Source: Haloferax marinisediminis (GTDB taxonomy: Archaea; Halobacteriota; Halobacteria; Halobacteriales; Haloferacaceae). From it: a stretch of 64,000 nucleotides of DNA. Below the pieces are notes generated by a model that did not search any database, had not been told where the DNA came from, and saw only the letters and a list, made by a program, of their open reading frames with translations. The stretch is from the NCBI RefSeq assembly GCF_009674585.1, contig NZ_WKJP01000001.1, forward strand, positions 1,674,001 to 1,738,000, written 5' to 3'. Every line of letters starts with the position of its first letter. The stretch's first letter is position 1. Position numbers and translations under genes: made by a program. Positions 1 to 64,000 of the stretch are shown here, piece by piece.

Positions 1-481
1 TGATCTCCTCGACGTTGACACCGATGGTGCCTTCAGTACGTCCAGTGGACTTCGTCCGCTGGCCGCGAACCTTCTGGCCGCGCTGGTGTCGAACGCCTTT
101 GTAGGAGCTGATCATCTTCATGCGGTTGATGTCATGACGACGCTTTTCCTCGAGGTCCGAACCCGTGATGTGGGCGGTCTCACCGGAGAAGAAGTCCTTC
201 TGTCGGTTGACCATCCACTCGGGAGAGTGGTCCTCGAAGTTCTCGACGACATCGACGACCGCGTCGATCTCGTCTTCGGGAAGTTTACCGAACAGCGCCG
301 TTCGGTCAACTTCCGCGGCGTCGGCGATGATGCGCGCTGTGCGCTTGCCGATACCCTTCATGTCCGTCAGACTGCGCTCTACCGTCTTCGTACCGTCAAG
401 GTCGGTCTGACCAATTCGGATGAAGTAACGGAGGTCCTCTCCCTCCTCCGGTGAGCCGTCCTGTGGTTCTTCTGCACTCAT
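1..481 (-). CDS. rps13: 30S ribosomal protein S13 (partial, C-terminus off the window)
   Basis: Ribosomal protein of the small-subunit head, contacting 16S rRNA and P-site tRNA. Translating the complement from the ATG at 481 gives a protein opening MSAEEPQDGSPEEGEDLRYF, with the typical S13 segment DMKGIGKRTARIIA (helix-hairpin region) and the basic tail VRHQRGQKVRGQRTKSTGRT. About 160 residues are present and the frame runs open through base 1, so the last few residues and the stop lie outside. The acidic N-terminal extension is usual for haloarchaeal S13. A tRNA-Ser gene lies just upstream on the same strand. In archaea rps13 usually heads an operon with rps4, rps11 and rpoD, which would lie off the left edge. 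Confidence 0.95.
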   Translation of the reverse strand, partial: MSAEEPQDGSPEEGEDLRYFIRIGQTDLDGTKTVERSLTDMKGIGKRTARIIADAAEVDRTALFGKLPEDEIDAVVDVVENFEDHSPEWMVNRQKDFFSGETAHITGSDLEEKRRHDINRMKMISSYKGVRHQRGQKVRGQRTKSTGRTEGTIGVNVEEI

Positions 482-504
482 GACTTGGAAAGTCGTATTG
501 TGAG

Positions 505-589
505 CGTTGCGGCGGGGATTCGAACCCCGGGGGCTTGACGCCACTGAGTTAGCAACCCAGCGCCTTGGGCCAGGCTTGGCTACCGCAAC
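505..589 (-). tRNA. tRNA-Ser(GCT)
   Basis: The complement folds as a class II tRNA: acceptor GTTGCGG pairs with CCGCAAC, the anticodon loop is TTGCTAA (anticodon GCT, reading AGC/AGU), there is a long variable arm, and the T-loop is TTCGAAT. CCA is not encoded. It lies immediately upstream of rps13 in the same direction. No 3'-end repeat follows it, unlike three other tRNAs in this window. Confidence 0.95.
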
Positions 590-791
590 ACTGCGTTCGT
601 GTTAGTTTCGCCCTATCGGACTCGGGGTCTACACCCCTACAGCGATTGCATGCGATACGAGACGGGGCCGTTACTTAAACGTCACGAAAGGCCTCCCCCA
701 TGGTACAGCGGGACAGTGCTCCTACTGCCGGTTGTGGTGTGTTACGCTCTCTCACCGAAATCATAACTACACGAGTTACGTATTCCGTGCA

Positions 792-1142
792 ATGAGTTCG
801 ACAGACTCGGCTTCCACGCCGAAGAAACCCGTCCGAATCGAGACGAAAGACGAGTTAGACGCGCTCGTCTCGGAACACGACCGTGTCCTCCTCGACATCT
901 ACACGAGCGGGTGTACGCTCTGTCAGAGCATCGAACCGGTCCTCGGGACCGTCGCCAAAGTGACCGACGTGGTCGTCGCCATGGTGAATCCGAAGACGGA
1001 CATGTCCATCGCCGACGAGTACGTCATCCGAAGCGTTCCGACGTTGCTCCTGTTCGACGACGGCGAGGTCGTCGGACGCCTCGACGACGGGTTCCAGGGC
1101 GCACAGGCTATCATCGACTTCATCGAGAATCCAGAACAGTAA
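792..1142 (+). CDS. thioredoxin family protein
   Basis: Small (116 aa) thioredoxin-fold protein, probably a cytosolic thiol-disulfide oxidoreductase. The active-site motif CTLC sits near residue 38 after the strand VLLDIYTSG; the conserved cis-proline is in SVPTLLLFDDGEVVGRLDDG, as in thioredoxins. The ATG at 792 is preferred over an upstream in-frame ATG at 732 because the family starts close to the acidic N-terminal stretch, and an AT-rich element (tcataactac) lies about 25-30 bp upstream. CTLC differs from the canonical CGPC, so redox potential and partner are unknown. It stands alone, converging on the TetR gene. Confidence 0.85.
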   Translation: MSSTDSASTPKKPVRIETKDELDALVSEHDRVLLDIYTSGCTLCQSIEPVLGTVAKVTDVVVAMVNPKTDMSIADEYVIRSVPTLLLFDDGEVVGRLDDGFQGAQAIIDFIENPEQ

Positions 1143-1156
1143 CCGAAACCGCCGCG

Positions 1157-1849
1157 TCAGAGGTTGCAGTCGTCGGCGGCGGTGGCGACGTCTCCCGGAT
1201 GGTCGGGGCCGCTCGGCATCACGTTGTCGAGCAGGAAGTAGACAGACTCGCGCATCGCGTGGGCGGACTCGGGTCGCGTTCCAGTGACGCGAACATCGAG
1301 GCTCCGAAACAGAAACGCCATCAAGTTCTCGGCCATCACGTCCGCGTCCATCTCGCGGTAGTGTCCCGCCGACATCTCTCGACGGATGAGCGTCGAGATG
1401 GTTTCTATCATGTACGACTCCATCTCGTTGAACTTCTGGCGGTACTCGTCGTCGTGGATGGTCTGTGTTCGAAGTTCGAAGATGACTCGTTGGAACAGTT
1501 CCGGTTCGTTCATTCCCGGCGGGGCGACCGGTTCGACGTCGCCGCCATCCGGGGGGCACTCTGACGGTAGCACGTGTTCGACGAACGTTCTGAGTTCTGC
1601 GTCGGGGTCCTCGGCGTTCGGGTCGATGGTCGCGACGAAGAGGTCGATGACGTAGTCGAGGAACGCCAAGAGCAGTTCGTCTTTGTTCTCGTAGTGGTAG
1701 TAGAGCAGCGACGTGCTCTTTTCGAACTCGGTGCCGATGTTCTTTATCGAGAGGTCGGCGTAGCCGTGTTTTGCGAGGGCTCTGAGCGTCGCATCCATTA
1801 TCGCCTGCTCCGTCTCGCTTCGTCCAGTGTCGATTCGTTCGTTTTTCAT
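1157..1849 (-). CDS. TetR/AcrR family transcriptional regulator
   Basis: 230-aa repressor-type protein. Residues about 12-60 form the TetR helix-turn-helix (EQAIMDATLRALAKHGYADLS followed by STSLLYYHYENKDELL); the rest is the helical ligand-binding and dimerisation domain. It is the last gene of a minus-strand run: S-layer-like adaptor, RND exporter, zinc-ribbon membrane protein, TetR. A TetR protein ending an operon with an RND pump commonly controls that pump in response to a hydrophobic ligand; here this is inference from position. The acidic C-terminal tail is a usual halophilic feature. Confidence 0.85.
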   Translation of the reverse strand: MKNERIDTGRSETEQAIMDATLRALAKHGYADLSIKNIGTEFEKSTSLLYYHYENKDELLLAFLDYVIDLFVATIDPNAEDPDAELRTFVEHVLPSECPPDGGDVEPVAPPGMNEPELFQRVIFELRTQTIHDDEYRQKFNEMESYMIETISTLIRREMSAGHYREMDADVMAENLMAFLFRSLDVRVTGTRPESAHAMRESVYFLLDNVMPSGPDHPGDVATAADDCNL

Positions 1850-1870
1850 GTTGTCTCGCGTGGTGGGTGG

Positions 1871-2302
1871 TCAGTCGTCTCGTTGTTCGTCCAGTCGGGT
1901 CGTACACCAGTGACAGAAGTCGAGGGCAGGGTCGACTTCGCGGCCACACTGTGGGCACGATACCGCTTCGGCGTCACCGGGCGCCGTTTCGTCGCGTGGT
2001 TCGGACACCTGTTTCATGCCGAGGAGGAACGCGTCGAGGACGCTGAGAAGGCTCACGGTGAGGATGGGGAGGACGTCTACGAGCGGCGGTATCGACCCGC
2101 TGTTTGCCAGCGATTCGAGTGCCGTGGTGGGAACGAAGAAGACAGAGATGGCGAACGCGAGTGCGACCCAGAGGGCGGCACGGCGCCATCGCCGCAGGTA
2201 GAGGTGGCCCAGTCCCGTGATGACGAGACCGAGTAACGCGGCGAGCCAGGGGCGGACCTTCGTGAGTCCAGACATGGTTGAATTCGATTGGTTCTCGGTC
2301 AT
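1871..2302 (-). CDS. membrane protein with C-terminal zinc ribbon
   Basis: 143-aa protein of unknown function. Residues about 14-100 hold hydrophobic segments (around LAALLGLVITGLGHLYL, RAALWVALAFAISVFF, and VDVLPILTVSLLSVLDAFLLG). The C-terminus carries a zinc ribbon: CPQCG, then CHWC fourteen residues later. The GLGHLYLRRWRRA segment resembles a TM2-type turn. It lies between the RND exporter and TetR genes on the same strand, so co-expression is likely. It might be an accessory or regulatory subunit of the pump, but nothing in the sequence proves this. Confidence 0.75.
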   Translation of the reverse strand: MTENQSNSTMSGLTKVRPWLAALLGLVITGLGHLYLRRWRRAALWVALAFAISVFFVPTTALESLANSGSIPPLVDVLPILTVSLLSVLDAFLLGMKQVSEPRDETAPGDAEAVSCPQCGREVDPALDFCHWCTTRLDEQRDD

Positions 2303-2428
2303 GAGCGTTCCGTTCGCGGAGTATCGTGACGGGAGTCGTCGGTCATCGTGGTCGAGACGTGTGGAAGCGGTGGTTTGCGGGCGATGCGGGCGTCGAGAGC
2401 GCGGGTCGAAATCATCTGTGGAGGTGCG

Positions 2429-4903
2429 TCAGGGGGACGTTGGTGCTGCGGACGTCGTCTCTCGTTGGGTCAGTCGCTCCCAGACCACGAGCACCGGTGG
2501 CGTGACGACGAGTGCAGTGAGGTACGAGTAGAAGATACTCAACGCCGTCACGATACCGAACTGTCCGAGCACGGGCGTGATGGCGATTGCGAGGACGCCG
2601 AGACCGGTCGTCGTCGTGAGCATACTCCCGGTCAGTGCGCCACCGGTCCCACTGACGGTCAAGCGGAGCGCCTCGTAGAGGTCGTTTCCGGCGTTGTACT
2701 CGTCGGCGAACCGGTGGACGACGTGCGCGGAGTAGTCGATACCCAACCCGATGGCGATAGCGAGAATCGTCGCCGTCAGCGCGTTCAGTGGGATGCCTAA
2801 GTAACGCATCGACCCTGCGAGGAGTGCGAGCGCGACGACGATGGGGACGAGGTTGACCACACCGAGCGTCCACTGGCCTTCGAGGACTTGGTAGATGAAA
2901 ACCAAGAATATCGCCGTGGCGATGAGCGCGACGGCGAGGCTCTGGATGGCGGACATGAAGATGGTGTCCGAGACAGCCTTGAACACGACAGTGTTCCCGG
3001 TGGCAACCCCGCTCATCCGGAGGCGGTCGGCGACTTCCTGCCCGTCGGCGACGATGGCGCCTTGTTCGGCGTCTCCCTCGACGGTGTAGACGATTCGGGT
3101 CTGGCGGTAGTCCTCGGTGATGTACGACGACGCCTGCCCAGAGACCGGCGAAGCCATGAGTTCGTCGTATATCGTCTCTAGGTTGTCGTCGGGGACGCCG
3201 TTTCCGTTGGCGTCGTTCCGGTCGACGAGAGCGGCGAACTCGGGGTCCTGAGCGGCATAGCTCTGGATGACCGTGACGATACTCGTGGACTCGGCGCGGC
3301 GGTCGTCCGCGACGAACGTCTCCGGTGGGTTCTCGCCAGACCGGTGAATCATCTCGAGTGCCGAATCCTCACGTAACTGCCCTTCGACGTATATGGTCAC
3401 GCTGTCACCCTGCGTACTCTCGAAGGTGTCTTCGAGGTAGTTGAGGTCCTTCGTGACGGTGTAGACGCCGGGTTTGAACGGTTCGGGGAGTTGCTGGAGA
3501 TAGCCGGCCTGTTCTTCGGGTGGCAGGAAGTCTTCCTGCGAGAACGACGTGTCCACGCCTGTCCCGTAGGCACCGGCGGCGACAGTCGTCACGAGGACGA
3601 CGACGAGGAACGCACGTGGGGCGCGCCGCCCGATGATGACGCCGACCGAGAGTACACGGGCGAGGAGGCCACCTTCAGTTCCGAGTGGTGCCGAGGCGAA
3701 CGCGGGAACGCCGTACTTCTGACGGAGTTGGTCCACGTAGAGTTTCGCCGCCGGCAGGAACACCCCGAAGACGAGGAACGTGAAGATGATACCGACCGCT
3801 GCGACGAGACCGAAGTCCTGGATGGGACCGAGGTCACTCGTGACGTTCGCGAGGAACCCGAGGACCGTCGTTCCGGTGACGATGAAGAACGCGACGGAGA
3901 GCTGCTTGACCGTCGTCCGCATCGAGGGAACCGGGGCGACGTCCTTGACGCGCTCTTCGCGGTAGCGGTTGACTGCGTGGAGTCCGAAGTCGATACCGAC
4001 CGCGAGTAACAACGGTGGCACCGCGATGAGCATCTGGCTGAACGGGATGTCTGCGAGTCCCATGAACCCGAACGTCCAGATAATCGCCAGACCGAGCGAG
4101 ATGACCCCGAGCAGCAAGTCGATGGGGTCGCGGTAGGCGATGACGAGGAACCCGAAGATGAGGAGCACGGCCGCGGGGACGACCAGCAACAGCGAGTCGG
4201 CGATGACGTTGCCCAACTCACTGGAGATGATGCCGCTGCCGAACACGGTGATGTCGCTGTCGGCGACGGAGGTCATCGTCTGAATCTCGAGTTGGATGTC
4301 CGTCATCGGACTCGTCCCCGAGGTCCCGGCGCTCGACGAGATGCCGGGGACTTCGTGGCTGACGACGCCGATGGTCGACGAGGCGCTGACCGACTCGTGG
4401 TTGAAGTCGTTACTCAGCAGTGAGGCGACGTTGGGGTTCGCTGTCGCTTGCTTGGCTGCGGCCCGTACTTCTGCGGGTGACGCAGATTCGAGCGCAGCAA
4501 TCTGTTTTTCGAGTGTCGTCGCCGACGGGTCGAGCGTCTGCGCGACCGTCGAAGCGACACTCGACGCCGAGGTTGCACGGAGGTCCGCTCGGTCCATGAT
4601 GCGCTCTTGGAGGCGCAACATGTCGAGCATCGACGATTTCGAGAGGACGTTCGAACTCTGTTGGATGAGTTGGGTACTCCCAGTACTCGTCTCGAATGCG
4701 GGGGAGAACTCGCGGTTGACGTCGTCGAGCGCCTCCTGTGCGGGGGAGTCGTTGGTGAACTGTGAGGTCCCGGCGTCGGTCGAGATGTTTCCGAGACCGG
4801 CCCCGAAGACGAGCGTCACCACCAAGAACAGGGCGACGACTCTACCCGGGTTCTCGGTGATATACTCGCCGAGGCGGTCGACGTACACTTCGTAGTCAAT
4901 CAT
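2429..4903 (-). CDS. RND/MMPL family exporter
   Basis: 824-aa membrane protein with two RND repeats: a TM helix near residues 18-38, a large extracellular domain, five TM helices with sterol-sensing-like sequence (LLLVVPAAVLLIFGFLVIAY, then MLIAVPPLLLAVGIDFGLHAVNRYREE), then the same layout repeated (AIGLGIDYSAHVVHRFADEYNAG). The paired GIDFGLH and GIDYSAH segments match the proton-relay helix of MMPL/RND proteins. The likely role is proton- or ion-driven export of lipids or hydrophobic compounds. The start at 4903 follows the stop of the S-layer-like gene (4925) by 21 bp, so the two are probably co-transcribed. Confidence 0.88.
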   Translation of the reverse strand: MIDYEVYVDRLGEYITENPGRVVALFLVVTLVFGAGLGNISTDAGTSQFTNDSPAQEALDDVNREFSPAFETSTGSTQLIQQSSNVLSKSSMLDMLRLQERIMDRADLRATSASSVASTVAQTLDPSATTLEKQIAALESASPAEVRAAAKQATANPNVASLLSNDFNHESVSASSTIGVVSHEVPGISSSAGTSGTSPMTDIQLEIQTMTSVADSDITVFGSGIISSELGNVIADSLLLVVPAAVLLIFGFLVIAYRDPIDLLLGVISLGLAIIWTFGFMGLADIPFSQMLIAVPPLLLAVGIDFGLHAVNRYREERVKDVAPVPSMRTTVKQLSVAFFIVTGTTVLGFLANVTSDLGPIQDFGLVAAVGIIFTFLVFGVFLPAAKLYVDQLRQKYGVPAFASAPLGTEGGLLARVLSVGVIIGRRAPRAFLVVVLVTTVAAGAYGTGVDTSFSQEDFLPPEEQAGYLQQLPEPFKPGVYTVTKDLNYLEDTFESTQGDSVTIYVEGQLREDSALEMIHRSGENPPETFVADDRRAESTSIVTVIQSYAAQDPEFAALVDRNDANGNGVPDDNLETIYDELMASPVSGQASSYITEDYRQTRIVYTVEGDAEQGAIVADGQEVADRLRMSGVATGNTVVFKAVSDTIFMSAIQSLAVALIATAIFLVFIYQVLEGQWTLGVVNLVPIVVALALLAGSMRYLGIPLNALTATILAIAIGLGIDYSAHVVHRFADEYNAGNDLYEALRLTVSGTGGALTGSMLTTTTGLGVLAIAITPVLGQFGIVTALSIFYSYLTALVVTPPVLVVWERLTQRETTSAAPTSP

Positions 4904-4924
4904 TGTGGGGGAGAGGTGGGGCGA

Positions 4925-6550
4925 TTACCGACGGTACCAGAGGAAGCCGACGATGCCGAGGCCGACGACGAGAACGGCACCGACGAGCGGCATCGAGAGG
5001 CCGCCGCCGCCCGTGGATTCAGTGACGTCGACAGCGACGGGGTACGAGTCGGAGAGTTTGCGCTCGCCGTCCTCGTTCTCGTACTCGAAGTCGATGTCGA
5101 ACGAGTACGTCTTCGCACTCGCCGAAGACGCGGCCGAGAGTTCGAGCGGAATCTCGGCGGACTCGCCGGGCGCGAGTTCTTGGATGAACGCCGTGTCGTC
5201 ACCGAGTTCGAGCGGACTGTCGGCGAAGGCCTTCGCGTCGATGTTGCGGTACGTCTCGTCGCCGTTGTTGGTCACGACGAGCGTGACTGTCTTCGAACTG
5301 CCCGCTTCGAGCGACCCGTTCTTGGTCTCGATGCCGAAGAGGTTCTGTTTGGGTTTCACCTCGGCGTTCATGAGCAGCGCGTTCGACTGCTGGGTGTCGC
5401 CGTCGGCGTTGCGGTACTCGACGGTGTAACTCAGCTGCCGTTGGCCGGCGTCTGCCGAGTCGGTCACTTCGACCGAGAACGAGAAGTCCGAAGACTCCCC
5501 GACGTCGAGCGTTCCGAGTGCGTACTCGGTCTCTTTGATGTTCGTGTTCGGTGACTTCGAGGAGATGACGACGACTGCGTCACGGGCAGTCTGTGGGCCG
5601 TCGTTCGTGATGGTGCCGCTGACCGTCGCTTCGCGGCCGACACGGAGCGTCGAATCGGTCGCATCGAGCGAGAACGACTGTTCTGCGAGCGGCGTCACAC
5701 CAGTCGCACGGTTCTTCGACTGCTGTGCCACGCCATCTTCGTCTTCGTAGTTCACGACTGTCGAGAGTGCGTACTGCTGGACTGCCGCCGAGGAGGCGAT
5801 AGCCGTCTCGTACTCGAGTTGGCGCGTCTCGTTGACGCCCCACTCACCGGCGTATCTGGTCGCGCTCGCGGCCTGTCCGAACGTAATCTCGGAGTTCTGT
5901 GAGGTCAGTGCGACGGACGAGTCGTACGCCGTCTGGGACCCGACGTTGCGCATGGTGAGCGTCGTGGTTCCGCTTCCACCGACCTGTGCAGTGGTCTCGA
6001 CGGAGACTATCTGGAAGCGCGGTGCCTCTTCGACGACGACGGTGACGGGGATTTCGACCGTCTTGTCCTCTTCATTCTGCACGTCGCCGTTGTCGCGGAC
6101 GGACTCGTCGTGTTCGAACTCGGCGACGAGCGTCATGTCGTAGGTTCCGGGCGCGGCGTTCTCTTTCACCGACGTGGAGAACGTCACCTCACGCTGTGTC
6201 GCGTGCGGGATGTCACCGACCGGAAGCGTCGCAGTGTTCACCTCGACCGGTGCGTCACCGGATTCGAGCGTGAGTCGGACGTTTCGGGCGGAGCGGACCT
6301 GCGCTTCGAGTTTCGAACGCTCTTGGTCCGAGAGCGACCCGGAGCTCTCTGAAGAAGTGAACTTCCGGTACTCGGTGTCACCACCGTAGTTCGTGATGAC
6401 GACGTTCAGCGGCGTCTCTTGTCCGGGAACGAGTTTGTTGCTCGGCGCGTACGCTTGGAGATTCGGTTCACCGACGATACCGGCCATCGCTGGACTCGGA
6501 ACTGCGACCAGGACGACTAGCAAGACCACTAGTGCTCGTGAGAATTTCAT
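4925..6550 (-). CDS. secreted S-layer-domain-like (COG1361-type) protein, probable exporter partner
   Basis: 541-aa exported protein. The ATG at 6550 begins a Sec-type signal peptide (MKFSRALVVLLVVLVAVPSP, cleavage near AMA). At least three NEW3/CARDB-like beta-sandwich repeats follow, each with a conserved 'ITNDGPQTARD' or 'VTNNGDETYRNI' core. A C-terminal GGGG linker leads to one TM helix ending in WYRR, so the protein is anchored with its domains outside. A GTG at 6562 is an alternative start but would add four residues ahead of an ideal signal peptide. Archaeal COG1361 proteins are frequently encoded beside RND exporters and may act like periplasmic adaptors; that role is inference. Confidence 0.8.
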   Translation of the reverse strand: MKFSRALVVLLVVLVAVPSPAMAGIVGEPNLQAYAPSNKLVPGQETPLNVVITNYGGDTEYRKFTSSESSGSLSDQERSKLEAQVRSARNVRLTLESGDAPVEVNTATLPVGDIPHATQREVTFSTSVKENAAPGTYDMTLVAEFEHDESVRDNGDVQNEEDKTVEIPVTVVVEEAPRFQIVSVETTAQVGGSGTTTLTMRNVGSQTAYDSSVALTSQNSEITFGQAASATRYAGEWGVNETRQLEYETAIASSAAVQQYALSTVVNYEDEDGVAQQSKNRATGVTPLAEQSFSLDATDSTLRVGREATVSGTITNDGPQTARDAVVVISSKSPNTNIKETEYALGTLDVGESSDFSFSVEVTDSADAGQRQLSYTVEYRNADGDTQQSNALLMNAEVKPKQNLFGIETKNGSLEAGSSKTVTLVVTNNGDETYRNIDAKAFADSPLELGDDTAFIQELAPGESAEIPLELSAASSASAKTYSFDIDFEYENEDGERKLSDSYPVAVDVTESTGGGGLSMPLVGAVLVVGLGIVGFLWYRR

Positions 6551-6820
6551 GGAGTGTAACACAGTGTGTTGAGGGGGTAGTTTGGAGGTGGATGTCTGGC
6601 GTTCGGGTGGGGAGTTGGGTGCGGTGGGTGGGCCACCGCGGTACGCTCACGCCGGGTTCCCCCGACTGACTGAACGTACAATCAACACCGAAGCCTGAGG
6701 AGTGGATAGACATAAGTTGAACGGAACTTCAAAAAACCAGCTAGGAATTTATTCGTGTCCTCAAACCGTACAAGACGGCACGAAACGACTGAATTCGGCA
6801 GCTTCAGAGTATTCGGTGGC

Positions 6821-7681
6821 CTATCGCGCCCCGGTCGGCTTCGAGACGACGAGGACCGGAACAGACGCCCGTCGAACGACTCGCCGGGCGACGCTCGTCG
6901 CGACGTGCCGGTCGAGCGAACGCGAGGCGTCGCTCCCCACGACGACGAGGTCGGCACCAACTTCGTCGATGTAGTCGAGTAGCTCGGCCGCTGGAACGCC
7001 TGTTCGGACCGTTCCCGTGGACTCGACGACTCCACGGGCAGCCTCGACTGCGATTTCCTTGATGAGTCCACGCGCCTCCCCTTCGAGTGCACGACGTAAG
7101 CCCGGTGCGTCGCTGAAGCGGTTATCCACGACTGCGAGTGGGTCGAGTTTCGCGCCGGTGGCCCGCGCAATCGTGATCGCCGTCGTCGCGGCTGTTCGAC
7201 CGGCCGGGGAGTCGTCAGCGAGGAGTGCAATCGTCTCGTACGCCGGCTCGGTGTCGGCTTCGGCCGGGACGACGAGCGTCGCCGTTGGTGGGTCGTCGAG
7301 GACGCGTTCGGTGACCGACCCGACGAGGAATCGCCCGACTCCGGTGTGGCCGTGGCGTCCAACGACGAGCAGGTCTGCGTCGCGCCCGGCCTCGACGACG
7401 ACTCTCGCTGGGGGACCGTCGATGACTGCCGTCGTCGTCGGGGTGCCAGTCACGAGGGCTTTGCGAGTGACCGCTCCCACGGCCTCTTCTGCTTCGACGG
7501 CCGTACTCGCGCGGACCGAATCCGCGAGACGAGCGAGTGTCCCTTCGGGAACCCCTGCGGCAGAGACGACGTGCAGGTTCGCGTCGAACGCGTCGGCGAG
7601 ATAGAGCGCGTGGTCTGCCGCGCGCACGGCGTTGTCACTCCCGTCGGTGGCGAGGACCAGTCGCTCGACAGTTTGTGTCAT
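6821..7681 (-). CDS. tandem universal stress protein (UspA x2)
   Basis: 286-aa protein with two Usp domains, about residues 5-140 and 150-284. The first begins VERLVLATDGSDNAVRAADHAL and ends with the nucleotide-binding signature LLVVGRHGHTGVGRFLVGSV (Gx2GxG with terminal S/T). The second ends DLVVVGSDASRSLDRHVATSVARRVVRRA, where the G-x2-G-x(9)-G signature is degenerate, so ATP binding is expected mainly in domain 1. Single-gene unit between the exporter operon and moaA, same strand as both. Confidence 0.9.
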   Translation of the reverse strand: MTQTVERLVLATDGSDNAVRAADHALYLADAFDANLHVVSAAGVPEGTLARLADSVRASTAVEAEEAVGAVTRKALVTGTPTTTAVIDGPPARVVVEAGRDADLLVVGRHGHTGVGRFLVGSVTERVLDDPPTATLVVPAEADTEPAYETIALLADDSPAGRTAATTAITIARATGAKLDPLAVVDNRFSDAPGLRRALEGEARGLIKEIAVEAARGVVESTGTVRTGVPAAELLDYIDEVGADLVVVGSDASRSLDRHVATSVARRVVRRASVPVLVVSKPTGAR

Positions 7682-7723
7682 GAATACCGATACGTCGGCC
7701 GCCGAGAAAAGTTCGCTCGCCGC

Positions 7724-8686
7724 TCAGACGCCGATGTACTCTTCGTTGATGACCCAGTCGCCGTCGCCGTCGCGGACGAGGTACTCGCCGTAGTAGGGGA
7801 CGCGGTTGGCGACGACTGCCTCGAACGTCTCGCGAATCTCGTCGCGCGTTATCTCACCCATCGGGCGAAGGTCGTCGTTGCGGTTCAGACACCCTTTGAG
7901 GTATCCTTGGTGTGTCACGCGCACGCGATGACAGTTGGCGCAGAACTCGGCGTTCTCGACTGGGTCGACGATTTCGACCATCCCTTTGCCGACGTAGTAG
8001 CGACGGCGGTGGTGCATGTCGCGGACTTCGACTTCGTCAGCGAGGTCCGTCAGCCACCGGTGGACGCGTTCGATGTCGATGTTCCAGTCTGGGCGGCCCG
8101 TGAGTTCGGGCATGTACTGGATGAGTTGGAGTTGGAGGCCTTCGTTTTCGGCGACGTACTCGACCATCTCCTCGACGTACCCGGCCGTCTTGGTGAAGAC
8201 GACCATGTTGAGTTTGACGGGCGTGAGACCGGCGTCGACGGCCGCTTTGACGCCCTCCATCACCTTGTCGTACGCGCCAGACTTCGTAATCTGGGCGAAC
8301 GCCTCCGGGTCGAGAGCGTCCTGCGAGACGTTTACGCGGTCGAGTCCGGCATCGACGAGGTCGCCGGCCCGGTCGCCGAGGAACGTCCCGTTGGTCGTCA
8401 ACGACGTCTCCATCGAGTCCGGCGTCCGCCGGATAATCTCTTCGAGGTCGGCGCGGAGCATCGGTTCGCCGCCGGTGAACTTCACCTTCCGGACGCCGTA
8501 CTCCTCGACGACTTCGAGGAATCGAACCACGTCGTCGGCACTCATCTCCTCCGTAGAGGGGTCCATCGGCCCGCGTGTGTCGCCCAACCCTTCGTTGTGG
8601 CAGTAGACGCAGTCGAAATTACATCGGTCGGTCAGAGAGATACGGACTCCGGTTACCTCGCGGCCGAAGTCGTCCACCAGCACCAT
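7724..8686 (-). CDS. moaA: GTP 3',8-cyclase (molybdenum cofactor biosynthesis protein A)
   Basis: Radical-SAM enzyme that converts GTP to the 3',8-cyclised precursor of cyclic pyranopterin monophosphate in molybdopterin synthesis. 320 aa, the usual length. The N-terminal SAM cluster motif CNFDCVYC is at residues 23-30 after ISLTDR; GGEP lies near residue 70. The C-terminal second Fe-S cluster is visible as [18 protein letters not shown]. It is transcribed divergently from the Mrp/ApbC Fe-S carrier gene. A TATA-like element lies about 25-35 bp upstream of the ATG, consistent with a leaderless transcript. Confidence 0.93.
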
Positions 8687-8710
8687 GTGTCGAACACTGG
8701 GAGTGTATGT

Positions 8711-8720
8711 TGATAAATTC
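8711..8720 (-). promoter_or_regulatory. TATA-box region for moaA
   Basis: On the minus strand this reads GAATTTATCA, ending 25 bp upstream of the moaA ATG. The position fits a leaderless haloarchaeal transcript. It lies in the 202-bp divergent spacer shared with the ApbC gene. Inferred from position and composition only. Confidence 0.45.
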
Positions 8721-8847
8721 GCTGTCGATTGTAGGCTCGACGTAAACGGTATTGGTTACCAGTTACCAAAACTCGAAGGCGTTCGTGTCGACTGCGTGGA
8801 GAGTTCCAGTACAGTCCGCGACAGGACGGTACAATCCGCAACCAGAC

Positions 8848-8863
8848 CTTACAAAACCCTTAT
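8848..8863 (+). promoter_or_regulatory. candidate TATA region for the Mrp/ApbC gene
   Basis: AT-rich stretch (ttacaaaacccttat) about 26-40 bp upstream of the ATG at 8889. A near-repeat (gtacagtccg / gtacaatccg) lies just upstream, around 8812-8839, and could be an operator or chance. Confidence 0.35.
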
Positions 8864-8888
8864 CGGCCACACGACCGGATGAATCGAC

Positions 8889-9932
8889 ATGAACGAAGCC
8901 GACGTACGCGACCTCTTGCGTGCGGTCGAGGACCCCGACCTCGGAGACGACATCGTCTCGCTCGGTCTGGTCAACGCCATCGAAGTCGATGGCGACACCG
9001 CCCGCATCTCGCTCGCACTCGGGGCACCGTACTCCCCGACGGAGTCAGAAATCGGCCGACAGATTCGAGAGCTTCTCGCCGAGGAAGGGCTCGAAGCGGA
9101 CCTCACGGCCAAGATTCCGAGTGACCGCGCACCCGACGAAGAGGAAGTCCTCCCGGGCGTCAAGAACATCATCGCCGTCGCATCCGGAAAGGGTGGCGTC
9201 GGGAAGTCGACCGTCGCGGTCAACCTCGCTGCTGGCCTCTCGAAACTCGGCGCTCGCGTCGGCCTGTTCGACGCCGACATCTACGGGCCGAACGTCCCGC
9301 GGATGGTCGCCGCCGAAGAGGCACCGCAGGCGACCCAAGACCAGACGATTATCCCGCCGGAGAAGTACGGAATGAAGCTCATGTCGATGGCGTTCCTCGT
9401 CGGCGAGGACGACCCGGTCATCTGGCGCGGCCCGATGGTCCACCAACTGCTCACGCAACTCGTCGACGACGTGCAGTGGGGGAGTCTCGACTACCTCGTC
9501 CTCGACCTGCCACCGGGCACGGGCGACACGCAGCTGACCATCCTCCAGACGCTCCCACTCACCGGTGCCGTCATCGTCACGACGCCGCAGAACGTCGCCC
9601 TCGACGACGCCAACAAGGGTCTCCGAATGTTCGGCAAGCACGATACGAACGTCCTCGGCATCGTCGAGAACATGAGCACGTTCCGCTGCCCCGACTGCGG
9701 TGGCCACCACGACATCTTCGGTGCCGGTGGCGGCCGCGAGTTCGCCGCGTCGAACGACCTGCCGTTCCTCGGTGCACTCCCACTCGACCCGGCCGTCCGC
9801 GAAGGCGGCGACGGCGGGAAACCAATCGTCCTCGAAGACGACAACGAGACGGCCGACGCGTTCCGCGTGATGGTCGAAAACGTCGCCGACATGACCGGCA
9901 TCATCCAGCGTCGGCGGGTCAGCGAGCAATGA
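8889..9932 (+). CDS. apbC: Mrp/NBP35/ApbC family iron-sulfur cluster carrier ATPase
   Basis: 347-aa P-loop ATPase that binds and delivers Fe-S clusters in the cytosol. Residues 1-85 are a MIP18/DUF59 domain (ALGAPYSPTESEIGRQI). The deviant Walker A GKGGVGKS follows at about residues 100-107, with switch DADIYGPNVPRM and the family segment DLPPGTGDTQLT. The bridging-cluster motif CPDC is at about residues 264-267. Its stop overlaps the next gene's start (ATGA), so the two are coupled. Its divergent neighbour MoaA is an Fe-S enzyme, a plausible client. Confidence 0.92.
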   Translation: MNEADVRDLLRAVEDPDLGDDIVSLGLVNAIEVDGDTARISLALGAPYSPTESEIGRQIRELLAEEGLEADLTAKIPSDRAPDEEEVLPGVKNIIAVASGKGGVGKSTVAVNLAAGLSKLGARVGLFDADIYGPNVPRMVAAEEAPQATQDQTIIPPEKYGMKLMSMAFLVGEDDPVIWRGPMVHQLLTQLVDDVQWGSLDYLVLDLPPGTGDTQLTILQTLPLTGAVIVTTPQNVALDDANKGLRMFGKHDTNVLGIVENMSTFRCPDCGGHHDIFGAGGGREFAASNDLPFLGALPLDPAVREGGDGGKPIVLEDDNETADAFRVMVENVADMTGIIQRRRVSEQ

Positions 9933-10258
9933 GTGACGGCGGACAGTCCACACCCGAACAGGGCGCTGACGAGGTGACGGAGAACGCAAACGAGACAGCG
10001 GCGAGTGCAGACGAGGTGGACTGGGAGATGGCTCCGGACTCGGACGCCGAGTTCCCCGCAGACCCCGAGAAGGTCGCGTTGCTCCGCGAAATCGCCGACG
10101 ACGTGTACGGCGAGTCCTCGGAGAGCCGGCAGGTGTCGGCTATCCTCTACCGGGTGAGCGACCTCTACGACCCAGACGGTGACACGTCTCCCGAGGAGAT
10201 TTACCTCAACGTCCGCCACATCATGGATATCAAGGCCCAAGGCGGCCTCGACCGCTAA
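9929..10258 (+). CDS. conserved haloarchaeal protein, translationally coupled to ApbC
   Basis: 109-aa acidic protein of unknown function. The first 40 residues are low-complexity (T, E, A, D), probably disordered; residues 45-109 look helical (ADPEKVALLREIADDVYGE; SAILYRVSDLYDPDG; PEEIYLNVRHIMDIK). The start ATG shares ATGA with the ApbC stop, which fixes the start. No CxxC or catalytic motif is seen. The coupling suggests a job linked to Fe-S cluster delivery, but that is only inference from position. Confidence 0.75.
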   Translation: MSDGGQSTPEQGADEVTENANETAASADEVDWEMAPDSDAEFPADPEKVALLREIADDVYGESSESRQVSAILYRVSDLYDPDGDTSPEEIYLNVRHIMDIKAQGGLDR

Positions 10259-10445
10259 GTTTCGTCGTACCCTCTCGCGTCGCTTCTTCCGTGCTGTTTC
10301 GCGTTCCACTTTCACTCACGCGATGACACAGGTTCTCACATGAGCATCCCACACACTCCCCGAGACGACAGTCTCTGGAAATTTCACTTTCACTCTGCAT
10401 CCATGGCTCGCACTTTACCCGCGTCACCGCGACGTACGAGTCGAG

Positions 10446-11138
10446 ATGGGAACTGACACGCTGTCGGCGTGTCCGCGACTCGAACCCGGTGTGACGCTGC
10501 TTCGTCGCTCCGGAGAGACACCCCACGCGCTCCACCGACTGGTCACTGCCGAACTCGCTCGGCGGGAGGGAAGCGCCTACTGGGTCGATTCGCGGAACGA
10601 CGCCGTCACACACGCACTCTACGAACACGCGCAGTCCAGACGGACACTCCGCGGCCTCCGAATCGCACGGGCGTTCACCGCTTACCAGCACCACGAACTC
10701 GTCTCGTCGCTTCCGAGTCGTGTCTCGTCGCGGACGTCGCTCGTCGTCGTCCCGCGACTCCCGGCGCTCTACCGCGACCCAGACGTTCCCGCGGGCGAGG
10801 CACGGACGTTGTTCGACGCTGCTGTGACCATCCTCGATGCGCTCGCCGAGTCACTGTCCGTGCCGGTACTCGTGACCGCACGCGAGGGCGTCGACGACCA
10901 GTTCACCGACGCACTCGCAGACACTGCAGACCGGACCGTCGAGTGTCACGATACCCGCGAAGGCGTCGCGTTCGCCGGTGACGACGTACAGACGCTGGCG
11001 TACCACCACCGCGACTACTGGCAGACGACGATTCCGTACTGGGTCGAACTGCTCGGCGTCGCACCCGAAGGAGACCTCGCCCACGTCGGCCCTGCATCGG
11101 TCACGACCCTCGACGCAGTCGCGGCGGAGGGATGGTGA
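10446..11138 (+). CDS. RecA/RadA-like protein with degenerate ATP-binding motifs (PolB2 cassette gene 1)
   Basis: 230-aa protein. Segment order matches a RecA-fold core: GVTLLRRSGETPHALHRLV sits where Walker A should be but lacks GKT; EGSAYWVDSRN matches the strand after helix 1; RIARAFTAYQHHELVSSL matches RadA's 'iARaynsnHQ' segment; SLVVVPRLPALYRD sits at Walker B with the acidic residue replaced (VPRL); then VPVLVTARE. So it looks like a RecA paralogue that no longer hydrolyses ATP. It overlaps or abuts the next gene and the PolB2 gene. RecA-like partners of altered polymerases (bacterial ImuA) are the closest functional analogy; this is inference. Confidence 0.7.
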   Translation: MGTDTLSACPRLEPGVTLLRRSGETPHALHRLVTAELARREGSAYWVDSRNDAVTHALYEHAQSRRTLRGLRIARAFTAYQHHELVSSLPSRVSSRTSLVVVPRLPALYRDPDVPAGEARTLFDAAVTILDALAESLSVPVLVTAREGVDDQFTDALADTADRTVECHDTREGVAFAGDDVQTLAYHHRDYWQTTIPYWVELLGVAPEGDLAHVGPASVTTLDAVAAEGW

Positions 11139-11401
11139 TGGGACGGACGAATCCGACGTACCGTGACGCGCTTCGACGGTATCGCGACTCGTGGGCACCG
11201 TACCGTCGCGCCCTCCGTGCTGAGGCGAAAGCCGACTTCGACCGGTTGTTCGAGCGCGCGCACGAACACGCGGCCGCGGCGGGTCACGCGAACCCCGCCG
11301 ACCCGCATCGTGCAGTCGTCCTCTCGATGCTCCTCTCACAGGAGCGTGAACTGCGTCGCCTCCGAGAACGTCTCGATTCCGCGTCCGAAGCGAGCGAGTA
11401 A
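11138..11401 (+). CDS. small helical protein (PolB2 cassette gene 2)
   Basis: 87-aa basic/acidic helical protein of unknown function: MGRTNPTYRDALRRYRDSW, ARAHEHAAAAGHANPADPHR, and a leucine/arginine-rich C-terminal helix (QERELRRLRERLDSA) that could form a coiled coil. The ATG at 11138 overlaps the upstream stop as TGATG; an in-frame ATG at 11132 is the alternative. Its stop lies 2 bp before the GTG of the polymerase. The tight packing argues for one three-gene operon and a small adaptor role. Confidence 0.7.
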   Translation: MGRTNPTYRDALRRYRDSWAPYRRALRAEAKADFDRLFERAHEHAAAAGHANPADPHRAVVLSMLLSQERELRRLRERLDSASEASE

Positions 11402-11403
11402 CC

Positions 11404-13530
11404 GTGTTCGCGGTCGACTTCGACGGTGACGACGTCGTCGAATGGCACCTCACTGACGCTGGTGCCCAGTCTCACCGCGTGACCGACTACATACCGGAAC
11501 TGTACGTTTCGGGGCCGGATTCGGTCCTCGCCGACCTCGAACGACGACTCCGTGCGGACCCCGCCGTCGCCGACGTTGGCTACGACCGACTGTACCCCCG
11601 CCTCGACTCGCGCGAGCGAACCGAGGTGCTCCGCGTCGCTGTCGTAGCCCCGCGAGGTGTTCGCCGACTCGCTCGTCGCCTCCGCGACGACCTGCTCGGC
11701 CGCGTCTCACCCGGCAGTGCCCGCTTCTACAACGTGGACCTCTCGCCGGGATTTCGGTACTGCGTGCAGACCGAGACTGTCCCCGTTCCATCTCGTCGAC
11801 CCCGCACACTTCGGCTCTCCCTCCCCGAGAAATCACTCGCCGACGGCGACCTCTCGGCGCTGTCAGTCGCCGGAAAATCAGTCGATGGCGACGAACGCGA
11901 CGCAACCGAGACGGCGTGTGAGGAACTCGCCGAACAGGACCCGGACGTTCTCGTCGTGAGTTCCGCACGTCTCCTACCGCTTCTGCGTGACTGCGCCACG
12001 AAGTTCGAACTCGACTGCCCACTCGGCCGCGACCCGAATCGTGGACTGGAGCGACTCGCTGGCGGAAACACCGTCGTGAGTTACGGAACGGTGCGACACT
12101 CACCGGCCAGATACGCCGTCCCGGGCCGAGCAATCGTCGACACCGGGAACAGTTTCCTGTGGGCAGAGTCGCGACTCGACGGCCTGTGCTATCTCGTCGA
12201 GCGCTCGTGGAAACCGCTGCAAGAGGCGTCGTGGGCGAGTATCGGCAACGTGCTGACGGCGATGCAGATTCGTGAGGCGATGGCCCGCGACGTGCTCGTT
12301 CCGTGGAACAAACGCCGCCCGGAGACGTTCAAATCCGTCGAGACGCTCCACGCCGCCGACCGAGGCGGCTTCACCTTCGACCCGGTGGTCGGCCTCCACG
12401 AAGACGTGGTCGAACTCGACTTCGCCTCGCTGTATCCGCGAATCATCTGCGAGTGGAACATCTCGCCGGACACCCTCGGCTGTGACTGCCACGCCGGCCG
12501 CGCCGACATCCCAGAACTCGACTACACCATCTGTGACCGTCGAGGATTCCTGCCCGACGTCCTCGAACCATTGCTCGCAGACAGGCGCCGACTCAAACGT
12601 GAGGCCAGCGAGGCCGAGGCCGCAGGCGATGAATCGGCCGCCGCGTCGGCACGGGCGAAGTCGGGTGCCATCAAGTGGGTGCTCGTGTCATGTTTCGGCT
12701 ATCAGGGCTACCGAAACGCGAAGTTCGGTCGTATCGAGTGCCACGAGGCTATCAACGCCGTCGCCCGTGACCTGCTCTTGCGGGCCAAAGAACGGGCCGA
12801 AGACGGTGGGTGGCGCGTCGTCCACGGCATCGTCGACAGTCTGTGGCTGACGCGTGCCCGCGACGACCCACAGTCTCCCACTGACCTCGCCGCCACGGTG
12901 ACCGACGACTGTGGGATTCCGCTCGAAGTCGAAGCGACGTACGACTGGGTGTGTTTCGTCCCGACGCGCCGGATGGACCGCGGTGCGCTGACGCGCTACT
13001 TCGGTCGCACACGAGACGGCGACTTCGTCTACAAAGGCATCGAGATTCGCCAGCGAAGCACGCCCGAGTTCGTCGCCGACGCCCAGCGCGACCTGATTTC
13101 GACGCTCGACAGACACCGCGACCCAGCGGCGGTCTGTGACCGACTCGTTCGCCATCGCACGCGACTCCGGCGGTCCGACGTTCCGACCGACGAACTGCTC
13201 GTGACGAGTCGGCTCTCGAAGGCCCCTGCGGACTACGACCGCAACACGCTCGTCGCCGCTGCCGGGAACCGGTCTGTCGAACTCGGAGTACCGCGCGAAC
13301 CGGGGCAGTCAGTTCGATACGTCGTCGCCGACGAGGACGGCCGCGGCACCGACCGGGTTCGACTCGACTTCGAACGCCCCGGTGTGGACGACGTCGACGT
13401 CGGCTACTACGACCGTCTCCTGATTCGGGCGGCCGAGAGCGTGGTCTCGCCGTTCGGGTGGGACAGAAATCGAATTCGGCGGTATCTCTCGCCGGGGCGG
13501 GATGCGTCGTTACGTGGCTGGCTCGACTGA
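11404..13530 (+). CDS. polB2: B-family DNA polymerase PolB2 with altered catalytic motifs
   Basis: 708-aa PolB-fold protein, GTG start 2 bp after the previous stop. Motif A (ELDFASLYPRII) keeps Asp at about residue 339. Motif B is KWVLVSCFG (Lys 424), where KxxxNSxYG is usual. Motif C reads HGIVDS instead of YGDTDS: the first Asp is Ile (about 476), the second is kept (478). The N-terminal half aligns with PolB N/exonuclease regions (AVDFDGDDVVEWHL; DPDVLVVSSARLL) but lacks the exonuclease acidic residues. This is the pattern of the archaeal PolB2 group, described as inactivated or error-prone (Rogozin and colleagues; Dpo2 work in Sulfolobus). A replicative role is unlikely; translesion synthesis or scaffolding is likelier. 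Confidence 0.85.
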   Translation: MFAVDFDGDDVVEWHLTDAGAQSHRVTDYIPELYVSGPDSVLADLERRLRADPAVADVGYDRLYPRLDSRERTEVLRVAVVAPRGVRRLARRLRDDLLGRVSPGSARFYNVDLSPGFRYCVQTETVPVPSRRPRTLRLSLPEKSLADGDLSALSVAGKSVDGDERDATETACEELAEQDPDVLVVSSARLLPLLRDCATKFELDCPLGRDPNRGLERLAGGNTVVSYGTVRHSPARYAVPGRAIVDTGNSFLWAESRLDGLCYLVERSWKPLQEASWASIGNVLTAMQIREAMARDVLVPWNKRRPETFKSVETLHAADRGGFTFDPVVGLHEDVVELDFASLYPRIICEWNISPDTLGCDCHAGRADIPELDYTICDRRGFLPDVLEPLLADRRRLKREASEAEAAGDESAAASARAKSGAIKWVLVSCFGYQGYRNAKFGRIECHEAINAVARDLLLRAKERAEDGGWRVVHGIVDSLWLTRARDDPQSPTDLAATVTDDCGIPLEVEATYDWVCFVPTRRMDRGALTRYFGRTRDGDFVYKGIEIRQRSTPEFVADAQRDLISTLDRHRDPAAVCDRLVRHRTRLRRSDVPTDELLVTSRLSKAPADYDRNTLVAAAGNRSVELGVPREPGQSVRYVVADEDGRGTDRVRLDFERPGVDDVDVGYYDRLLIRAAESVVSPFGWDRNRIRRYLSPGRDASLRGWLD

Positions 13531-13572
13531 CGAGACCGAGGCGGTTTTGATTCCAGAGTCGAACCTAGGGTC

Positions 13573-14208
13573 GTGGACGCACACCAACGCCAGTTCCGGA
13601 ACCCCTTCTCGATGGACACCGCCTGCACGAACTGCGAGGCCCTCTGTGAGGTCCGCGAGCAGGTCGTCCACGGCTACGGCGACGTGGGCGCAGAGTTCCT
13701 CTTCGTCGGCGAGGCACCGAGTGCGGACGCAGAGCGAACGGGCGTCCCCTTCACCGGTGACGACGCGGGCGAGCGTGTCCAGCGAATCCTCGGTGAACTC
13801 GGCTTTTCGCGCTCCGACCCCGACGCCGAGGAACCCGACGTGCAGAACGTCTTTCTCACGTATCTGACCCGCTGTCGACACCCCGAACGCGGCCCGACAG
13901 ACAACGAAATCTCGACGTGTGAACCCTTCTTGAATGCCGAGATTCGGATGATAAACCCGCACATCATCGTCCCCGTCGGACAGGCCGCACTGGAGGCGCT
14001 CGCGTTCGATTACACGACACGCGCGGCAGACAGTTTCGACGTGGAAGCCGAACACGCGACGACAATCCGCGGCCGTGGGTTCGAACTCGTGCCGATGATG
14101 GACCCCGACAAGCAGACCGACGCAGACACCGAGGCGTTCGTCGAACACGTTCGTGAGTCGGTGTTCAGTCGCGATTACCGCCAGACGAAAGGCCGCCGGA
14201 GTCGCTGA
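13573..14208 (+). CDS. uracil-DNA-glycosylase superfamily protein (Fe-S type, non-canonical active site)
   Basis: 211 aa from a GTG start (ATG alternative at 13612). Family 4/5-like features: CTNC near residue 17, a second cysteine pair C-x14-C (TRCRH...STC) that would complete a 4Fe-4S site, motif GEAPSADAERTGVPFTG, and VPVGQAAL. The usual catalytic positions differ: the Asn of 'ITNVVKCR' is Tyr (LTYLTRCR), and the HPA/HPS motif is replaced by MMDPDK. Uracil removal is therefore uncertain; it may recognise another lesion or only bind DNA. It lies 42 bp downstream of PolB2 on the same strand, supporting a repair context. Confidence 0.75.
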   Translation: MDAHQRQFRNPFSMDTACTNCEALCEVREQVVHGYGDVGAEFLFVGEAPSADAERTGVPFTGDDAGERVQRILGELGFSRSDPDAEEPDVQNVFLTYLTRCRHPERGPTDNEISTCEPFLNAEIRMINPHIIVPVGQAALEALAFDYTTRAADSFDVEAEHATTIRGRGFELVPMMDPDKQTDADTEAFVEHVRESVFSRDYRQTKGRRSR

Positions 14209-14260
14209 CGCGAGAACGACAAGCGGCGGGTTCAAGGGTTCGCCGGCGTGAAGAGAGAGT

Positions 14261-15016
14261 ATGACCGTCATCGCCGTCCTCGCCGAACCGCCGCGGCCCG
14301 GGTTGGTACTCCCAGACCTCGCGGAGACGAGTCCGCTCACGGAACGAGAGGCCGCAGACCTCTACGCCGCGATGCTCAAGGACATCTGCATCGCCGTCGA
14401 GCGGTCGGGTGGCGACCTGCTCGTGAACTACCGTTCTGACGACGACCTCCCGGACGAGTTCGTCGGCGACGTCTCCGCAGAAGCAGAGGTTCGGAGCATC
14501 GTCACCGACGCGCTCGGCGGCACGGACGACGTTCGATTCGAACCGCAGGTCGGCTCGACGTTCTCTGCCCGTGCCGGCAACACCGTCACACACCTCCTCG
14601 AAGAGGAAGCGGTCCACTCAGTCGCCGTTGTCCGCCCCAACGTGCCACAACTCGGGCGCACACACATCGACAGTGCCGCGATGAAGCTTCGCAGTACGCC
14701 CGTCGTTCTCGGGCCATCGACCGAGGGCCGTGTCTACTTCTCTGGCTTCCGCGAGCCGTTCGACTTCACCGACGCCTACGCAGATCCGGAAGTCGAGACA
14801 CTCGCAGAACACGCAGACGACGCCGAGTTGGGGCTGGACTACATCCAGATGCTCTCAGTCGTCGAGACGGGTGCCGACCTCGCGACGCTCGTCCCGATAC
14901 TGCGCTCGCGGGTCGAAGCAGAGCGCGTCGTCCCCGAGCACACGACGACGCTCGTGTTCGAAGCGGGCCTCCGCGTCGAGTCGGACGACGGGGTTCTCGG
15001 ACTCGTCCGCGACTAA
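14261..15016 (+). CDS. DUF2064-like glycosyltransferase-fold protein
   Basis: 251-aa protein resembling the DUF2064 (GT-A/nucleotidyltransferase-fold) group: TVIAVLAEPPRPG at the N-terminus, VAVVRPNVPQLGRTHIDSA in place of the usual 'GSDcPgl' region, and VVLGPSTEGRVYFSGF matching the family's 'vlGPaeDGGYyliGl'. The changed central residues (RPN instead of SDC/SDS; EGR instead of DGG) suggest altered substrate binding. Substrate unknown. It follows the UDG-like gene by 52 bp on the same strand and may be co-transcribed. Confidence 0.6.
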   Translation: MTVIAVLAEPPRPGLVLPDLAETSPLTEREAADLYAAMLKDICIAVERSGGDLLVNYRSDDDLPDEFVGDVSAEAEVRSIVTDALGGTDDVRFEPQVGSTFSARAGNTVTHLLEEEAVHSVAVVRPNVPQLGRTHIDSAAMKLRSTPVVLGPSTEGRVYFSGFREPFDFTDAYADPEVETLAEHADDAELGLDYIQMLSVVETGADLATLVPILRSRVEAERVVPEHTTTLVFEAGLRVESDDGVLGLVRD

Positions 15017-15063
15017 CCGAGAACGACAACTCTTAGGTACCTGAATCAAAACTGTCGCACGAA

Positions 15064-15147
15064 GGTGGGATGGCGGAGCGGCCTAACGCGCCTGCCTTGA
15101 AAGCAGGTTTCCTCACGGAATCCTGGGTTCAAATCCCAGTCCCACCG
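15064..15147 (+). tRNA. tRNA-Ser(TGA)
   Basis: Acceptor GGTGGGA pairs with TCCCACC; the anticodon stem-loop CCTGC-CTTGAAA-GCAGG gives anticodon TGA; a long class II variable arm and T-loop TTCAAAT follow. CCA is not encoded. A near-perfect copy of its 3' end lies 120 bp downstream. Confidence 0.95.
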
Positions 15148-15218
15148 CATTCTGACGCGAACTACACCGCGAGCACCGCGTAGCGTGTGCTCGCCTCCGT
15201 GAGCGTCGAATCGGTCCA

Positions 15219-15295
15219 CTGGGATTTGAAGCAGGGAGCGACGCGAACGGAGTGAGCAGAGCGAGTGGGGTTCAAATCCCAGACCCACCGCATCC
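15219..15295 (+). repeat. tRNA-Ser 3'-end duplicate with inverted T-arm
   Basis: Bases 15271-15292 repeat the T-arm/acceptor 3' part of the tRNA just upstream (21 of 22 bases, t to a in the acceptor), and 15219-15230 (ctgggatttgaa) is the exact inverse complement of its T-arm half. Between them is a gagcgacgcgaacggagtgagc-type dyad. It cannot be a whole tRNA. The same design follows tRNA-Glu and tRNA-Leu in this window. Confidence 0.8.
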
Positions 15296-15365
15296 TCGGA
15301 AAACCACGAGTACACACCTCCGCACTGGGAGAAGACATTAGCTACCTGCGAGTGCGATAGTAGCT

Positions 15366-15806
15366 ATGAGCGACGAGCGTGTGACTCTCCACCCGGCCGA
15401 CAGCAGACTCTCGTACGTCGAGGGCCTGCTCGACGCCAACGACTTACCGTCCCGTGACGTTCGGTCGAAGCCGGACTGTTTCTCCATCGGATACGTCGAT
15501 GGCACGCCAATCGGCATCGGCGGCATCGAGCGATATGGATCCGATGGATTGCTCCGGTCGGTCGTCGTCGAATCTGCCGCGCGAGGGGAAGGACTCGGAA
15601 CCGCCCTCTGTGACGCGCTCGAAGCGGAGGCACGGGCCGCCGGTATCGACACGCTCTACCTACTCACGACGACGGCGCGCGCGTTCTTCGCCGGCCGTGG
15701 ATACGAGGAGATCGAGCGAACAGACCCGCCGGTCACGATTCAAGAGACCACAGAGTTCGACGACCTCTGTCCCTCGACGGCCACCTGTATGAAGAAATCA
15801 CTGTAA
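15366..15806 (+). CDS. GNAT family N-acetyltransferase (ArsN2-like)
   Basis: 146-aa acetyl-CoA-dependent N-acetyltransferase. The CoA-binding motif A (VVVESAARGEGLGTALCDAL, R/Q-x2-G-x-G form) is at about residues 66-85. The following LYLLTTTARAFFAGRGYEEIER resembles the ArsN2 arsinothricin-acetyltransferase-like group. No arsenic genes lie nearby, so substrate is open. The gene stands alone between the tRNA-Ser repeat and the DUF5785-type gene. Confidence 0.8.
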   Translation: MSDERVTLHPADSRLSYVEGLLDANDLPSRDVRSKPDCFSIGYVDGTPIGIGGIERYGSDGLLRSVVVESAARGEGLGTALCDALEAEARAAGIDTLYLLTTTARAFFAGRGYEEIERTDPPVTIQETTEFDDLCPSTATCMKKSL

Positions 15807-16000
15807 CGTGGATTCGCTCCGCTGAGCTGCCGCTCACATCTCCGCTCGGTCGCTGGACCCGACGGCCCGGAAGAACTGTAATTCAATCATCACTCTCTCG
15901 CCCCGTGAGCGTCGAAGTTGCCAACAGTCACTGTCAAATCCCGCATGACAGATATCAACAAATGCGTAACGGCTTTGAATCGGCCTCCCAACACTCGGGT

Positions 16001-16321
16001 ATGGATTGGCCACACGACCCGGACGGCGAAGAAGGGAGCGAAGGAGGCCGGAAGTACGGCCAGGCGATTATCGCGAAGAAAATCGACGAAGGCGAAGACT
16101 TCCCGCTGAACAAATCGGAGTTCGTCGCGGAGTTCGGCGACGACCCGATTCGCCTCGACTACGAGCGCGTCGTCTCGCTCTCGGAGATTTTCGAGCACGT
16201 CGACGGCGAGGAGTTCGGTGACTTCGTGGAACTGCACAAGGCAGTCGGGAAAGCCATGCGCGACAACGGCTTCTGGTTCTACGAGGGTGCCGACAAGTTC
16301 GTGAAAGGCAAGAAAGCGTAA
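16001..16321 (+). CDS. conserved haloarchaeal protein, probably DUF5785 family
   Basis: 106-aa acidic protein starting MDWPHDPDGEEGSEGGRKY, a start typical of a haloarchaea-only family I recall as DUF5785. The rest (IIAKKIDEGEDFPLNKSEFV; RVVSLSEIFEHVDGEEF; FWFYEGADKFVKGKK) looks like a small helical, possibly nucleic-acid-associated fold, but no catalytic motif is seen. An upstream GTG at 15905 is in frame, but the extension is low-complexity and unlike the acidic family start, so ATG 16001 is chosen. It converges on udk, 37 bp away. Confidence 0.75.
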   Translation: MDWPHDPDGEEGSEGGRKYGQAIIAKKIDEGEDFPLNKSEFVAEFGDDPIRLDYERVVSLSEIFEHVDGEEFGDFVELHKAVGKAMRDNGFWFYEGADKFVKGKKA

Positions 16322-16358
16322 ACGACCGACGGGCTGTTTCTGGATTCTCTTCGACCGG

Positions 16359-17054
16359 CTAGTTGACCGGTCCGTCGAACGTAGTCCGTTCTTGGACTTC
16401 CTGTTCGATAGCTTCGCGTTCCCACGTGCGCGTCTCGTCGCCTTCGACTTCGGCTTGGACTTTCTCTTCGAGGAGTGTGACGGCGACGCTGTTCGCGCCT
16501 TCAGGGATGATGAGGTCTGCGTGTTTCTTCGTCGGCTCGATGAACTGCTCGTGCATCGGTTTGACCGTCGAGAGATACTGGTCGATGACGCCCTGTAAGT
16601 CGCGCCCGCGGTCGATGGCGTCACGCTGGATGCGGCGAAGGATTCGGACGTCGGCGTCAGTCTCGACGTAGAGTCGCAAGTCGAGCATCTCGTTGACGTT
16701 CTCGTCGTAGAGTGCGAGAATTCCTTCGAGGATGATGACGTCGGTTGGCTCGACGGTCACCCGCTCCGGCTTTCGGTTGTGGACCTCGAAGTCGTACTGC
16801 GGCATCTCGACCGACCGCCCTTCGAGCAGTTCGGCCAGCTGGTCGCGCAGGAGGTCCCACTCGAACGCCGAGGGGTGGTCGTAGTTCATCTGCTCGCGCT
16901 CGTCCATCTCGAGATGGCTCTGGTCTTTGTAGTAGTTGTCAATTGGAATCCGCGTCACTGACTCACCGACGTTTTCGGTGATGAGTCGGGACACGGTGGT
17001 CTTGCCGGCACCACTGCCCCCGGCGATGCCGATGACGAACGACGGAATAGTCAT
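16359..17054 (-). CDS. udk: uridine kinase
   Basis: 231-aa P-loop kinase that phosphorylates uridine/cytidine in pyrimidine salvage. Walker A GGSGAGKTT is at about residues 12-20; IPIDNYYKD and YDHPSAFEWDLL are typical uridine-kinase substrate motifs; PTDVIILEGILALYDENV carries the Walker B-like strand; RILRRIQRDAIDRGRDLQGV is the lid. The last 15 residues are an acidic extension. It sits alone on the minus strand, divergent from the binding-protein gene at 17241. Confidence 0.93.
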   Translation of the reverse strand: MTIPSFVIGIAGGSGAGKTTVSRLITENVGESVTRIPIDNYYKDQSHLEMDEREQMNYDHPSAFEWDLLRDQLAELLEGRSVEMPQYDFEVHNRKPERVTVEPTDVIILEGILALYDENVNEMLDLRLYVETDADVRILRRIQRDAIDRGRDLQGVIDQYLSTVKPMHEQFIEPTKKHADLIIPEGANSVAVTLLEEKVQAEVEGDETRTWEREAIEQEVQERTTFDGPVN

Positions 17055-17208
17055 CTACCAAAAAACACCCCGCGATGGGTTTGAACACAGCGATTCACGC
17101 CGTTCGTCATTCTCGTATATAATACGCGATGATTGATGATGACACGCAGATGTTCCTCGCACCGCCGTCCAGCGCAATTTTGGCGGTTTCAAAAACACAT
17201 GGAGTAAA

Positions 17209-17216
17209 TTTTATAA
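17209..17216 (+). promoter_or_regulatory. TATA box of the binding-protein gene
   Basis: ttttataa ends 25 bp before the ATG at 17241, the spacing of a leaderless haloarchaeal promoter, within an AT-rich island (aaattttataag) preceded by C/A-rich bases. Confidence 0.6.
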
Positions 17217-17240
17217 GCAGTAGTTGCTATTGGCTCACAC

Positions 17241-18551
17241 ATGGTACGTGATATCGTACGCCGCGACTTCCTCAAGGGAGTGGGAGCCGCGGGCGCGGCA
17301 GGCTTGACTGGACTATCTGGATGTATCGGTGGCGGAGGCGGTTCCGCTGGACCTGACGGACTAGTCGTCATCGGATACCCCGAGAGTGGTATCCAACTAT
17401 TCCGTGACTACTACAGCGCCTCCGACGGAAGCGAGCAAATCCTCGTTCCTGACGGACTGCGCTCCGGGTCGATGCCCGGTCAGGTCGGTAACGAGATGGC
17501 GAACGTCACCGGAACGGCACCGGCGGCAGGCGGTCCGAACCAGTCGACGTTCACCCAACTGTTCGAAGACGAATACGGCGCGGCACCCGGTGTCTTCACG
17601 TCGCAGTGTTACGACTCCGTCGCGATTCAGTTGCTCGCGAACGCTGCGGCCGGTGAGAACTCCGGTCCGGCTATCAAAGACCAGATGCGCCGGATGGCGA
17701 ACCCCGGCGGCACTGTCATCGGCCCCGGCGACCTCGTCGAAGGTATCGAACTGGCCGCAAACGGCGAAGACATCGACTACCAGGGTGCGTCTTCCTCGGT
17801 CAACTTCGACGCGAAGGGTGACCCGGCAGAGGCAGCCTACGCCATCTGGGAGTTCGACGCAGCGAACGACGCCACGACCGAAGTCGACAAGCAGAGTTTC
17901 CAGGGTGCGAACCCCGGCGGCGACGGTCCGGCCGCAGACAGTGGCCCCGGCGGCACCGACCGCGACATGACCGTCGGTATCCTGCTGCCAGAGACCGGTG
18001 ACCTCGCAGCAGTCGGTCAACCGATGATTCAGGCAGCACAGATTCCGGTCAAGCAGGTCAACGATGCGAACCCGGCAGGCCTCTCTGTCACGGCTGAAAT
18101 CGAAGACACGCAGACGTCCCCGGACGCTGGTGTCGCCGCTGCACAGTCGCTCGTCTCCGCAGGCGTGCCCTCGGTGTGTGGTTCGGCGTCGTCCGGTGTG
18201 AACGTCCCTGTCTCACAGCAGGCGTTCATCCCGAACGAAATCGTCGGTTGTTCGCCGTCCTCGACGGCACTGTCCGTCTCCGACCTCGACGACAACGACT
18301 TCATCTTCCGGACTGCGCCGTCTGACTTCCTGCAGGGCCGCGTCATGGCGCAGGTCATGTCCGACCGCCTCGGAACGGACACCGTCTCGACGCTGTACGT
18401 CAACAACGACTACGGTCAGCAGCTCTCCGAGCGCTTCAGCAACGTCTTCGCTGACGAGTTCGGTGGCGAAGTCTACCAACAGGTCGCCTTCAACATCGGG
18501 GAGTCCTCGTACTCCTCCGTCATCGAGACGGCGCTCTCCGGTCCGGAATAA
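17241..18551 (+). CDS. ABC transporter substrate-binding lipoprotein (LivJ-like), circularly permuted
   Basis: 436 aa. Tat lipoprotein signal: RRDFLKG at residues 7-13 and lipobox LSGC near residue 28, then a glycine linker. The order of the mature domain is swapped. Residues about 37-225 match the C-terminal half of LivJ-type binding proteins (DGLVVIGYPESGIQLFRD; FTSQCYDSVAIQLLANAA; VNFDAKGDPAEAAYAIWEF). A Gly/Asp/Pro linker follows, and residues about 243-436 match the N-terminal half (MTVGILLPETGDLAAVGQPM; CGSASSGVNVPVSQQAFIP; STLYVNNDYGQQLSERF). The protein ends at IETALSGPE, exactly where the C-half would normally continue. It converges on livHMGF and very likely serves that transporter (branched-chain amino acid or amide-type substrate). 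Confidence 0.88.
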   Translation: MVRDIVRRDFLKGVGAAGAAGLTGLSGCIGGGGGSAGPDGLVVIGYPESGIQLFRDYYSASDGSEQILVPDGLRSGSMPGQVGNEMANVTGTAPAAGGPNQSTFTQLFEDEYGAAPGVFTSQCYDSVAIQLLANAAAGENSGPAIKDQMRRMANPGGTVIGPGDLVEGIELAANGEDIDYQGASSSVNFDAKGDPAEAAYAIWEFDAANDATTEVDKQSFQGANPGGDGPAADSGPGGTDRDMTVGILLPETGDLAAVGQPMIQAAQIPVKQVNDANPAGLSVTAEIEDTQTSPDAGVAAAQSLVSAGVPSVCGSASSGVNVPVSQQAFIPNEIVGCSPSSTALSVSDLDDNDFIFRTAPSDFLQGRVMAQVMSDRLGTDTVSTLYVNNDYGQQLSERFSNVFADEFGGEVYQQVAFNIGESSYSSVIETALSGPE

Positions 18552-18570
18552 GCGACGACCCAATCCCGAC

Positions 18571-18578
18571 TTTTCTTT
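18571..18578 (+). terminator. T-rich candidate terminator after the binding-protein gene
   Basis: ttttcttt lies 20 bp downstream of the stop codon. Archaeal termination commonly uses such T tracts. Position and composition only. Confidence 0.35.
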
Positions 18579-18633
18579 CGACGCCGCATGGTGAGCGGTA
18601 GTGCTGTGTGGAGACTGACGGCCGAGGCGGACG

Positions 18634-18681
18634 GATGCGGCTACGAAGCCGCGGACAGATACGGCTACCAAACCGCCGACA
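18634..18681. repeat. two-copy 24-bp tandem repeat in intergenic spacer
   Basis: Two diverged 24-bp units (gatgcggctacgaagccgcg... and gatacggctaccaaaccgcc...) in the 331-bp spacer between the convergent binding-protein gene and livF. I see no gene in this spacer (18552-18882); the repeat is its only structure. Confidence 0.5.
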
Positions 18682-18882
18682 GAATGACGAGACGGTCGAT
18701 GTGGCATCGAGCCTTCCGCCGGTGACGACAACTCACGACGTTCTGCGCTCGACTGTCGAGCAGGTATTCGGCCGTCGAAGTTCCCCACTCGTCTGTGAGT
18801 GAGACATCGACTCCTGTCGTCGATGCGCACCACTGCTGGCACGAGAGAATCGCGAAAAAAGAATGCCGAGTGCCGAGTCGCG

Positions 18883-19644
18883 TTATCCGCCGAGGAAGTC
18901 CTGTCGGACCTGTTCGTCTTCGAGGAGCGCAGACCCGCGGTCCATGTAGCGGTTCTGCCCGTTCGCGAGGACGTAGCCGCGGTCACAGCGTCGAAGCGCC
19001 TCTTTCGCGTTCTGTTCGACCATCAAGATAGCCGTGCCTGCCTCGTTGATTTCGTCGATTTTGTCGAACATCTCCTGGACGAGGTCGGGTGCGAGACCCG
19101 CCGACGGTTCGTCGAGGAGCAGCAGGTCGGGGTCGAGCATGAGTGCACGACCCATCGCGAGCATCTGCTGTTGCCCGCCGGACATGGTCCCTGCTTTCTG
19201 GTGCTTGCGTTCTTCGAGGATGGGGAACCGGTCGTAGACCGCTCGAATCGCGTCCTGTGGCACCTCGTCGAGGATGTACGCACCCATCTCGAGGTTCTCT
19301 TCGACGGTCAGCGTCGGGAAGATGTTGTCGTTCTGCGGGACGTACCCGATTCCGACGTGGATGATACCTTCGGGTCGTCGGCCGGTGATATCCTCGTCTT
19401 GGAACTGAATCGTCCCACCCATGTGGGCGGTCAGTCCGAAGACGGACTTCATCGTCGTGGACTTGCCGGCCCCGTTCGGGCCGACGATAGTCACGTACTC
19501 GCCGTCGTAAACGTCCATGTCCACGTCGGTGAGAATCTGCAGGTCGCCGTACCCGGCGTCGAGGTTGCGGACACGCAGCAACCAGTCGCTGCGGTCTTCG
19601 ACACCGCCACCGCTCGTGGCGCTCGTGTTGGCGTCGACGCTCAT
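18883..19644 (-). CDS. livF: branched-chain amino acid-type ABC transporter ATP-binding protein LivF
   Basis: 253-aa ATPase. Walker A GPNGAGKST is at about residues 54-62, Q-loop in YVPQNDNIFPTLTVEENL, signature MSGGQQQMLAMGRAL, Walker B LLLLDEPSAGLAP, H-loop in ILMVEQN. The LivF-type early segment LDAGYGDLQILTDVDM is preceded by a 24-residue Ser/Gly/Asp-rich leader. The start ATG overlaps the livG stop (ATGA). It pairs with LivG to drive the LivHM permease. Confidence 0.92.
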   Translation of the reverse strand: MSVDANTSATSGGGVEDRSDWLLRVRNLDAGYGDLQILTDVDMDVYDGEYVTIVGPNGAGKSTTMKSVFGLTAHMGGTIQFQDEDITGRRPEGIIHVGIGYVPQNDNIFPTLTVEENLEMGAYILDEVPQDAIRAVYDRFPILEERKHQKAGTMSGGQQQMLAMGRALMLDPDLLLLDEPSAGLAPDLVQEMFDKIDEINEAGTAILMVEQNAKEALRRCDRGYVLANGQNRYMDRGSALLEDEQVRQDFLGG

Positions 19645-20504
19645 ACGTTGCCTCCGAGGTAGGCCTCGATGACTTCTTCGTTGCTCCGGATGTCGTCGGG
19701 CGTGCCCTCCGTGAGGACCTGCCCTTGGTGGAGCACGATGACGTGTTCACAGTTGTTCATGATGAGGTCCATGTCGTGTTCGACGAGCAGGAACGTGTAG
19801 CCCTGTTCGCGAAGTTCGTGGATGTGTTCGAGTAGTTTCTTTTCGAGCGTCGGGTTGACCCCTGCGAACGGCTCGTCGAGGAGCAGCATGTCGGGGTCGG
19901 TGAGGAGCGCTCGTGCCATCTCCAAGAGTTTCCGCTGGCCACCGGAGAGGTTGCCTGCGTACTCGTGGGCGATGTGGTCGATGTCGAAGAAGTCGAGGAC
20001 CTCCCAGACGCGTTCGAGGAGTTCCTCTTCTTGTTCGCGAACGTCGTCGCGGACGCCCGGTGTGACAGACCGCCACAGCGCCTCACCTCGCTGGTGTTTC
20101 GGCGCGAGCATCATGTTCTCGAGGACGGTCATCTCGCTCAGTTCACGAGCAATCTGGAACGTCCGAACCATCCCACGGTTCGCAATCTCGTGGGGTTCGA
20201 GGCCCGTGATGTCCTCGCCGTTGAACGTGACGGTCCCGGCGTCGGGTTTGAGCATCCCCGTGATGAGGTTGAACGTCGTCGACTTCCCGGCCCCGTTCGG
20301 ACCGATGAGACCCGTCAGCGTTCCGGCTTCCACTTCGAAGGACGCGCCGTCGACAGCGGTGATGCCACCGAAGGACTTTCGCAGTCCTTCGACTTGCAGT
20401 GGGAACTCCTCTGTCGTGTCGACACCGGATGCGAACGCACCAAGTGCGCCGTCGTCGACCTTGGTCGCGACTTCGTCGACTGGTGGATTCGATGCATCAC
20501 TCAT
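19641..20504 (-). CDS. livG: branched-chain amino acid-type ABC transporter ATP-binding protein LivG
   Basis: 287-aa ATPase. Walker A GPNGAGKST is at about residues 65-73, signature LSGGQRKLLEMARAL, Walker B MLLLDEPFAGVNP, then LLVEHDMDLIMNNC and the LivG-type C-terminal VLHQGQVLTEGTPDDIR. The ATG at 20504 is chosen: it overlaps the livM stop by 8 bp. A longer in-frame start at 20561 would add 19 residues lying wholly over livM. Third gene of livHMGF. Confidence 0.92.
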   Translation of the reverse strand: MSDASNPPVDEVATKVDDGALGAFASGVDTTEEFPLQVEGLRKSFGGITAVDGASFEVEAGTLTGLIGPNGAGKSTTFNLITGMLKPDAGTVTFNGEDITGLEPHEIANRGMVRTFQIARELSEMTVLENMMLAPKHQRGEALWRSVTPGVRDDVREQEEELLERVWEVLDFFDIDHIAHEYAGNLSGGQRKLLEMARALLTDPDMLLLDEPFAGVNPTLEKKLLEHIHELREQGYTFLLVEHDMDLIMNNCEHVIVLHQGQVLTEGTPDDIRSNEEVIEAYLGGNV

Positions 20505-21855
20505 CGTCTTCACCTCGTTCGATACCGCCATCGGTACGAACCGTTTCGTCGGTGCCGCCATCGGCGGCGGCCATCGACTTCGGACGGGACAGCGGGATGA
20601 CGGAGGCTGTCTCTTTGCGGTGGCCGAGCAGGCCTTCCGGACGGTTGTGCATCAGCCAGATGAGTACCAGACCCATCACGACGAGTTGGAGTTGGCGAAT
20701 ACTGTCGACCGTGTACAGCAAGAACGGGACGGGGTCGAACGAACTGATGAGCGGCGAAATCGCCTGTCCGAACCCTGAAGGCGAATCCAGATTGGGGAAG
20801 ACGGTTCCCACGAGGTTCTGGAAGTAACGTGGTCCCTGGTAGAGAACTGCTGCGAACACTGCGCCACCGAGGACGCTGCCGGTGTTCGACCCTGCACCAC
20901 CGATGATGAGGGCAATCCAGACGAAGAACGTCACGCGCGGCCGGAAGAAGTTCGGCGTCACAGCACCCTGCGGCATGAGCCAGAGAATCCCGGCGAGGCC
21001 CATCAGGGCACAGCCGAGCATGAACGACTTGATTTTGAAGCCGTCGGTGTTCTTCCCGAGCGCGTTTGCGACGTCTTCGTCTTCTCGAATCGCCTTCAGC
21101 ACGCGGCCGAACGGCGACTCACCGGTTCGCTTGAGTAGCCAGTAGTAGACGACGACGAAGCCAAGGAGCAACGCTCCGTAGACGATTCCATCGACGACCG
21201 GTTTGGGATTCGTCGGAACGATTACTCTGAAGGCATCGATGAAGCCAGTGTAGACACCCCACAGCCCAATCGCCTGGAACAGTGCTTCGAGCGGCGACGT
21301 GAAGTCGAGAATGAGGCCCGACCCGCCACCGAACCCGACTCTCGTTCCCAGGAGCGAGAACTGTTGGAGGTCACCAGAGAGGAAGCTGAACCGAACGATT
21401 TCTGACATCGCAATCGTCACGATAGCGAGATAGTCCGCTCGTAACCGTAGTGCCGGTAAGGCGACCACCAAACCGAGGATGGCCGCAGCGAGCATCCCAG
21501 CGAGGATACCGACCCACAGCGGGAGGCCGAGGCCCCCAACCTGAGCGGCACCGCCAGCGACGTACAGCGGCTTCGAGACGAGAGCCATCACGTAGACACC
21601 GACGGCCATGAAGCCGACGATACCGATGTTGAACAGTCCCGTGTACCCCCAGTGGAGGTTGAGCGCGAGCGACAGCATCGCGAAGACGCCGATGTAGAAC
21701 GTCAGCGTCGCGATGGAGTTGAGTTGGCCACGCAGGTCGTATCCGAGTACGATACCTGCCAGAAGGTACAGCAGGTACGCGGATGCGATGACCAAGACGA
21801 TAAGTCCCGTGTCGCCACCGGGAACGCGGGCGGCGACGTCGTCTTTGACGCTCAT
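20497..21855 (-). CDS. livM: branched-chain amino acid-type ABC transporter permease LivM
   Basis: 452-aa integral membrane subunit. About ten hydrophobic helices are visible (LIVLVIASAYLLYLLAGIVLG; LTFYIGVFAMLSLALNLHWG; LPLWVGILAGMLAAAILGLVV and others). LALNLHWGYTGLFNIG and LPALRLRADYLAIVTIAM match the LivM loop that contacts the ATPases. The C-terminus has a ~45-residue acidic tail. The start overlaps the livH stop (ATGA). Confidence 0.9.
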   Translation of the reverse strand: MSVKDDVAARVPGGDTGLIVLVIASAYLLYLLAGIVLGYDLRGQLNSIATLTFYIGVFAMLSLALNLHWGYTGLFNIGIVGFMAVGVYVMALVSKPLYVAGGAAQVGGLGLPLWVGILAGMLAAAILGLVVALPALRLRADYLAIVTIAMSEIVRFSFLSGDLQQFSLLGTRVGFGGGSGLILDFTSPLEALFQAIGLWGVYTGFIDAFRVIVPTNPKPVVDGIVYGALLLGFVVVYYWLLKRTGESPFGRVLKAIREDEDVANALGKNTDGFKIKSFMLGCALMGLAGILWLMPQGAVTPNFFRPRVTFFVWIALIIGGAGSNTGSVLGGAVFAAVLYQGPRYFQNLVGTVFPNLDSPSGFGQAISPLISSFDPVPFLLYTVDSIRQLQLVVMGLVLIWLMHNRPEGLLGHRKETASVIPLSRPKSMAAADGGTDETVRTDGGIERGEDDE

Positions 21856-22958
21856 GCAGTCGACCTCCCGCTAAAGAGACCGGACGGTTTCACGAGCAGG
21901 ATGACGATCATCACGACGAAGGCCGCGGCGCGAGCGAAGGCCGAGGGAATCCAGAGGACCGACATCGAGGCAGTAAGCCCGATGACGAGACCACCAGTGA
22001 TTGCGCCGTAGATGGAGCCAATCCCGCCGAGGATGACTGCTGCGAAGATGAGCAGCAGCAAGAGCCACCCGTCGTTGAAGCCGAGCGTCCCTTTCCAGAG
22101 GACGAACATGTAGCCGGCGATACCGGTGAGTCCGCCACCGATAATCCAGGTCGAGCGAACGACGCGTTCGGTTGGAATCCCGGTGATGAGTGCGAGGTCT
22201 TTGTTGTCGGCCATCGCACGCATCGCCTTCCCGAGTTTCGTCCGCTGCAAGAGCAGGTGGACACCAATCATCAGCCCGGAGGCGACGATGAGAAGGGTGA
22301 TGTCGTGTGCGTTGATGAACACAGTTCCGTCGAGCAGGTAGAGCCCAATCGATGGTGGCTGTGCCGTCGTGCCGCGAACGTCCGACCCGAAGACGAACTG
22401 CATCAGGTAGCGGAGTGCGAATGCGACACCGATACTCGTGATGAGGAGCGTGATTCCGTCTTCGTTACGCACCGGTTTGAAGATGAAACGGTCCACACCG
22501 AGTGACAGCGCAATCGCGAACGAACCGGCGACGATGATGCCTGCGACGACTGCTAACGGCGTCGACAACATCCCGAGGCCGAGCGACCCGCCGTAGACTG
22601 AACCACCAGCACCGACGAGGAGCAACGCACCGATGTCCGCGCGCCCGAGGCCGGCGATGAGGTACGTCGTCGCCCAACCCGAGAACGCACCGGCGGTGAT
22701 GTAGTCACCGTGTGCGAAGTTCGCGAAATTCAAAATACTGTACGTCATCGACAACCCGATTCCTGCGAGGCCAATTACGAGGCCACGCATCAGGCCGTCC
22801 CAGACGAGGGTGCCGATATCGGCAATCTTCGTCTGACCGGTTGCTAGCCCGAGGAGGAGGTCACCGAGCAGTACTGCTGCGATGACTCCCAGTACGAGCG
22901 CGAACGGACGCTCGATGGCAAATGCCCTCCCGCGGGAGTAGGTTTCGGCGATACCCAT
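21852..22958 (-). CDS. livH: branched-chain amino acid-type ABC transporter permease LivH
   Basis: 368-aa membrane permease, first gene of livHMGF. LivH signature near residues 55-85: GLMRGLVIGLAGIGLSMTYS then ILNFANFAHGDYITAGAF. The cytoplasmic coupling loop is RTKLGKAMRAMADNKDLALITG. Eight or nine hydrophobic helices. The transporter's binding protein is encoded on the opposite strand beyond livF rather than inside the operon. Confidence 0.9.
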   Translation of the reverse strand: MGIAETYSRGRAFAIERPFALVLGVIAAVLLGDLLLGLATGQTKIADIGTLVWDGLMRGLVIGLAGIGLSMTYSILNFANFAHGDYITAGAFSGWATTYLIAGLGRADIGALLLVGAGGSVYGGSLGLGMLSTPLAVVAGIIVAGSFAIALSLGVDRFIFKPVRNEDGITLLITSIGVAFALRYLMQFVFGSDVRGTTAQPPSIGLYLLDGTVFINAHDITLLIVASGLMIGVHLLLQRTKLGKAMRAMADNKDLALITGIPTERVVRSTWIIGGGLTGIAGYMFVLWKGTLGFNDGWLLLLLIFAAVILGGIGSIYGAITGGLVIGLTASMSVLWIPSAFARAAAFVVMIVILLVKPSGLFSGRSTA

Positions 22959-22968
22959 TGATAACTAT

Positions 22969-23005
22969 CCTCATGGTATGAGGGGCCGATTGACGAACAT
23001 AAATC
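22969..23005 (-). promoter_or_regulatory. livH promoter region with dyad
   Basis: On the minus strand GATTTATG (23005-22998) is a TATA candidate about 40 bp upstream of the ATG. Between it and the gene lies the perfect dyad cctca-tggta-tgagg (22969-22983), which could be an operator overlapping the transcription start. Inferred from sequence only. Confidence 0.45.
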
Positions 23006-23119
23006 TTTCTTATGCGCTTGCAGAGGAAATAGAACCTGACGACTTGCGGGGCCCCGATTGGACGTTCTTCTGGAAGCGAGCGATACTTAAAAGCAATCTC
23101 GCGGGCGATAGTGAGGTGT

Positions 23120-23623
23120 ATGCGGTTGGTGGCTGCCGATGTATCCGACCTCGACGTTCTGTCAGATTTGTGGGTCGAACTGGCCCACGGGCAGCGTGCG
23201 TTTGGGTCACATCTCTTCGCAGACGCGAATCGGGCGCATATTCGCGCATCGCTGGCGCATCACATCACGTTCGACGGCGTCCTCGTCGTGCGCGACGGAT
23301 ACGACGGCGAGCGTAACGATAGCGACATCGTCGGGTTCGTCACGTTCGAAGTCGAAGCAGGCACGTACGAAGAAGACGTGACGCGCGGCATCATCAGCAA
23401 CCTGTTCGTCGTCCCAGACAGGCGCGACGAGGGAGTGGGTGGTCGCTTACTCTCGGCGGCCGAAGAACGACTCCGCGAGGCCGGGGCCGACGTGGTCGGT
23501 CTCGAGGTCATGGCAGACAACGAATCCGCCCGGAAATTCTACCGACGACACGGGTATGGTCCGCACCGGATTCAACTGGAGAAATCGATACAAAACGATA
23601 CACACTCAAAGGAGGACCAATAA
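23120..23623 (+). CDS. GNAT family N-acetyltransferase
   Basis: 167-aa acetyltransferase. Motif A is ISNLFVVPDRRDEGVGGRLLSAAEERL (R-D-E-G-V-G, the CoA pyrophosphate loop) at about residues 92-118; motif B is VVGLEVMADNESARKFYRRHGY. ATG 23120 is chosen; a GTG three codons upstream is possible. Substrate unknown; general GNATs of this form act on small amines or proteins. It lies between livH (divergent) and tRNA-Thr. Confidence 0.82.
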   Translation: MRLVAADVSDLDVLSDLWVELAHGQRAFGSHLFADANRAHIRASLAHHITFDGVLVVRDGYDGERNDSDIVGFVTFEVEAGTYEEDVTRGIISNLFVVPDRRDEGVGGRLLSAAEERLREAGADVVGLEVMADNESARKFYRRHGYGPHRIQLEKSIQNDTHSKEDQ

Positions 23624-23634
23624 TCGGAAGACGC

Positions 23635-23708
23635 GCCAGGAGAGCATGGGCGGTTCATGCACTCGACTTGTAATCGAGACTTCGTGGGTTCGAATCCCAC
23701 TCCTGGCT
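23635..23708 (+). tRNA. tRNA-Thr(TGT)
   Basis: Acceptor GCCAGGA pairs with TCCTGGC; anticodon stem-loop CTCGA-CTTGTAA-TCGAG gives TGT; T-loop TTCGAAT; discriminator T. It marks the left edge of the PHA block. No 3'-end copy is seen within the next 200 bp. Confidence 0.95.
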
Positions 23709-23883
23709 TCTACGGGTCGAGTCGTTTTAGCGTCGCTACCGGGGTATAGCTGAATTTTATGCTGCCAGTGCATCGAAGAGGATTCTGAAGCAAACAAACG
23801 AAGGGACCGAGAGATGTCGCTGAGACGGCGAAGAGTCCACAAAAAGAGTGCTCTAGGTCACCAGCGACACACAGTTCGCTGGG

Positions 23884-24153
23884 TTACGTACAGGTAATCG
23901 TCTCGCCCTCGGTGTCGACGTGTCCCCGCTCTGCGAGCGTGCGGAGAATCGGATAGAGAGCGAGTGAGTTCATCTGCAGCATATGGGTCAGTTCTGCAGT
24001 CGTCGGTTCGTCAGCGACGCTAACGGCGAGGTAGACGAGTTTCGCCCCATTCGACTCGATATCGTCGGGCACCGAGACGAGAGTGTGGTTCTGGTTCGGC
24101 AGCTCGTCGACATCGTCGCTCGACGGAGCAGCGTGGAACGTGTTCTCGGTCAC
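23884..24153 (-). CDS. small winged-helix regulator (PHA-block left paralogue)
   Basis: About 89 aa from the GTG at 24153, which follows the phaB stop directly; an upstream ATG at 24171 would overlap phaB by 17 bp. A disordered acidic start is followed by a winged helix: NGAKLVYLAVSVADEPTTAELTHMLQM, then SLALYPILRTLAERGHV and a short wing (DTEGETITCT). It is a clear paralogue of the 72-aa protein encoded at 30605-30823 (shared AKLVYL...L..SLY.IL.TL..RG.V). Being the last gene after phaB, it may regulate PHA or carbon metabolism genes; target unknown. Confidence 0.7.
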   Translation of the reverse strand: MTENTFHAAPSSDDVDELPNQNHTLVSVPDDIESNGAKLVYLAVSVADEPTTAELTHMLQMNSLALYPILRTLAERGHVDTEGETITCT

Positions 24154-24154
24154 G

Positions 24155-24898
24155 TTACCACTCCATCCCACCGTTGACGCCGAGTATCTGGCCGGTCATG
24201 TACCCCGAGTCTTCGCTCGCGACGAACGAGACGATACCCGAGATGTCGGAAACCGTCGCAAAGCAGCCGAGGGGAATCCGCTCGCGGATCTTCTCTTGGA
24301 TATGTTCGTCGACATTGTTGAGCATGTCCGTCTTCGTGAATCCGGGGGCAACACAGTTGACTGTCGAGTCGAATCTCGCGAGCTCGAGTGCGAGCGTTCG
24401 GGTGAACCCGAACAGACCGCTCTTGGTCGTTGCGTAGTTCGCCTGCCCGTAGTTACCCTGTTGGCCGACGACACTCGAGATGTTGATGACACGCCCCTCG
24501 TCAGCCTGCTTGATATCGTCGTAGAAGGCTTTCGTGGAGTTGAACACGCCGCCGAGGTTCACCTCGATGACCTGCTCCCAGTCCTCGCGAGTCATGTCCT
24601 TGAACGTCCGGTCACGAGTGATACCCGCGTTGTTCACGAGAACGTCGATTGGGCCGAACGTGTTGTGGACACGGTCAGCCATTCCCATCATCTCGTCGTA
24701 GTCGGAGACGTCACCTTGGAGGGCGATTGCCGTCCCACCGTCGGCTTCGATCGCGTCGACGACGTCGTACGCTTCTGCTTCAGAGTTCCGGTAGTTGACG
24801 ACGACGTTGAAGCCGTCTTCTGCTAGTTGTTCGGCGATACCACGGCCAATCCCACGTGAAGAACCTGTCACCACACAGGTGCGATTGCGTTCCGTCAT
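24155..24898 (-). CDS. phaB: acetoacetyl-CoA reductase, PHA biosynthesis (PhaB)
   Basis: 247-aa short-chain dehydrogenase that reduces acetoacetyl-CoA to (R)-3-hydroxybutyryl-CoA, normally with NADPH. Cofactor motif TGSSRGIGRGIA at about residues 9-20; NNAG; catalytic Ser (VINISSVVGQQG), then YATTKSG with the Y-x3-K pair; PGFTKTDM; C-terminal GQILGVNGGMEW. ATG 24898 gives the standard SDR start; an upstream in-frame ATG adds 17 unconserved residues. It is transcribed away from phaJ, with the small winged-helix gene following. Confidence 0.88.
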   Translation of the reverse strand: MTERNRTCVVTGSSRGIGRGIAEQLAEDGFNVVVNYRNSEAEAYDVVDAIEADGGTAIALQGDVSDYDEMMGMADRVHNTFGPIDVLVNNAGITRDRTFKDMTREDWEQVIEVNLGGVFNSTKAFYDDIKQADEGRVINISSVVGQQGNYGQANYATTKSGLFGFTRTLALELARFDSTVNCVAPGFTKTDMLNNVDEHIQEKIRERIPLGCFATVSDISGIVSFVASEDSGYMTGQILGVNGGMEW

Positions 24899-25156
24899 TG
24901 TGTTTCTCGTGAGGGAGACCACACTTCGAGGCGACTCTTCGTACACCACCGTCCCGATTACAACTCAGTAACCTCGGATGTGTAAGGCCAGTGACCCTCT
25001 ATGTAATTGGGCCGTGTCGCTCTACATAGTCGTTCCCTAGAACAACCCTTATACACAGAAGCTGAGTTTAAACAAGTTTAATTATACCACTCACATATCA
25101 GTTCGCCGAGCGTGGCGATACAGGTCGACTAGGCCAAAAACGGTCAGATTGGACGA

Positions 25157-25804
25157 CTACGCCGGGAGGTCGTCGACGAGGACGACTGCCTCACCATCGA
25201 CAATCATCTCACCGGATTCGTCGACGACGTCTGTCGTGAGTCGGAACTGCTTGTCTCCGAGTTGTTCGACGACTTCGATGACGGCCGTGTAGCGCTGACC
25301 AATCGTCGCAGGGCGGATAAATTGGATATCTTGCGAGAGATAGATGGTCAACCCCGGAAGCCGGGCGAGTGCAGCGCTGATCAGGCCAAGAACGAGGATA
25401 CCGTGAGCAATCGGTTCGCCGAAGCGGGAGTTACTCGCGAACGCCTCGTCGAGGTGGAGTCTGTTCGTATCGCCAGTTGCGTCGGCGAAGGCGTCGACGT
25501 TCGCTTCGCTGATTACCTTCGAAAAGCGGAGGGTGTCCCCCACAGTTACCTCGGTGTCACACGTGAGGTCTCGATCGAGCGACCACCCACGCCGTGAATA
25601 CCCAATCGACACGTCCGACGATTCAGTGACCTCCCCACTGATGTCACCGCCACCAAACGCGGAGAGGACTGCCTGGTTCGCCTCGGTGATGTTCTTCAGC
25701 ACCTGCGTCGATGCGTTCGTCCACGCGCGGGTCACCTCTGCCATCGTTCGCCCCGAAGCCGCGAACAGTGACGACACGTTCTGTTGTGGGTCGCCGTCAC
25801 TCAT
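25157..25804 (-). CDS. phaJ: MaoC-like (R)-enoyl-CoA hydratase, PhaJ type
   Basis: 215-aa protein. The hot-dog domain starts near residue 80 (VGDTLRFSKVISEANVDAFA) and carries the (R)-hydratase signature ATGDTNRLHLDEAFA with the catalytic Asp-x4-His pair, then RFGEPIAHGILVLGLIS. It would convert enoyl-CoA from beta-oxidation into (R)-3-hydroxyacyl-CoA for PHA synthase. Residues 1-75 are an extra segment with an amphipathic helix (TMAEVTRAWTNASTQVLKNI) resembling phasins, absent from simple PhaJ. It is divergent from phaR, sharing the 149-bp regulatory spacer. Confidence 0.82.
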   Translation of the reverse strand: MSDGDPQQNVSSLFAASGRTMAEVTRAWTNASTQVLKNITEANQAVLSAFGGGDISGEVTESSDVSIGYSRRGWSLDRDLTCDTEVTVGDTLRFSKVISEANVDAFADATGDTNRLHLDEAFASNSRFGEPIAHGILVLGLISAALARLPGLTIYLSQDIQFIRPATIGQRYTAVIEVVEQLGDKQFRLTTDVVDESGEMIVDGEAVVLVDDLPA

Positions 25805-25874
25805 CGTTGGACCCTCCTGTGTGGTGAGTTCGACACCATCGTCGGGGAGGGTGGACCGTCGCCCGTTCTTCTAA

Positions 25875-25906
25875 ACCATCTCTTACCATCGTATACCATC
25901 TGATGG
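25875..25906. promoter_or_regulatory. phased accATC repeats and dyad in the phaJ-phaR spacer
   Basis: accatc occurs at 25875, 25885 and 25895, exactly 10 bp apart, so all three face one side of the helix. The third forms a perfect dyad ccatc-t-gatgg (25896-25906) just upstream of the phaR TATA box. It is a strong candidate operator, plausibly for PhaR autoregulation and for the divergent phaJ promoter. Confidence 0.6.
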
Positions 25907-25920
25907 AATTGTGGGGAAGC

Positions 25921-25929
25921 TATATATAA
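25921..25929 (+). promoter_or_regulatory. TATA box of phaRP(EC)
   Basis: tatatataa ends 24 bp before the phaR ATG at 25954, giving a leaderless or very short-leader transcript. It lies 14 bp downstream of the ccatc/gatgg dyad. Confidence 0.65.
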
Positions 25930-25953
25930 CACACGACCGTTGTACCAGCTGAG

Positions 25954-26268
25954 ATGGCGAACAACGACGACGTGCTGTGGCCTCCTGCCATGTTCACCGA
26001 GCAGTTGCGCAAGGCAGGCGAGGAGTTTACGCAGCAGCAACAACGGCTCTACGAGCAGTTGCTCGCTGCGAACCAGGGAGGGTCCGCTGGCGGTCTCTCC
26101 GATTTCGGTGCGATGAGCATGGGGACTGCGATGTTCAAAACCCGCGTCCAGAGTGGTGGCCGGTTGAGCATCCCCGACGCAGAACGCGAGGCGTTAGGTA
26201 TCGAAGAAGGCGACCTCGTGCAAGCGTTCGTCATTCCAATCAGCAAACAGAGAGACAACAATGAGTGA
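25954..26268 (+). CDS. phaR: AbrB/SpoVT-domain PHA regulator PhaR
   Basis: 104 aa. N-terminal half: amphipathic helix with a Gln-rich stretch (TEQLRKAGEEFTQQQQRLYEQ), probably for granule or phasin contact. C-terminal residues about 65-100: AbrB swapped-hairpin DNA-binding domain (QSGGRLSIPDAEREALGIEEGDLVQ). Matches the haloarchaeal PhaR described in Haloferax mediterranei as a repressor of phaRP that also binds granules. Its stop overlaps the phaP start by 8 bp. Confidence 0.85.
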   Translation: MANNDDVLWPPAMFTEQLRKAGEEFTQQQQRLYEQLLAANQGGSAGGLSDFGAMSMGTAMFKTRVQSGGRLSIPDAEREALGIEEGDLVQAFVIPISKQRDNNE

Positions 26269-26755
26269 GTCAAACTTCGGTTTTGACGGTGTTTCGCAGA
26301 TGATGGAACCGTTCGGTATGGTCACGCAGATGCAGCGGCAGTCGCTCGAGCAGGCACGAGAGGCAACCCGCGAGGGGTTCGAACTGCACAAGCGCCTTGT
26401 ACACGCTGCAGCCGACAGCGTCGAGTCCCAGCAGACTGCCCAGCAGAAGAGTAGCGAACTCACCCGGTCGTCCGTCGAAACGGCAGTCGACGCGATGCAA
26501 GAGTCGACCCAGAGCGAAGAGCGACTCTCACGTGACTTCCACGAAGTTGTCGACGAGCAGTTCGACGCGATGGACGAGCTGTCCGACCAGACGTGGGACA
26601 TCGTCCACCAGTCGATAGAAGGGAACGTCGAAGCCTACGACGCACTGGTCGACCAGTACGCCTCGTTCGTCGACGACTCGTTCGAACTGTACCTCGAATC
26701 ACTCGCTGAGGTCGAGGCCACAGCGACCGACGAGTCTCCCGCAGACACGGAGTAA
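26261..26755 (+). CDS. phaP: phasin PhaP (PHA granule-associated protein)
   Basis: 164-aa, almost wholly helical acidic protein with heptad-like hydrophobic spacing (QMMEPFGMVTQMQRQSLEQ; EATREGFELHKRLVHAAADS; DALVDQYASFVDDSFELYL). No catalytic motif. Place (between phaR and phaEC) and composition match haloarchaeal PhaP, the granule-coating protein that controls granule number and size. The C-terminus is an acidic low-complexity tail. Confidence 0.8.
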   Translation: MSESNFGFDGVSQMMEPFGMVTQMQRQSLEQAREATREGFELHKRLVHAAADSVESQQTAQQKSSELTRSSVETAVDAMQESTQSEERLSRDFHEVVDEQFDAMDELSDQTWDIVHQSIEGNVEAYDALVDQYASFVDDSFELYLESLAEVEATATDESPADTE

Positions 26756-26794
26756 CACCTTAATCACAAGTGATGACGATTTGAATTACCAACC

Positions 26795-27349
26795 ATGAGC
26801 GACGCGACACCAAACAAAGACAGTATCGACCAGTGGGTCGAGATGATGGACGAGATGAACCGAACGACCCTCGAAGCGTTCGAGGAGAACGTTCAGATGC
26901 AGGCGCAGTTCGTCGAATCGTGGATCGACACGGTCGAGAACGACCAAGCCATCGCCGAGACGATGGACGAGGGTCTCGAGGGCTACGCGCGTGCGTACCA
27001 GACCTGGATGGAAGCCGCAGTGAAGATGCTCGAACAGACGAACGACGCCGTCGAGGGAGAAGATATCTCGACTGATGAGTTCCGAGATATCTGGCTGCGC
27101 GCCGCTAACGACTCGTTCAAAGACGTCATGGAGACCAGCACGTTCGCTGCCGTCACAGGAGCGACGGTAAGCGACGTTCTCGAGTACCAAGAGAAGGTCG
27201 ACGAGACTGCCGCAGAGACGCTGCACTCGCTCGGCTTCGCGACCAAGAACGACGTTCAAGAGATCGGTGAGCGACTGGTCGAGTTCGAGCGGCGACAGCA
27301 CGCCGTCGAGAAGAAGCTCGACCGACTGCTCGACGCCATGGAGTCATGA
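26795..27349 (+). CDS. phaE: PHA synthase subunit PhaE (class III)
   Basis: 184-aa helical subunit, shorter than bacterial PhaE (about 350 aa) as usual in haloarchaea. It opens [22 protein letters not shown] and has a C-terminal coiled coil ([20 protein letters not shown]). No active site of its own; it forms the active class III complex with PhaC. Its stop overlaps the phaC start (ATGA), so expression is coupled. The 39-bp AT-rich gap after phaP may hold a second promoter. Confidence 0.85.
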
Positions 27350-28707
27350 ATCCGTTCACTGCAGCGTTGAACATCCAGCGCAAGCAGTTCGAGACTGCAG
27401 CATCGATGTTCGAAAAGAATGCCACCCTTCCGTCGCAGGTCGAGCGAGCGAACGCTGTCGAGGTCGGACAGACGCCGAGCGAAGTCGTCTACGAGGAGAA
27501 CAAACTCCAGCTGCTCCACTACGAGTCGCAGACCGAATCGCAGCACGACGTCCCGATTCTCGTCGTGTACGCCCTCATCAACCGGCCGTACATCCTCGAC
27601 CTGCAACCGGACCGAAGCGTCGTTCGCACGCTCCTCGAGAACGGGTTCGACGTCTACCTCATCGACTGGGGAGAGCCATCACTCCTCGACGCTTCACTCA
27701 CGCTCGATGACTACGTCAACCGCTATCTGGAGAACTGTGTCGATGTCGTCCGCGAGCGCTCGGGCCAAGACGCCATCAACATCCTCGGCTACTGTATGGG
27801 AGGTACCATGAGTGCCATGTACGCCGCGCTCCACCCCGAGAAGGTTCGAAACCTCGGTCTGATGGCCGCGGGACTCTGCTTCGACGGGACGGGTGGCGTC
27901 CTCGAACGCTGGGGGGATGAATCGTACTTCTCGCCGAAAGACGTCACCGAGGCGTTCGGCAACGTCCCCTCCGAATTCCTCGACGTCGGGTTCGCACTTA
28001 TGGACCCGGTGAGCAACTTCGTGACGAAGTACGTCCACTTTTACGACAACCTCGAGGACGACGAATTCGTCGAGAATTTTGCGCGGATGGAACGGTGGCT
28101 CGGCGATGGCATCGACGTGGCTGGCGAGACGTACCGGCAGTTCCTCGAAGATGTCTACCAGTCGAACAAGCTCGTCAAGGGTGAACTGTATCTGGGAGAC
28201 AGTCGCGTCGACCTGTCGGCGGTGGATATGCCAGTCCTCCAGATTACGGGCGAATACGACCACCTCATCCCGCCGGAAGCGAGTACGCCCTTCAACGACT
28301 ACGTCGCCAGCGACGACACGGCCGTCATGGAGTTCCCGACCGGTCACATCGGGCTGTCGGTGTCGTCGAAATCACACGAAAAGCTCTGGCCCGAGGTCTG
28401 CGAGTGGTTTGCGGAACGCTCGGTGACCGACGAGGTGACGACCCAATCGGGAGACACTGATTCGTCGCCGACTGTCGAAGAGACGGAGACGCCGGAACGA
28501 GATGCTGATGCATCAGCCCAGACCGATGACCTCAAAACCATCGATGGCATCGGGCCGAACTACGCACAGCGACTCCGCGATGCGGGTGTGACGAATCTCA
28601 CTGACCTCGCGAACGCGGACGTGGATGCACTGGTGGCAGCCACCGACGTCGGCACTGAGCGAGTCCACACCTGGGTCGACGAGGCACGAGAACGACTGAG
28701 TGAGTGA
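27346..28707 (+). CDS. phaC: class III PHA synthase catalytic subunit PhaC with C-terminal HhH domain
   Basis: 453 aa. Alpha/beta-hydrolase polymerising (R)-3-hydroxyacyl-CoA. Lipase-like box GYCMGG (nucleophile Cys near residue 148), general-acid Asp in [11 protein letters not shown], catalytic His in PTGHIGLSV; IYxIDWG-type segment [10 protein letters not shown]. After about residue 365 there is a Thr/Asp/Glu-rich linker and then a helix-hairpin-helix domain ([37 protein letters not shown]) at about residues 395-453. Haloarchaeal PhaC proteins are known to carry a C-terminal extension; its HhH character is read from sequence here. Confidence 0.9.
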
Positions 28708-28813
28708 CGAACCAGTGAGTACACAGGGTCGACACTCACCAGTCGTTTCAATTATCGAAACCGCACTAAGCCCTCTTTCTTCAGGCAGAGATGGTGTCGA
28801 GCCATCAACGAAC

Positions 28814-29011
28814 TACTGAGCGTCGTCGACGAACTCTCGCGCCTCGGCTACTAACTCGTCTGCTCACCCGGCATCACGAAGCTCAGCAGTCAGTCGAACG
28901 AGTGGTTGTGTTCCACGGGCGCGAACGAGGAGCAGCCATCGTCGTGGTCGATACGCATCAAGGGTGAATACCTCGTGAACCCGTTGTCTGAGAGCCCACT
29001 CCTGACTCTGT
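28814..29011 (-). pseudogene. possible gene remnant with in-frame stop
   Basis: In the 396-bp gap after phaC, one minus-strand frame reads protein-like sequence (EWALRQRVHEVFTLDAYRPR, RWLLLVRARGTQPLVRLTAE, LRDAG), then a TGA, then ADELVAEAREFVDDAQ and a TAG in the same frame. There is no start codon upstream before another stop. Composition is coding-like, so a decayed gene is the simplest reading; chance is possible. Family not recognised. The remainder of 28708-29103 shows nothing else. Confidence 0.3.
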
Positions 29012-29103
29012 CAGCTCTATTTACCGGGCGCTCTCGACTGTGGTGAGTTGTCTCGACCGCCTCGGTTCGTCGGGAAAAATCGACGCGAATCGGGGTGGTT
29101 CGT

Positions 29104-29571
29104 CTACGAGTCGTTCAGTGGAATCATCGGGCACTCGAAGTACCGGACGCCCTCGGCGATGACCACGATGTCGCCCGACGCTTCGAGTTCGTGGAGTCTG
29201 TCGTCGTTCGTGACGGTTTCCGTTGGGCTCTCTTTCCACTCGACTGTCGTGACGGACCAGCGCCCGCCGTTGAAGTCGCGCTCACCGGGTGCTGCTTCGG
29301 TGACGGCGTGTTGGCTCCCGTCCACGAACACGTACAGTTCGTCGAACGAGTGGTCGTTTCGGCCGTTCGGTTTCGGAAGGTCCGTGACGTCGGCCGTCGC
29401 GAAGAGGCGGTCGTCTGCGTAGATACGCCCCGGTTTGGCTGGGTTGTTCGATGCGTCTGCTGCAGCAGTCCCGGCCGCCGAGACGCCGAGCGTCAGTGCC
29501 CCAGCGACGACGCCCGTAGTTCGAAGGAAACGTCGTCGGGTAGACGCTCCGCTGTTGGTGTTTTCTTGCAT
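29104..29571 (-). CDS. Tat-exported protein of unknown function
   Basis: 155 aa. Twin-arginine signal RRRFLRTTG at about residues 12-20, hydrophobic core to about 35 and an AAA-type cleavage site (GTAAADA). No lipobox Cys. The mature part (RIYADDRLFATADVTDLPKP; SFDELYVFVDGSQHAVTEAA; EWKESPTETVTNDDRLHELE) suggests a small beta-rich secreted domain; no catalytic motif recognised. It lies in the PHA block but its link to PHA is unclear. A TATA-like gatatacc lies about 85 bp upstream. Confidence 0.7.
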   Translation of the reverse strand: MQENTNSGASTRRRFLRTTGVVAGALTLGVSAAGTAAADASNNPAKPGRIYADDRLFATADVTDLPKPNGRNDHSFDELYVFVDGSQHAVTEAAPGERDFNGGRWSVTTVEWKESPTETVTNDDRLHELEASGDIVVIAEGVRYFECPMIPLNDS

Positions 29572-29771
29572 AGTCTCTCCAAGCGGCCGGTTCGTCGACA
29601 GGGTGGCACAGCAGACGAACCGACCTATTCGAAGAGAAGCATCGGGACCGGTATATCGATTTTTTCACTTCTCGGTCCCATCTCACTCGACTCCCACCCA
29701 ACTCTGTTCCAAATTCGGCTCGCATAGCTACTCCATCGAAAACCAGCGCACAGGCCAGTCCGTCAGCGGAC

Positions 29772-30245
29772 TCAGTTACGGCCCGACGGTGGGCGAACCC
29801 GGATGAGCAGCAGTGACCCCGGAACACCGAGGACGAGGGCACGGAACGGATTATGCTGGATGATAATGTCCGGATTGAGTGGCTCTGTCTGGAGGTCGGT
29901 GATTCGGATACACGAGTAGTAGACGGTGACGTGCGTCAGCGTGTAGGCGAACGCTGCTGGAACGACAATCGGGTAGTGAACCCCCACGAGTGAGAGCGCC
30001 TCGAACGCGAACGCGGTGAGCGCCGAGATGGAGAGCAGATTACCGAGTTGGAGTGTCACACCGGTCACCGCGGTGATTGCGGTGTCGAACAGCGAGGCAC
30101 CGTACGGCGTGTACGTGAGTGCAGTCACGACTGCGATTGCTCCGAGGAGGAGGCCGACGAGCAACCCAGTCATCGCGTACACGTACTCCATGAGGGTCTG
30201 ATACGGTGTCGATGGAGCGCGTGAATTTAGTTCTATCTCTGCCAT
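29772..30245 (-). CDS. multi-pass membrane protein of unknown function
   Basis: 157 aa with three or four hydrophobic helices (YAMTGLLVGLLLGAIAVVTA; LQLGNLLSISALTAFAFEAL; VVPAAFAYTLTHVTVYYS; ALVLGVPGSLLLIRV). No motif recognised. It is encoded alone, with 200 bp separating it from the Tat gene downstream; that gap shows no gene. Confidence 0.65.
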   Translation of the reverse strand: MAEIELNSRAPSTPYQTLMEYVYAMTGLLVGLLLGAIAVVTALTYTPYGASLFDTAITAVTGVTLQLGNLLSISALTAFAFEALSLVGVHYPIVVPAAFAYTLTHVTVYYSCIRITDLQTEPLNPDIIIQHNPFRALVLGVPGSLLLIRVRPPSGRN

Positions 30246-30293
30246 TATCGCTGGAGAAAATCAGAGAAATTCGATGAATCACTGACAGGAGAG

Positions 30294-30300
30294 TGTTTAT
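30294..30300 (+). promoter_or_regulatory. TATA-like element before the 28-aa ORF
   Basis: tgtttat ends 24 bp before the ATG at 30325, the normal haloarchaeal spacing, which supports expression of the short ORF. Confidence 0.4.
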
Positions 30301-30324
30301 TCTCCCAGAGAGCGTCACTCCGCT

Positions 30325-30411
30325 ATGAACGCGACTGACCAGTTCATGCTCGCGGTGACGCTGCTCATCTTCGCGCTGCTCATCATCGGTGGTCTTCTTG
30401 CGTTGTTGTAG
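30325..30411 (+). CDS. 28-aa single-helix membrane miniprotein
   Basis: Too short for routine gene calling. ATG at 30325 encodes MNATDQFML followed by one strongly hydrophobic helix (AVTLLIFALLIIGGLLALL) and a TAG. The well-spaced TATA element and the purely membrane-helix composition argue against chance. Function unknown; possible small-subunit or toxin-like peptide. It sits 41 bp upstream of the zinc-finger miniprotein on the same strand. Confidence 0.5.
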   Translation: MNATDQFMLAVTLLIFALLIIGGLLALL

Positions 30412-30452
30412 GGAGAAAACTTATGAGACATTCGTGATGGACACTAGGTACC

Positions 30453-30608
30453 ATGCCAGAATGTCAGAACTGCGAATCCTTTGTGACTCCTGCGTACGCT
30501 CGCGTCTTCACGCCCGACGGAATGGAGAATCCGCGAGTCTGTCCCTCTTGTGAGGACATGGTCAGAGACGGAGCGAACGTTCGACCGGCGCGCTCCACGC
30601 GATCTTAG
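30453..30608 (+). CDS. 51-aa zinc-finger miniprotein (DUF7563-like)
   Basis: MPECQNCESFVTPAYARVF followed 20 residues on by CPSCEDMV: two CxxC pairs forming one zinc site, then a basic tail. This pattern is common in haloarchaeal zinc-finger miniproteins (I recall the label DUF7563). Function unknown, possibly nucleic-acid or protein binding. Its 3' end overlaps the convergent winged-helix gene by 4 bp. Confidence 0.65.
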   Translation: MPECQNCESFVTPAYARVFTPDGMENPRVCPSCEDMVRDGANVRPARSTRS

Positions 30609-30823
30609 TGAGCGATGTGGTACCGTTCGGCCTCCTGTCGGACGAGGCCACGCTTACAGAGCGTTCCGAGGATACTGTAGAGAGAAATCTTCTTCATTTC
30701 GAGGCCGTCCTGCAGTTCGGTGATGGAGGCACCATCGTGTGTTGTGAGATACAGATACACGAGTTTTGCCGAGGGGGATTCGAGCTCACCAGGGAGTTCG
30801 ATTTTTGGAACCGTCTGTTGCAT
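30605..30823 (-). CDS. small winged-helix regulator (PHA-block right paralogue)
   Basis: 72 aa. One winged helix: AKLVYLYLTTHDGASITELQ (helices 1-2), LEMKKISLYSILGTLCKRGLV (recognition helix), and a short wing RQEAERYHIAH. It is a paralogue of the protein encoded at 23884-24153; the two flank the PHA block. Without an effector domain it probably acts as a dimeric DNA binder or in concert with another regulator. Confidence 0.72.
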   Translation of the reverse strand: MQQTVPKIELPGELESPSAKLVYLYLTTHDGASITELQDGLEMKKISLYSILGTLCKRGLVRQEAERYHIAH

Positions 30824-31051
30824 GGTCGTTGTCGTTCTCTATGCTTCGACGATAATAAAACTCTCTTACAACAATCGTCGAACACCGAGCGACGCGAGTG
30901 AGGCCACGAGATACTCAGATTCGAGCGAATCGTTGTGTTCGTCACGAACGTACATGCGAGAAAATACGGCTTTTGACGGTCAGGACTTCGACTGTCGTCG
31001 AAGATACGAGTGAGTGAGTCGTTCACGAGCGGTGAGGCGACCAGAACGGAA

Positions 31052-31150
31052 CGGAAGGGGCGGGAGTCGAACCACGCGAAGCCATTGAAATCCACCGGAT
31101 CGACCGCGAACGGTCACTGCCGGTGTGCTCTACCACTGAGCCACCCTTCC
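31052..31150 (-). ncRNA. tRNA-like RNA or tRNA pseudogene without a recognisable anticodon
   Basis: The complement has a perfect 7-bp acceptor (GGAAGGG/CCCTTCC), a perfect D-arm (GCTC-AGTGGTA-GAGC) and a T-loop TTCGACT. The T-stem pairs only if one T is bulged (GCG-T-GG with CCCGC). The anticodon arm is a 6-bp stem CACCGG/CCGGTG whose loop holds another hairpin GACCG-TTCG-CGGTC, and a long variable segment follows. No 7-nt anticodon loop can be drawn, with or without a simple intron. It does not match any standard haloarchaeal tRNA I know. Confidence 0.45.
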
Positions 31151-31323
31151 GAGGCGACCTAGGGCTTCTCCGGACAAATAGACGTTGGTGGGTGTACTCC
31201 CTGTCGGCGCTCGATTGAGACGACGAGTGCGACCACGGCCGCGACGACGACCCGGCGCTGTCGCTGTTGGAAATCTGCTTCGAAAGAAGTGTTCAGTCTG
31301 CTGTTCTCGACAGCGCGACGAGC

Positions 31324-33159
31324 CTAGTAGCTCCGGACCTTTGGCTCGTACGTCTTGTTCTCGCCTTCGAGGATGACCGGCTTGTACCAGAGTTCTGGGT
31401 TGCCGTCGTTCCACGAGAGCAGCGTGTGCTTGAGCCACTCTTCGTCACGGCGTTCCTGGTACTCTTTCCGCCAGTGGGCACCACGGAACTCGTTGCGCGC
31501 GAGCGCGCCGAGGGTAATCGCTTCGGCGATGTCGAGGATGTTGCGCGTCTCCAGCGTCTGGAGGAGGTCGGTGTTGAACGTCCGGGACTTGTCGGCCACG
31601 AAGACGTCCAGATACAGTTCGCGTGCTTCGCGGATGTCGCCGAGCGCCTGCTTGAGCCCTTCTTCCTCACGGAAAACGTTCACGTTGCGCGTCATGGACT
31701 TCTGGACGCGCTCGCGAATCTCTGCGTGCTGGATACCGTCGTCTTTCTCCAGCAGCGCCTCGACGGTCTCGCGTTCCTCGTCGACTGCCTGCTGGACGAG
31801 TTCGCTCCCGGAGGCAGCGGCCGTCGCGCCACCGTCGGCAGCGACGTCCTCACCGAGGCCGACTTCGCCGAGTTGGACCGGCGAGTCGATTTCGGCTTCT
31901 TCGTAGTCGCCGACCTTGCCGGTCGTAATCCGCGCGTCTTCCATGTCCTTGCCAGCGGCGTGGTGACCGGCGCGCTTGCCGAAGACGATGAGTTCGGGGA
32001 GCGCGTTGCCGCCGAGGCGGTTGCCGCCGTGGACGGAGGCACAGGCACACTCGCCTGCTGCGTACAGACCCGTGACACACGTCTCGCCGTTCTCGTCGGT
32101 CTCGATGCCGCCCATCGCGTAGTGCTGGCCGGGCTTGACCGGCATCGGTTCGACGAGTCCGTCGACGCCTTCGAAGTCCTCTGCGAGGTGGAGGATGTTT
32201 TCGAGGCGGTCGAGGATGCGCTCTTCGCCGAGGTGGCGCATGTCGAGGTGAACGTACTCGTCTTCGATGCCACGGCCTGCGTTGACTTCCGTCAGTTCGG
32301 CGCGGGACACCACGTCACGGGAAGCGAGTTCGCCTGCGTTGTTCGCGTACCCATACTCGAACATGAAGCGCTCGCCGTCTTCGTTGTAGAGAATCCCACC
32401 TTCACCGCGGACACCTTCGGAGATGAGAACACCCGTCGAAGGGAGGGTCGTCGGGTGGAACTGGATGAACTCCATGTCCTCGATTGGGACGCCCGCGCGG
32501 TACGCCATCGCGACACCGTCGCCAGTGTTGGAGACGGCGTTCGTCGTGTGGTCGTAGACCTGTCCGAGACCACCGGTCGCGAGGATGACACCGTTGCGAG
32601 CGCGGAAGCCTTCGATGTTGCCGGTCTGCACGTCGTAGGCGACGATGCCGTGACAGGTGCGGTCTTCCGGTCGCTCCTCGTCGGAGACGGCGAGTCGCGT
32701 CACGTGCCACTCGTCGTAGACTTTGATACCGCGCTTGACGAGTTGCTCGTACATCGTGTGGAGCAACTGGTGGCCGGTCTCTGCACCCGCGTAGGTCGTT
32801 CGCGGGAACGAGAGGCCACCGAACGGTCGCTGACTGACGCGGCCGTCCTCGTCACGGGAGAACGCCATCCCCCAGTGTTCGAGTTTGATGGTCTCTTTCG
32901 GACTGTCTTTACAGAGGGTCTCGGCTGCCGGTGCGTCGGCGAGATAGTCCGAGCCCTTCATCGTGTCGTAGGCGTGGTCCTCCCACGAGTCGGCTTCGCG
33001 GAGCGCGGCGTTGATGCCGCCCTCTGCCGCACCCGTGTGACTTCGGACCGGGTGGAGCTTCGACACGATGGCCACGTCGGCTCCTTCCTCGTGTGCCGCA
33101 ATCGCCGCGCGCAGGCCTGCCCCGCCCGCGCCGACTACGATAACGTCGTGTTCGTACAT
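31324..33159 (-). CDS. sdhA: succinate dehydrogenase flavoprotein subunit
   Basis: 611 aa. Oxidises succinate to fumarate with covalent FAD. Dinucleotide motif VGAGGAGLRAAIAAHEEGA at about residues 9-27; FAD-linking region RSHTGAAEGGINAAL; active-site segment GGLGQVYDHTTNA; HPTTLPSTGVLISEGVRGEGG; RMFEYGYAN-type region; C-terminal RKEYQERRDEEWLKHTLLSW. Last gene of sdhCDBA, 55 bp after sdhB. Confidence 0.96.
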   Translation of the reverse strand: MYEHDVIVVGAGGAGLRAAIAAHEEGADVAIVSKLHPVRSHTGAAEGGINAALREADSWEDHAYDTMKGSDYLADAPAAETLCKDSPKETIKLEHWGMAFSRDEDGRVSQRPFGGLSFPRTTYAGAETGHQLLHTMYEQLVKRGIKVYDEWHVTRLAVSDEERPEDRTCHGIVAYDVQTGNIEGFRARNGVILATGGLGQVYDHTTNAVSNTGDGVAMAYRAGVPIEDMEFIQFHPTTLPSTGVLISEGVRGEGGILYNEDGERFMFEYGYANNAGELASRDVVSRAELTEVNAGRGIEDEYVHLDMRHLGEERILDRLENILHLAEDFEGVDGLVEPMPVKPGQHYAMGGIETDENGETCVTGLYAAGECACASVHGGNRLGGNALPELIVFGKRAGHHAAGKDMEDARITTGKVGDYEEAEIDSPVQLGEVGLGEDVAADGGATAAASGSELVQQAVDEERETVEALLEKDDGIQHAEIRERVQKSMTRNVNVFREEEGLKQALGDIREARELYLDVFVADKSRTFNTDLLQTLETRNILDIAEAITLGALARNEFRGAHWRKEYQERRDEEWLKHTLLSWNDGNPELWYKPVILEGENKTYEPKVRSY

Positions 33160-33214
33160 GGTGTGATTGTGTGTGTCGTAGGGTTGGTCTGACTTCAGAG
33201 TTTCACCGAGAAGT

Positions 33215-34096
33215 TCACCAGAACTTCAGGTTGTTCTTGATCGCTTCGCGCTTGAGTTCCTGGATGTGCTCGGTCAGGGGGATGTCCTTCGGGCACACCT
33301 CCGTACAGGAGAACTGCGTCTGGCAACGCCAGACACCGTGTTCCTGTTCGAGAATCTCGAGACGGCGCTGCTTCATGTCCTCACCTTCGCGTTCGTCCAT
33401 CGCAAAGCGGTACGCTTTGTTGATGGCCGCCGGGCCGAGGTACTCGTTGTCGCCGGCCGCGATGTTACACGAGGACATACACGCACTACACCAGATGCAG
33501 CGCGTCGACATCTTGACCTTCTCGCGGTTCTCGCGGGTCTGACGCTGCTCGTCGAGTTCGCCGTCGGGAAGCGAGTTCGTCTGGAAGTACGGTTCGACCG
33601 CCTCCATCTGGTCGTAGAAGTGCTCCATGTCGACGACGAGGTCTTTGACGACGTCGGCGTGCGGGAGCGGTTCGATGCGAACGGGTTCCGAGAGGTCCGA
33701 CAGCTGGGACTTGCAGCCGAGTCGCTGCGACCCGTTGACGAACAGCGCGTCGGACCCACAGATAGCCTGCCGGCACGAGTGCCGGAAGGTCAGCGACGAA
33801 TCGTAGTGGTCACGCGCCCACATGAGCGCGTCGAGGACCGTCATCCCCTGCTTGTAGGGGACGTAGAAGTCGTCGAAGCGTGGCTCTTGTTTCTCCGGCA
33901 CTTCGGGGTCGTACCGGAAGACCTTGAGGTGGTACGTGTCGTCGTCAGAGCGTGCTCTCTCGGCCGCTTCGGCCTCTCGCTGCTCTTGGATTCGCTGTGC
34001 GCGTTCGCGCTTCTTCTGGTCGCGCTTCTGCTTGCCTGGCGAGACCGACTCAGCGGACGATTCTTCTTCGACTGGTTCGGGAACTTGCGTACTCAT
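33215..34096 (-). CDS. sdhB: succinate dehydrogenase iron-sulfur subunit
   Basis: 293 aa. About the first 60 residues are a charged K/R/E-rich extension typical of haloarchaea. [2Fe-2S] motif SCRQAICGSDALFVNG with a later Cys (RLGCKS); [4Fe-4S] CIWCSACMSSC; [3Fe-4S]/[4Fe-4S] region CQTQFSCTEVCPKDIPL. ATG 34096 is chosen, 2 bp after the sdhD stop; an upstream in-frame start at 34123 would overlap sdhD. Passes electrons from SdhA to quinone. Confidence 0.95.
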   Translation of the reverse strand: MSTQVPEPVEEESSAESVSPGKQKRDQKKRERAQRIQEQREAEAAERARSDDDTYHLKVFRYDPEVPEKQEPRFDDFYVPYKQGMTVLDALMWARDHYDSSLTFRHSCRQAICGSDALFVNGSQRLGCKSQLSDLSEPVRIEPLPHADVVKDLVVDMEHFYDQMEAVEPYFQTNSLPDGELDEQRQTRENREKVKMSTRCIWCSACMSSCNIAAGDNEYLGPAAINKAYRFAMDEREGEDMKQRRLEILEQEHGVWRCQTQFSCTEVCPKDIPLTEHIQELKREAIKNNLKFW

Positions 34097-34098
34097 GG

Positions 34099-34470
34099 TT
34101 AGATGGGAACACCTCCGGCCCACGCGAGTGCGGTGCGGACGCCCTGCACGATGAGGACGAGGCTAGCGACACCGAGAATCGCCTTGACCGCCGTCTTCCG
34201 AGAGCCCGAGAGGCCCTGATTCACGAGGGCGTTGTAGACGCCGTTGACGCCGTGGAACGTCGCGGTGATGAGGAACAGAATCATCAGCGAGAAGTACGTC
34301 AACTGCTCCATTCGCGCCTGCGAGAGGGCGAACGTCACTTCGTCCGCGTGGTTGAGGAAGTGAAGCAGGAAGAAGTGGAACGCCAATACGATCACGAGGA
34401 ACGCGGCGGTGAGGCGCTGCCACAGCCACCGACGTCCGCCTGGCTCGAAGGACGTGTATCGTTCTGCCAT
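34099..34470 (-). CDS. sdhD: succinate dehydrogenase membrane subunit D
   Basis: 123 aa with three TM helices (LTAAFLVIVLAFHFFLLHFL; YFSLMILFLITATFHGVNGV; AILGVASLVLIVQGVRTALA). FHFFLLHFLNH and FHGVNGVYNAL contain His residues that could bind heme or menaquinone. The start overlaps the sdhC stop by 1 bp (TAATG). Confidence 0.88.
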   Translation of the reverse strand: MAERYTSFEPGGRRWLWQRLTAAFLVIVLAFHFFLLHFLNHADEVTFALSQARMEQLTYFSLMILFLITATFHGVNGVYNALVNQGLSGSRKTAVKAILGVASLVLIVQGVRTALAWAGGVPI

Positions 34471-34865
34471 TAGATGCTCACCCCTGAGAGGAAAGTCGGA
34501 ACACTCGCGATGACGATGACACCCGTGAGGATGAGCGACGCGTAGAAGCTCTGGTCCTGTGCTTCAAGGCCGACCCCGAGGTCGACGAACAGCAGTCGCA
34601 GCCCATTGAGGATGTGGAACACCGCCACAGCGAGCAGTCCAACTTCGAGGATGCGTACGACGAGTAGGCTCTCCAGTGCCTGAATCGTGTTCGTGTACGC
34701 CGCCGCGCCCGAGAGGGCCGTCGATAAGACGGCGATGTGGGTGAATAAGTATCCCACAAGCACCCAGCCGGTGAACTTGTGGAAGATCCAGGCCCACATG
34801 CCGGCCGAGAACTCGCGCCATCGACTGAAGTCCTCGATGAGGCCCCGATTGTAAGACTGACTCAT
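34470..34865 (-). CDS. sdhC: succinate dehydrogenase cytochrome b-type subunit
   Basis: 131 aa, three TM helices. The N-terminal [25 protein letters not shown] resembles the SdhC 'SgvaHRitG' segment with HK in place of [15 protein letters not shown] carries the second-helix His typical of the heme b ligand. First gene of sdhCDBA, with a TATA element 26-35 bp upstream. Confidence 0.92.
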
Positions 34866-34890
34866 GCTCCTGTGTGCGTCGGGACGGGGA

Positions 34891-34900
34891 GGGTATAGAA
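34891..34900 (-). promoter_or_regulatory. TATA box of sdhCDBA
   Basis: TTCTATACCC on the minus strand, ending 25 bp upstream of the sdhC ATG. A tgat-gt-atca dyad lies just upstream (about 34911-34920) and could be an operator. Confidence 0.5.
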
Positions 34901-34976
34901 CTTACGTGTATGATGTATCATCAAGGTTCGCAAAAATCGCCGGACACCGCATTGTCTCTATCTCTGCCTCCGTCGT

Positions 34977-36002
34977 TCACAGGGGAAGTTCGGGTGACGC
35001 GGACTGTTCTCGCTCCACGACGCGGCGAACTTTGTCCTTCAGTTCGACGAGGTGACAGAGTGGGTTTCCGGGGTACACCACGGGGTTTTCGAGGACACCG
35101 ACGAGGAGTCCGGTGAAGGGCGCGACGACGGTGACGTTGTCGTCTTTGAACGGATTCGTGATGGTGCAGATGCGGTCGCCTTTGTGGACGAGCGCACCTC
35201 GGTCGTGGTGCATGTCGACGATGCCGCCCGCGTCCGCGCGCAACCACGTCTTTTCGTTCTCGTCGGAGATGACGGTGCGCCACCCGGGCCAGTTGACAGT
35301 CGACGTTTCACGGAGGCCGTACTCCGCGAAGACGCTCTCGACGCCCGCGAGCGCCTCGTCGATGAGTTCGCGCTGGAACCGGTGTGCTTCACCCATCTCG
35401 ACGGTAATCGCCGGCGTGCCACGACTGGACGCTTCGGTCCGAAGCATTCCGTCGCTCCCGGAACTGTCGATGATGACGTGCGACCCGAAGGCGTTCGCGA
35501 GGCGTGCCACCGCGGGGTCGGACATGTCGGCCCGCACGTGTAGCATGTTCGTCCGCCCACGCGTAGACGTGTGGAAGTCGATGCCGAGGTCACAGGGCGC
35601 GATGAAGTTCTGGTAGATTCGGTACGCCATCCGCTTTGCTCCCGTGGACGTCTCTGACCCCGGGAACGACCGGTTCAGGTCACGGTCGTAGATGGGGAGG
35701 TACCGCTCTTGGGCGAGGAACGCGGGGACATTCATCACCGGCATGCACACGAGGGTGCCCGCGAGGTCTGCGAGGTCCCATTCGTAGGCAACCTCGCGGA
35801 CGACTTCGATTCCGTTTAGTTCGTCTCCGTGGGCGGCAGCAGAGAGGAAGACAGTCGGTCCCGGTTTCTCCCCGTTGATTATCGTGACGGGGATACGAAC
35901 CGGGTCGCCGAGGTACGTCTCCGAGATGCCGTACCGGATGTCTTGAGTCTCACCCGGCTCGACCTTCCCTCCGTTGTAGGTGAAGGCCTCGTTGTCGGCC
36001 AT
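34977..36002 (-). CDS. succinylglutamate desuccinylase/aspartoacylase family zinc hydrolase
   Basis: 341 aa. AstE/ASPA metallopeptidase-like fold: zinc motif HGDELNG near residue 58, DRDLNRSFPG, FHTSTRG (third zinc ligand His) and VEMGE (catalytic Glu). The C-terminal ~90 residues form the small beta barrel (DMHHDRGALVHKGDRIC). It hydrolyses an N-acyl amino acid-type bond; substrate unknown. It is divergent from the RimK-type ligase gene 130 bp away. ATG 36002 is preferred over an upstream GTG two codons earlier. Confidence 0.82.
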   Translation of the reverse strand: MADNEAFTYNGGKVEPGETQDIRYGISETYLGDPVRIPVTIINGEKPGPTVFLSAAAHGDELNGIEVVREVAYEWDLADLAGTLVCMPVMNVPAFLAQERYLPIYDRDLNRSFPGSETSTGAKRMAYRIYQNFIAPCDLGIDFHTSTRGRTNMLHVRADMSDPAVARLANAFGSHVIIDSSGSDGMLRTEASSRGTPAITVEMGEAHRFQRELIDEALAGVESVFAEYGLRETSTVNWPGWRTVISDENEKTWLRADAGGIVDMHHDRGALVHKGDRICTITNPFKDDNVTVVAPFTGLLVGVLENPVVYPGNPLCHLVELKDKVRRVVEREQSASPELPL

Positions 36003-36132
36003 GTACACCGATGGGAGGGCCGGGGTTATAAACGGTCGCGCCGGGCGAAATCATCCGAATTCAGTAACTACTAGTCTCTAGACACACGTCTCGACCGTCA
36101 TACCTTTGAAACCCGCCCGAGTTCGTTGGAGT

Positions 36133-37497
36133 ATGTCCACCAACAACAACGAGGAAGTACGTGTTGGCGTTCTTTCACTCCACAACAGCAAGGAGACGAA
36201 AGCAATTTTGAACGCAGTTGAGGACCTCGGCCACGAGCCCGTGTGGCTCCGACGTGAGAACGCCGAGATCAACATCGAAGACGGTGAGGTGACAGTCGAG
36301 CCTGAGGTGGACATCATCGCGAATCGACTTCTCCTTTCCAACACAGAGGAACCCGCCGAACTCCTCGGCCTCGCGACGACGTTCAACCGCATCCGGCCGA
36401 TGCTCAACGAACCGGACGCGGTTCTCGCCGCGATTCACAAGTTCGCGACGGCCGCGACGCTCGCGAACTGGAACATCAAGGTCCCAGACGCGCTGCTGGC
36501 ACTCTCGAACGACCGACTCAACAAGGGTCGAGGGCGCTTTGGCGACGTGGCTGTCTACAAGTCCGCAATCGGTACCCACGGCGGTGGGACGTGGAAGGTC
36601 GACCTGACCGAACCTGTGAACCCGAAGGTCGGGAACCGACAGGCGTTCCTCCAGAAACTCATCGACCACGACGACCAGCGACACCGAGACCTGCGTGTCT
36701 ACATCGTCGACGGGAAAATCGTGGGTGCGATGTACCGCTACGCACCGGAAGGCGACTGGCGGACCAACGTCGCGCTCGGCGGCGACGTCCTCAACGCGAC
36801 GGACGAGATGCCCGAAGAAGCCCGCGAGACCGCACTGTACACCGCCGAAGTGATGGAGATGGACTACGTCGGCGTCGACCTCGTCGAAAGCGACGACGGC
36901 TGGTACGTCCTCGAAGCCAACCCGACCGCTGGGTTCAAGGGTCTCTACGAGGCGACGGGCAAGAGCCCCGCGCCGTACATCGCCAAACTCGCTATCGAGC
37001 GCGCTGGCGGCGAAGTCGACGAGAAGCGCGTCGAAGAACTCTCGGCGACGCTCGACGACTCCGTTCCGTCCTGCGCACCTGCCGAATCGCCCATCTTCGA
37101 CGGTGAGGCACCCATCATCGGCTACATCGAGGAAGTCGTCGTCAACGGGACGAAGGGCTCACAGCAGACCCTCGCCAAGTCGGACACGGGTGCGACCCGG
37201 ACCAGTATCGACACGAGCCTCGCCGCCGAAATCGGTGCCGGCCCCATCAAGAGCATGACGCGCGTGAAGTCCGGCAGCGTCAAGCGCGGGAAGGCCCGCC
37301 CGGTCGTCGACCTCGTCATCGGTATCGGCGGAACCCAGCACACGGTGACTGCCAGCGTCGAAGACCGCTCGCACATGGATTACCCGCTGCTTCTCGGCCG
37401 CGACATCCTCGAACACTACCGCGTCGACGTCCGCCGTCGCTCGAACGCCGACCGCGACGACGAAGACGACGAAGAAGAAGAACGCCTCGAAGAGTAA
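36133..37497 (+). CDS. RimK-type ATP-grasp ligase fused to a retropepsin-like domain
   Basis: 454 aa. Residues about 8-290 are a RimK-family ATP-grasp ligase: RVGVLSLHNSKETKAIL, VPDALLALSNDRLNKG, SAIGTHGGGTWKVDL (glycine-rich loop), YVGVDLVESDDGWYVLEANPTAG (metal-binding E/N). Residues about 320-440 are a PF05618-type domain with the aspartic-protease triplet in SDTGATRTSID and the beta-strand YPLLLGRDIL. The tail is very acidic. It likely ligates amino acids (Glu-type) to a protein or small substrate, with a linked protease-fold module. The ATG at 36133 is chosen over an upstream start at 36106. Confidence 0.82.
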   Translation: MSTNNNEEVRVGVLSLHNSKETKAILNAVEDLGHEPVWLRRENAEINIEDGEVTVEPEVDIIANRLLLSNTEEPAELLGLATTFNRIRPMLNEPDAVLAAIHKFATAATLANWNIKVPDALLALSNDRLNKGRGRFGDVAVYKSAIGTHGGGTWKVDLTEPVNPKVGNRQAFLQKLIDHDDQRHRDLRVYIVDGKIVGAMYRYAPEGDWRTNVALGGDVLNATDEMPEEARETALYTAEVMEMDYVGVDLVESDDGWYVLEANPTAGFKGLYEATGKSPAPYIAKLAIERAGGEVDEKRVEELSATLDDSVPSCAPAESPIFDGEAPIIGYIEEVVVNGTKGSQQTLAKSDTGATRTSIDTSLAAEIGAGPIKSMTRVKSGSVKRGKARPVVDLVIGIGGTQHTVTASVEDRSHMDYPLLLGRDILEHYRVDVRRRSNADRDDEDDEEEERLEE

Positions 37498-37606
37498 GCG
37501 AGCGACATACGTCTGCGGCGTCGGCGAGGTCGAGTCTCGTCCACGACGCCAGCACTCCTGTCCGCGACGCACGAACTTTTCTCTCCGACCGTCCAACCAC
37601 GAGGTA

Positions 37607-38188
37607 ATGAGCGACGACGCGTACGATGCACTCCGAACTGACCCACATCTCGGCAGTGTCGTCGAAGACCACGGCCCGGTGACACTCGACCCAGCGACCG
37701 ACCCATTCGAGCGACTGGTCGTCTCCATCGTCAACCAGCAACTGTCGACGACGGCCGCTGCGACGATTCGTGACCGACTCTTCGACCGCGTCGACGTGAC
37801 GCCAACAGGGATTCTCGCGGCCGACGAAGAGACGCTCCGGGACTGTGGACTCTCCGGGCAGAAAGTCGGCTACGTCCGCAACGTCGCCGAGGCGTTCCAA
37901 GATGGCCTGTCCGCCGAGTCACTTCGCGCGATGGACGACGACGAGGTGATAGACGCCCTGACCGAGATTCGCGGCGTCGGCGTCTGGACGGCCAAGATGT
38001 TTCTCATATTCGTCCTCGCGCGCGAGGACGTGTTCCCAGTCGAAGACCTCGGAATTCGACGCGGGATGGAACACGTCTTCGGCGTCGAAGCCGACTCCCT
38101 CCCACGAGGTGAGATGGTCGACCGCGCCGAGACGTGGACGCCGTACCGAAGCTACGCCAGTCTCTACCTCTGGCGGAGTGTCGACTGA
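37607..38188 (+). CDS. DNA-3-methyladenine glycosylase, AlkA/HhH-GPD type
   Basis: 193 aa. Base-excision glycosylase removing alkylated purines. Helical start with DPFERLVVSIVNQQLSTTAA; HhH motif LTEIRGVGVWTAKMFLIF followed by the catalytic Asp (VEDLGIRRG, in the 'P-x-x-D-L-x-x-R' region). Single gene between the RimK fusion and the fatty-acid enzyme. Confidence 0.88.
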   Translation: MSDDAYDALRTDPHLGSVVEDHGPVTLDPATDPFERLVVSIVNQQLSTTAAATIRDRLFDRVDVTPTGILAADEETLRDCGLSGQKVGYVRNVAEAFQDGLSAESLRAMDDDEVIDALTEIRGVGVWTAKMFLIFVLAREDVFPVEDLGIRRGMEHVFGVEADSLPRGEMVDRAETWTPYRSYASLYLWRSVD

Positions 38189-38299
38189 CGGGAAGGCAGT
38201 GTCTACAGCCGACCGCAAAAACGGTCAAATAAACGAGTAGTAGGTTTACATTTCACTCGATGGAAACGTTGAAACCAATTCACACTGTAACGTTTGTCC

Positions 38300-40276
38300 A
38301 TGAACGTAGACGATATCAACACCATCACCGTTCTCGGAGCGGGCAACATGGGCCACGGCATCGCCGAAGTTGCTGCCCTCGCCGGGTACGACGTCGTCCT
38401 CCGTGACATCAAAGACGAGTTCGTCCAGAAAGGCTACGAACAAATCGAGTGGTCACTGAACAAACTCGCCGAGAAAGACCGACTCTCGCAGGAGGATGCG
38501 GACGCCGCGTTCGACCGCGTCACCCCGGTGGTCGACCTCGAAGAGGCCGTCGCGGATGCAGACGTCGTCATCGAGGCCGTCCCCGAGAAGATGTCCATCA
38601 AGAAAGAGGTGTACACGGACCTCGAAGCGTTCGCGCCGGACCACACCGTCTTCGCGACGAACACGTCCAGTCTCTCTATCACCGAACTCTCTGAAGTGAC
38701 CGAGCGCCCCGAGCGCTTCTGCGGGATGCACTTCTTCAACCCGCCAGTTCGGATGGACCTCGTCGAGGTCATCTCCGGTGCACACACCGCCGACGAGACG
38801 CTCGCCCTCGTCGAAGACCTCGCAGAGAAGATGGGCAAGACGCCCGTCCGTGTCCGCAAGGACAGTCCCGGGTTCATCGTCAACCGCATCCTCGTCCCCC
38901 TGATGAACGAGGCGGCGTGGATCGTCCACTCCGGCGACGCGACGATGGCCGAAGTCGACTCCACGACCAAGTACGACCTTGGACTCCCGATGGGGAGTTT
39001 CGAACTCGCCGACTACGTCGGCATCGACGTGGGCTATCACGTCCTCGAATACATGCACGAGGTGCTCGGTGACGCCTACAGACCGTGTCCGCTCCTCTCG
39101 GAGAAGGTCGAAGAGGGCAACCTCGGCCAGAAGACCGGCAAAGGATTCTACGACTACGAGGACGGCGAAGGCGCACAGGTGCCCCACGGCGAAGGGAAAG
39201 AGTCCGTCAAGAACCGCCTGCTCGGCGTCATGGCGAACGAAGTCGCCGGACTCGTCGGCAACGACGTGGCCCCTGCTAACGCTATCGACCGCGCAGTCAA
39301 ACTCGGCGGGCGCTTCCCCGACGGCCCTGCGAAGATGGCCGACAACGCCGGCATCGCCAGACTCGTCGAGACGCTCGACGAACTCCACTCCGAGACCGGC
39401 GAAGACCGCTACGAGGCTGTCGAGTACATCCGTGAGCTCGCCAAATCCGGCGAGGGCTTCTACGGCGGCGAGGGAGAAGACGAAGACACGCTCGCGTTCG
39501 ACGACATCGCCGTCGACGTCCGCGAGGGCGTCGGCCACATCACGCTCGACCGGCCACACCGCCTCAACACCATCAGCACGGAGCTGCTGGACGAACTCTC
39601 GGACGCCCTCGACGTGCTCGCTGACGACGACGAGGTTCGCGCCGTCCTCCTCACCGGCGCTGGCGACCGCGCGTTCTCCGCCGGTGCAGACGTGACGAGT
39701 ATCGCCGCGGGCGGCGCAGACCCCGTGACTGGCGTCGAACTCTCTCGGAAGGGACAGCAGACGTTCGGCAAACTCGAAGACCTCGACATGCCGGTCATCG
39801 CCGGTATCGACGGCTTCTGTCTCGGTGGCGGGATGGAACTCTCGATGTGCGCCGACCTCCGTATCGCGACCGAACGCTCCGAGTTCGGCCAACCCGAACA
39901 CAACCTCGGTCTGCTCCCCGGATGGGGCGGCACCGTCCGCCTCCAGCGCATCGTCGGCACCGGCCGCGCGAAAGAGATTATCTTCAGCGCCGACCGCTAC
40001 GAGGCCGCGACGATGGCCGACTACGGCTTCGTGAACGAAGTGGTCGAGAACGACGACTTCGAGACGCAGGCGTTCGAGTACGCCAAACGCTTCGCGCAGG
40101 GCCCGCCGGTTGCACAGCGCTACACGAAGCGCGCCATGCACAACGGCTGGGAAGACACCGAAGCCGGTCTCGAACTCGAAGCACAGGCGTTCGGCCTGCT
40201 GTTTACGACGACTGACCTGATGGAGGGTATCGCGGCGTTCACGAGCGACCGAGACCCCGAATTCACCGGCGAGTAA
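38300..40276 (+). CDS. 3-hydroxyacyl-CoA dehydrogenase / enoyl-CoA hydratase fusion
   Basis: 658 aa. Residues 1-385: NAD-dependent 3-hydroxyacyl-CoA dehydrogenase with Rossmann motif VLGAGNMGHGIAEVA, TNTSSLSITELS, MHFFNPPVRMDLVE and C-terminal domain GKGFYDYEDGEG. Residues about 400-658: crotonase/enoyl-CoA hydratase with LTGAGDRAFSAGADVTSIA (oxyanion hole) and EHNLGLLPGWGGTVRL. The order (dehydrogenase first) is reversed relative to E. coli FadB. Acts in beta-oxidation; its 3-hydroxyacyl-CoA or crotonyl-CoA pool connects with PhaJ. ATG 38300 is chosen over TTG 38294. Confidence 0.92.
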   Translation: MNVDDINTITVLGAGNMGHGIAEVAALAGYDVVLRDIKDEFVQKGYEQIEWSLNKLAEKDRLSQEDADAAFDRVTPVVDLEEAVADADVVIEAVPEKMSIKKEVYTDLEAFAPDHTVFATNTSSLSITELSEVTERPERFCGMHFFNPPVRMDLVEVISGAHTADETLALVEDLAEKMGKTPVRVRKDSPGFIVNRILVPLMNEAAWIVHSGDATMAEVDSTTKYDLGLPMGSFELADYVGIDVGYHVLEYMHEVLGDAYRPCPLLSEKVEEGNLGQKTGKGFYDYEDGEGAQVPHGEGKESVKNRLLGVMANEVAGLVGNDVAPANAIDRAVKLGGRFPDGPAKMADNAGIARLVETLDELHSETGEDRYEAVEYIRELAKSGEGFYGGEGEDEDTLAFDDIAVDVREGVGHITLDRPHRLNTISTELLDELSDALDVLADDDEVRAVLLTGAGDRAFSAGADVTSIAAGGADPVTGVELSRKGQQTFGKLEDLDMPVIAGIDGFCLGGGMELSMCADLRIATERSEFGQPEHNLGLLPGWGGTVRLQRIVGTGRAKEIIFSADRYEAATMADYGFVNEVVENDDFETQAFEYAKRFAQGPPVAQRYTKRAMHNGWEDTEAGLELEAQAFGLLFTTTDLMEGIAAFTSDRDPEFTGE

Positions 40277-40363
40277 TCGCTATCCGTGAGTGGGTTCCTC
40301 TCACTCACCCGGGACGGAACGCAACGCTTAAAATAATCCAACTACCACCCATGAATGCAGTTG

Positions 40364-40438
<75 letters not shown>

Positions 40439-40510
40439 CTTCTCTGCTGAACTACCTTCCAAGCGACCGCTCTGCGTGTCGCTTGGACTGTGAAGCTGTG
40501 ACTGTGAGCC

Positions 40511-40627
40511 AGGGGATTTGAACTAGCGAGCAACTTGTTGCGAGTGGAGCTCACGCGAACAACGTGAGCGTGAGAACGTGAGACGGATGTCTCACGGCGT
40601 TCAAATCCCCTCCCGGGCTCTTCTCTC
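40511..40627 (+). repeat. tRNA-Glu 3'-end duplicate with inverted T-arm and hairpins
   Basis: aggggatttgaac (40511-40523) is the exact inverse complement of gttcaaatcccct (40599-40611). The latter, with what follows (cccgggctcttctct), copies the tRNA-Glu 3' end and its downstream bases (accgagcacttctct). Between the arms are the hairpin gcaac-tt-gttgc and a gagcgtgaga/acgtgag-type repeat. The 362-bp gap 40439-40800 holds nothing else apart from an AT-rich promoter region near 40725-40755. Confidence 0.75.
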
Positions 40628-40800
40628 GAACACAACTCTCCGAGAGACCTCTGTGTCTCTCGAAAACAACACCCCTAACGACGCGGTCGCCGCCCATCCA
40701 ACCTCGACTAGCTCACACGTTTTTATTATCTCAAAATAAATAGATTATATCCGATGATTCTCAGTCACTCCTTGTGGAACACCAACTCGGGCGTGATGTA

Positions 40801-42129
40801 ATGGTCCAAGAGGTGTTCGCGTCGGTCGACCCCATCGTCGCCCGATTGTTCGTCGCGGCGGCGCTGGGGATGTTCCTCGGGTTGGAACGTGAGCGGTCAG
40901 GAAAGTCCGCCGGAATGCGGACGTTCACACTGACGAGTCTGGTCGGCGGAATCGCGGTGGCTCTCGACAGCGACGTCCTCCTCGCAGTCGGCGGACTGCT
41001 CGTGGTCGTCCAGGCGGCCCTGCTCGGGAGTCGCGGGGTCGTCAAACTGCGTACCGGACGCGACGATATCGACGCAGATACCTCCGAGCTCGACCGCGCC
41101 GCCGCAACTGACCCAGAAAACGCCGACAGCAGTGTCAGCGCGAGTCTCTCGCTGACGACGTCTACGTCACTGCTCGTCGCCTATGCGGTCGGTGCCGCAG
41201 TCGTCGGTGGGTTCGTCCTCGAAGGGGTTATCGTGGCCCTCACCGCGTCGCTGCTGTTGGTACTCCGTCGGGAACTCCACGGCTTCGCCCACCGACTGAC
41301 CTCAGACGAAGTCCGGAGTGCAATCGAGTTGGCGATCATCGCGTTCGTCGTCTACCCCCTCCTTCCGGACGAACCACTGGGACCGTGGAATGCGGTCAAT
41401 CCGCGAACCGTGTGGCTTCTCGTCATCGCCGTGAGCGCGATTGGCTTCATCAACTACATCATCATCAGACGCTACGGCGGGCGCGGCATCGCGATTACGA
41501 GCTTTTTCGGGGGGCTCGTCAACTCCACCGCCGTCATCGGTGAGATTGCGGGGCGGACAGAGCGCAATCCGTCGATTCGATCACTCGCCGTCGGCGCGGT
41601 TCTGCTGGCTGACGCTGCGATGGCGGTTCGAAATCTCTCGCTCATCGCAGTGTTCGTCCCCGAAATCGCGTTCCAGGTGGGTATTCCGCTCGGACTCATC
41701 GCGCTCGTCGGAGTCAGTTACGCGCTCTACTCACGGCAGTCGAACGTCGACCTCGACGTGTCGTTCGAGTCGCCGTTTAGCCTCGAAAGCGCACTCAGAT
41801 TCGGCCTCTTCTTCCTCCTCGTCCTCCTCGTCTCGGCAGCAGCACAGCAGTACTTCGGTGCGACTGGGTTCGTAGTGACGAGTTTCCTCGGCGGGTTAGT
41901 CTCCAGTGGGTCCGTAGTCACGACGACTGTCACCCTCTTCAGTGGTGGATACATCGAGGGTACCACTGCGATCGTCGGCGTGCTCGCTGGAACGGCCGCG
42001 AGCATCTTGGTCAAGGTCCTGCTCGCGGCGAGCATCGACCGCGAACTCCTCGCACCGGTCGCACAGAAGAGTGCACTGCTCGTCGTCAGCGGCATCTTCG
42101 GCGCGCTACTCGTCGTGTTCGTGTTGTGA
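40801..42129 (+). CDS. MgtC/SapB-DUF4010 membrane protein
   Basis: 442 aa. The first ~130 residues match MgtC/SapB (RLFVAAALGMFLGLERERSG; RTFTLTSLVGGIAVAL); the rest is a DUF4010 domain with repeated TM helices (NYIIIRRYGGRGIAITSFFG; GLVNSTAVIGEIAGRT; FLGGLVSSGSVVTTTVTLF). About ten to twelve helices. Function unknown; MgtC domains elsewhere relate to Mg2+ limitation or ATP synthase modulation. ATG 40801 gives the family start; an upstream GTG (40774) adds nine residues. Confidence 0.8.
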   Translation: MVQEVFASVDPIVARLFVAAALGMFLGLERERSGKSAGMRTFTLTSLVGGIAVALDSDVLLAVGGLLVVVQAALLGSRGVVKLRTGRDDIDADTSELDRAAATDPENADSSVSASLSLTTSTSLLVAYAVGAAVVGGFVLEGVIVALTASLLLVLRRELHGFAHRLTSDEVRSAIELAIIAFVVYPLLPDEPLGPWNAVNPRTVWLLVIAVSAIGFINYIIIRRYGGRGIAITSFFGGLVNSTAVIGEIAGRTERNPSIRSLAVGAVLLADAAMAVRNLSLIAVFVPEIAFQVGIPLGLIALVGVSYALYSRQSNVDLDVSFESPFSLESALRFGLFFLLVLLVSAAAQQYFGATGFVVTSFLGGLVSSGSVVTTTVTLFSGGYIEGTTAIVGVLAGTAASILVKVLLAASIDRELLAPVAQKSALLVVSGIFGALLVVFVL

Positions 42130-42339
42130 ACTCGTTGCCGGGGTAACATTCATAATCCATTGCGCCACCAGTCAAGACGCACTGGTTCGGTGCACATCGT
42201 TCCGTACCCGAGTCGACCCACGAAGATTCGCCCACCGGTCGTCCCCCGGTGCGGCGAGGGTCACTCATCAGACCCACCCATCTAGCCGATGGCTTGAGGT
42301 AGACTGCCTCGTATCTTGTGCCAGAGCAGCAGAGAGCCA

Positions 42340-42444
42340 ATGAGTCGCCACGTGCAACAAGACTGGAATGAGGATGCACCGCCATCGAATCGACAGCGCG
42401 TACTCGGTACCGCAGACACGACTGTGGAGGTGAGTCGAGCGTGA
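42340..42444 (+). CDS. possible 34-aa leader ORF before dsbB
   Basis: ATG at 42340 encodes MSRHVQQDWNEDAPPSN..., ending VSRA, with its TGA overlapping the dsbB GTG start (GTGA). The overlap suggests translational coupling; the sequence itself is unremarkable. Upstream bases 42130-42339 show no other gene. Could be chance. Confidence 0.3.
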   Translation: MSRHVQQDWNEDAPPSNRQRVLGTADTTVEVSRA

Positions 42445-42872
42445 GCGACGCGACACGTGCAATACTCGCGGCCGGCACGCTCGTCGCCCTCGCAGCGACC
42501 GCTGGCAGCCTCTACTTCAGCCTCGGACTGGGGTTGACGCCCTGTGACCTCTGTTGGTACCAGCGCATCCTGATGTACCCGCTCATCGTCGTGCTTGGGG
42601 TGGCGGCCATCGAGGACCGCGGCGGGGTCTGGAAGACGGTGTTACCACTCTCACTCGGTGGTGCTGCACTCGCCGGCTATCACACCTATCTGCAAGTCGC
42701 ACCCGACGCGACCTGTTCGGTCGGTGGCCCCTGTACGAGCGTCCTCTACCCGATGCTCGACGGCCTGTTGACCATCCCGCGACTCTCGCTCATCGCGTTC
42801 GCACTCCTGGCCGTGCTGTCGATTGGCGTCGCGCGGGCGGACAAGTCGCGTGACAACATGTGGATGGCCTGA
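42441..42872 (+). CDS. dsbB: disulfide bond formation protein DsbB
   Basis: 143 aa, GTG start. Four TM helices. First periplasmic-side pair CDLC (near residue 32) after LGLGLTP, followed by WYQRILMYPL (the quinone-contacting Arg); second pair C-x5-C (TCSVGGPCTS) in the following loop. Passes electrons from an extracytoplasmic DsbA-like thioredoxin to quinone. No DsbA partner is seen in this window. Confidence 0.88.
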   Translation: MSDATRAILAAGTLVALAATAGSLYFSLGLGLTPCDLCWYQRILMYPLIVVLGVAAIEDRGGVWKTVLPLSLGGAALAGYHTYLQVAPDATCSVGGPCTSVLYPMLDGLLTIPRLSLIAFALLAVLSIGVARADKSRDNMWMA

Positions 42873-42896
42873 GCGAGCGGCCCTCCCAACTCCGAC

Positions 42897-44354
42897 TCAG
42901 CGGAGTTTCTCGTAGGACGCATCGAGGTCGACCACCGGCGCGGGGTAGTCGACACCCACCTCGACACCGTACTGTGCTTGTTCTGTGTCGCTCATCTTCC
43001 ACGGTTCGTGGGCGTACGTCGGTGGGAGGTCGGCGAGTTCGGACACCCAGTGTTTCACGTACGCGGCGTCGCCGTCGTACTGTCGTGCCTGTTTGACGAT
43101 GTCGAAGTATCGGTCCCGCGAGTCGTTACCGACACCTGCGATGTACGCCCAGTTGCCGTAGTTCGACGCGGGGTCGTAGTCGACGAGTTGCGTCTCGAAG
43201 TACGCGGCACCGCGACGCCAATCGAGGCGGAGATTGTTGGCGAAGAAGGACGCCGCGTTCTGCCGGCCACGATTCGACATGTACCCCGTCGCGTTCAACT
43301 CCCGCATGTTCGCATCGACGAAGGGAATCCCCGTCTGCCCCGTCGCCCAGCGCTCGAACTGTGTGTCGTCGGTCCGCCACTCGATGTCGGTGCGGTGTCT
43401 GATGCCGCCTCGGTGGAAGAAGTCGGTGCCGTGTTTGGCGAACTGGAACTGGAAGAAGTCGCGCCAGCGGAGTTCGAACGTGAGCCAGTACGTCGAGTCG
43501 TTTTTCACTCGACTGTCCTCGTAACGTTCGACCTCGGACTGGACGGAGCGAGGGGAGAGACACCCCTCGTTCAGCCACGGTGAGAACTTCGACGAGTAGT
43601 CCGCCCCGAGCATCCCGTTTCGTGTCTCTTTGTACGTTCGGAGGTGGTCACCCTCCCAGATGTACGACTCCACGCGGGCGAGGCCCGCTGTCTCGCCACC
43701 GTCGAACGAAAGGACGCCCCGGTCGTCGGGACTGAGGCTCGTTTCGGGACCGAGGTCAGAGAGCGATGGCAGGGTGCCGACTTCGGGTGTGTTCGAGGGG
43801 AGCGCCGGAATGTCCGGGATGGGAACTGGGTCTCGAACAGGTGATTCCGCTTCGACGGCCTTCCGGAACGTCGTGTACGTGTCTGGGACGTCGGCGAGAG
43901 CCATCGGCAAGTCGTCGATGTGAGTGAGGGTGTGTCCCCAGAACGGTCGCACCGAGACGTTGGCATCGGCGAACGCGTGCGTGACTGCCGATTCCACGTG
44001 TTTCTCCTCGGCTGTCGGCAACGTGTGCATCGTGACGGTGTCGGCGTCGACGGCGGCCGCAACGTCGGGAAGCACCGACTCGGGGCGGCCCACGCGGATG
44101 AGAAGGTCAGAACCGTGGTCACGAAGCGACGAGCGGAGGTCGGTGACCGATTCGAGACGGAATCGGGCGCGGTGGTGGCCAGTCTTCTGGAACTCGAAGG
44201 AGTGGTGGCCACCGAACGACCGCTGGCCGTAGTCTCGCGGGTCGAAGCAGTACACTGGAACGACGTGGTCTGCGTCGCACGCCGCGACGAGCGCGTCGTT
44301 GTCGTGCAGACGGAGGTCACGGCGGAACCACACGAGTGCGGTCGATGGGGACAT
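42897..44354 (-). CDS. cryptochrome/photolyase family protein, DASH type
   Basis: 485 aa, FAD-binding. N-terminal photolyase alpha/beta domain (TALVWFRRDLRLHDNDALVA). The FAD domain has the DASH hallmark YKETRNGMLGADYSSKFSPW and LSPRSV; WRDFFQFQFAKHG; VDANMRELNATGYMSNRGRQ; WRRGAAYFETQLVDYDPASN YGNW-type region. DASH proteins repair CPDs mainly in single-stranded DNA and may sense blue light. Single gene, converging with dsbB. Confidence 0.92.
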   Translation of the reverse strand: MSPSTALVWFRRDLRLHDNDALVAACDADHVVPVYCFDPRDYGQRSFGGHHSFEFQKTGHHRARFRLESVTDLRSSLRDHGSDLLIRVGRPESVLPDVAAAVDADTVTMHTLPTAEEKHVESAVTHAFADANVSVRPFWGHTLTHIDDLPMALADVPDTYTTFRKAVEAESPVRDPVPIPDIPALPSNTPEVGTLPSLSDLGPETSLSPDDRGVLSFDGGETAGLARVESYIWEGDHLRTYKETRNGMLGADYSSKFSPWLNEGCLSPRSVQSEVERYEDSRVKNDSTYWLTFELRWRDFFQFQFAKHGTDFFHRGGIRHRTDIEWRTDDTQFERWATGQTGIPFVDANMRELNATGYMSNRGRQNAASFFANNLRLDWRRGAAYFETQLVDYDPASNYGNWAYIAGVGNDSRDRYFDIVKQARQYDGDAAYVKHWVSELADLPPTYAHEPWKMSDTEQAQYGVEVGVDYPAPVVDLDASYEKLR

Positions 44355-44406
44355 CTCTAGCCGGGGTTAGGATGGGGTCGACTTGAGTCGAGCGGCCGTT
44401 CGTGTA

Positions 44407-44928
44407 CTAGATACGGTTTCGCGCCAAGAGACCGAGTTCTGCTCCGCTGACGAGGGCGACGATGACGAGCACCACGAGCGCCACGAGTCGCGGGTCGACA
44501 CGAGCGATGACGGGCATGCCCATCCACCCCGCGAGCACGAGTGCGAGGCCGGCGAGACAGGTCGTGAACGTGAGCATCGCGAAGGGACGCTGCGCAGGGT
44601 CGTCGACCAGATACGGTTCGAGTTCGACGGCAGTGCCACCGAGTGAGACCACCTTCGCCGCCGAATCGTAGGCGACGATGTGGAGCGTATCGAGTTTCGG
44701 GAGGTGCGTCTGGTGCAACGAGATGTAGACGCTCTGGCGAACGTTTCGCGGCGGTGGCGACTCGCCGGACTCTACCTCGGCGATGTGTTCAGCGAGGTCA
44801 CCGACGGACTGTTCGTCGCCGCTCTCACGAAGTCGTTCGAGGACGAGTCGACGCCGTCCGTTGCGGAGGACGTCGTGGATGACACCTTCGTCGAGCGACC
44901 CGCTGTCGTCCCGGTCAGACGGTCGCAT
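44407..44928 (-). CDS. HTH-domain membrane protein (DUF7344-like), last gene of the PrkA-SpoVR operon
   Basis: 173 aa. Residues about 10-100: winged-helix domain (VIHDVLRNGRRRLVLERLRE; QSVGDLAEHIAEVE; VYISLHQTHLPKLDTLHIVAYD), the haloarchaeal pattern labelled DUF7344. Residues about 115-173: two TM helices (MLTFTTCLAGLALVLAGWMG; LVALVVLVIVALVSGAELG). ATG 44928 lies 8 bp after the spoVR stop with GGGAG just before it; an upstream start would overlap spoVR. A membrane-tethered regulator is plausible. Confidence 0.72.
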   Translation of the reverse strand: MRPSDRDDSGSLDEGVIHDVLRNGRRRLVLERLRESGDEQSVGDLAEHIAEVESGESPPPRNVRQSVYISLHQTHLPKLDTLHIVAYDSAAKVVSLGGTAVELEPYLVDDPAQRPFAMLTFTTCLAGLALVLAGWMGMPVIARVDPRLVALVVLVIVALVSGAELGLLARNRI

Positions 44929-44936
44929 CTCCCTGC

Positions 44937-46946
44937 TTAGAGCCAATCATCGGGCTTCGTGTCGTAGTCGATATCGCTGGCCGCGATACGCGCTTCGAGG
45001 TCAGGGTCGAGGTCGCTGACGGTGAACTCGGTTCCGTCGTACCGGATGCGAATTGCACGCTCGACGGGCGTCGGTTCGCGCCCGCGGCGACGGGCGACTT
45101 CTACCTCGTGTTCGTCGAACTCCTTGATGATGGTCATCAGGTTGACCGGGCGGCCCCAGAGGTGGTAGACGCGACTCATGACACCACGGGCCTGCTTCAC
45201 GTCGAGGATGACGCCGTTGTACTGGTGGCCGAGGAGCAGTTCTCCGCGGTTGTCGAAGTTCCCATCGTAGACGGCGATGGTCGGTTTCCCGAAGTTCGTG
45301 AACTGGAACAGCAGTTTCTTCTTCACGTCTTCGTACTGCGTCGACGAGACGCGGAACTGTCGTGACGACTGCGAGAACTCGTAGGCGAAGTAGTGGTTCG
45401 CGCGGACGAACTCCTCGGTGAGGAAGGCGTCGAGGAACGTCACGTCGTTGTGGCTCTCGCGAATCTCGCGCATGCGGTCCCAGCCTGCGGCCTTGTTCAC
45501 GTCGGCGAGCGCTTCGTCGACGCTGTCGTACAGTTCGTCGTCGAACATGTACCGTGACAACTGTTCGAGTTCGGACCGACGGATGCGACGGAGGAACCCA
45601 CGGTTCTGCGGTTTGACGAGCGAGTAGTGCCGCGCTGCGAGTCCTTCGTACGAGAGGACCTTCCACGGGTAGGCATCGACGTCGATGGACTCGTCACCCG
45701 ACAGCGCTCTGTCGAGCATCTCGTGGTCCACTCGTGGGTCGTCCGGGCCGAGTGCAGCGAGTTCGTCCAGTGACTCGGCGTCGACGCCGTCGATGACGGG
45801 GTCGGTCCGGAGGAGTGACTGCACCTCGTCGAAGTCGACGACTTCGTGGAAGTTTCGCCACGTGATTCCTTTGATGCGGAGGAGTTTTTCGGCAACCTCG
45901 GCGCGGTTCGTCGTGTTCTCGATGTACTCCCAGAGCTCTTTCCCCAACTTGTAGGGGTTGAGTCCGGGCGACCCGAGGACGCGCGACTGGTGGTCGGCGT
46001 AGGTGATGAACTCGTCCGTGCCGGCGAACCGTTCGTCGCCCATCATGAGCGACTCCCAGTAGGCGGCCCACCCCTCGTTCATGACTTTCGTCATCTTCTG
46101 GGCGGCGAAGTAGTACGCTTCTTCGCGGAGCATGTCGAGGACGTCCTTCTGCCACGGTTCCATCTCCTCGGCTTTCCCCGTCTCTTCGTCGAAGCGCATC
46201 CCGTGTTCGCGGATGTAGGCAAGCACGTCTTTTCGGGGGTCTGTGAGTTTCGCTGCTTCCCGTTCGGCTTCCTCGATTCGGTCCAGCCACTCTTCGTCGA
46301 ACACCTCGCGGCGCACGTCGTCGGAGATGTTCAGGCTCTTGAGTTGCGACCGGATGTCTTCGGGGATACGGCCGTCTTTGTCTTTGGCCGCTTCACGAAT
46401 CGACCGGTGTTGGTCGATGGTGTCTTCGAGGCAGAGCACGGCGTCGATGAACTTCTCGACTTCGTCGCGACTAACGTCCGGGTTCTGGACGTAGCGCTCG
46501 ATTGCCTGTGCGTGGCGTTCGAGCATCGCCGCGGCGTCGAACTGGCCTTCGTCGGAGAACAGGCCGAACCACTGGTTCTTGTTGAAGAAGTCCGAGTGGG
46601 CTTCGACGTGTGTGATGACGGCCTTCTGGTCGGCCAGCGAGTTCGACTCCTGAAGGAAGGCGTTCGCTGGTTCGTCGTTGTTGACGATTTCGAACGCTTT
46701 GCCCATGCCGAACTGGTCGGTCTTGCGCTGGCGGTCGTACGCCATCCCCCATCGCCAGTGTGGGTACCGTTCTTGGAACCCGCCGTAGGCGATGAGTTGG
46801 TTCATCTCGTCGTAGTTGACCACCCAGTAGTTCACCGGGTACGGGTCTAACCCGAGTTTGCGGGCCAGCGCGCCCGCTTCACGAACCGGTTCGTCGAGGC
46901 GGGCGGCCTCTTTCTGTGCGTCTCTGCGGTGTCGTCTGAAACTCAT
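44937..46946 (-). CDS. SpoVR family protein
   Basis: 669 aa. Family hallmarks: [42 protein letters not shown]-like [53 protein letters not shown]. SpoVR/YcgB is soluble and of unknown biochemistry; in bacteria it is co-regulated with PrkA/YeaG and YeaH in stationary phase, nitrogen starvation or sporulation. Its ATG overlaps the DUF444 stop (ATGA). Confidence 0.93.
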
Positions 46947-48262
46947 TCTGCTGTCGCCTCCGTGCTGAGGATGCGGTATATCGCGTCGATGACGTCGTCG
47001 GGTTGGGAGACGTAGGCGACGACGACGTTTCCTTCGCCGCTGAGGGTCCGTTCGACTTCCTCGGCGTGCGTCGCGTTGATTGCGGTGCCACCGGGTTGCG
47101 TCTCGACGTAGGCGTGGAGGTTCGCGTCTATCTCCTGCATGAGCGGGATGACCCGCTCTTTGGTGTCGTTCGAGGAGTTCTCGGAGTCACCGGCAGCGAA
47201 GACGTAGCGGTTCCACTCGCGCCACGGGTAGCGCTCTTCGAGCACCTCTTTGGCGAGTTCGTACGCCGACGAGATGCGCGTCCCGCCGCCGGACCGAATG
47301 CCGAAGAACTCGTCGCGTTCGACTTCCCACGCCTCCGCGTCGTGGGCGATGTAGACGAACTCTGCGTGGTCGTACTTGCCCGTGAGATACCAGTCGAGCG
47401 GTGTGAAGGTGCGCTCGACGAGTTCGCGCTTGGTCTCGCGCATCGACCCGGACACGTCGCGGATGTTGACCACGACGACGTTCGAGCGCTTCTTCTCGAT
47501 TATCTCGGGGTGACGGTAGCGTTCGTCTTCACGGCGGAAGGGAATCTCTCTGAGTCCATCGCGGCGGATGCGCTGGACGACCGTCGTTCGCTCGACGTTC
47601 TCTTCCATCGCTTCGAACGACTCCCACTTGTCGCGTTCGTCGTCGGGAATCCGACTCCACTCGTCGTCGATCCACGCGAGCGAGACGAGGATGTTTTTCT
47701 CGCGACACCAGCGGTAGACGTCGTCGGCCGTGGTGTCTTCGACTTTCATCGCCTCGCGGACGAAGTCCTCGTCGAAGTCCATCGCGAGTTTCCGCTTGAG
47801 ACCTTCTTTGAACAAGCGCTCGAAGTCGAGGGTGCTGTGCGGGCCGGTTCGGGTGATATCGGTGAAGTCGCCTTCGACTTCCTCGATGACCTCCTTACCT
47901 TTCGGTTCGAGCTGTAAGCCGAGTTCTTCGTCGAGGGCCTCTGCGAACTGCTCGGGGTCCATCTCGTAGTACTCGTGTTCAGCCCCTTCTTCGCCGGGTT
48001 CGCCGTCGTCACCCTCACCGGGGGCTGGTTGGGGTTGGCCGAGTGGTTGGCCCACGTCGGGCGTCCCGCCTCTCCCTTGGCCGACGCCGCCCATGTCGAG
48101 GCGGTCGTACCGGAACTCCGGGAGGTCGACGACCTTGATTGGAATCTTGATGTCTTTCGCGCCGGAGGCGCCGAGGTCACCGTAGGAGATGAACTCCTTG
48201 AGGTCTTCACGGCGTTCTTCGCCGACTTCGCGGAATCGTTCGAGGTCGTCTCTCAGTCCCAT
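46943..48262 (-). CDS. DUF444 (YeaH/YhbH) family protein, VWA-like
   Basis: 439 aa. N-terminal [20 protein letters not shown] and FISYGDLG match DUF444. The central Gly/Pro/Asp-rich linker (about residues 60-100) is followed by a VWA-like domain with MIDAS motif [12 protein letters not shown] and [13 protein letters not shown]. The ATG at 48262 overlaps the upstream kinase stop by 10 bp; longer in-frame extensions run over the kinase gene. VWA proteins commonly pair with AAA+ ATPases, which fits the adjacent PrkA proteins. Confidence 0.9.
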
Positions 48263-50526
48263 GTGTAACTCACTTCCTTCATCACGACGCGACTCGTGAG
48301 TTCGGCCGACGCGGCGGTGTAGCCGCGCTTTTTCAGCTCTTCGATAGTTCGGTCTTTGACGCGGGCCGTCTCGGTGTTCGCCGGCGGGTCGTCCCACTGT
48401 CTCGGGTCGAGGTCCGGGAACAGGCGGCGCACGTCTTCCCACGCGTGCGTCTCGAGGACCGTCCGGATGACGGGTATCTCGGTCAGGTCGACGTCAGAGA
48501 CGGTGAATCCCTCGTCACGGTTCTCCCACGCGTAGCGGTTGAGCGCCGTGATGACCTTCTCGTTGCGGAACGCCTCGACTTCCTCAGAGGGGTCGTTCCG
48601 CTCGTAGTCGTCGTTCGAGAACCGACCGAGGTGTTCGGTCTCGAAGAGTTTCATGAGCAACGGGTCGGGGTCGATGGGACCGCGTTCGGTCTCGATTTGG
48701 TCGTCCGATGCCCACGCGTAGACGTGTTCGACGTACTCTTCGACCGTCTCGCGCTGGACGCCCTTGTCGGCCAACACGGCGTCGAGCACGTCGTCTTCCT
48801 GCTGGTCGAAGATGTACGCTTTGACCATCGAGACACGGCCTTCGTACTCCGACGACTCGGCGCGCGAGAACACCGGTGCGTCCGGTAACTCGTCTACCAT
48901 CGCGTCGAGGACGTCCGATGGCATGACCACTGCCGACACGTCGAGGTCGGGGTGGTGTCGGTCGAGTCGTTCGTGGAGCAAGTCGGCGATAACGTCGCGC
49001 GTGAACGTCACGGGAATCCCGTGCGTTCCTTCGATGTCGCCGATGAAATCGAACGCAGACACCTCGCGGCGCTGGTCGCCGACCTGCAAGTAGCCACGGT
49101 CGAACAACAGCGCCTTGTCTACGAGATTCAGTTCCAAGTCGGGGTCGAGCGGGATGTCCTCGGGGTCGAGGCGCGTCACGACGCTGTAGAGTGCCGCCGC
49201 TTCGATGGCGTGTGGTGCGAGTTCGCGCGCGCGAACTGCCCCCGGCCCCTCTCGAACGTCCAGCGTGATTGCTTCGGCGACGCGTTCGGCCATCTGCTCG
49301 GGCGCGTCGGTCCAGACGCTCGTCTCGTTCGCCAGTTCGCGGCGGATGAGTTCTGCCTCCAGCGAGAGGTTCGTCAGGTAGCGGAACTCGTGTTTGTTCA
49401 GGCGTCGTTTGAGGGCCTTCAGCGGGTCCCGTCCGTTTCTGTCCGCGAACTTGTCGAGTTCGGCGTCGAGGTCTGGGTTCGAGATGATGACGAGTTGGGT
49501 GTCGATGTCCATCCCGATGCCTTTGTCCAGTTTGACGTGTCCCTCGTCGGGGACGTTCAGGAGTTTCTGGAGCAAGTCGGCGTGCTGTGTCGCGTCTTCG
49601 ACGATTGTGAGGAGGCCGTTCCCCTGCGAGAGGACGCCGTCGTAGCTGAACGCCTGTGGGTTCTTGCGCCCCCGAGAGTTCAGTTCGCGGAGCATGCTCG
49701 GCATCCACGACCCGACGAGTCGCTCTTTCGGCGACCCGTCGTCTTCAGAGTGGAGGACACCGATTCCTCTCCCCACGTCGACGACGTAGTTCTTCACGCG
49801 GAGGTGCTTCTCGTCCGTGGCGGCGCTGAAGAGGTCCTGCCGGCCAGCGCGTCGGTACTCCTCTTCGAGGTAGACGTACGCCTCGCGGCAGAACGGGTCG
49901 AGCGCTTCGTCGACGTCGATGGGGATGTGGTCACCGTTGGTCTGATTGAGGTCACTGAGCAACCGCTTTCGGACGTCGCCCGGGAAGACCGAAAGCGGGT
50001 GTGACTGGACCGGACTCTCGTACCAGTCTTCGTCGTCGGACTCGACTTCGCCCCCGTAGGAGAGCCCGCGCGTGTCGGCGGCGTTCGCGATGTTCCACTC
50101 GACGGTGTATCGGCGGCCGGCGTCGGTCTTCGAGTACTCACGCAGTCCGTTGATGAGACAGCGTTTCAACTCGGATTTCCCCGTGGCAGTCGGCCCGTCG
50201 AACCAGACGATTTTCTCGGCTTTGCCGCGGTCGGCGGCAATGGTTCTGAGGTCGTCGACGAACGCGTTCAGCACGTCGGTGTTCCCGAGGACTGCGTGTT
50301 CTCCGTCGTTGGCCGGGTCGTCGAAGAAGCGGTAGCGCTCCTTCTCTTCACCCTGTTCGACCACGGGCCGAGTCCCCATCGACTCGATGGCTTCGAGGAG
50401 ATACTTCGACGCGTGTGACGCAATCGAGGGCGACTGGAACGCCGCTTCGACGTACTCGGCGAGTGTCATCGGCTCCTCGTAGGTGCCGCGAAGGTCCTCG
50501 TCGGCGTCGCGAATGTAATCTCGCAT
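48253..50526 (-). CDS. PrkA-type serine protein kinase/AAA+ protein, paralogue 2
   Basis: 757 aa. Walker A GPTATGKS at residues 111-118; [12 protein letters not shown] and [19 protein letters not shown] in the AAA+ core; [26 protein letters not shown]. The C-terminal portion replaces the eukaryote-like kinase domain of E. coli YeaG with a diverged helical region. It starts 2 bp after the first PrkA paralogue. The two differ strongly, suggesting distinct subunits rather than a recent duplication. Confidence 0.88.
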
Positions 50527-50528
50527 GG

Positions 50529-52601
50529 TCAGCCTTCGAGTTCGCTCTTGGCCACCTCCGCACCGGCGAACTCGAGCACCTCCCGGGCTCCGTCGCGCGA
50601 GTAGCCCTGGTCGACCAGTGCGTCGACCCAGGCGTTTCGCTCGTCGTCGTCGAGCTCGTTCGCGCTCACGAGCGCCGAGAAGTTGATGTTGTGTTTCTTG
50701 TCTTCCCAGAGTTTGCGTTCGAGGGCGCGGCGGAGTCGGTCGTTGTCCTGCGGATTGAACGAGGTTCCCTCACGGGCGCGCCGCGAGACCCAGTTGGAGA
50801 CTTCTTGTCGGAAGTCGTCCTTGCGGTCTTCGGGGATGTTGAGTTTCTCTTCGACCGCGCGGAGGAACTTCTCGTCCGGTTCTTGGTCGCGGCCCGTCAG
50901 TTCGTCTTCGACCGTCGCGTCGTCGATGTACGCCATGACGTGGTCCATGTACTTCTCGCCCTGTCGGCGAATCTCGTCGATGTCGTACGCGAGGGCGTGG
51001 CGAACGTCCTCGATGGCGCGTTCTTTGTACTCCTCGCGGACCATCTCGAGGTAGCGGTGGTAGCGTTCGAGGTTCTCCTCGGGAATCGACCCGTGGTTCT
51101 CTAAGTTCTCTTCGAGGTGGGTGAAGGACGAAAGCGGCGAGAGGTACTTGCGGCCACGGTGGGTCGCGTCCATGATGGCCTCGGCAATCTCGTCGCCGAT
51201 GAAGCGAGCGGAGACACCGTCCATTCCCTCTGCGATGTCGGCTTTCGCTTCGCCTTCCTCGCGGAGTTTCCGCACGTCGACGTCGTCACCATCGTCTAAC
51301 TCGCCGTTGTAGGCTTTCGCCTTCTGGACGAGCGTGATGGTGTCCGAGTCGGGTTCGACGATACGGGTGAGGACACCGAACAGCCCGGACATCTCCAGCG
51401 TGTGGGGTTCGACGTGGATGTCGGGAACGTCGGCGTTCCGGAGCATCTTGCGGTAGATTTCTGCTTCCTGTTCGTACTCGAGGACGTACGGGAAGTCGAT
51501 GCGTTTCGTCCGGTCGTTGAACGCCTCCATCTTCTCGTCGCCTTTCTTCTCCCGGTATTCGGGCATGTTCGTCCGCCCGACGATGACCTGGTCGATGTCG
51601 ATTCTGGGGTTGTTCTTCGGCTTGATGGTCTGTTCCTGCGATGCGTGCAGGAAGTCGTAGAGGAACTCGCGCTGGAGTTTCAGCAGTTCCTCGCCGGAGA
51701 AGATACCGCGGTTGGCGTTACAGAACGCACCGGCGTAGTCGAACGCTCGCGGGTCGGATTCGCCGTAGACCGCGAGTTTCGAGTAGTTGACGTCGCCGGT
51801 CAGTTCGGTCTCGTCTTGGTTCTTCTTGTCTTTCGGTTCGAACGTCTCGATGCACTGTCGCTTGTTCTCGGAGGCGACGAGTCGGATGACTTCGATGTGG
51901 TTCTCTAAGACCGACTCCAGGTCGTCGTCGTAGTGAGCGAGCAGTCGGTCCATGAAGAACTCAGACGCGGGGTCGAGCGCCTGGTCGTTCCGAATCGTGT
52001 ACGGTGCGTCGAGGTTCTCGTTCAGTCGTTCGATGACGATGTCGCGTTGCTCTTGGGGGAGTAACACGATTGGGTCCTGATTCATCGGCGACTGGACCAC
52101 GTTGTCGGAGGGGTCCTGGTCGCGGATGACGTCACCGAGGTTCGTCCACCGGAAGGTGTACATGCGGCCATCGTCGCGCATCGTGTAGTCCTCGAAGTAG
52201 CGTCGAGAGAGCCAATCGAAGTGCGACTTGCCGGACCCGACGGGGCCCAAGAGGAGTTTGATGCGTTTTTCGGGGCCGAGGCCGCGGGCCCCTGATTTCA
52301 CCTTGTTGACGAACTCGTGTATCGACTCGTGGACTTCGCGGCCGTAGAAGACGTTCTCTCCGTCGTGTAACGAGTCCTCGGAGGCCATGAGGTACTCCAC
52401 GACACCCGCATCTTCGTCGTAACGGGTGCCGTAGAAGTCGAACATGTCCGCCACGCGTTGGTGGGCGTTGCGAGCGATTTTCGGGTCTGCGTAGACCTCT
52501 TCGAGATACCACTCGAAACTCTTCGCCTCGCGGAGGTCCGCGGGCACCGAGTCTCTGTAGTGTTTGCTCAGGTCTGCGAGTGTTTCAATTTCGCCGGTCA
52601 T
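50529..52601 (-). CDS. prkA: PrkA-type serine protein kinase/AAA+ protein, paralogue 1
   Basis: 690 aa. Walker A GPVGSGKS at residues 119-126; characteristic PrkA segments SEDSLHDGENVFYGREVHESI, YTFRWTNLGDVIRDQDP, NRGIFSGEELLKLQREFLYD, NNPRIDIDQVIVGRTNMPEY and ERTKRIDFPYVLEYEQEA-like. The C-terminal ~200 residues correspond to the PrkA kinase-like domain. ATG 52601 gives the family start (MTGEIETLADLSKHYRD). First gene of the five-gene operon. Confidence 0.92.
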   Translation of the reverse strand: MTGEIETLADLSKHYRDSVPADLREAKSFEWYLEEVYADPKIARNAHQRVADMFDFYGTRYDEDAGVVEYLMASEDSLHDGENVFYGREVHESIHEFVNKVKSGARGLGPEKRIKLLLGPVGSGKSHFDWLSRRYFEDYTMRDDGRMYTFRWTNLGDVIRDQDPSDNVVQSPMNQDPIVLLPQEQRDIVIERLNENLDAPYTIRNDQALDPASEFFMDRLLAHYDDDLESVLENHIEVIRLVASENKRQCIETFEPKDKKNQDETELTGDVNYSKLAVYGESDPRAFDYAGAFCNANRGIFSGEELLKLQREFLYDFLHASQEQTIKPKNNPRIDIDQVIVGRTNMPEYREKKGDEKMEAFNDRTKRIDFPYVLEYEQEAEIYRKMLRNADVPDIHVEPHTLEMSGLFGVLTRIVEPDSDTITLVQKAKAYNGELDDGDDVDVRKLREEGEAKADIAEGMDGVSARFIGDEIAEAIMDATHRGRKYLSPLSSFTHLEENLENHGSIPEENLERYHRYLEMVREEYKERAIEDVRHALAYDIDEIRRQGEKYMDHVMAYIDDATVEDELTGRDQEPDEKFLRAVEEKLNIPEDRKDDFRQEVSNWVSRRAREGTSFNPQDNDRLRRALERKLWEDKKHNINFSALVSANELDDDERNAWVDALVDQGYSRDGAREVLEFAGAEVAKSELEG

Positions 52602-53110
52602 TGTTCGTGGAGCCTCGTCGGACCGGCCGTCCACAGACGGTCGAAGGCGACGTGCCCGCAGCAGCGGGTCACAGACGACACCAAGCGACTCGAAGACACG
52701 CAGCCTCGAACTACGGGGGCCGGTCGCTGGGCACCGCCGACGCTCCGCGCTCACGACAGGACGGCAACTAGCGACAGAATCGGCGATTGGGGGTACGATG
52801 CGCGGGGGCGACTCGCTCGGTCCAGTGACCGAGACTAATTCTCTATGAGAGACGTTAACATATAACGCTTTCTCTGAAAGTAGTCAAGAATTTGTCTAAA
52901 ACGAAATAATGCCCGGATACATACCAGCCTCACAGACCCTTCGGTAGGCCGGTGTATGTCGATTTAATCGATGATTCAGCGACGTGTCGGTGTCGTTAAT
53001 CGAGTCGGTGTGAAATCATGTCCTTCTTCATCGGACGTTTTTCAGACGGATTCTCGTCCCGTGCGCCGAAAAGCGGGAAGCCTTAGGAAGTACGGAGAAC
53101 TAGCCAGCGT
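52602..53110. other. intergenic region with probable long leader of the PrkA operon
   Basis: 509 bp without a supported gene. The half nearest prkA is GC-rich; bases about 52830-52900 are AT-rich and hold the only good TATA candidate for the operon. An in-frame extension of prkA to 52754 is Arg/Pro-rich and unlike the family, so I reject it. The right part carries the promoter of the DUF5820-type gene. Confidence 0.5.
52857..52866 (-). promoter_or_regulatory. candidate TATA box of the PrkA-SpoVR operon
   Basis: GTTATATGTT on the minus strand in an AT-rich island 256-265 bp upstream of prkA ATG. If used, the mRNA has a 5' leader of roughly 225 nt, unusual where most transcripts are leaderless. 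Confidence 0.4.
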
Positions 53111-53491
53111 ATGACCGACCTGCCCGACGGGTGGACTCTCTGGAACGACGAACCGGAGGGACGGCGAATCCTCGCCTACCGTCCCGACGTGTTCAACGAG
53201 TCGTCGTTCCCGGCCGAGTGTATGCCCACGATATTCGTGTGGAACGGGTCGCGGGCGAAGCGCCCCGGCGCGTCACAGATACGCACCGACACGTGGCACG
53301 CCGTCCTCTACATGGAGCCAGAAATCGAGATACACGTCGAGGCGTTCGACTCACGGGAGGCGGCCGTCGACGGCGCGACCGACATCGCTCGCCGCTTCTC
53401 CGATGGCGAGTTCGACTACCGAAGTGCCTATCAACTCCCTCGCGACGACTACTTCGAGAAACTCGACGAGCTGACCGGGCGGGAGCCTTAA
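53111..53491 (+). CDS. conserved haloarchaeal protein, probably DUF5820
   Basis: 126 aa. MTDLPDGWTLWNDEPEGRRI start, RPDVFNESSFPAECMPTIFV, LYMEPEIEIHVEAFDSREAA and a C-terminal DYFEKLDELTGRE: an alpha/beta family confined to haloarchaea that I recall as DUF5820. No catalytic residues recognised. It lies 25 bp upstream of the UPF0179 gene on the same strand, so the pair is probably an operon. Confidence 0.72.
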   Translation: MTDLPDGWTLWNDEPEGRRILAYRPDVFNESSFPAECMPTIFVWNGSRAKRPGASQIRTDTWHAVLYMEPEIEIHVEAFDSREAAVDGATDIARRFSDGEFDYRSAYQLPRDDYFEKLDELTGREP

Positions 53492-53516
53492 CCACCCTGC
53501 GAGTGAAGAAATTGGC

Positions 53517-53966
53517 ATGACCTCCGTCACACTCGTCGGTGCCCGGTTGACAGACCCGGGGACCGAGTTCGTCTACCACGGTGAATCGAGCGCCTGTGAG
53601 GGGTGCCCCTATCGCCGCCAGTGTCTCAACCTCACCGAAGGCGTCCGGTACCGCGTCCTCGGCGTCCGTGAGAACACGCAGGTGCTCGACTGCGCCGTCC
53701 ACGACGAGGGCGTCCGTGCCGTCGAAGTCGAAACCGCCGCAGTGACAGCAAACGTCCCGTCGAAGGGTGCCTACGCCGGCAGCAAAGCCAGTTTACAGGG
53801 TCCGTGCCCGCACACCGAGTGCCCGAGTCACCAGTACTGCGTCCCCGAGGGTGCCGAGTTCGACCAGGAGTACCGCATCAGCGACGTCATCGGCGACCCA
53901 CCGCACCAACACTGTTATCTCGACCGAAATCTGACGCTCGTCGAGTTCGAAGCGGCCGACGAATAG
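53517..53966 (+). CDS. UPF0179 family protein
   Basis: 149 aa archaeal family with many cysteines: CEGCPYRRQCLNL near residue 28, DCAVHDEGVRAVEVE, and CPHTECPSHQYC. The spacing suggests one Fe-S or two zinc sites. Function is uncharacterised. GARLTDPGTEFVYHGES is the family start. Probably co-transcribed with the preceding gene. Confidence 0.85.
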   Translation: MTSVTLVGARLTDPGTEFVYHGESSACEGCPYRRQCLNLTEGVRYRVLGVRENTQVLDCAVHDEGVRAVEVETAAVTANVPSKGAYAGSKASLQGPCPHTECPSHQYCVPEGAEFDQEYRISDVIGDPPHQHCYLDRNLTLVEFEAADE

Positions 53967-54014
53967 ACAGACGGGAGACCGGTACTTTTCACGCCCGTCG
54001 CCGTTTCGGCGTTC

Positions 54015-54650
54015 ATGACGACTGCAGTCTTTTTCGACCTCGATTTGACGCTCCTCCAGTACACCGAGGACTTCGAGACGATCTTCGAAACTGCGGTACC
54101 GAACCCACCGGAGGGAGCGTACGACCGATATCTCTCCGTTCTCTTCGAATCGTTCGACCAGCTTTCGACGAACCCCTATCGCGAGGGGTTCGATGCTGTC
54201 GTCTCCGAGTTCGAAGTCGACACCGACCCAGAGACACTCGTCGAACGACACCACGAGGCTGAACTCGCAGCGACGACCGTCGCCGACTCGGCACGGCGTG
54301 GACTCTCGACGGTCGCTTCTCGCTACCCGACTGGCATCCTCACGAACGGTGCACCGGCGATGCAACGGGCGAAACTCGAACGGCACGACCTCGAATCCAT
54401 CGTCGATGCCGTCGTCGTGTCGAACGACCCCGAAGTCGCGTCTCGAAAACCAGCTGCTGGAATCTTCGAGGCTGCCGAAGCGGCGCTCCCTGCCGACGAG
54501 TACGTCTACGTCGGCGACACCTACGACGAGGACATCGTCGGTGCCCGACGCGCGGGGTGGGATGCACTCCACGTCGGTGACGATGGTCCAGAAACCGACC
54601 CCGCGCGGGTCGAATCGGTCGAAGACGCAGTCGCTCAGTTGCTCGACTGA
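54015..54650 (+). CDS. HAD superfamily hydrolase
   Basis: 211 aa. Motif I FFDLDLTLLQY (nucleophile D8 or nearby), motif II LTNGAPAMQ, Lys motif III in VASRKPAAGIFEAA, motif IV GDTYDEDIVGARRAG. The helical cap lies between motifs I and II (type C1). Probably a phosphatase for a small phosphorylated metabolite; the substrate cannot be told. Confidence 0.88.
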   Translation: MTTAVFFDLDLTLLQYTEDFETIFETAVPNPPEGAYDRYLSVLFESFDQLSTNPYREGFDAVVSEFEVDTDPETLVERHHEAELAATTVADSARRGLSTVASRYPTGILTNGAPAMQRAKLERHDLESIVDAVVVSNDPEVASRKPAAGIFEAAEAALPADEYVYVGDTYDEDIVGARRAGWDALHVGDDGPETDPARVESVEDAVAQLLD

Positions 54651-54671
54651 GGAAAACGAGCCGTACCCGGA

Positions 54672-55520
54672 TTACGGAAGTTCACCGACTTTCTGCCCGG
54701 CGTAGCCGAAGATGTCGGCGTAGCCGTACGCAGAGAGCAAGATGGGGTAGAAGTCTTTCTCGGCGGTGAATAGCTCGTCGCCGGCGCGTGCGAAGGCTTC
54801 TCCCTCCTCGACTACCTTGAAGTTGTTCGCGAGGACTTCGTACTCCTCGGCATCGGGCTTGGGAATTCGCTCGAGCAGTTTGAACACCTCGAGGCTATCT
54901 TCCTCGGGTGCAGCGAGTTTCAGTCGGTCGTCTTCCGTCTGAGACTCCACGTCGTTGCCACCGTCGCTTGCGACGGCCGGCGCTGGAAGGACGTTCGTCG
55001 CGGTGAGGAACGCCCGAATCAGCCAGTATGCGTTGTCGGCAGCTTCGTCTGATTTCTGCAGACCTGCTTCGACTTCGACGGTGTGGGCGTGTTCGATGAG
55101 GCGCCCTTCCGCGAAGTTGTTCGTCTCGACGGCCACGTCGACGGGGAGTCGAGGGAGGATAGAACGAGAAATCGCATCGACGGTGTCGACGATGGCGAAC
55201 GGTTCAGCGTACGACTGCGTCGAGTGGATAGAAAAGGCAGTCGTCCCACGGACTTCGCGGCCCAGGTCGTGGGCGAGGCGCTTTTCGTGACTCTCAGCGT
55301 GTGGGTCGCCCGGGAAGGCACGATTGAGGTCCTCGTCGAGGTACCGAACGTCCTCGTCGAGTGCTTCCTCGTTGGCGATGATGAGTTTCACCGGGCGTTC
55401 GACGTCTGGGTCTTCCGCAACGAACCGTTCGATGGCCCGCGCGCCACACGGTTCGTCACCGTGAATCGACCCGACGACTGACACTTCCGGGGTGCCGTCA
55501 CCGAGTTCGTAGATTCGCAT
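54672..55520 (-). CDS. succinylglutamate desuccinylase/aspartoacylase family protein (second in window)
   Basis: 282 aa. Zinc motif GSIHGDEPCG near residue 18, DEDLNRAFPGD, AFSIHSTQSY (third ligand His), VEVEAGLQ (catalytic Glu). Shorter than the 341-aa relative at 34977-36002 and only distantly like it. The C-terminal barrel is present (DAEEYEVLANNFKVVEEGEA). Deacylase or carboxypeptidase-type activity expected; substrate unknown. Converges with the HAD gene. Confidence 0.83.
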   Translation of the reverse strand: MRIYELGDGTPEVSVVGSIHGDEPCGARAIERFVAEDPDVERPVKLIIANEEALDEDVRYLDEDLNRAFPGDPHAESHEKRLAHDLGREVRGTTAFSIHSTQSYAEPFAIVDTVDAISRSILPRLPVDVAVETNNFAEGRLIEHAHTVEVEAGLQKSDEAADNAYWLIRAFLTATNVLPAPAVASDGGNDVESQTEDDRLKLAAPEEDSLEVFKLLERIPKPDAEEYEVLANNFKVVEEGEAFARAGDELFTAEKDFYPILLSAYGYADIFGYAGQKVGELP

Positions 55521-55651
55521 TGGCGATTCCTAGAACTAGAGGGTAAAGGCGTTTTAGATTCGTTCTGTGTGTTGGCTGCCACGAACGGCAGAAAAAACCG
55601 ATATCGTTTCTCCCGGCTGTCAGGTAGCGGCTCACTCGGTGTGTCGGCTGA

Positions 55652-56137
55652 CTAGTGGTCCAATCGTTCGGCGTACTCGTAGTCGGCAGGATACGCAGTC
55701 GCTCGTTGTCCGTCGAGAGTGATTTGCCACCCGTGGAGTGTCGTCGGGTCGTCGAGTGCCGCCCGAAGCGTCGCTCGAACGTCGTCGACGTCGACGCCGT
55801 AGAAGTCGCTCGGAGTGCCGCGGAGGTACTGGAGCGCGGTTTCGAAGAGCGAACGCATGCCGACGTCGTTCTCGAAGTCGAAGTGCTTGTAGGCGCCTGC
55901 GGCGACCTGCACCATTCCGTGGAGGAAGGCGCTCTCGGTCGTGCCTGCGCCGTAGTTGTACCACTCGTCTTCGAAGCAGTCGTGACTCTCGTGAAAGTCA
56001 CCCGAGTTGAACAAGCGAATACCGTGTTCGACTGCTCGCCGGAGCGTCGCGTGTTCCCACATCCGTATCTCCTCGTTCCACCCAGACGGGTTCCCGAGTG
56101 GCGGGGCGACACTCGGGTCGCGGGTGTGTTCGTCCAT
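55652..56137 (-). CDS. DUF309 family protein
   Basis: 161 aa. The DUF309 signature [12 protein letters not shown] (HE-x-HE/D-x-W-type pattern) is near residue 47, followed by [20 protein letters not shown]. Helical, probably metal- or ligand-binding; no established function. ATG 56137 ([15 protein letters not shown]) is chosen over a near-upstream start at 56146. Divergent from the small zinc protein. Confidence 0.82.
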
Positions 56138-56232
56138 GAGAGTCAACTGGTCGGGAATCCCGGTAATTCCATCGGTGGCTGAACGGAGACGCTCGCGGAG
56201 TGTTTTACAGGGGTGGAGACCAAGTAGTCGAT

Positions 56233-56424
56233 ATGGACAACGCAGACACCGACTGCGCCTATTGCGGGTGCGACGTGTGGCGACACGACCCCGTGTTCGT
56301 CGAGGAAGTCGACAGTGGAGAACGAGTCCCTGCGGGTGCGTTCTGTAACTACGCCTGTCTCACGTCGTACGTCGAGGAGGAAGGACTCGCTATCGGCGCG
56401 ACCTGTGAGTTGCCATCGGAGTGA
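56233..56424 (+). CDS. 63-aa zinc-binding miniprotein
   Basis: [20 protein letters not shown] followed by [13 protein letters not shown]: CxxC plus C-x3-C make one zinc site, TRASH/MYM-like in layout. Acidic. The ATG at 56233 is preferred to an in-frame start at 56200. Function unknown; such haloarchaeal miniproteins often act in regulation. Confidence 0.7.
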
Positions 56425-56504
56425 CTGTCTGGGGGCGCGAGCGCGCGTCGATTTTTCGCCGTGATGCACGCCATATTTAGGGCCGGTTCGCTCACTCTTG
56501 GGCA

Positions 56505-57164
56505 ATGGCACTCGCATCAGCGCTCGTGGCGGGCGGGGTCATCGGCATCCGGCACGCGCTGGAGGCCGACCACCTCGCCGCCGTCGCCACGATGGTCGAA
56601 GACGATGGCAATCCGAGTCTCGTCGGCGCATCGTGGGGCGTCGGGCACTCGATTCCAATCGTCGTCGTCGGCCTCCTGTTCGTCGCCCTCGGGGTTCGCC
56701 TGCCCGAGTCGGTGACGCACTTCTTCGAGCTCGCTGTCGGTGCGATACTCGTCGTCCTCGGGGGTCGGATGCTCTTTCGTGCCGCGGACGTGCCGGTTCC
56801 AACCCTCCGTGACCACAACCACGGTGACCGCGAACACCGACACCTCTCGCTCGGAGACGTTGCACTCGGGACGAAGCACACGCACGTTCACGACGAGTCG
56901 TTCGCAGTCGGCGTCTTCCACGGGTTCGCCGGAAGTGGGGCACTCGTCATCGCGATGGTCTCCGCTGCGCCGGGTATGGGACAGGCCGTTGCCTTCCTCA
57001 CCGCGTTCAGTCTGTTGACGGTTGCGACGATGGCGACCGTCTCCACACTGTGGGGTCGGTCGATGGACATCGGTGGGACACGACTGTTGCGCGCTGTGGC
57101 GGGCGTCGTCGGCATCGTGGTGGGCGGACTCCTCCTCGTCGAGCAAGTTGGTGTTCTCGTCTAA
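56505..57164 (+). CDS. NicO/HupE-like nickel/cobalt transporter
   Basis: 219-aa membrane protein with six helices. The first helix carries GIRHALEADHLAAV, matching the H-x4-DH metal-selectivity motif of NiCoT/NicO permeases. A His-rich cytoplasmic loop (HNHGDREHRH and KHTHVHDE, about residues 103-130) would bind Ni2+ or Co2+. GFAGSGALVIAM is the second conserved segment. No linked urease, hydrogenase or cobalamin gene is seen here. Confidence 0.82.
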   Translation: MALASALVAGGVIGIRHALEADHLAAVATMVEDDGNPSLVGASWGVGHSIPIVVVGLLFVALGVRLPESVTHFFELAVGAILVVLGGRMLFRAADVPVPTLRDHNHGDREHRHLSLGDVALGTKHTHVHDESFAVGVFHGFAGSGALVIAMVSAAPGMGQAVAFLTAFSLLTVATMATVSTLWGRSMDIGGTRLLRAVAGVVGIVVGGLLLVEQVGVLV

Positions 57165-57209
57165 CGATTCGCAACGTTTTAGCGGTCCCCCTGACGTACT
57201 TCCATACGC

Positions 57210-57293
57210 GCGAGGGTAGCTAAGTCAGGAAAAAGCGGCGGACTCAAGATCCGCTCTCGTAGGAGTCCGTGGGTTCAAATCCCTCCCCTCGCA
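57210..57293 (+). tRNA. tRNA-Leu(CAA)
   Basis: Acceptor GCGAGGG pairs with CCCTCGC; anticodon stem-loop GCGGA-CTCAAGA-TCCGC gives CAA; long variable arm; T-loop TTCAAAT; discriminator A. Followed by a 3'-end duplicate. Confidence 0.95.
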
Positions 57294-57334
57294 TCCTTCT
57301 CCGAACGACAGTGAGGAGAGCGATGCGTCCGGGT

Positions 57335-57393
57335 GAGATTTGAACCAACGAGCAGCTTGCTGCGAGAGAGGTTCAAATCCCTCTCCCTCGCAC
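57335..57393 (+). repeat. tRNA-Leu 3'-end duplicate with inverted T-arm and hairpin
   Basis: gatttgaacc (57337-57346) is the inverse of ggttcaaatc (57370-57379). The latter with ccctctccctcgca copies the tRNA-Leu 3' end (ttcaaatccctcccctcgca) with one substitution. Between them cgagcagcttgctgcgag forms the hairpin gcagc-tt-gctgc, closely like the tRNA-Glu element's core (cgagcaacttgttgcgag). Confidence 0.78.
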
Positions 57394-57757
57394 GTGTGCC
57401 GACAAATTGCCCCCGAACCAACCGTGAGTATCGACCGCCTCCTCCAACCCAAAAATACCCACGTCCGTGCCCAAAATATCAGTAAATTTACTACAGGTTA
57501 GGCGCGCGTTTATCACGGCCGTGTACATTTTCGCCACCGCTCGCATTCCGATGTCTCCGTGGCCATGTCACTCGTCAGCAACAGACCACGTTTCTCGTGA
57601 AAAACGCTATACTCCGACGCATCTGGTTCGACATTCGATGACCACCAACAGTGAGCTGGGGCGTCTCGATATACCAGTCGTGAGACGTGAATTTCAATCA
57701 AGATAGAGGTATCAGAGAGTATCAGAAACATTCATTATGTTATCGAGCATACTATAG
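57394..57757. other. AT-richer intergenic region, no gene seen
   Basis: About 360 bp of clearly lower GC than its surroundings. Short open frames exist on both strands but none has coding-like composition or a recognisable domain. Nothing else noted. Confidence 0.5.
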
Positions 57758-58062
57758 TATTGCCGGAAGCGCAAGGACGCACCGGATGACCAAACCGAAT
57801 CCATTGGATGGCGGGATAACCGTCAACGATGGTATGCATCGCAAGATGCAGAGGAATGGGATCGACACGAACACCGAGTCTTTCGTAAAAGGAAGACGAG
57901 GTCAAAGTGCCGAAGAGGAACCGAAACAACCCCGATAACCACTCTGCGAGTGAGTGGCGGGAAAGCCAAGTACCGGACCACGAGGAATCGGAGTTCGGGA
58001 AGTCGGCGCAAGCCGAAAAAGGCTGTGAGGGTTGTGGAAAACGTCTTCCGTCCGGGTTCTAA
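57758..58062 (+). pseudogene. possible decayed zinc-ribbon gene with frameshift
   Basis: One plus frame from 57758 reads YCRKRKDAPDDQTESIGWRD, WYASQDAEEWDRHEHRVFRK; near 57888 another frame takes over (EDEVKVPKRNRNNPDNHSAS; SQVPDHEESEFGKSAQ; EKGCEGCGKRLPSGF stop at 58062). Together they look like an acidic gene ending in a CxxC element and broken by one frameshift. No start codon or family recognised; chance is possible. Confidence 0.25.
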
Positions 58063-58116
58063 TTGCGAATTCTGGCGTTTTCAGTTATCTACCCATCGAG
58101 CCAGCGGTTCGTGTTT

Positions 58117-58458
58117 TCAGACGTCTTCAGACCCAGTGAGCATCCGCTTCATCACGTGGAGATACTCGGACGCGACGACTGGTTCGTCTGCCGCAGTCCG
58201 CTCGACGGCGGCGACACCGTGTTCGAGTCGCTCTCGAACCAGCCCTGGGGGTACCTTGTGTCGAACGATACCCGCTGCTGTGTCGATACGCTCCAGTGCA
58301 GTTTCGGTGTCGCCACGTCGAACAGCGTCTCGGGCTTCGTCGAAGGATTCGACGAGCGCGTCACGAACGCTCACCGGGAGGTCGCCTGCATCTCTCACGC
58401 ATCCCGGTAGTCGGTTCAATGTGATAAGCCACGGGGCCGATGTCCGTCGGTCCGCCAT
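58117..58458 (-). CDS. conserved hypothetical helical protein
   Basis: 113 aa from ATG 58458 (MADRRTSAPWLITLNRLPGC). All-helical prediction: SVRDALVESFDEARDAVRRGDTETALERID resembles a TPR-like or four-helix bundle, then KVPPGLVRERLEHGVAAVE. No catalytic motif or metal site. Divergent from the inositol monophosphatase-type gene, sharing a 41-bp spacer, so both promoters overlap. Family not recognised. Confidence 0.6.
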   Translation of the reverse strand: MADRRTSAPWLITLNRLPGCVRDAGDLPVSVRDALVESFDEARDAVRRGDTETALERIDTAAGIVRHKVPPGLVRERLEHGVAAVERTAADEPVVASEYLHVMKRMLTGSEDV

Positions 58459-58499
58459 CGTTCGATGGATATAGGCCACTGCCCACTCCTGTCACGCCT

Positions 58500-59297
58500 A
58501 TGAACGAACTCGGTGCCCGTGCGGACCGCGCACAGCGAGCAGCACGTGACGGTGGGGCAGTCGCTCGACGAGCCTTTCGCACTGACATCTCTGTGGAGAC
58601 GAAAGGCGGAAAGACGGACGTCGTCACTGAGGCGGACCGCGCCGCACAGCGTCGCGTCGTCGAACGCATCCGTGGTGCCTTCCCGGACGATGCCATCGTC
58701 GGCGAAGAGGCGGACGCACTGAAGGCAGTCCCCGAGGACGGTGAGTCGTGGGTCGTCGACCCCATCGACGGGACCAACAACTTCGTCCGCGACATCCCCG
58801 TGTGGGCTACGTCGGTGGCGGCCGTCATCGACGGTGAGCCGGTCGCTGCCGCGAACTTCCTTCCAGCACTCGAAGACCTGTATGCTGCCGACGACGAAGC
58901 GGCCTACCGGAACGGTGAACGGATTTCCGTGAGCCAACGCGACGACCCCGAGACGTGTACCGTCTGTCCGACGTTCTGGTGGAACTACGACGCTCGCGAC
59001 GAGTACGCCGCCGCGACGCGTGGCATCGTCTCTCGATTCGGCGACATGCGTCGGTACGGGAGCATGCAGATTGCACTCTCGTACGTCGCAGACGGCGCTC
59101 TCGACGGTGTCATCACGAACAAGCAGGCGAACCCGTGGGACTCGGTCGCCGGCGCACACCTCGTCCGGATGGCCGGGGGAACAGTCACCGACCTCGACGG
59201 GAACGAGTGGCGACACGACTCACAAGGACTCGTCGCGTCGAACGGTCACGTCCACGATGCCGTGCTCGAAGCGGCGCGTGAGACGCTGAACCTGTAA
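58500..59297 (+). CDS. inositol monophosphatase family protein
   Basis: 265 aa. Mg2+-dependent phosphatase fold: TDVVTEADRAAQ, GEEAD (metal Glu), WVVDPIDGTNNFVRDIPVW (D-P-I-D-G-T metal/phosphate motif), and C-terminal NPWDSVAGAHLVRMAGG (W-D-x2-A). Archaeal members may act on inositol-1-phosphate, fructose-1,6-bisphosphate or NAD(P); the sequence does not decide. ATG 58500 gives the family-like start; an upstream in-frame GTG or ATG at 58440 would overlap the divergent promoter. Confidence 0.9.
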   Translation: MNELGARADRAQRAARDGGAVARRAFRTDISVETKGGKTDVVTEADRAAQRRVVERIRGAFPDDAIVGEEADALKAVPEDGESWVVDPIDGTNNFVRDIPVWATSVAAVIDGEPVAAANFLPALEDLYAADDEAAYRNGERISVSQRDDPETCTVCPTFWWNYDARDEYAAATRGIVSRFGDMRRYGSMQIALSYVADGALDGVITNKQANPWDSVAGAHLVRMAGGTVTDLDGNEWRHDSQGLVASNGHVHDAVLEAARETLNL

Positions 59298-59360
59298 CAC
59301 GACAACAACGTCGTTGGTCTTTCCGCAAGTGCGAAGTTTGCCCCCTCTGTACGGGGTGAT

Positions 59361-59831
59361 ATGGACCTCGACGCGACGGACCGGGCTATCCTTCGCCTCC
59401 TGATGGAGGATGCGCGGACGCCGTTCAGTGAGATTGCGCGCCAAATCGATATGTCGAGTGCGACGGTTCACGACCGAGTGGGCCGGATGGAAGATGCAGG
59501 CGTCATCCAGGGCTACCACGCACAGGTCGACCCCCGAAAGGTCGGGTTGGGAACGTCGGCACTCGTCGGGTTTCGCGTCAAGCAGGGACGCGAAAAAGAG
59601 GCACTCCAGCAACTCCGCGAGATAGAGGGTGTCCAAGAGATCAACCTCACGACCGGTGAGTGGGACGTGATGCTTCGCGTGTACGCCGAAGACACCGACG
59701 CGCTCCGCGAACTCATGTTCGACCACATCGCAGAACTCGAAGGCTTCTCTCGCTCGCAGACGATGGTCATCCTCGGAACCGAGTACGACGACCCTGTCTT
59801 GCCGATTCACGACCCCGAAGACGACGAGTAA
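59361..59831 (+). CDS. Lrp/AsnC family transcriptional regulator
   Basis: 156 aa. N-terminal HTH (LDATDRAILRLLMEDARTPF; EIARQIDMSSATVHDRVGRM), then GVIQGYHAQVDPRKVGLG and the RAM effector-binding domain (TGEWDVMLRVYAEDTDALRE; SRSQTMVILGTEYDDPVLP). The acidic tail is typical of haloarchaea. Presumably an amino-acid-responsive regulator; targets unknown. Confidence 0.92.
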   Translation: MDLDATDRAILRLLMEDARTPFSEIARQIDMSSATVHDRVGRMEDAGVIQGYHAQVDPRKVGLGTSALVGFRVKQGREKEALQQLREIEGVQEINLTTGEWDVMLRVYAEDTDALRELMFDHIAELEGFSRSQTMVILGTEYDDPVLPIHDPEDDE

Positions 59832-59957
59832 GGGCGGCTCGGCCGACATGGCGGCGACTCAGCCGACGATAGTGGCAACTTGCGCACCACGGGGAGGCGT
59901 GCACTGAGAGTGCGATAGACCGGAACCCTAAACAATCCCGCCGTCGGGGTTTCGGCT

Positions 59958-61097
59958 ATGGCAACGGTATCAGAGCGAGTTGGTCTCGACCCCGAGCGCC
60001 TCTGGGGCATCGGCGTCACGGCCATCCTCGTCGCACTCGTCGGCGGGTCGCTCGCGTTCCCTCGCGTCGTCTACGACGGCTTCATCTGGAAATACTTCTG
60101 GGGGCCAGTGCAGGCGGACGCGAACTCGGCCGTCTGTGCGACACGGGCAACTGGCGTCACCGAGTACCTCGGTAGTTCGAGCGCCTGCGCCGCCGCAGCC
60201 CAACCGGTCGCGTACCCCGGCTATACGCTCGTCTCAGAAGTTGGGTACATGGTCACGCTCGTCATCGCGCTCACGGGCGTCGTATTCCTGCTTCGCCGTC
60301 TCGACATCGGCGAGAAACCACGATTCTTCTACGCGCTCATCCCGTTCATGTTCTTCGGCGGCGCGTTCCGCGTGGTCGAAGACGCGAACGACGCGCCCGG
60401 AATGGTCGACGCGCTCATCACCTACCCGCTGAACACGCTCGTCATCAGTCCGGTCATCTACGTGACCGTCTTCGCAATTACGCTCGTCGCCGTCGTCGGG
60501 AGCGTCTTCGCCGAGCGAGCAGGCATCGTCGACGAGTACGTGAAACCACTGTTCGGTGCCGGTGTCGCCATCCTTGCAGTCACGCTCGGCTATCTCCTGT
60601 TCCTCGGCCTCACGGGCGCGCAGGGTGCGACGTTCTACCCGCAGGTGCTCGTCGTCATCCTCGTCGGTGCGACCGTCGTCGCTGGCGTGACGTGGTACCT
60701 CCTCGAACGCTTCGCCCCCGAAGTCAACGCAGGAACCGGCCTCATCGGACTCGTCATCATCTGGGGCCACGCCGTCGACGGCGTCGCAAACGTCGTCGGT
60801 CTCGACTGGATGACGGCGCTCGGTGCCGGAAACAACCTCATCCCGAAGCATCCGGTGAACCAGGCCGTCGTGGACTTCACCGCGTCCACGCTCCCCGAAT
60901 CGATTCTCGCCATCACCGGCGACGCGTGGCCGTTCTTGCTCGTCAAAATCGTCGCCGCGACGGCCGTCGTCTGGGTGTTCGACGAGCAGATATTCGAGGA
61001 CAGTCCGCGCTACGCAATCTTGCTCCTCATCGCCGTCCTCGCAGTCGGCCTCGGGCCAGGAACGCGTGACATGCTTCGCGCGACGTTCGGGGTCTGA
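59958..61097 (+). CDS. DUF63 family membrane protein
   Basis: 379 aa archaeal membrane protein with about nine helices. Family segments: [76 protein letters not shown]. Conserved acidic residues lie inside helices ([13 protein letters not shown]), suggesting transport or membrane enzymatic activity. Function unknown. Confidence 0.85.
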
Positions 61098-61321
61098 AGC
61101 CCGACTCACCGAGACGCTCGCTGATTTTCGACCTGACGAAGGTTCATATACGAATCCGCGGCCAGCGCGTCGTATGCGCTAACTGTCACCGCGCGACGAT
61201 TCGCGGGTGTCCGGCACGTCGTCGCGTGTCCTGTCCGACCATCGGAGTGCCGGCTGTCAGCCACTTCTTCGCTGTAGAGCGTTCGCAGCGACCCACTGGG
61301 CCTTCTGCACCGAACCCTCCG

Positions 61322-63010
61322 TTAGGGGAATGGATGGAACTCGCGGTCGAGACGTGGTTCGAAGCCGAGCTCGCGCGGGACGGAGTCGGCACGCTCGGCA
61401 AAGTACGGTTCGCCGATGAACAGTGGTTGTGCCTCAGGAATCAGTACGCGGACAGCCTCGAATCCCAGTTGCTCGACGTCTTTCGGCGTGGTGCGTGCGG
61501 CGTAGGCGTCGAGGCCAGCGTCGGCGACGCGTTCGACGACAGCGTCGAGTGCTGCGTCTCCCTCGGGAATCTCGTCGGGACCGACTGAGTCGGCGGGAAT
61601 GGTCGCGTCGGGGGTGACGAACGCCTCGGCCGCGTCGGGGAAATCTGCGTAGGTTGCAATCGCACCTCCCTGCGTCGCTGCCTGTTCAGGGCCCATCGCT
61701 CTGAGTTCCGTCCAGTTCTGGAGCGCCTCGGCGAGTGCCGACCGAGCAGCGCTGTTGGCGTCGAGGTCTGCACCGGAGCCCATGGCGAACTTCGGCCACT
61801 CGTCGTCGCGGTGGACCGCGACGGCGACGACCGGCACGTCGACGTCCTGCGTCACCAACAGCGCCGTCACGTCCAAGTCTTCCGACCGCGCCCGCGCGGC
61901 CAACGTCTCGAACGTCTCGTCGGACACGTCGAGCCCGAGTGGCTCGAACGTCGAGTACCACGCGAGCATCGTGGCGTCGCGTTCGACCGTCTCGTACAGG
62001 CCGGAGAGCATCGCCTCGGTTCCGGAGTTCCCGAGGCCGAGTCCCGTCGTAATCGACGGTTTGTGCCGCTCGTTCGGTGGTGGGTAGTGGACGAACTCCG
62101 CGGGGAGCGAAACTGTCTTTCCTGTCGCGAGGTGCTCGCCTTCGACCCACTGAATCGGTTCGTTCGGGTCTGGGTCGCGGTACGAATCCGGTCTGACGAA
62201 CCGACTCGGTGGGATAGCACTCGGACGGGAGGCCGCGGGTGCGACTGCGAACTCGCTCGACCGATAGACGCCGGCCGAGTAGCGTTCGAGCGCCTCGCCC
62301 AGTGCCTTCATGTACGCCTCGTCCCACCCTGCTGCCGCACCACCGGCGAGTTCTGCTGCGCGAGTGTCAGAGTACACCGTCGTATCGGCAGTCTGTGCCA
62401 TGTAGTACGGCAGCGGGAACGACTCGCGCTCGCCGACCTGTGTGATTATTCCGACGCGCTCGTCGACTGCCAACTCGGCCCGCGAGAGTGCGTCGTCTAA
62501 CTCGACGGCGCGAAAGTCGCGGCGAACCGTCCGGTCACGGTCCGTCGGTGATGGTGTTGGGAGGAACGACCGTTCTCGACCGGGCACTTCGACGACAGTG
62601 CCTGCGATGTCGTCACCAGAGAGCAGCGAGATGCCGCGCCGACCGGCGATTGCCCCGGCGAGGCGAACCGCGGCACGGTCACCCGATGGACGACCAGACG
62701 ACTCGGTGGTGGATGCGACGCGGGCGCGGAGGTCCGAGAAGTTGGCGCCCGCGTCGTCGAACGCCGACACGGCGGCGTCGATGTCCGAGATGGCGTGCCC
62801 GCCCACGCCACCAATTTCGACCGCAATCCAGCGCCCTGCGGCAGCGTCAGCCGCGTCGAACGCATCGTTTCCGACCGGTGCCACGACGAACCCGAGGTCG
62901 AACCCATCGAGCGCTTCAGGGGCCGGTTCGGTTACTGTCGCGTCGATATCGGTACAGGCCGCGCGAATCGACTCGGCGGCGGGACCGCTCCCGACGAGTC
63001 CGATGTTCAT
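61322..63010 (-). CDS. YcaO-domain protein with N-terminal E1-like/Rossmann region
   Basis: 562 aa. N-terminal ~170 residues: MNIGLVGSGPAAESIRAAC Rossmann start, then WIAVEIGGVGGHAISDID and GTVVEVPGRERSF, resembling the partner domain of azoline cyclodehydratases. Residues about 230-480: YcaO ATP-binding elements in order: KALGEALERYSAG, GLYETVERDATM, ALAEALQNWTELRAM. The C-terminus ends REFHPFP. YcaO enzymes activate peptide amides with ATP to form azolines or thioamides, in RiPPs or on proteins. No precursor peptide or TfuA partner is seen nearby; the TbsP-like regulator lies 66 bp upstream on the same strand. Confidence 0.88.
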   Translation of the reverse strand: MNIGLVGSGPAAESIRAACTDIDATVTEPAPEALDGFDLGFVVAPVGNDAFDAADAAAGRWIAVEIGGVGGHAISDIDAAVSAFDDAGANFSDLRARVASTTESSGRPSGDRAAVRLAGAIAGRRGISLLSGDDIAGTVVEVPGRERSFLPTPSPTDRDRTVRRDFRAVELDDALSRAELAVDERVGIITQVGERESFPLPYYMAQTADTTVYSDTRAAELAGGAAAGWDEAYMKALGEALERYSAGVYRSSEFAVAPAASRPSAIPPSRFVRPDSYRDPDPNEPIQWVEGEHLATGKTVSLPAEFVHYPPPNERHKPSITTGLGLGNSGTEAMLSGLYETVERDATMLAWYSTFEPLGLDVSDETFETLAARARSEDLDVTALLVTQDVDVPVVAVAVHRDDEWPKFAMGSGADLDANSAARSALAEALQNWTELRAMGPEQAATQGGAIATYADFPDAAEAFVTPDATIPADSVGPDEIPEGDAALDAVVERVADAGLDAYAARTTPKDVEQLGFEAVRVLIPEAQPLFIGEPYFAERADSVPRELGFEPRLDREFHPFP

Positions 63011-63076
63011 GAGCGCGACGAGGAACGGCGAAACAAAAAACAGGGGGGTATCGGTGGTCGGTTGCCGTCGAACGAC

Positions 63077-63904
63077 TTACGCTTCGAGGAGACGCTGTGC
63101 GACGTCGGCGAGTTCGTCGACGTCGGCGTCGACGAGCTGGTCGTCGCCGAGCTTCAGACGGAGGCGCGGGCGACCCACGTCGATTGGCACCTTCTCGGTG
63201 TCGATGAGACCGAGTTCTTCGAGTTTCGTCTTCGTCCGCGAGAACGTCGCCTTGCTCGCGATGCCCACGTCTTCGCCCCACTTGGAGATGTCGTAGAGGA
63301 GGACTTCGTTCCGGGCGGCGACGAGAAGCGAGATGGTCACTTCGTCGAGGCCGTCGCCGTCACCACGCGCGGAGGTGAGCGACGCGAGCACTGCGTCGAA
63401 GTCGTCGAGCGTCGATTCGCCGATGTCTTCAGAGAGCGTCTCGCGGACACGGGAGAGCGCCGGCGTGCGGAGTTTGAACTCGGGTGCGTCTTCCCAGTGT
63501 GCGCGGTGTGCGTCGAGCGCCGTCTGGACGAAGTCGTCGTCGTCGGTGACGAGGCCAGCGACCTTTCCACCCGCGCCGACGAGGGCGACGACGGAGTTGG
63601 GTGTGACGAACAGTGTGTTCTCGACTTCGTCACGCGCGGTGCGCATCGAGAGGACGTCTTCAGCGACGAGGTTCGCTGCGTTGGCGGCGACGATGAAGTC
63701 GTCCATGACCTCTTTCAACACACCCTCTTCGGCGACGAGACGAATCTGCGGCAGTCCCGACCCGATCTCCGTCGCGACGGTCACCAGACCCTCGATTACT
63801 TCGGCGGTTGGGTTCGCGACTAAAACTTCGTCTTCGGTCGACGAGAGAACGGATTCGATGATATCCTCTACCCCCTCAGCGAGTAGATTAGAACGAATAG
63901 CCAT
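63077..63904 (-). CDS. tbsP: TbsP-like transcriptional regulator (DUF5821)
   Basis: 275 aa. N-terminal ~175 residues: a fold with NSVVALVGAGGKVAGLVTDD, as in phosphosugar/effector-sensing regulators. C-terminal winged helix: GLDEVTISLLVAARNEVLLY, DISKWGEDVGIASKATFSRT, KLEELGLIDTEKVPIDVGRP. It matches the haloarchaeal regulator family DUF5821 that includes TbsP, described in Haloferax volcanii as acting with TrmB on glycolytic/gluconeogenic genes. A strong AT-rich promoter precedes it. Confidence 0.82.
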   Translation of the reverse strand: MAIRSNLLAEGVEDIIESVLSSTEDEVLVANPTAEVIEGLVTVATEIGSGLPQIRLVAEEGVLKEVMDDFIVAANAANLVAEDVLSMRTARDEVENTLFVTPNSVVALVGAGGKVAGLVTDDDDFVQTALDAHRAHWEDAPEFKLRTPALSRVRETLSEDIGESTLDDFDAVLASLTSARGDGDGLDEVTISLLVAARNEVLLYDISKWGEDVGIASKATFSRTKTKLEELGLIDTEKVPIDVGRPRLRLKLGDDQLVDADVDELADVAQRLLEA

Positions 63905-63920
63905 GACTTGAATATCGCCA

Positions 63921-63940
63921 GTAATATATTTAATATTAAC
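63921..63940 (-). promoter_or_regulatory. TATA region of the TbsP-like gene
   Basis: On the minus strand GTTAATATTAAATATATTAC, centred about 26 bp upstream of the ATG at 63904: unusually AT-rich for this genome and at leaderless spacing. The near-symmetric ttaatattaa core could also bind a regulator. Confidence 0.6.
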
Positions 63941-64000
63941 GCAAGACGACTATCAGAACGTATCCGATATTGGGTTGTACCAACTGTTTTACGGGCGAAT

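Follow-up and report, generated by a model that had tools for sequence, protein, structure and literature searches.

A haloarchaeal LivJ-type substrate-binding lipoprotein with exchanged halves and the likely repeated rearrangement of its gene

By its sequence, the ORF at 17241-18551 of the window (the whole stretch of 64,000 nucleotides from Haloferax marinisediminis analysed here) is a LivJ-type (Peripla_BP_6) substrate-binding protein whose two halves are swapped at one clean cut. We put the probability at about 0.77 that this protein carries its C half before its N half, likely owes this order to a tandem duplication followed by partial deletion, and likely acts as the ordinary two-lobed amino-acid receptor of LivHMGF. 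Here, we describe the gene and the evidence for the exchanged halves, the occurrence of both orders at the same place in related genomes, and the routes by which the order may have changed, and then compare the family with permuted proteins known from elsewhere.

Parts of the gene and order of its halves

The gene lies on the forward strand, starts with ATG and encodes 436 amino acids in an intact frame. Its parts and its neighbours are:

17210..17217, + strand: TATA-like box, 24-31 bases upstream of the ATG, read from the sequence; would fit a leaderless transcript
17241..17324, + strand: Tat-type signal and lipobox, residues 1-28; TIGR01409 above cut-off, RR conserved in relatives
17325..17354, + strand: Gly/Ser-rich spacer, residues 29-38; length and sequence differ among relatives
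17355..17861, + strand: LivJ C half, residues 39-207, now placed first
17862..17963, + strand: linker, residues 208-241, from the old C-tail to the old N-head; consensus FEGxNPDGxGPxADSxPGGxxR
17964..18539, + strand: LivJ N half, residues 242-433, now placed last; fold of LivJ residues 1-194
18069..18074, + strand: counterpart of the second cut site (about residue 277/278); cut in type-2 relatives, uncut in the window protein
18540..18551, + strand: cut site 1, with the C-terminal GPE tail followed by the stop
18883..19644, - strand: livF, convergent neighbour, common to permuted and canonical relatives
19641..22958, - strand: livG, livM and livH, ORFs as listed

The TATA-like box is a candidate by its resemblance to the consensus, and the names livG, livM and livH presumably apply, given the usual LivFGMH order and family resemblance. 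The Tat-signal model TIGR01409 scores 18.7 bits, over its cut-off of 16.7, PF10518 scores 19.7 bits, under its cut-off of 22.7, and Cys28, which follows LSG, is the predicted lipidation site. A preliminary description of this DNA had seen an intact frame with a signal, a linker and a stop, and the twin-arginine signal, Cys28 and the conserved linker all bear this out. It had also recognized that the halves are swapped, which stands, whereas the boundaries that it drew (37-240 and 243-436) do not and are corrected to 39-207 and 242-433, with the linker at 208-241.

The reversed order is apparent from the Pfam model PF13458 (Peripla_BP_6), which matches the protein with 105.1 bits (cut-off 31.7) in two stretches; in a search of the genome, model positions 188-319 (29.4 bits, below the cut-off alone) lie upstream of positions 3-186 (80.6 bits) in a single frame, and four further PF13458 proteins encoded there have the normal order. 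On the solved LivK 3td9, query residues 244-433 correspond to chain 18-202 and residues 37-158 to chain 204-328, the latter match being weak by itself (15.5 bits), and the C half alone, searched against solved structures, finds 3td9 at just E=0.017. For the C half, the firm evidence comes from the family: the junction of canonical relatives coincides with the two ends of the permuted protein. These canonical-order relatives of the same subfamily came from a search of 392 genomes of the phylum, as two abutting matches with the N half leading. Within the class, the N half passes into the C half via three residues ending in Pro in 35 of 35 cases (relatives with an N half of at least 150 bits and the junction printed); outside the class, the junction has three residues in two of three relatives and four in the third. 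The three-residue junction separates the helix that ends the permuted protein from the strand that opens it and falls exactly between ALS and GPE at the C-terminus and between GP and DGLVV at the start.

Once the halves are exchanged in silico, a single stretch scores about twice as high on a model of canonical order. This model was built from 41 canonical proteins, which also serve as controls; the test excluded 4 canonical rows and, among the permuted ones, 6 duplicates and 5 that were broken, frameshifted or masked. The median of the permuted proteins rose from 245.8 bits in native order to 494.4 bits, with a higher score in 102 of 102 rows, and the window protein itself, for which such a realignment had been suggested beforehand, went from 237.9 to 489.8 bits. 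The controls fell from 528.8 to 262.0 bits; all 41 dropped, and the two distributions do not overlap (lowest native score 436.6, highest swapped score 287.6). Both halves of LivJ/Peripla_BP_6 are present and the canonical N-to-C order is absent, so we file the protein as a permuted variant of the family; the swap test, the two reversed PF13458 stretches and the canonical junctions agree on the permuted LivJ-type lipoprotein originally proposed.

A structure model of the window protein has a pLDDT of 84.9 and a pTM of 0.84, and both cuts lie at helix-to-strand turns of this model. In a fold search the N half matches LivJ chains, the best rows of sequential aligners spanning the N half only. Ser317/318, Thr342, Tyr391 and Asp71 are invariant and Tyr46 is at least 90% conserved in an alignment of 43 rows, and these positions are invariant in 18 type-2 rows; they correspond to pocket positions in LivJ. 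The livHMGF genes beside the ORF are a further trait of the LivJ family. Against five relatives, dN/dS is about 0.11-0.20, dS exceeding dN about five- to nine-fold. The swapped order in an intact frame, together with this constraint, supports the suggestion that the gene encodes a LivJ-type lipoprotein that is circularly permuted by nature and works.

Distribution of the two orders and their shared locus

The permuted order was found in all 80 loci kept out of 216 relatives in the genome collection, the 80 having been chosen as best matches to a permuted query. Across the class Halobacteria, the permuted family occurs in 171 of 391 genomes and 34 of 86 genera, counted as a match to the 43-row alignment with an E-value of at most 1e-100 and including three type-2 genomes and one interrupted gene; the eight relatives retrieved from outside the class are all canonical. 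A survey of haloarchaeal orthologues, as had been recommended, thus found permuted and canonical versions, often at the same locus. Of 113 permuted ORFs, among which 100 sequences are distinct, 108 are followed by livF on the other strand, in 92 cases within 1 kb, and the same holds for 22 of 45 canonical ORFs, in all 22 cases within 1 kb; the other canonical ORFs comprise 22 without livF inside a mostly short retrieved stretch and one with livF elsewhere. The livF neighbour is also present in a relative outside the class (L137). Permuted and canonical forms therefore often occupy one and the same place, facing livF. The convergence with livHMGF had earlier been said to fit a local rearrangement, a reading that we abandon because the arrangement is common to permuted and canonical relatives.

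Several further features of these loci were observed. The listed livG and livM ORFs of the window overlap at 20497-20561, and the true start of livG is probably further downstream. A permuted gene resembling those of clade B (see below) is interrupted (L136, G344:C2:2081075-2083864), its matches 1-331 and 325-433 overlapping by seven residues yet separated by about 1.4 kb, a pattern that an inserted element would produce. One Haloquadratum contig holds two permuted copies on stretches about 11.6 kb apart (L017 and L021), the second of which enters a masked stretch. Genomes G006 and G038 carry a clade-B permuted gene and a divergent canonical relative (L115/L117), whose N half stops early in the model (position 177-178), and in Halorussus litoreus a distant canonical binding protein (L040, 11820-13281) is found about 4.5 kb downstream of the permuted gene.

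Routes and number of rearrangements

The linker, conserved among relatives in the 43-row alignment, offers a clue to the route. By eye, its front prolongs the last strand of canonical proteins (IETLDxIxF) and its back resembles the stretch between lipobox and first strand in some canonical relatives (DDGPGGLGR in L148; GGTDR in L119 and L145-L147); if two copies had been fused tail to head, a canonical C-tail followed by a canonical post-lipobox head would be the expected result. Tandem pairs of permuted genes exist in several genomes (L055 5980-8806, L057 4470-7282, L058 4458-7282, G434:C2:186385-189140 and G636:C1:890849-893626), their members spaced roughly 100-170 bases. The make-up of the linker, these pairs and the fossil joints of P0120 described below support tandem duplication with partial deletion, raised as a possibility in the preliminary description, and we infer that this is the best-supported route. 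The loci and the 224 proteins examined, drawn from lists that each give the best 120 of more than 1,300 matches, include no fusion of the N-C-N-C kind or any other half-way form, and no remnants of deleted halves were found beside the genes in the retrieved stretches. Long frames in G414, G435, G596, G534, G450, G457 and G454, considered as fused tandems, each hold one N and one C half. The GP(D/E) repeat at both ends of the Haloferax proteins was discarded as a duplication scar because the tail varies from genus to genus.

A first tree, with the halves set in canonical order, comprised 68 rows, which remained from 87 chosen out of 158 classified ORFs once 2 long branches and 17 near-copies had been dropped. 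In this tree, the permuted rows split into three clades, a main clade that includes the window protein, clade B (L079, L116, L118 and L156) and clade C (L122 and L126), the groups being named after the tree had been inspected; 0% of 200 bootstrap trees unite the three. AU tests on the 68 rows gave p=0.003 for all permuted proteins as one clade, p=0.005 for main plus B, p=0.02 for main plus C and p=0.08 for B plus C; with 93 rows, including more canonical neighbours, the values were p=0.0009 for all permuted and p=0.004 for B plus C. Taken apart, the N half rejects a single permuted clade (p=0.004) and the C half does not (p=0.37), so much of the multiple-origin signal sits in the N half. LivF plus LivG of the same loci also reject one permuted clade (p=0.011), on a weak backbone and in a tree of 65 of the 93 loci, both genes not being obtainable from the stretch in the other 28. 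The starred branches alone force just 1 change in the half trees or 2 in the LivF plus LivG tree (label CP). Beyond the native C-tail, the linkers of the three clades are, by eye, unlike one another; the cut site is identical in all three. One more permuted protein, L211 (G494:C1:1052281-1053588), has its own branch and its own linker and is possibly a fourth permuted lineage. Together, these comparisons suggest that the same permutation likely arose at least three separate times (main, B and C). Gain of the permutation is the simpler direction because the outgroup is canonical; the tree leaves the direction of each change unfixed, and gain is not proven by it. N-half gene conversion in clades B and C could inflate or mimic the number of origins.

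Within the main clade, some relatives have a second cut. In this type-2 order, the signal is followed by the N half from about residue 278, a healed N-to-C joint of three residues ending in Pro, the C half, the main-clade linker and the start of the N half, whose first 35 or so residues form the C-terminus. Type 2 occurs in three genomes (G689, G697 and G620), and among the 224 matches listed, the best-scoring rows of three lists that each hold the best 120 of more than 1,300, 205 proteins have the cut-1 order, 18 are type 2 (two of them named Halosolutus) and one is canonical. The type-2 rows sit inside the main clade, where well-supported branches force at least three order changes, and a single type-2 clade is rejected (p=1.5e-6), which suggests that the second cut site was likely used at several places in the main clade and that the type-2 order likely arose more than once. 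The type-2 profile also provides what we regard as the strongest support from sequence for assigning the C half to LivJ: it runs unbroken over LivJ-type chains, 12-328 on 3td9 10-328 (66.6 bits) and 52-328 on 4gnr 46-319 (59.8 bits), so that both halves are assigned to LivJ. The final 37 positions of the profile align with 4gnr chain 4-40, weakly by themselves (6 bits), and a structure model of a type-2 protein is poor (pLDDT 45).

One protein appears to have returned to the canonical order. The metagenomic protein P0120, a near relative of Haloquadratum sequences, is in canonical order, yet the tree places it among permuted proteins from Haloquadratum at 100/100, and it is 94% identical to its permuted neighbour over aligned columns. 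The stretch between its halves is identical at 15 of 19 positions to the post-lipobox spacer of the permuted Haloquadratum protein L014, and its C-terminus at 14 of 21 positions to the start of the L014 linker. Fusion of two permuted genes in tandem, followed by trimming, would be expected to leave such joints, and P0120 is likely one reversion to canonical order that retained the old spacer and linker as fossil joints. It rests on a single metagenomic cluster of 13 members with a contig of 1,716 bases, and no second protein of this order was found among the matches listed for the P0120 query.

In the proposed model, the canonical gene next to livF would have been duplicated in tandem and the copies fused tail to head, and the new ends at cut 1 would have appeared when copy one lost its front half and copy two its back half. 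This sequence of events would have occurred at least three times (main, B and C, with L211 a possible fourth), and permuted tandem pairs would then have given rise, more than once, to the type-2 order (cut near residue 278) and, in one case, to the P0120 reversion. The protein is predicted to fold in the cytoplasm, leave by the Tat pathway, be lipid-tethered through a disordered spacer and close on its ligand like LivJ, with the tether leaving from the other lobe. We consider it slightly better than an even bet that the livF-facing haloarchaeal LivJ has been rotating in this broader sense, with at least three cut-1 permutations, a second site used in several lineages and one reversal, all in place, because a protein that is folded before Tat export and held by a long disordered lipid tether would tolerate its parts in any order. 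That folding before export and a loose tether may make the order nearly neutral is our own idea.

The main competitor of repeated permutation is a single permutation in an ancestor, after which the N halves of clades B and C would have been overwritten by gene conversion from canonical paralogues. It would account for the acceptance of one permuted clade by the C-half trees (p=0.37), for the equal cut site in all three clades and for genomes that hold both orders (e.g. G006, G038, G016, G051 and G055). We nevertheless regard it as unlikely, since the whole-protein and N-half tests and the LivF plus LivG tree (p=0.011) reject it, the clade linkers are mutually unlike by eye, and type 2 and P0120 are left unexplained. 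Considerably less probable is fission of the gene into two half genes that later fused in the other order, a general model for natural permutations (PMC3320104), which would suit halves that meet at a turn and could fold together when split. Lone halves in the retrieved stretches are confined to fragments of genes that are interrupted, frameshifted or masked (L125, L136, L075 and L142) and to weak matches inside the paralogues L081-L083, the linker joins a C-tail to a post-lipobox head as a tandem fusion would, and an old spacer lies between the halves of P0120. An error of assembly, or the fusion of two unrelated domains, has nothing in its favour apart from the odd order itself and can be given next to no weight: the error is excluded because 171 of 391 class genomes carry the permuted family, as do 80 of 80 kept relatives, and an unrelated domain in place of the LivJ C-lobe is ruled out by the 102 of 102 swap-test rows, the canonical junctions and the constraint. 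Repeated permutation through tandem copies is thus the reading that we retain.

Relation to known permutations and significance

Most natural circular permutations known to date are old and completed, and those of the duplication type are known mainly between more distant relatives. The closest system is TpMglB-2 (Tp0684), a naturally circularly permuted Type I binding protein and tethered lipoprotein of an ABC importer, for which the authors describe ligand binding and a conformational change upon binding, propose the name Type Ic ("Type Ic / Cluster Bc") and raise tethering as a possible favouring factor (PMC4990184). The window protein is likewise a circularly permuted Type I binding protein and a predicted lipoprotein beside ABC importer genes. 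TpMglB-2 belongs to the glucose (MglB) family, has the first three N-lobe strands at its C-terminus and barely aligns with MglB over the permuted part (PMC4990184). In contrast, the proteins described here are of the LivJ family and from archaea, and have other cut sites, several likely origins, two cuts and one likely reversion. The strand shift and MglB kinship of Type Ic are absent: the cut falls after about 192 residues (about 35 in type 2), and the best PDB matches of both the cut-1 and the type-2 profiles are LivJ-type. With LivJ/LivK and Peripla_BP_6 proteins (4n0q, 3ipc, 3td9 and 4gnr), the window protein shares both halves, the sequence profile and the gene neighbours; it differs from LivJ/LivK in linear order, linker and the position of its lipid anchor.

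Duplication is well established as a model for how permutations arise, exemplified by DNA methyltransferases and swaposins, and the proposed route and predicted half-way forms are common to those cases (PMC3320104). Unlike in those families, the orders here differ among close orthologues at one locus. Searches of the literature on circular permutation (in binding proteins, in haloarchaea and archaea, and in general) showed, among the 12 to 20 papers listed for each, neither a case from haloarchaea nor an orthologous binding protein permuted more than once. Permutation of a Type I binding protein (TpMglB-2) and the duplication model are already known; the repeated rotation of one orthologous gene was not found among these papers.

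Annotation can hide such a permutation, as the named proteins among those listed are called plain substrate-binding or leucine-binding proteins. A record from one locus bears on how permutations arise and on whether they are selected or neutral. The family offers a rare natural record of protein rearrangement, with likely at least three swaps that were likely recut or undone in some lineages, and presents three linear orders at one locus among close relatives, including a recent case with fossil joints. As the group includes the easily manipulated Haloferax, the route to each order and its cost would be directly testable.
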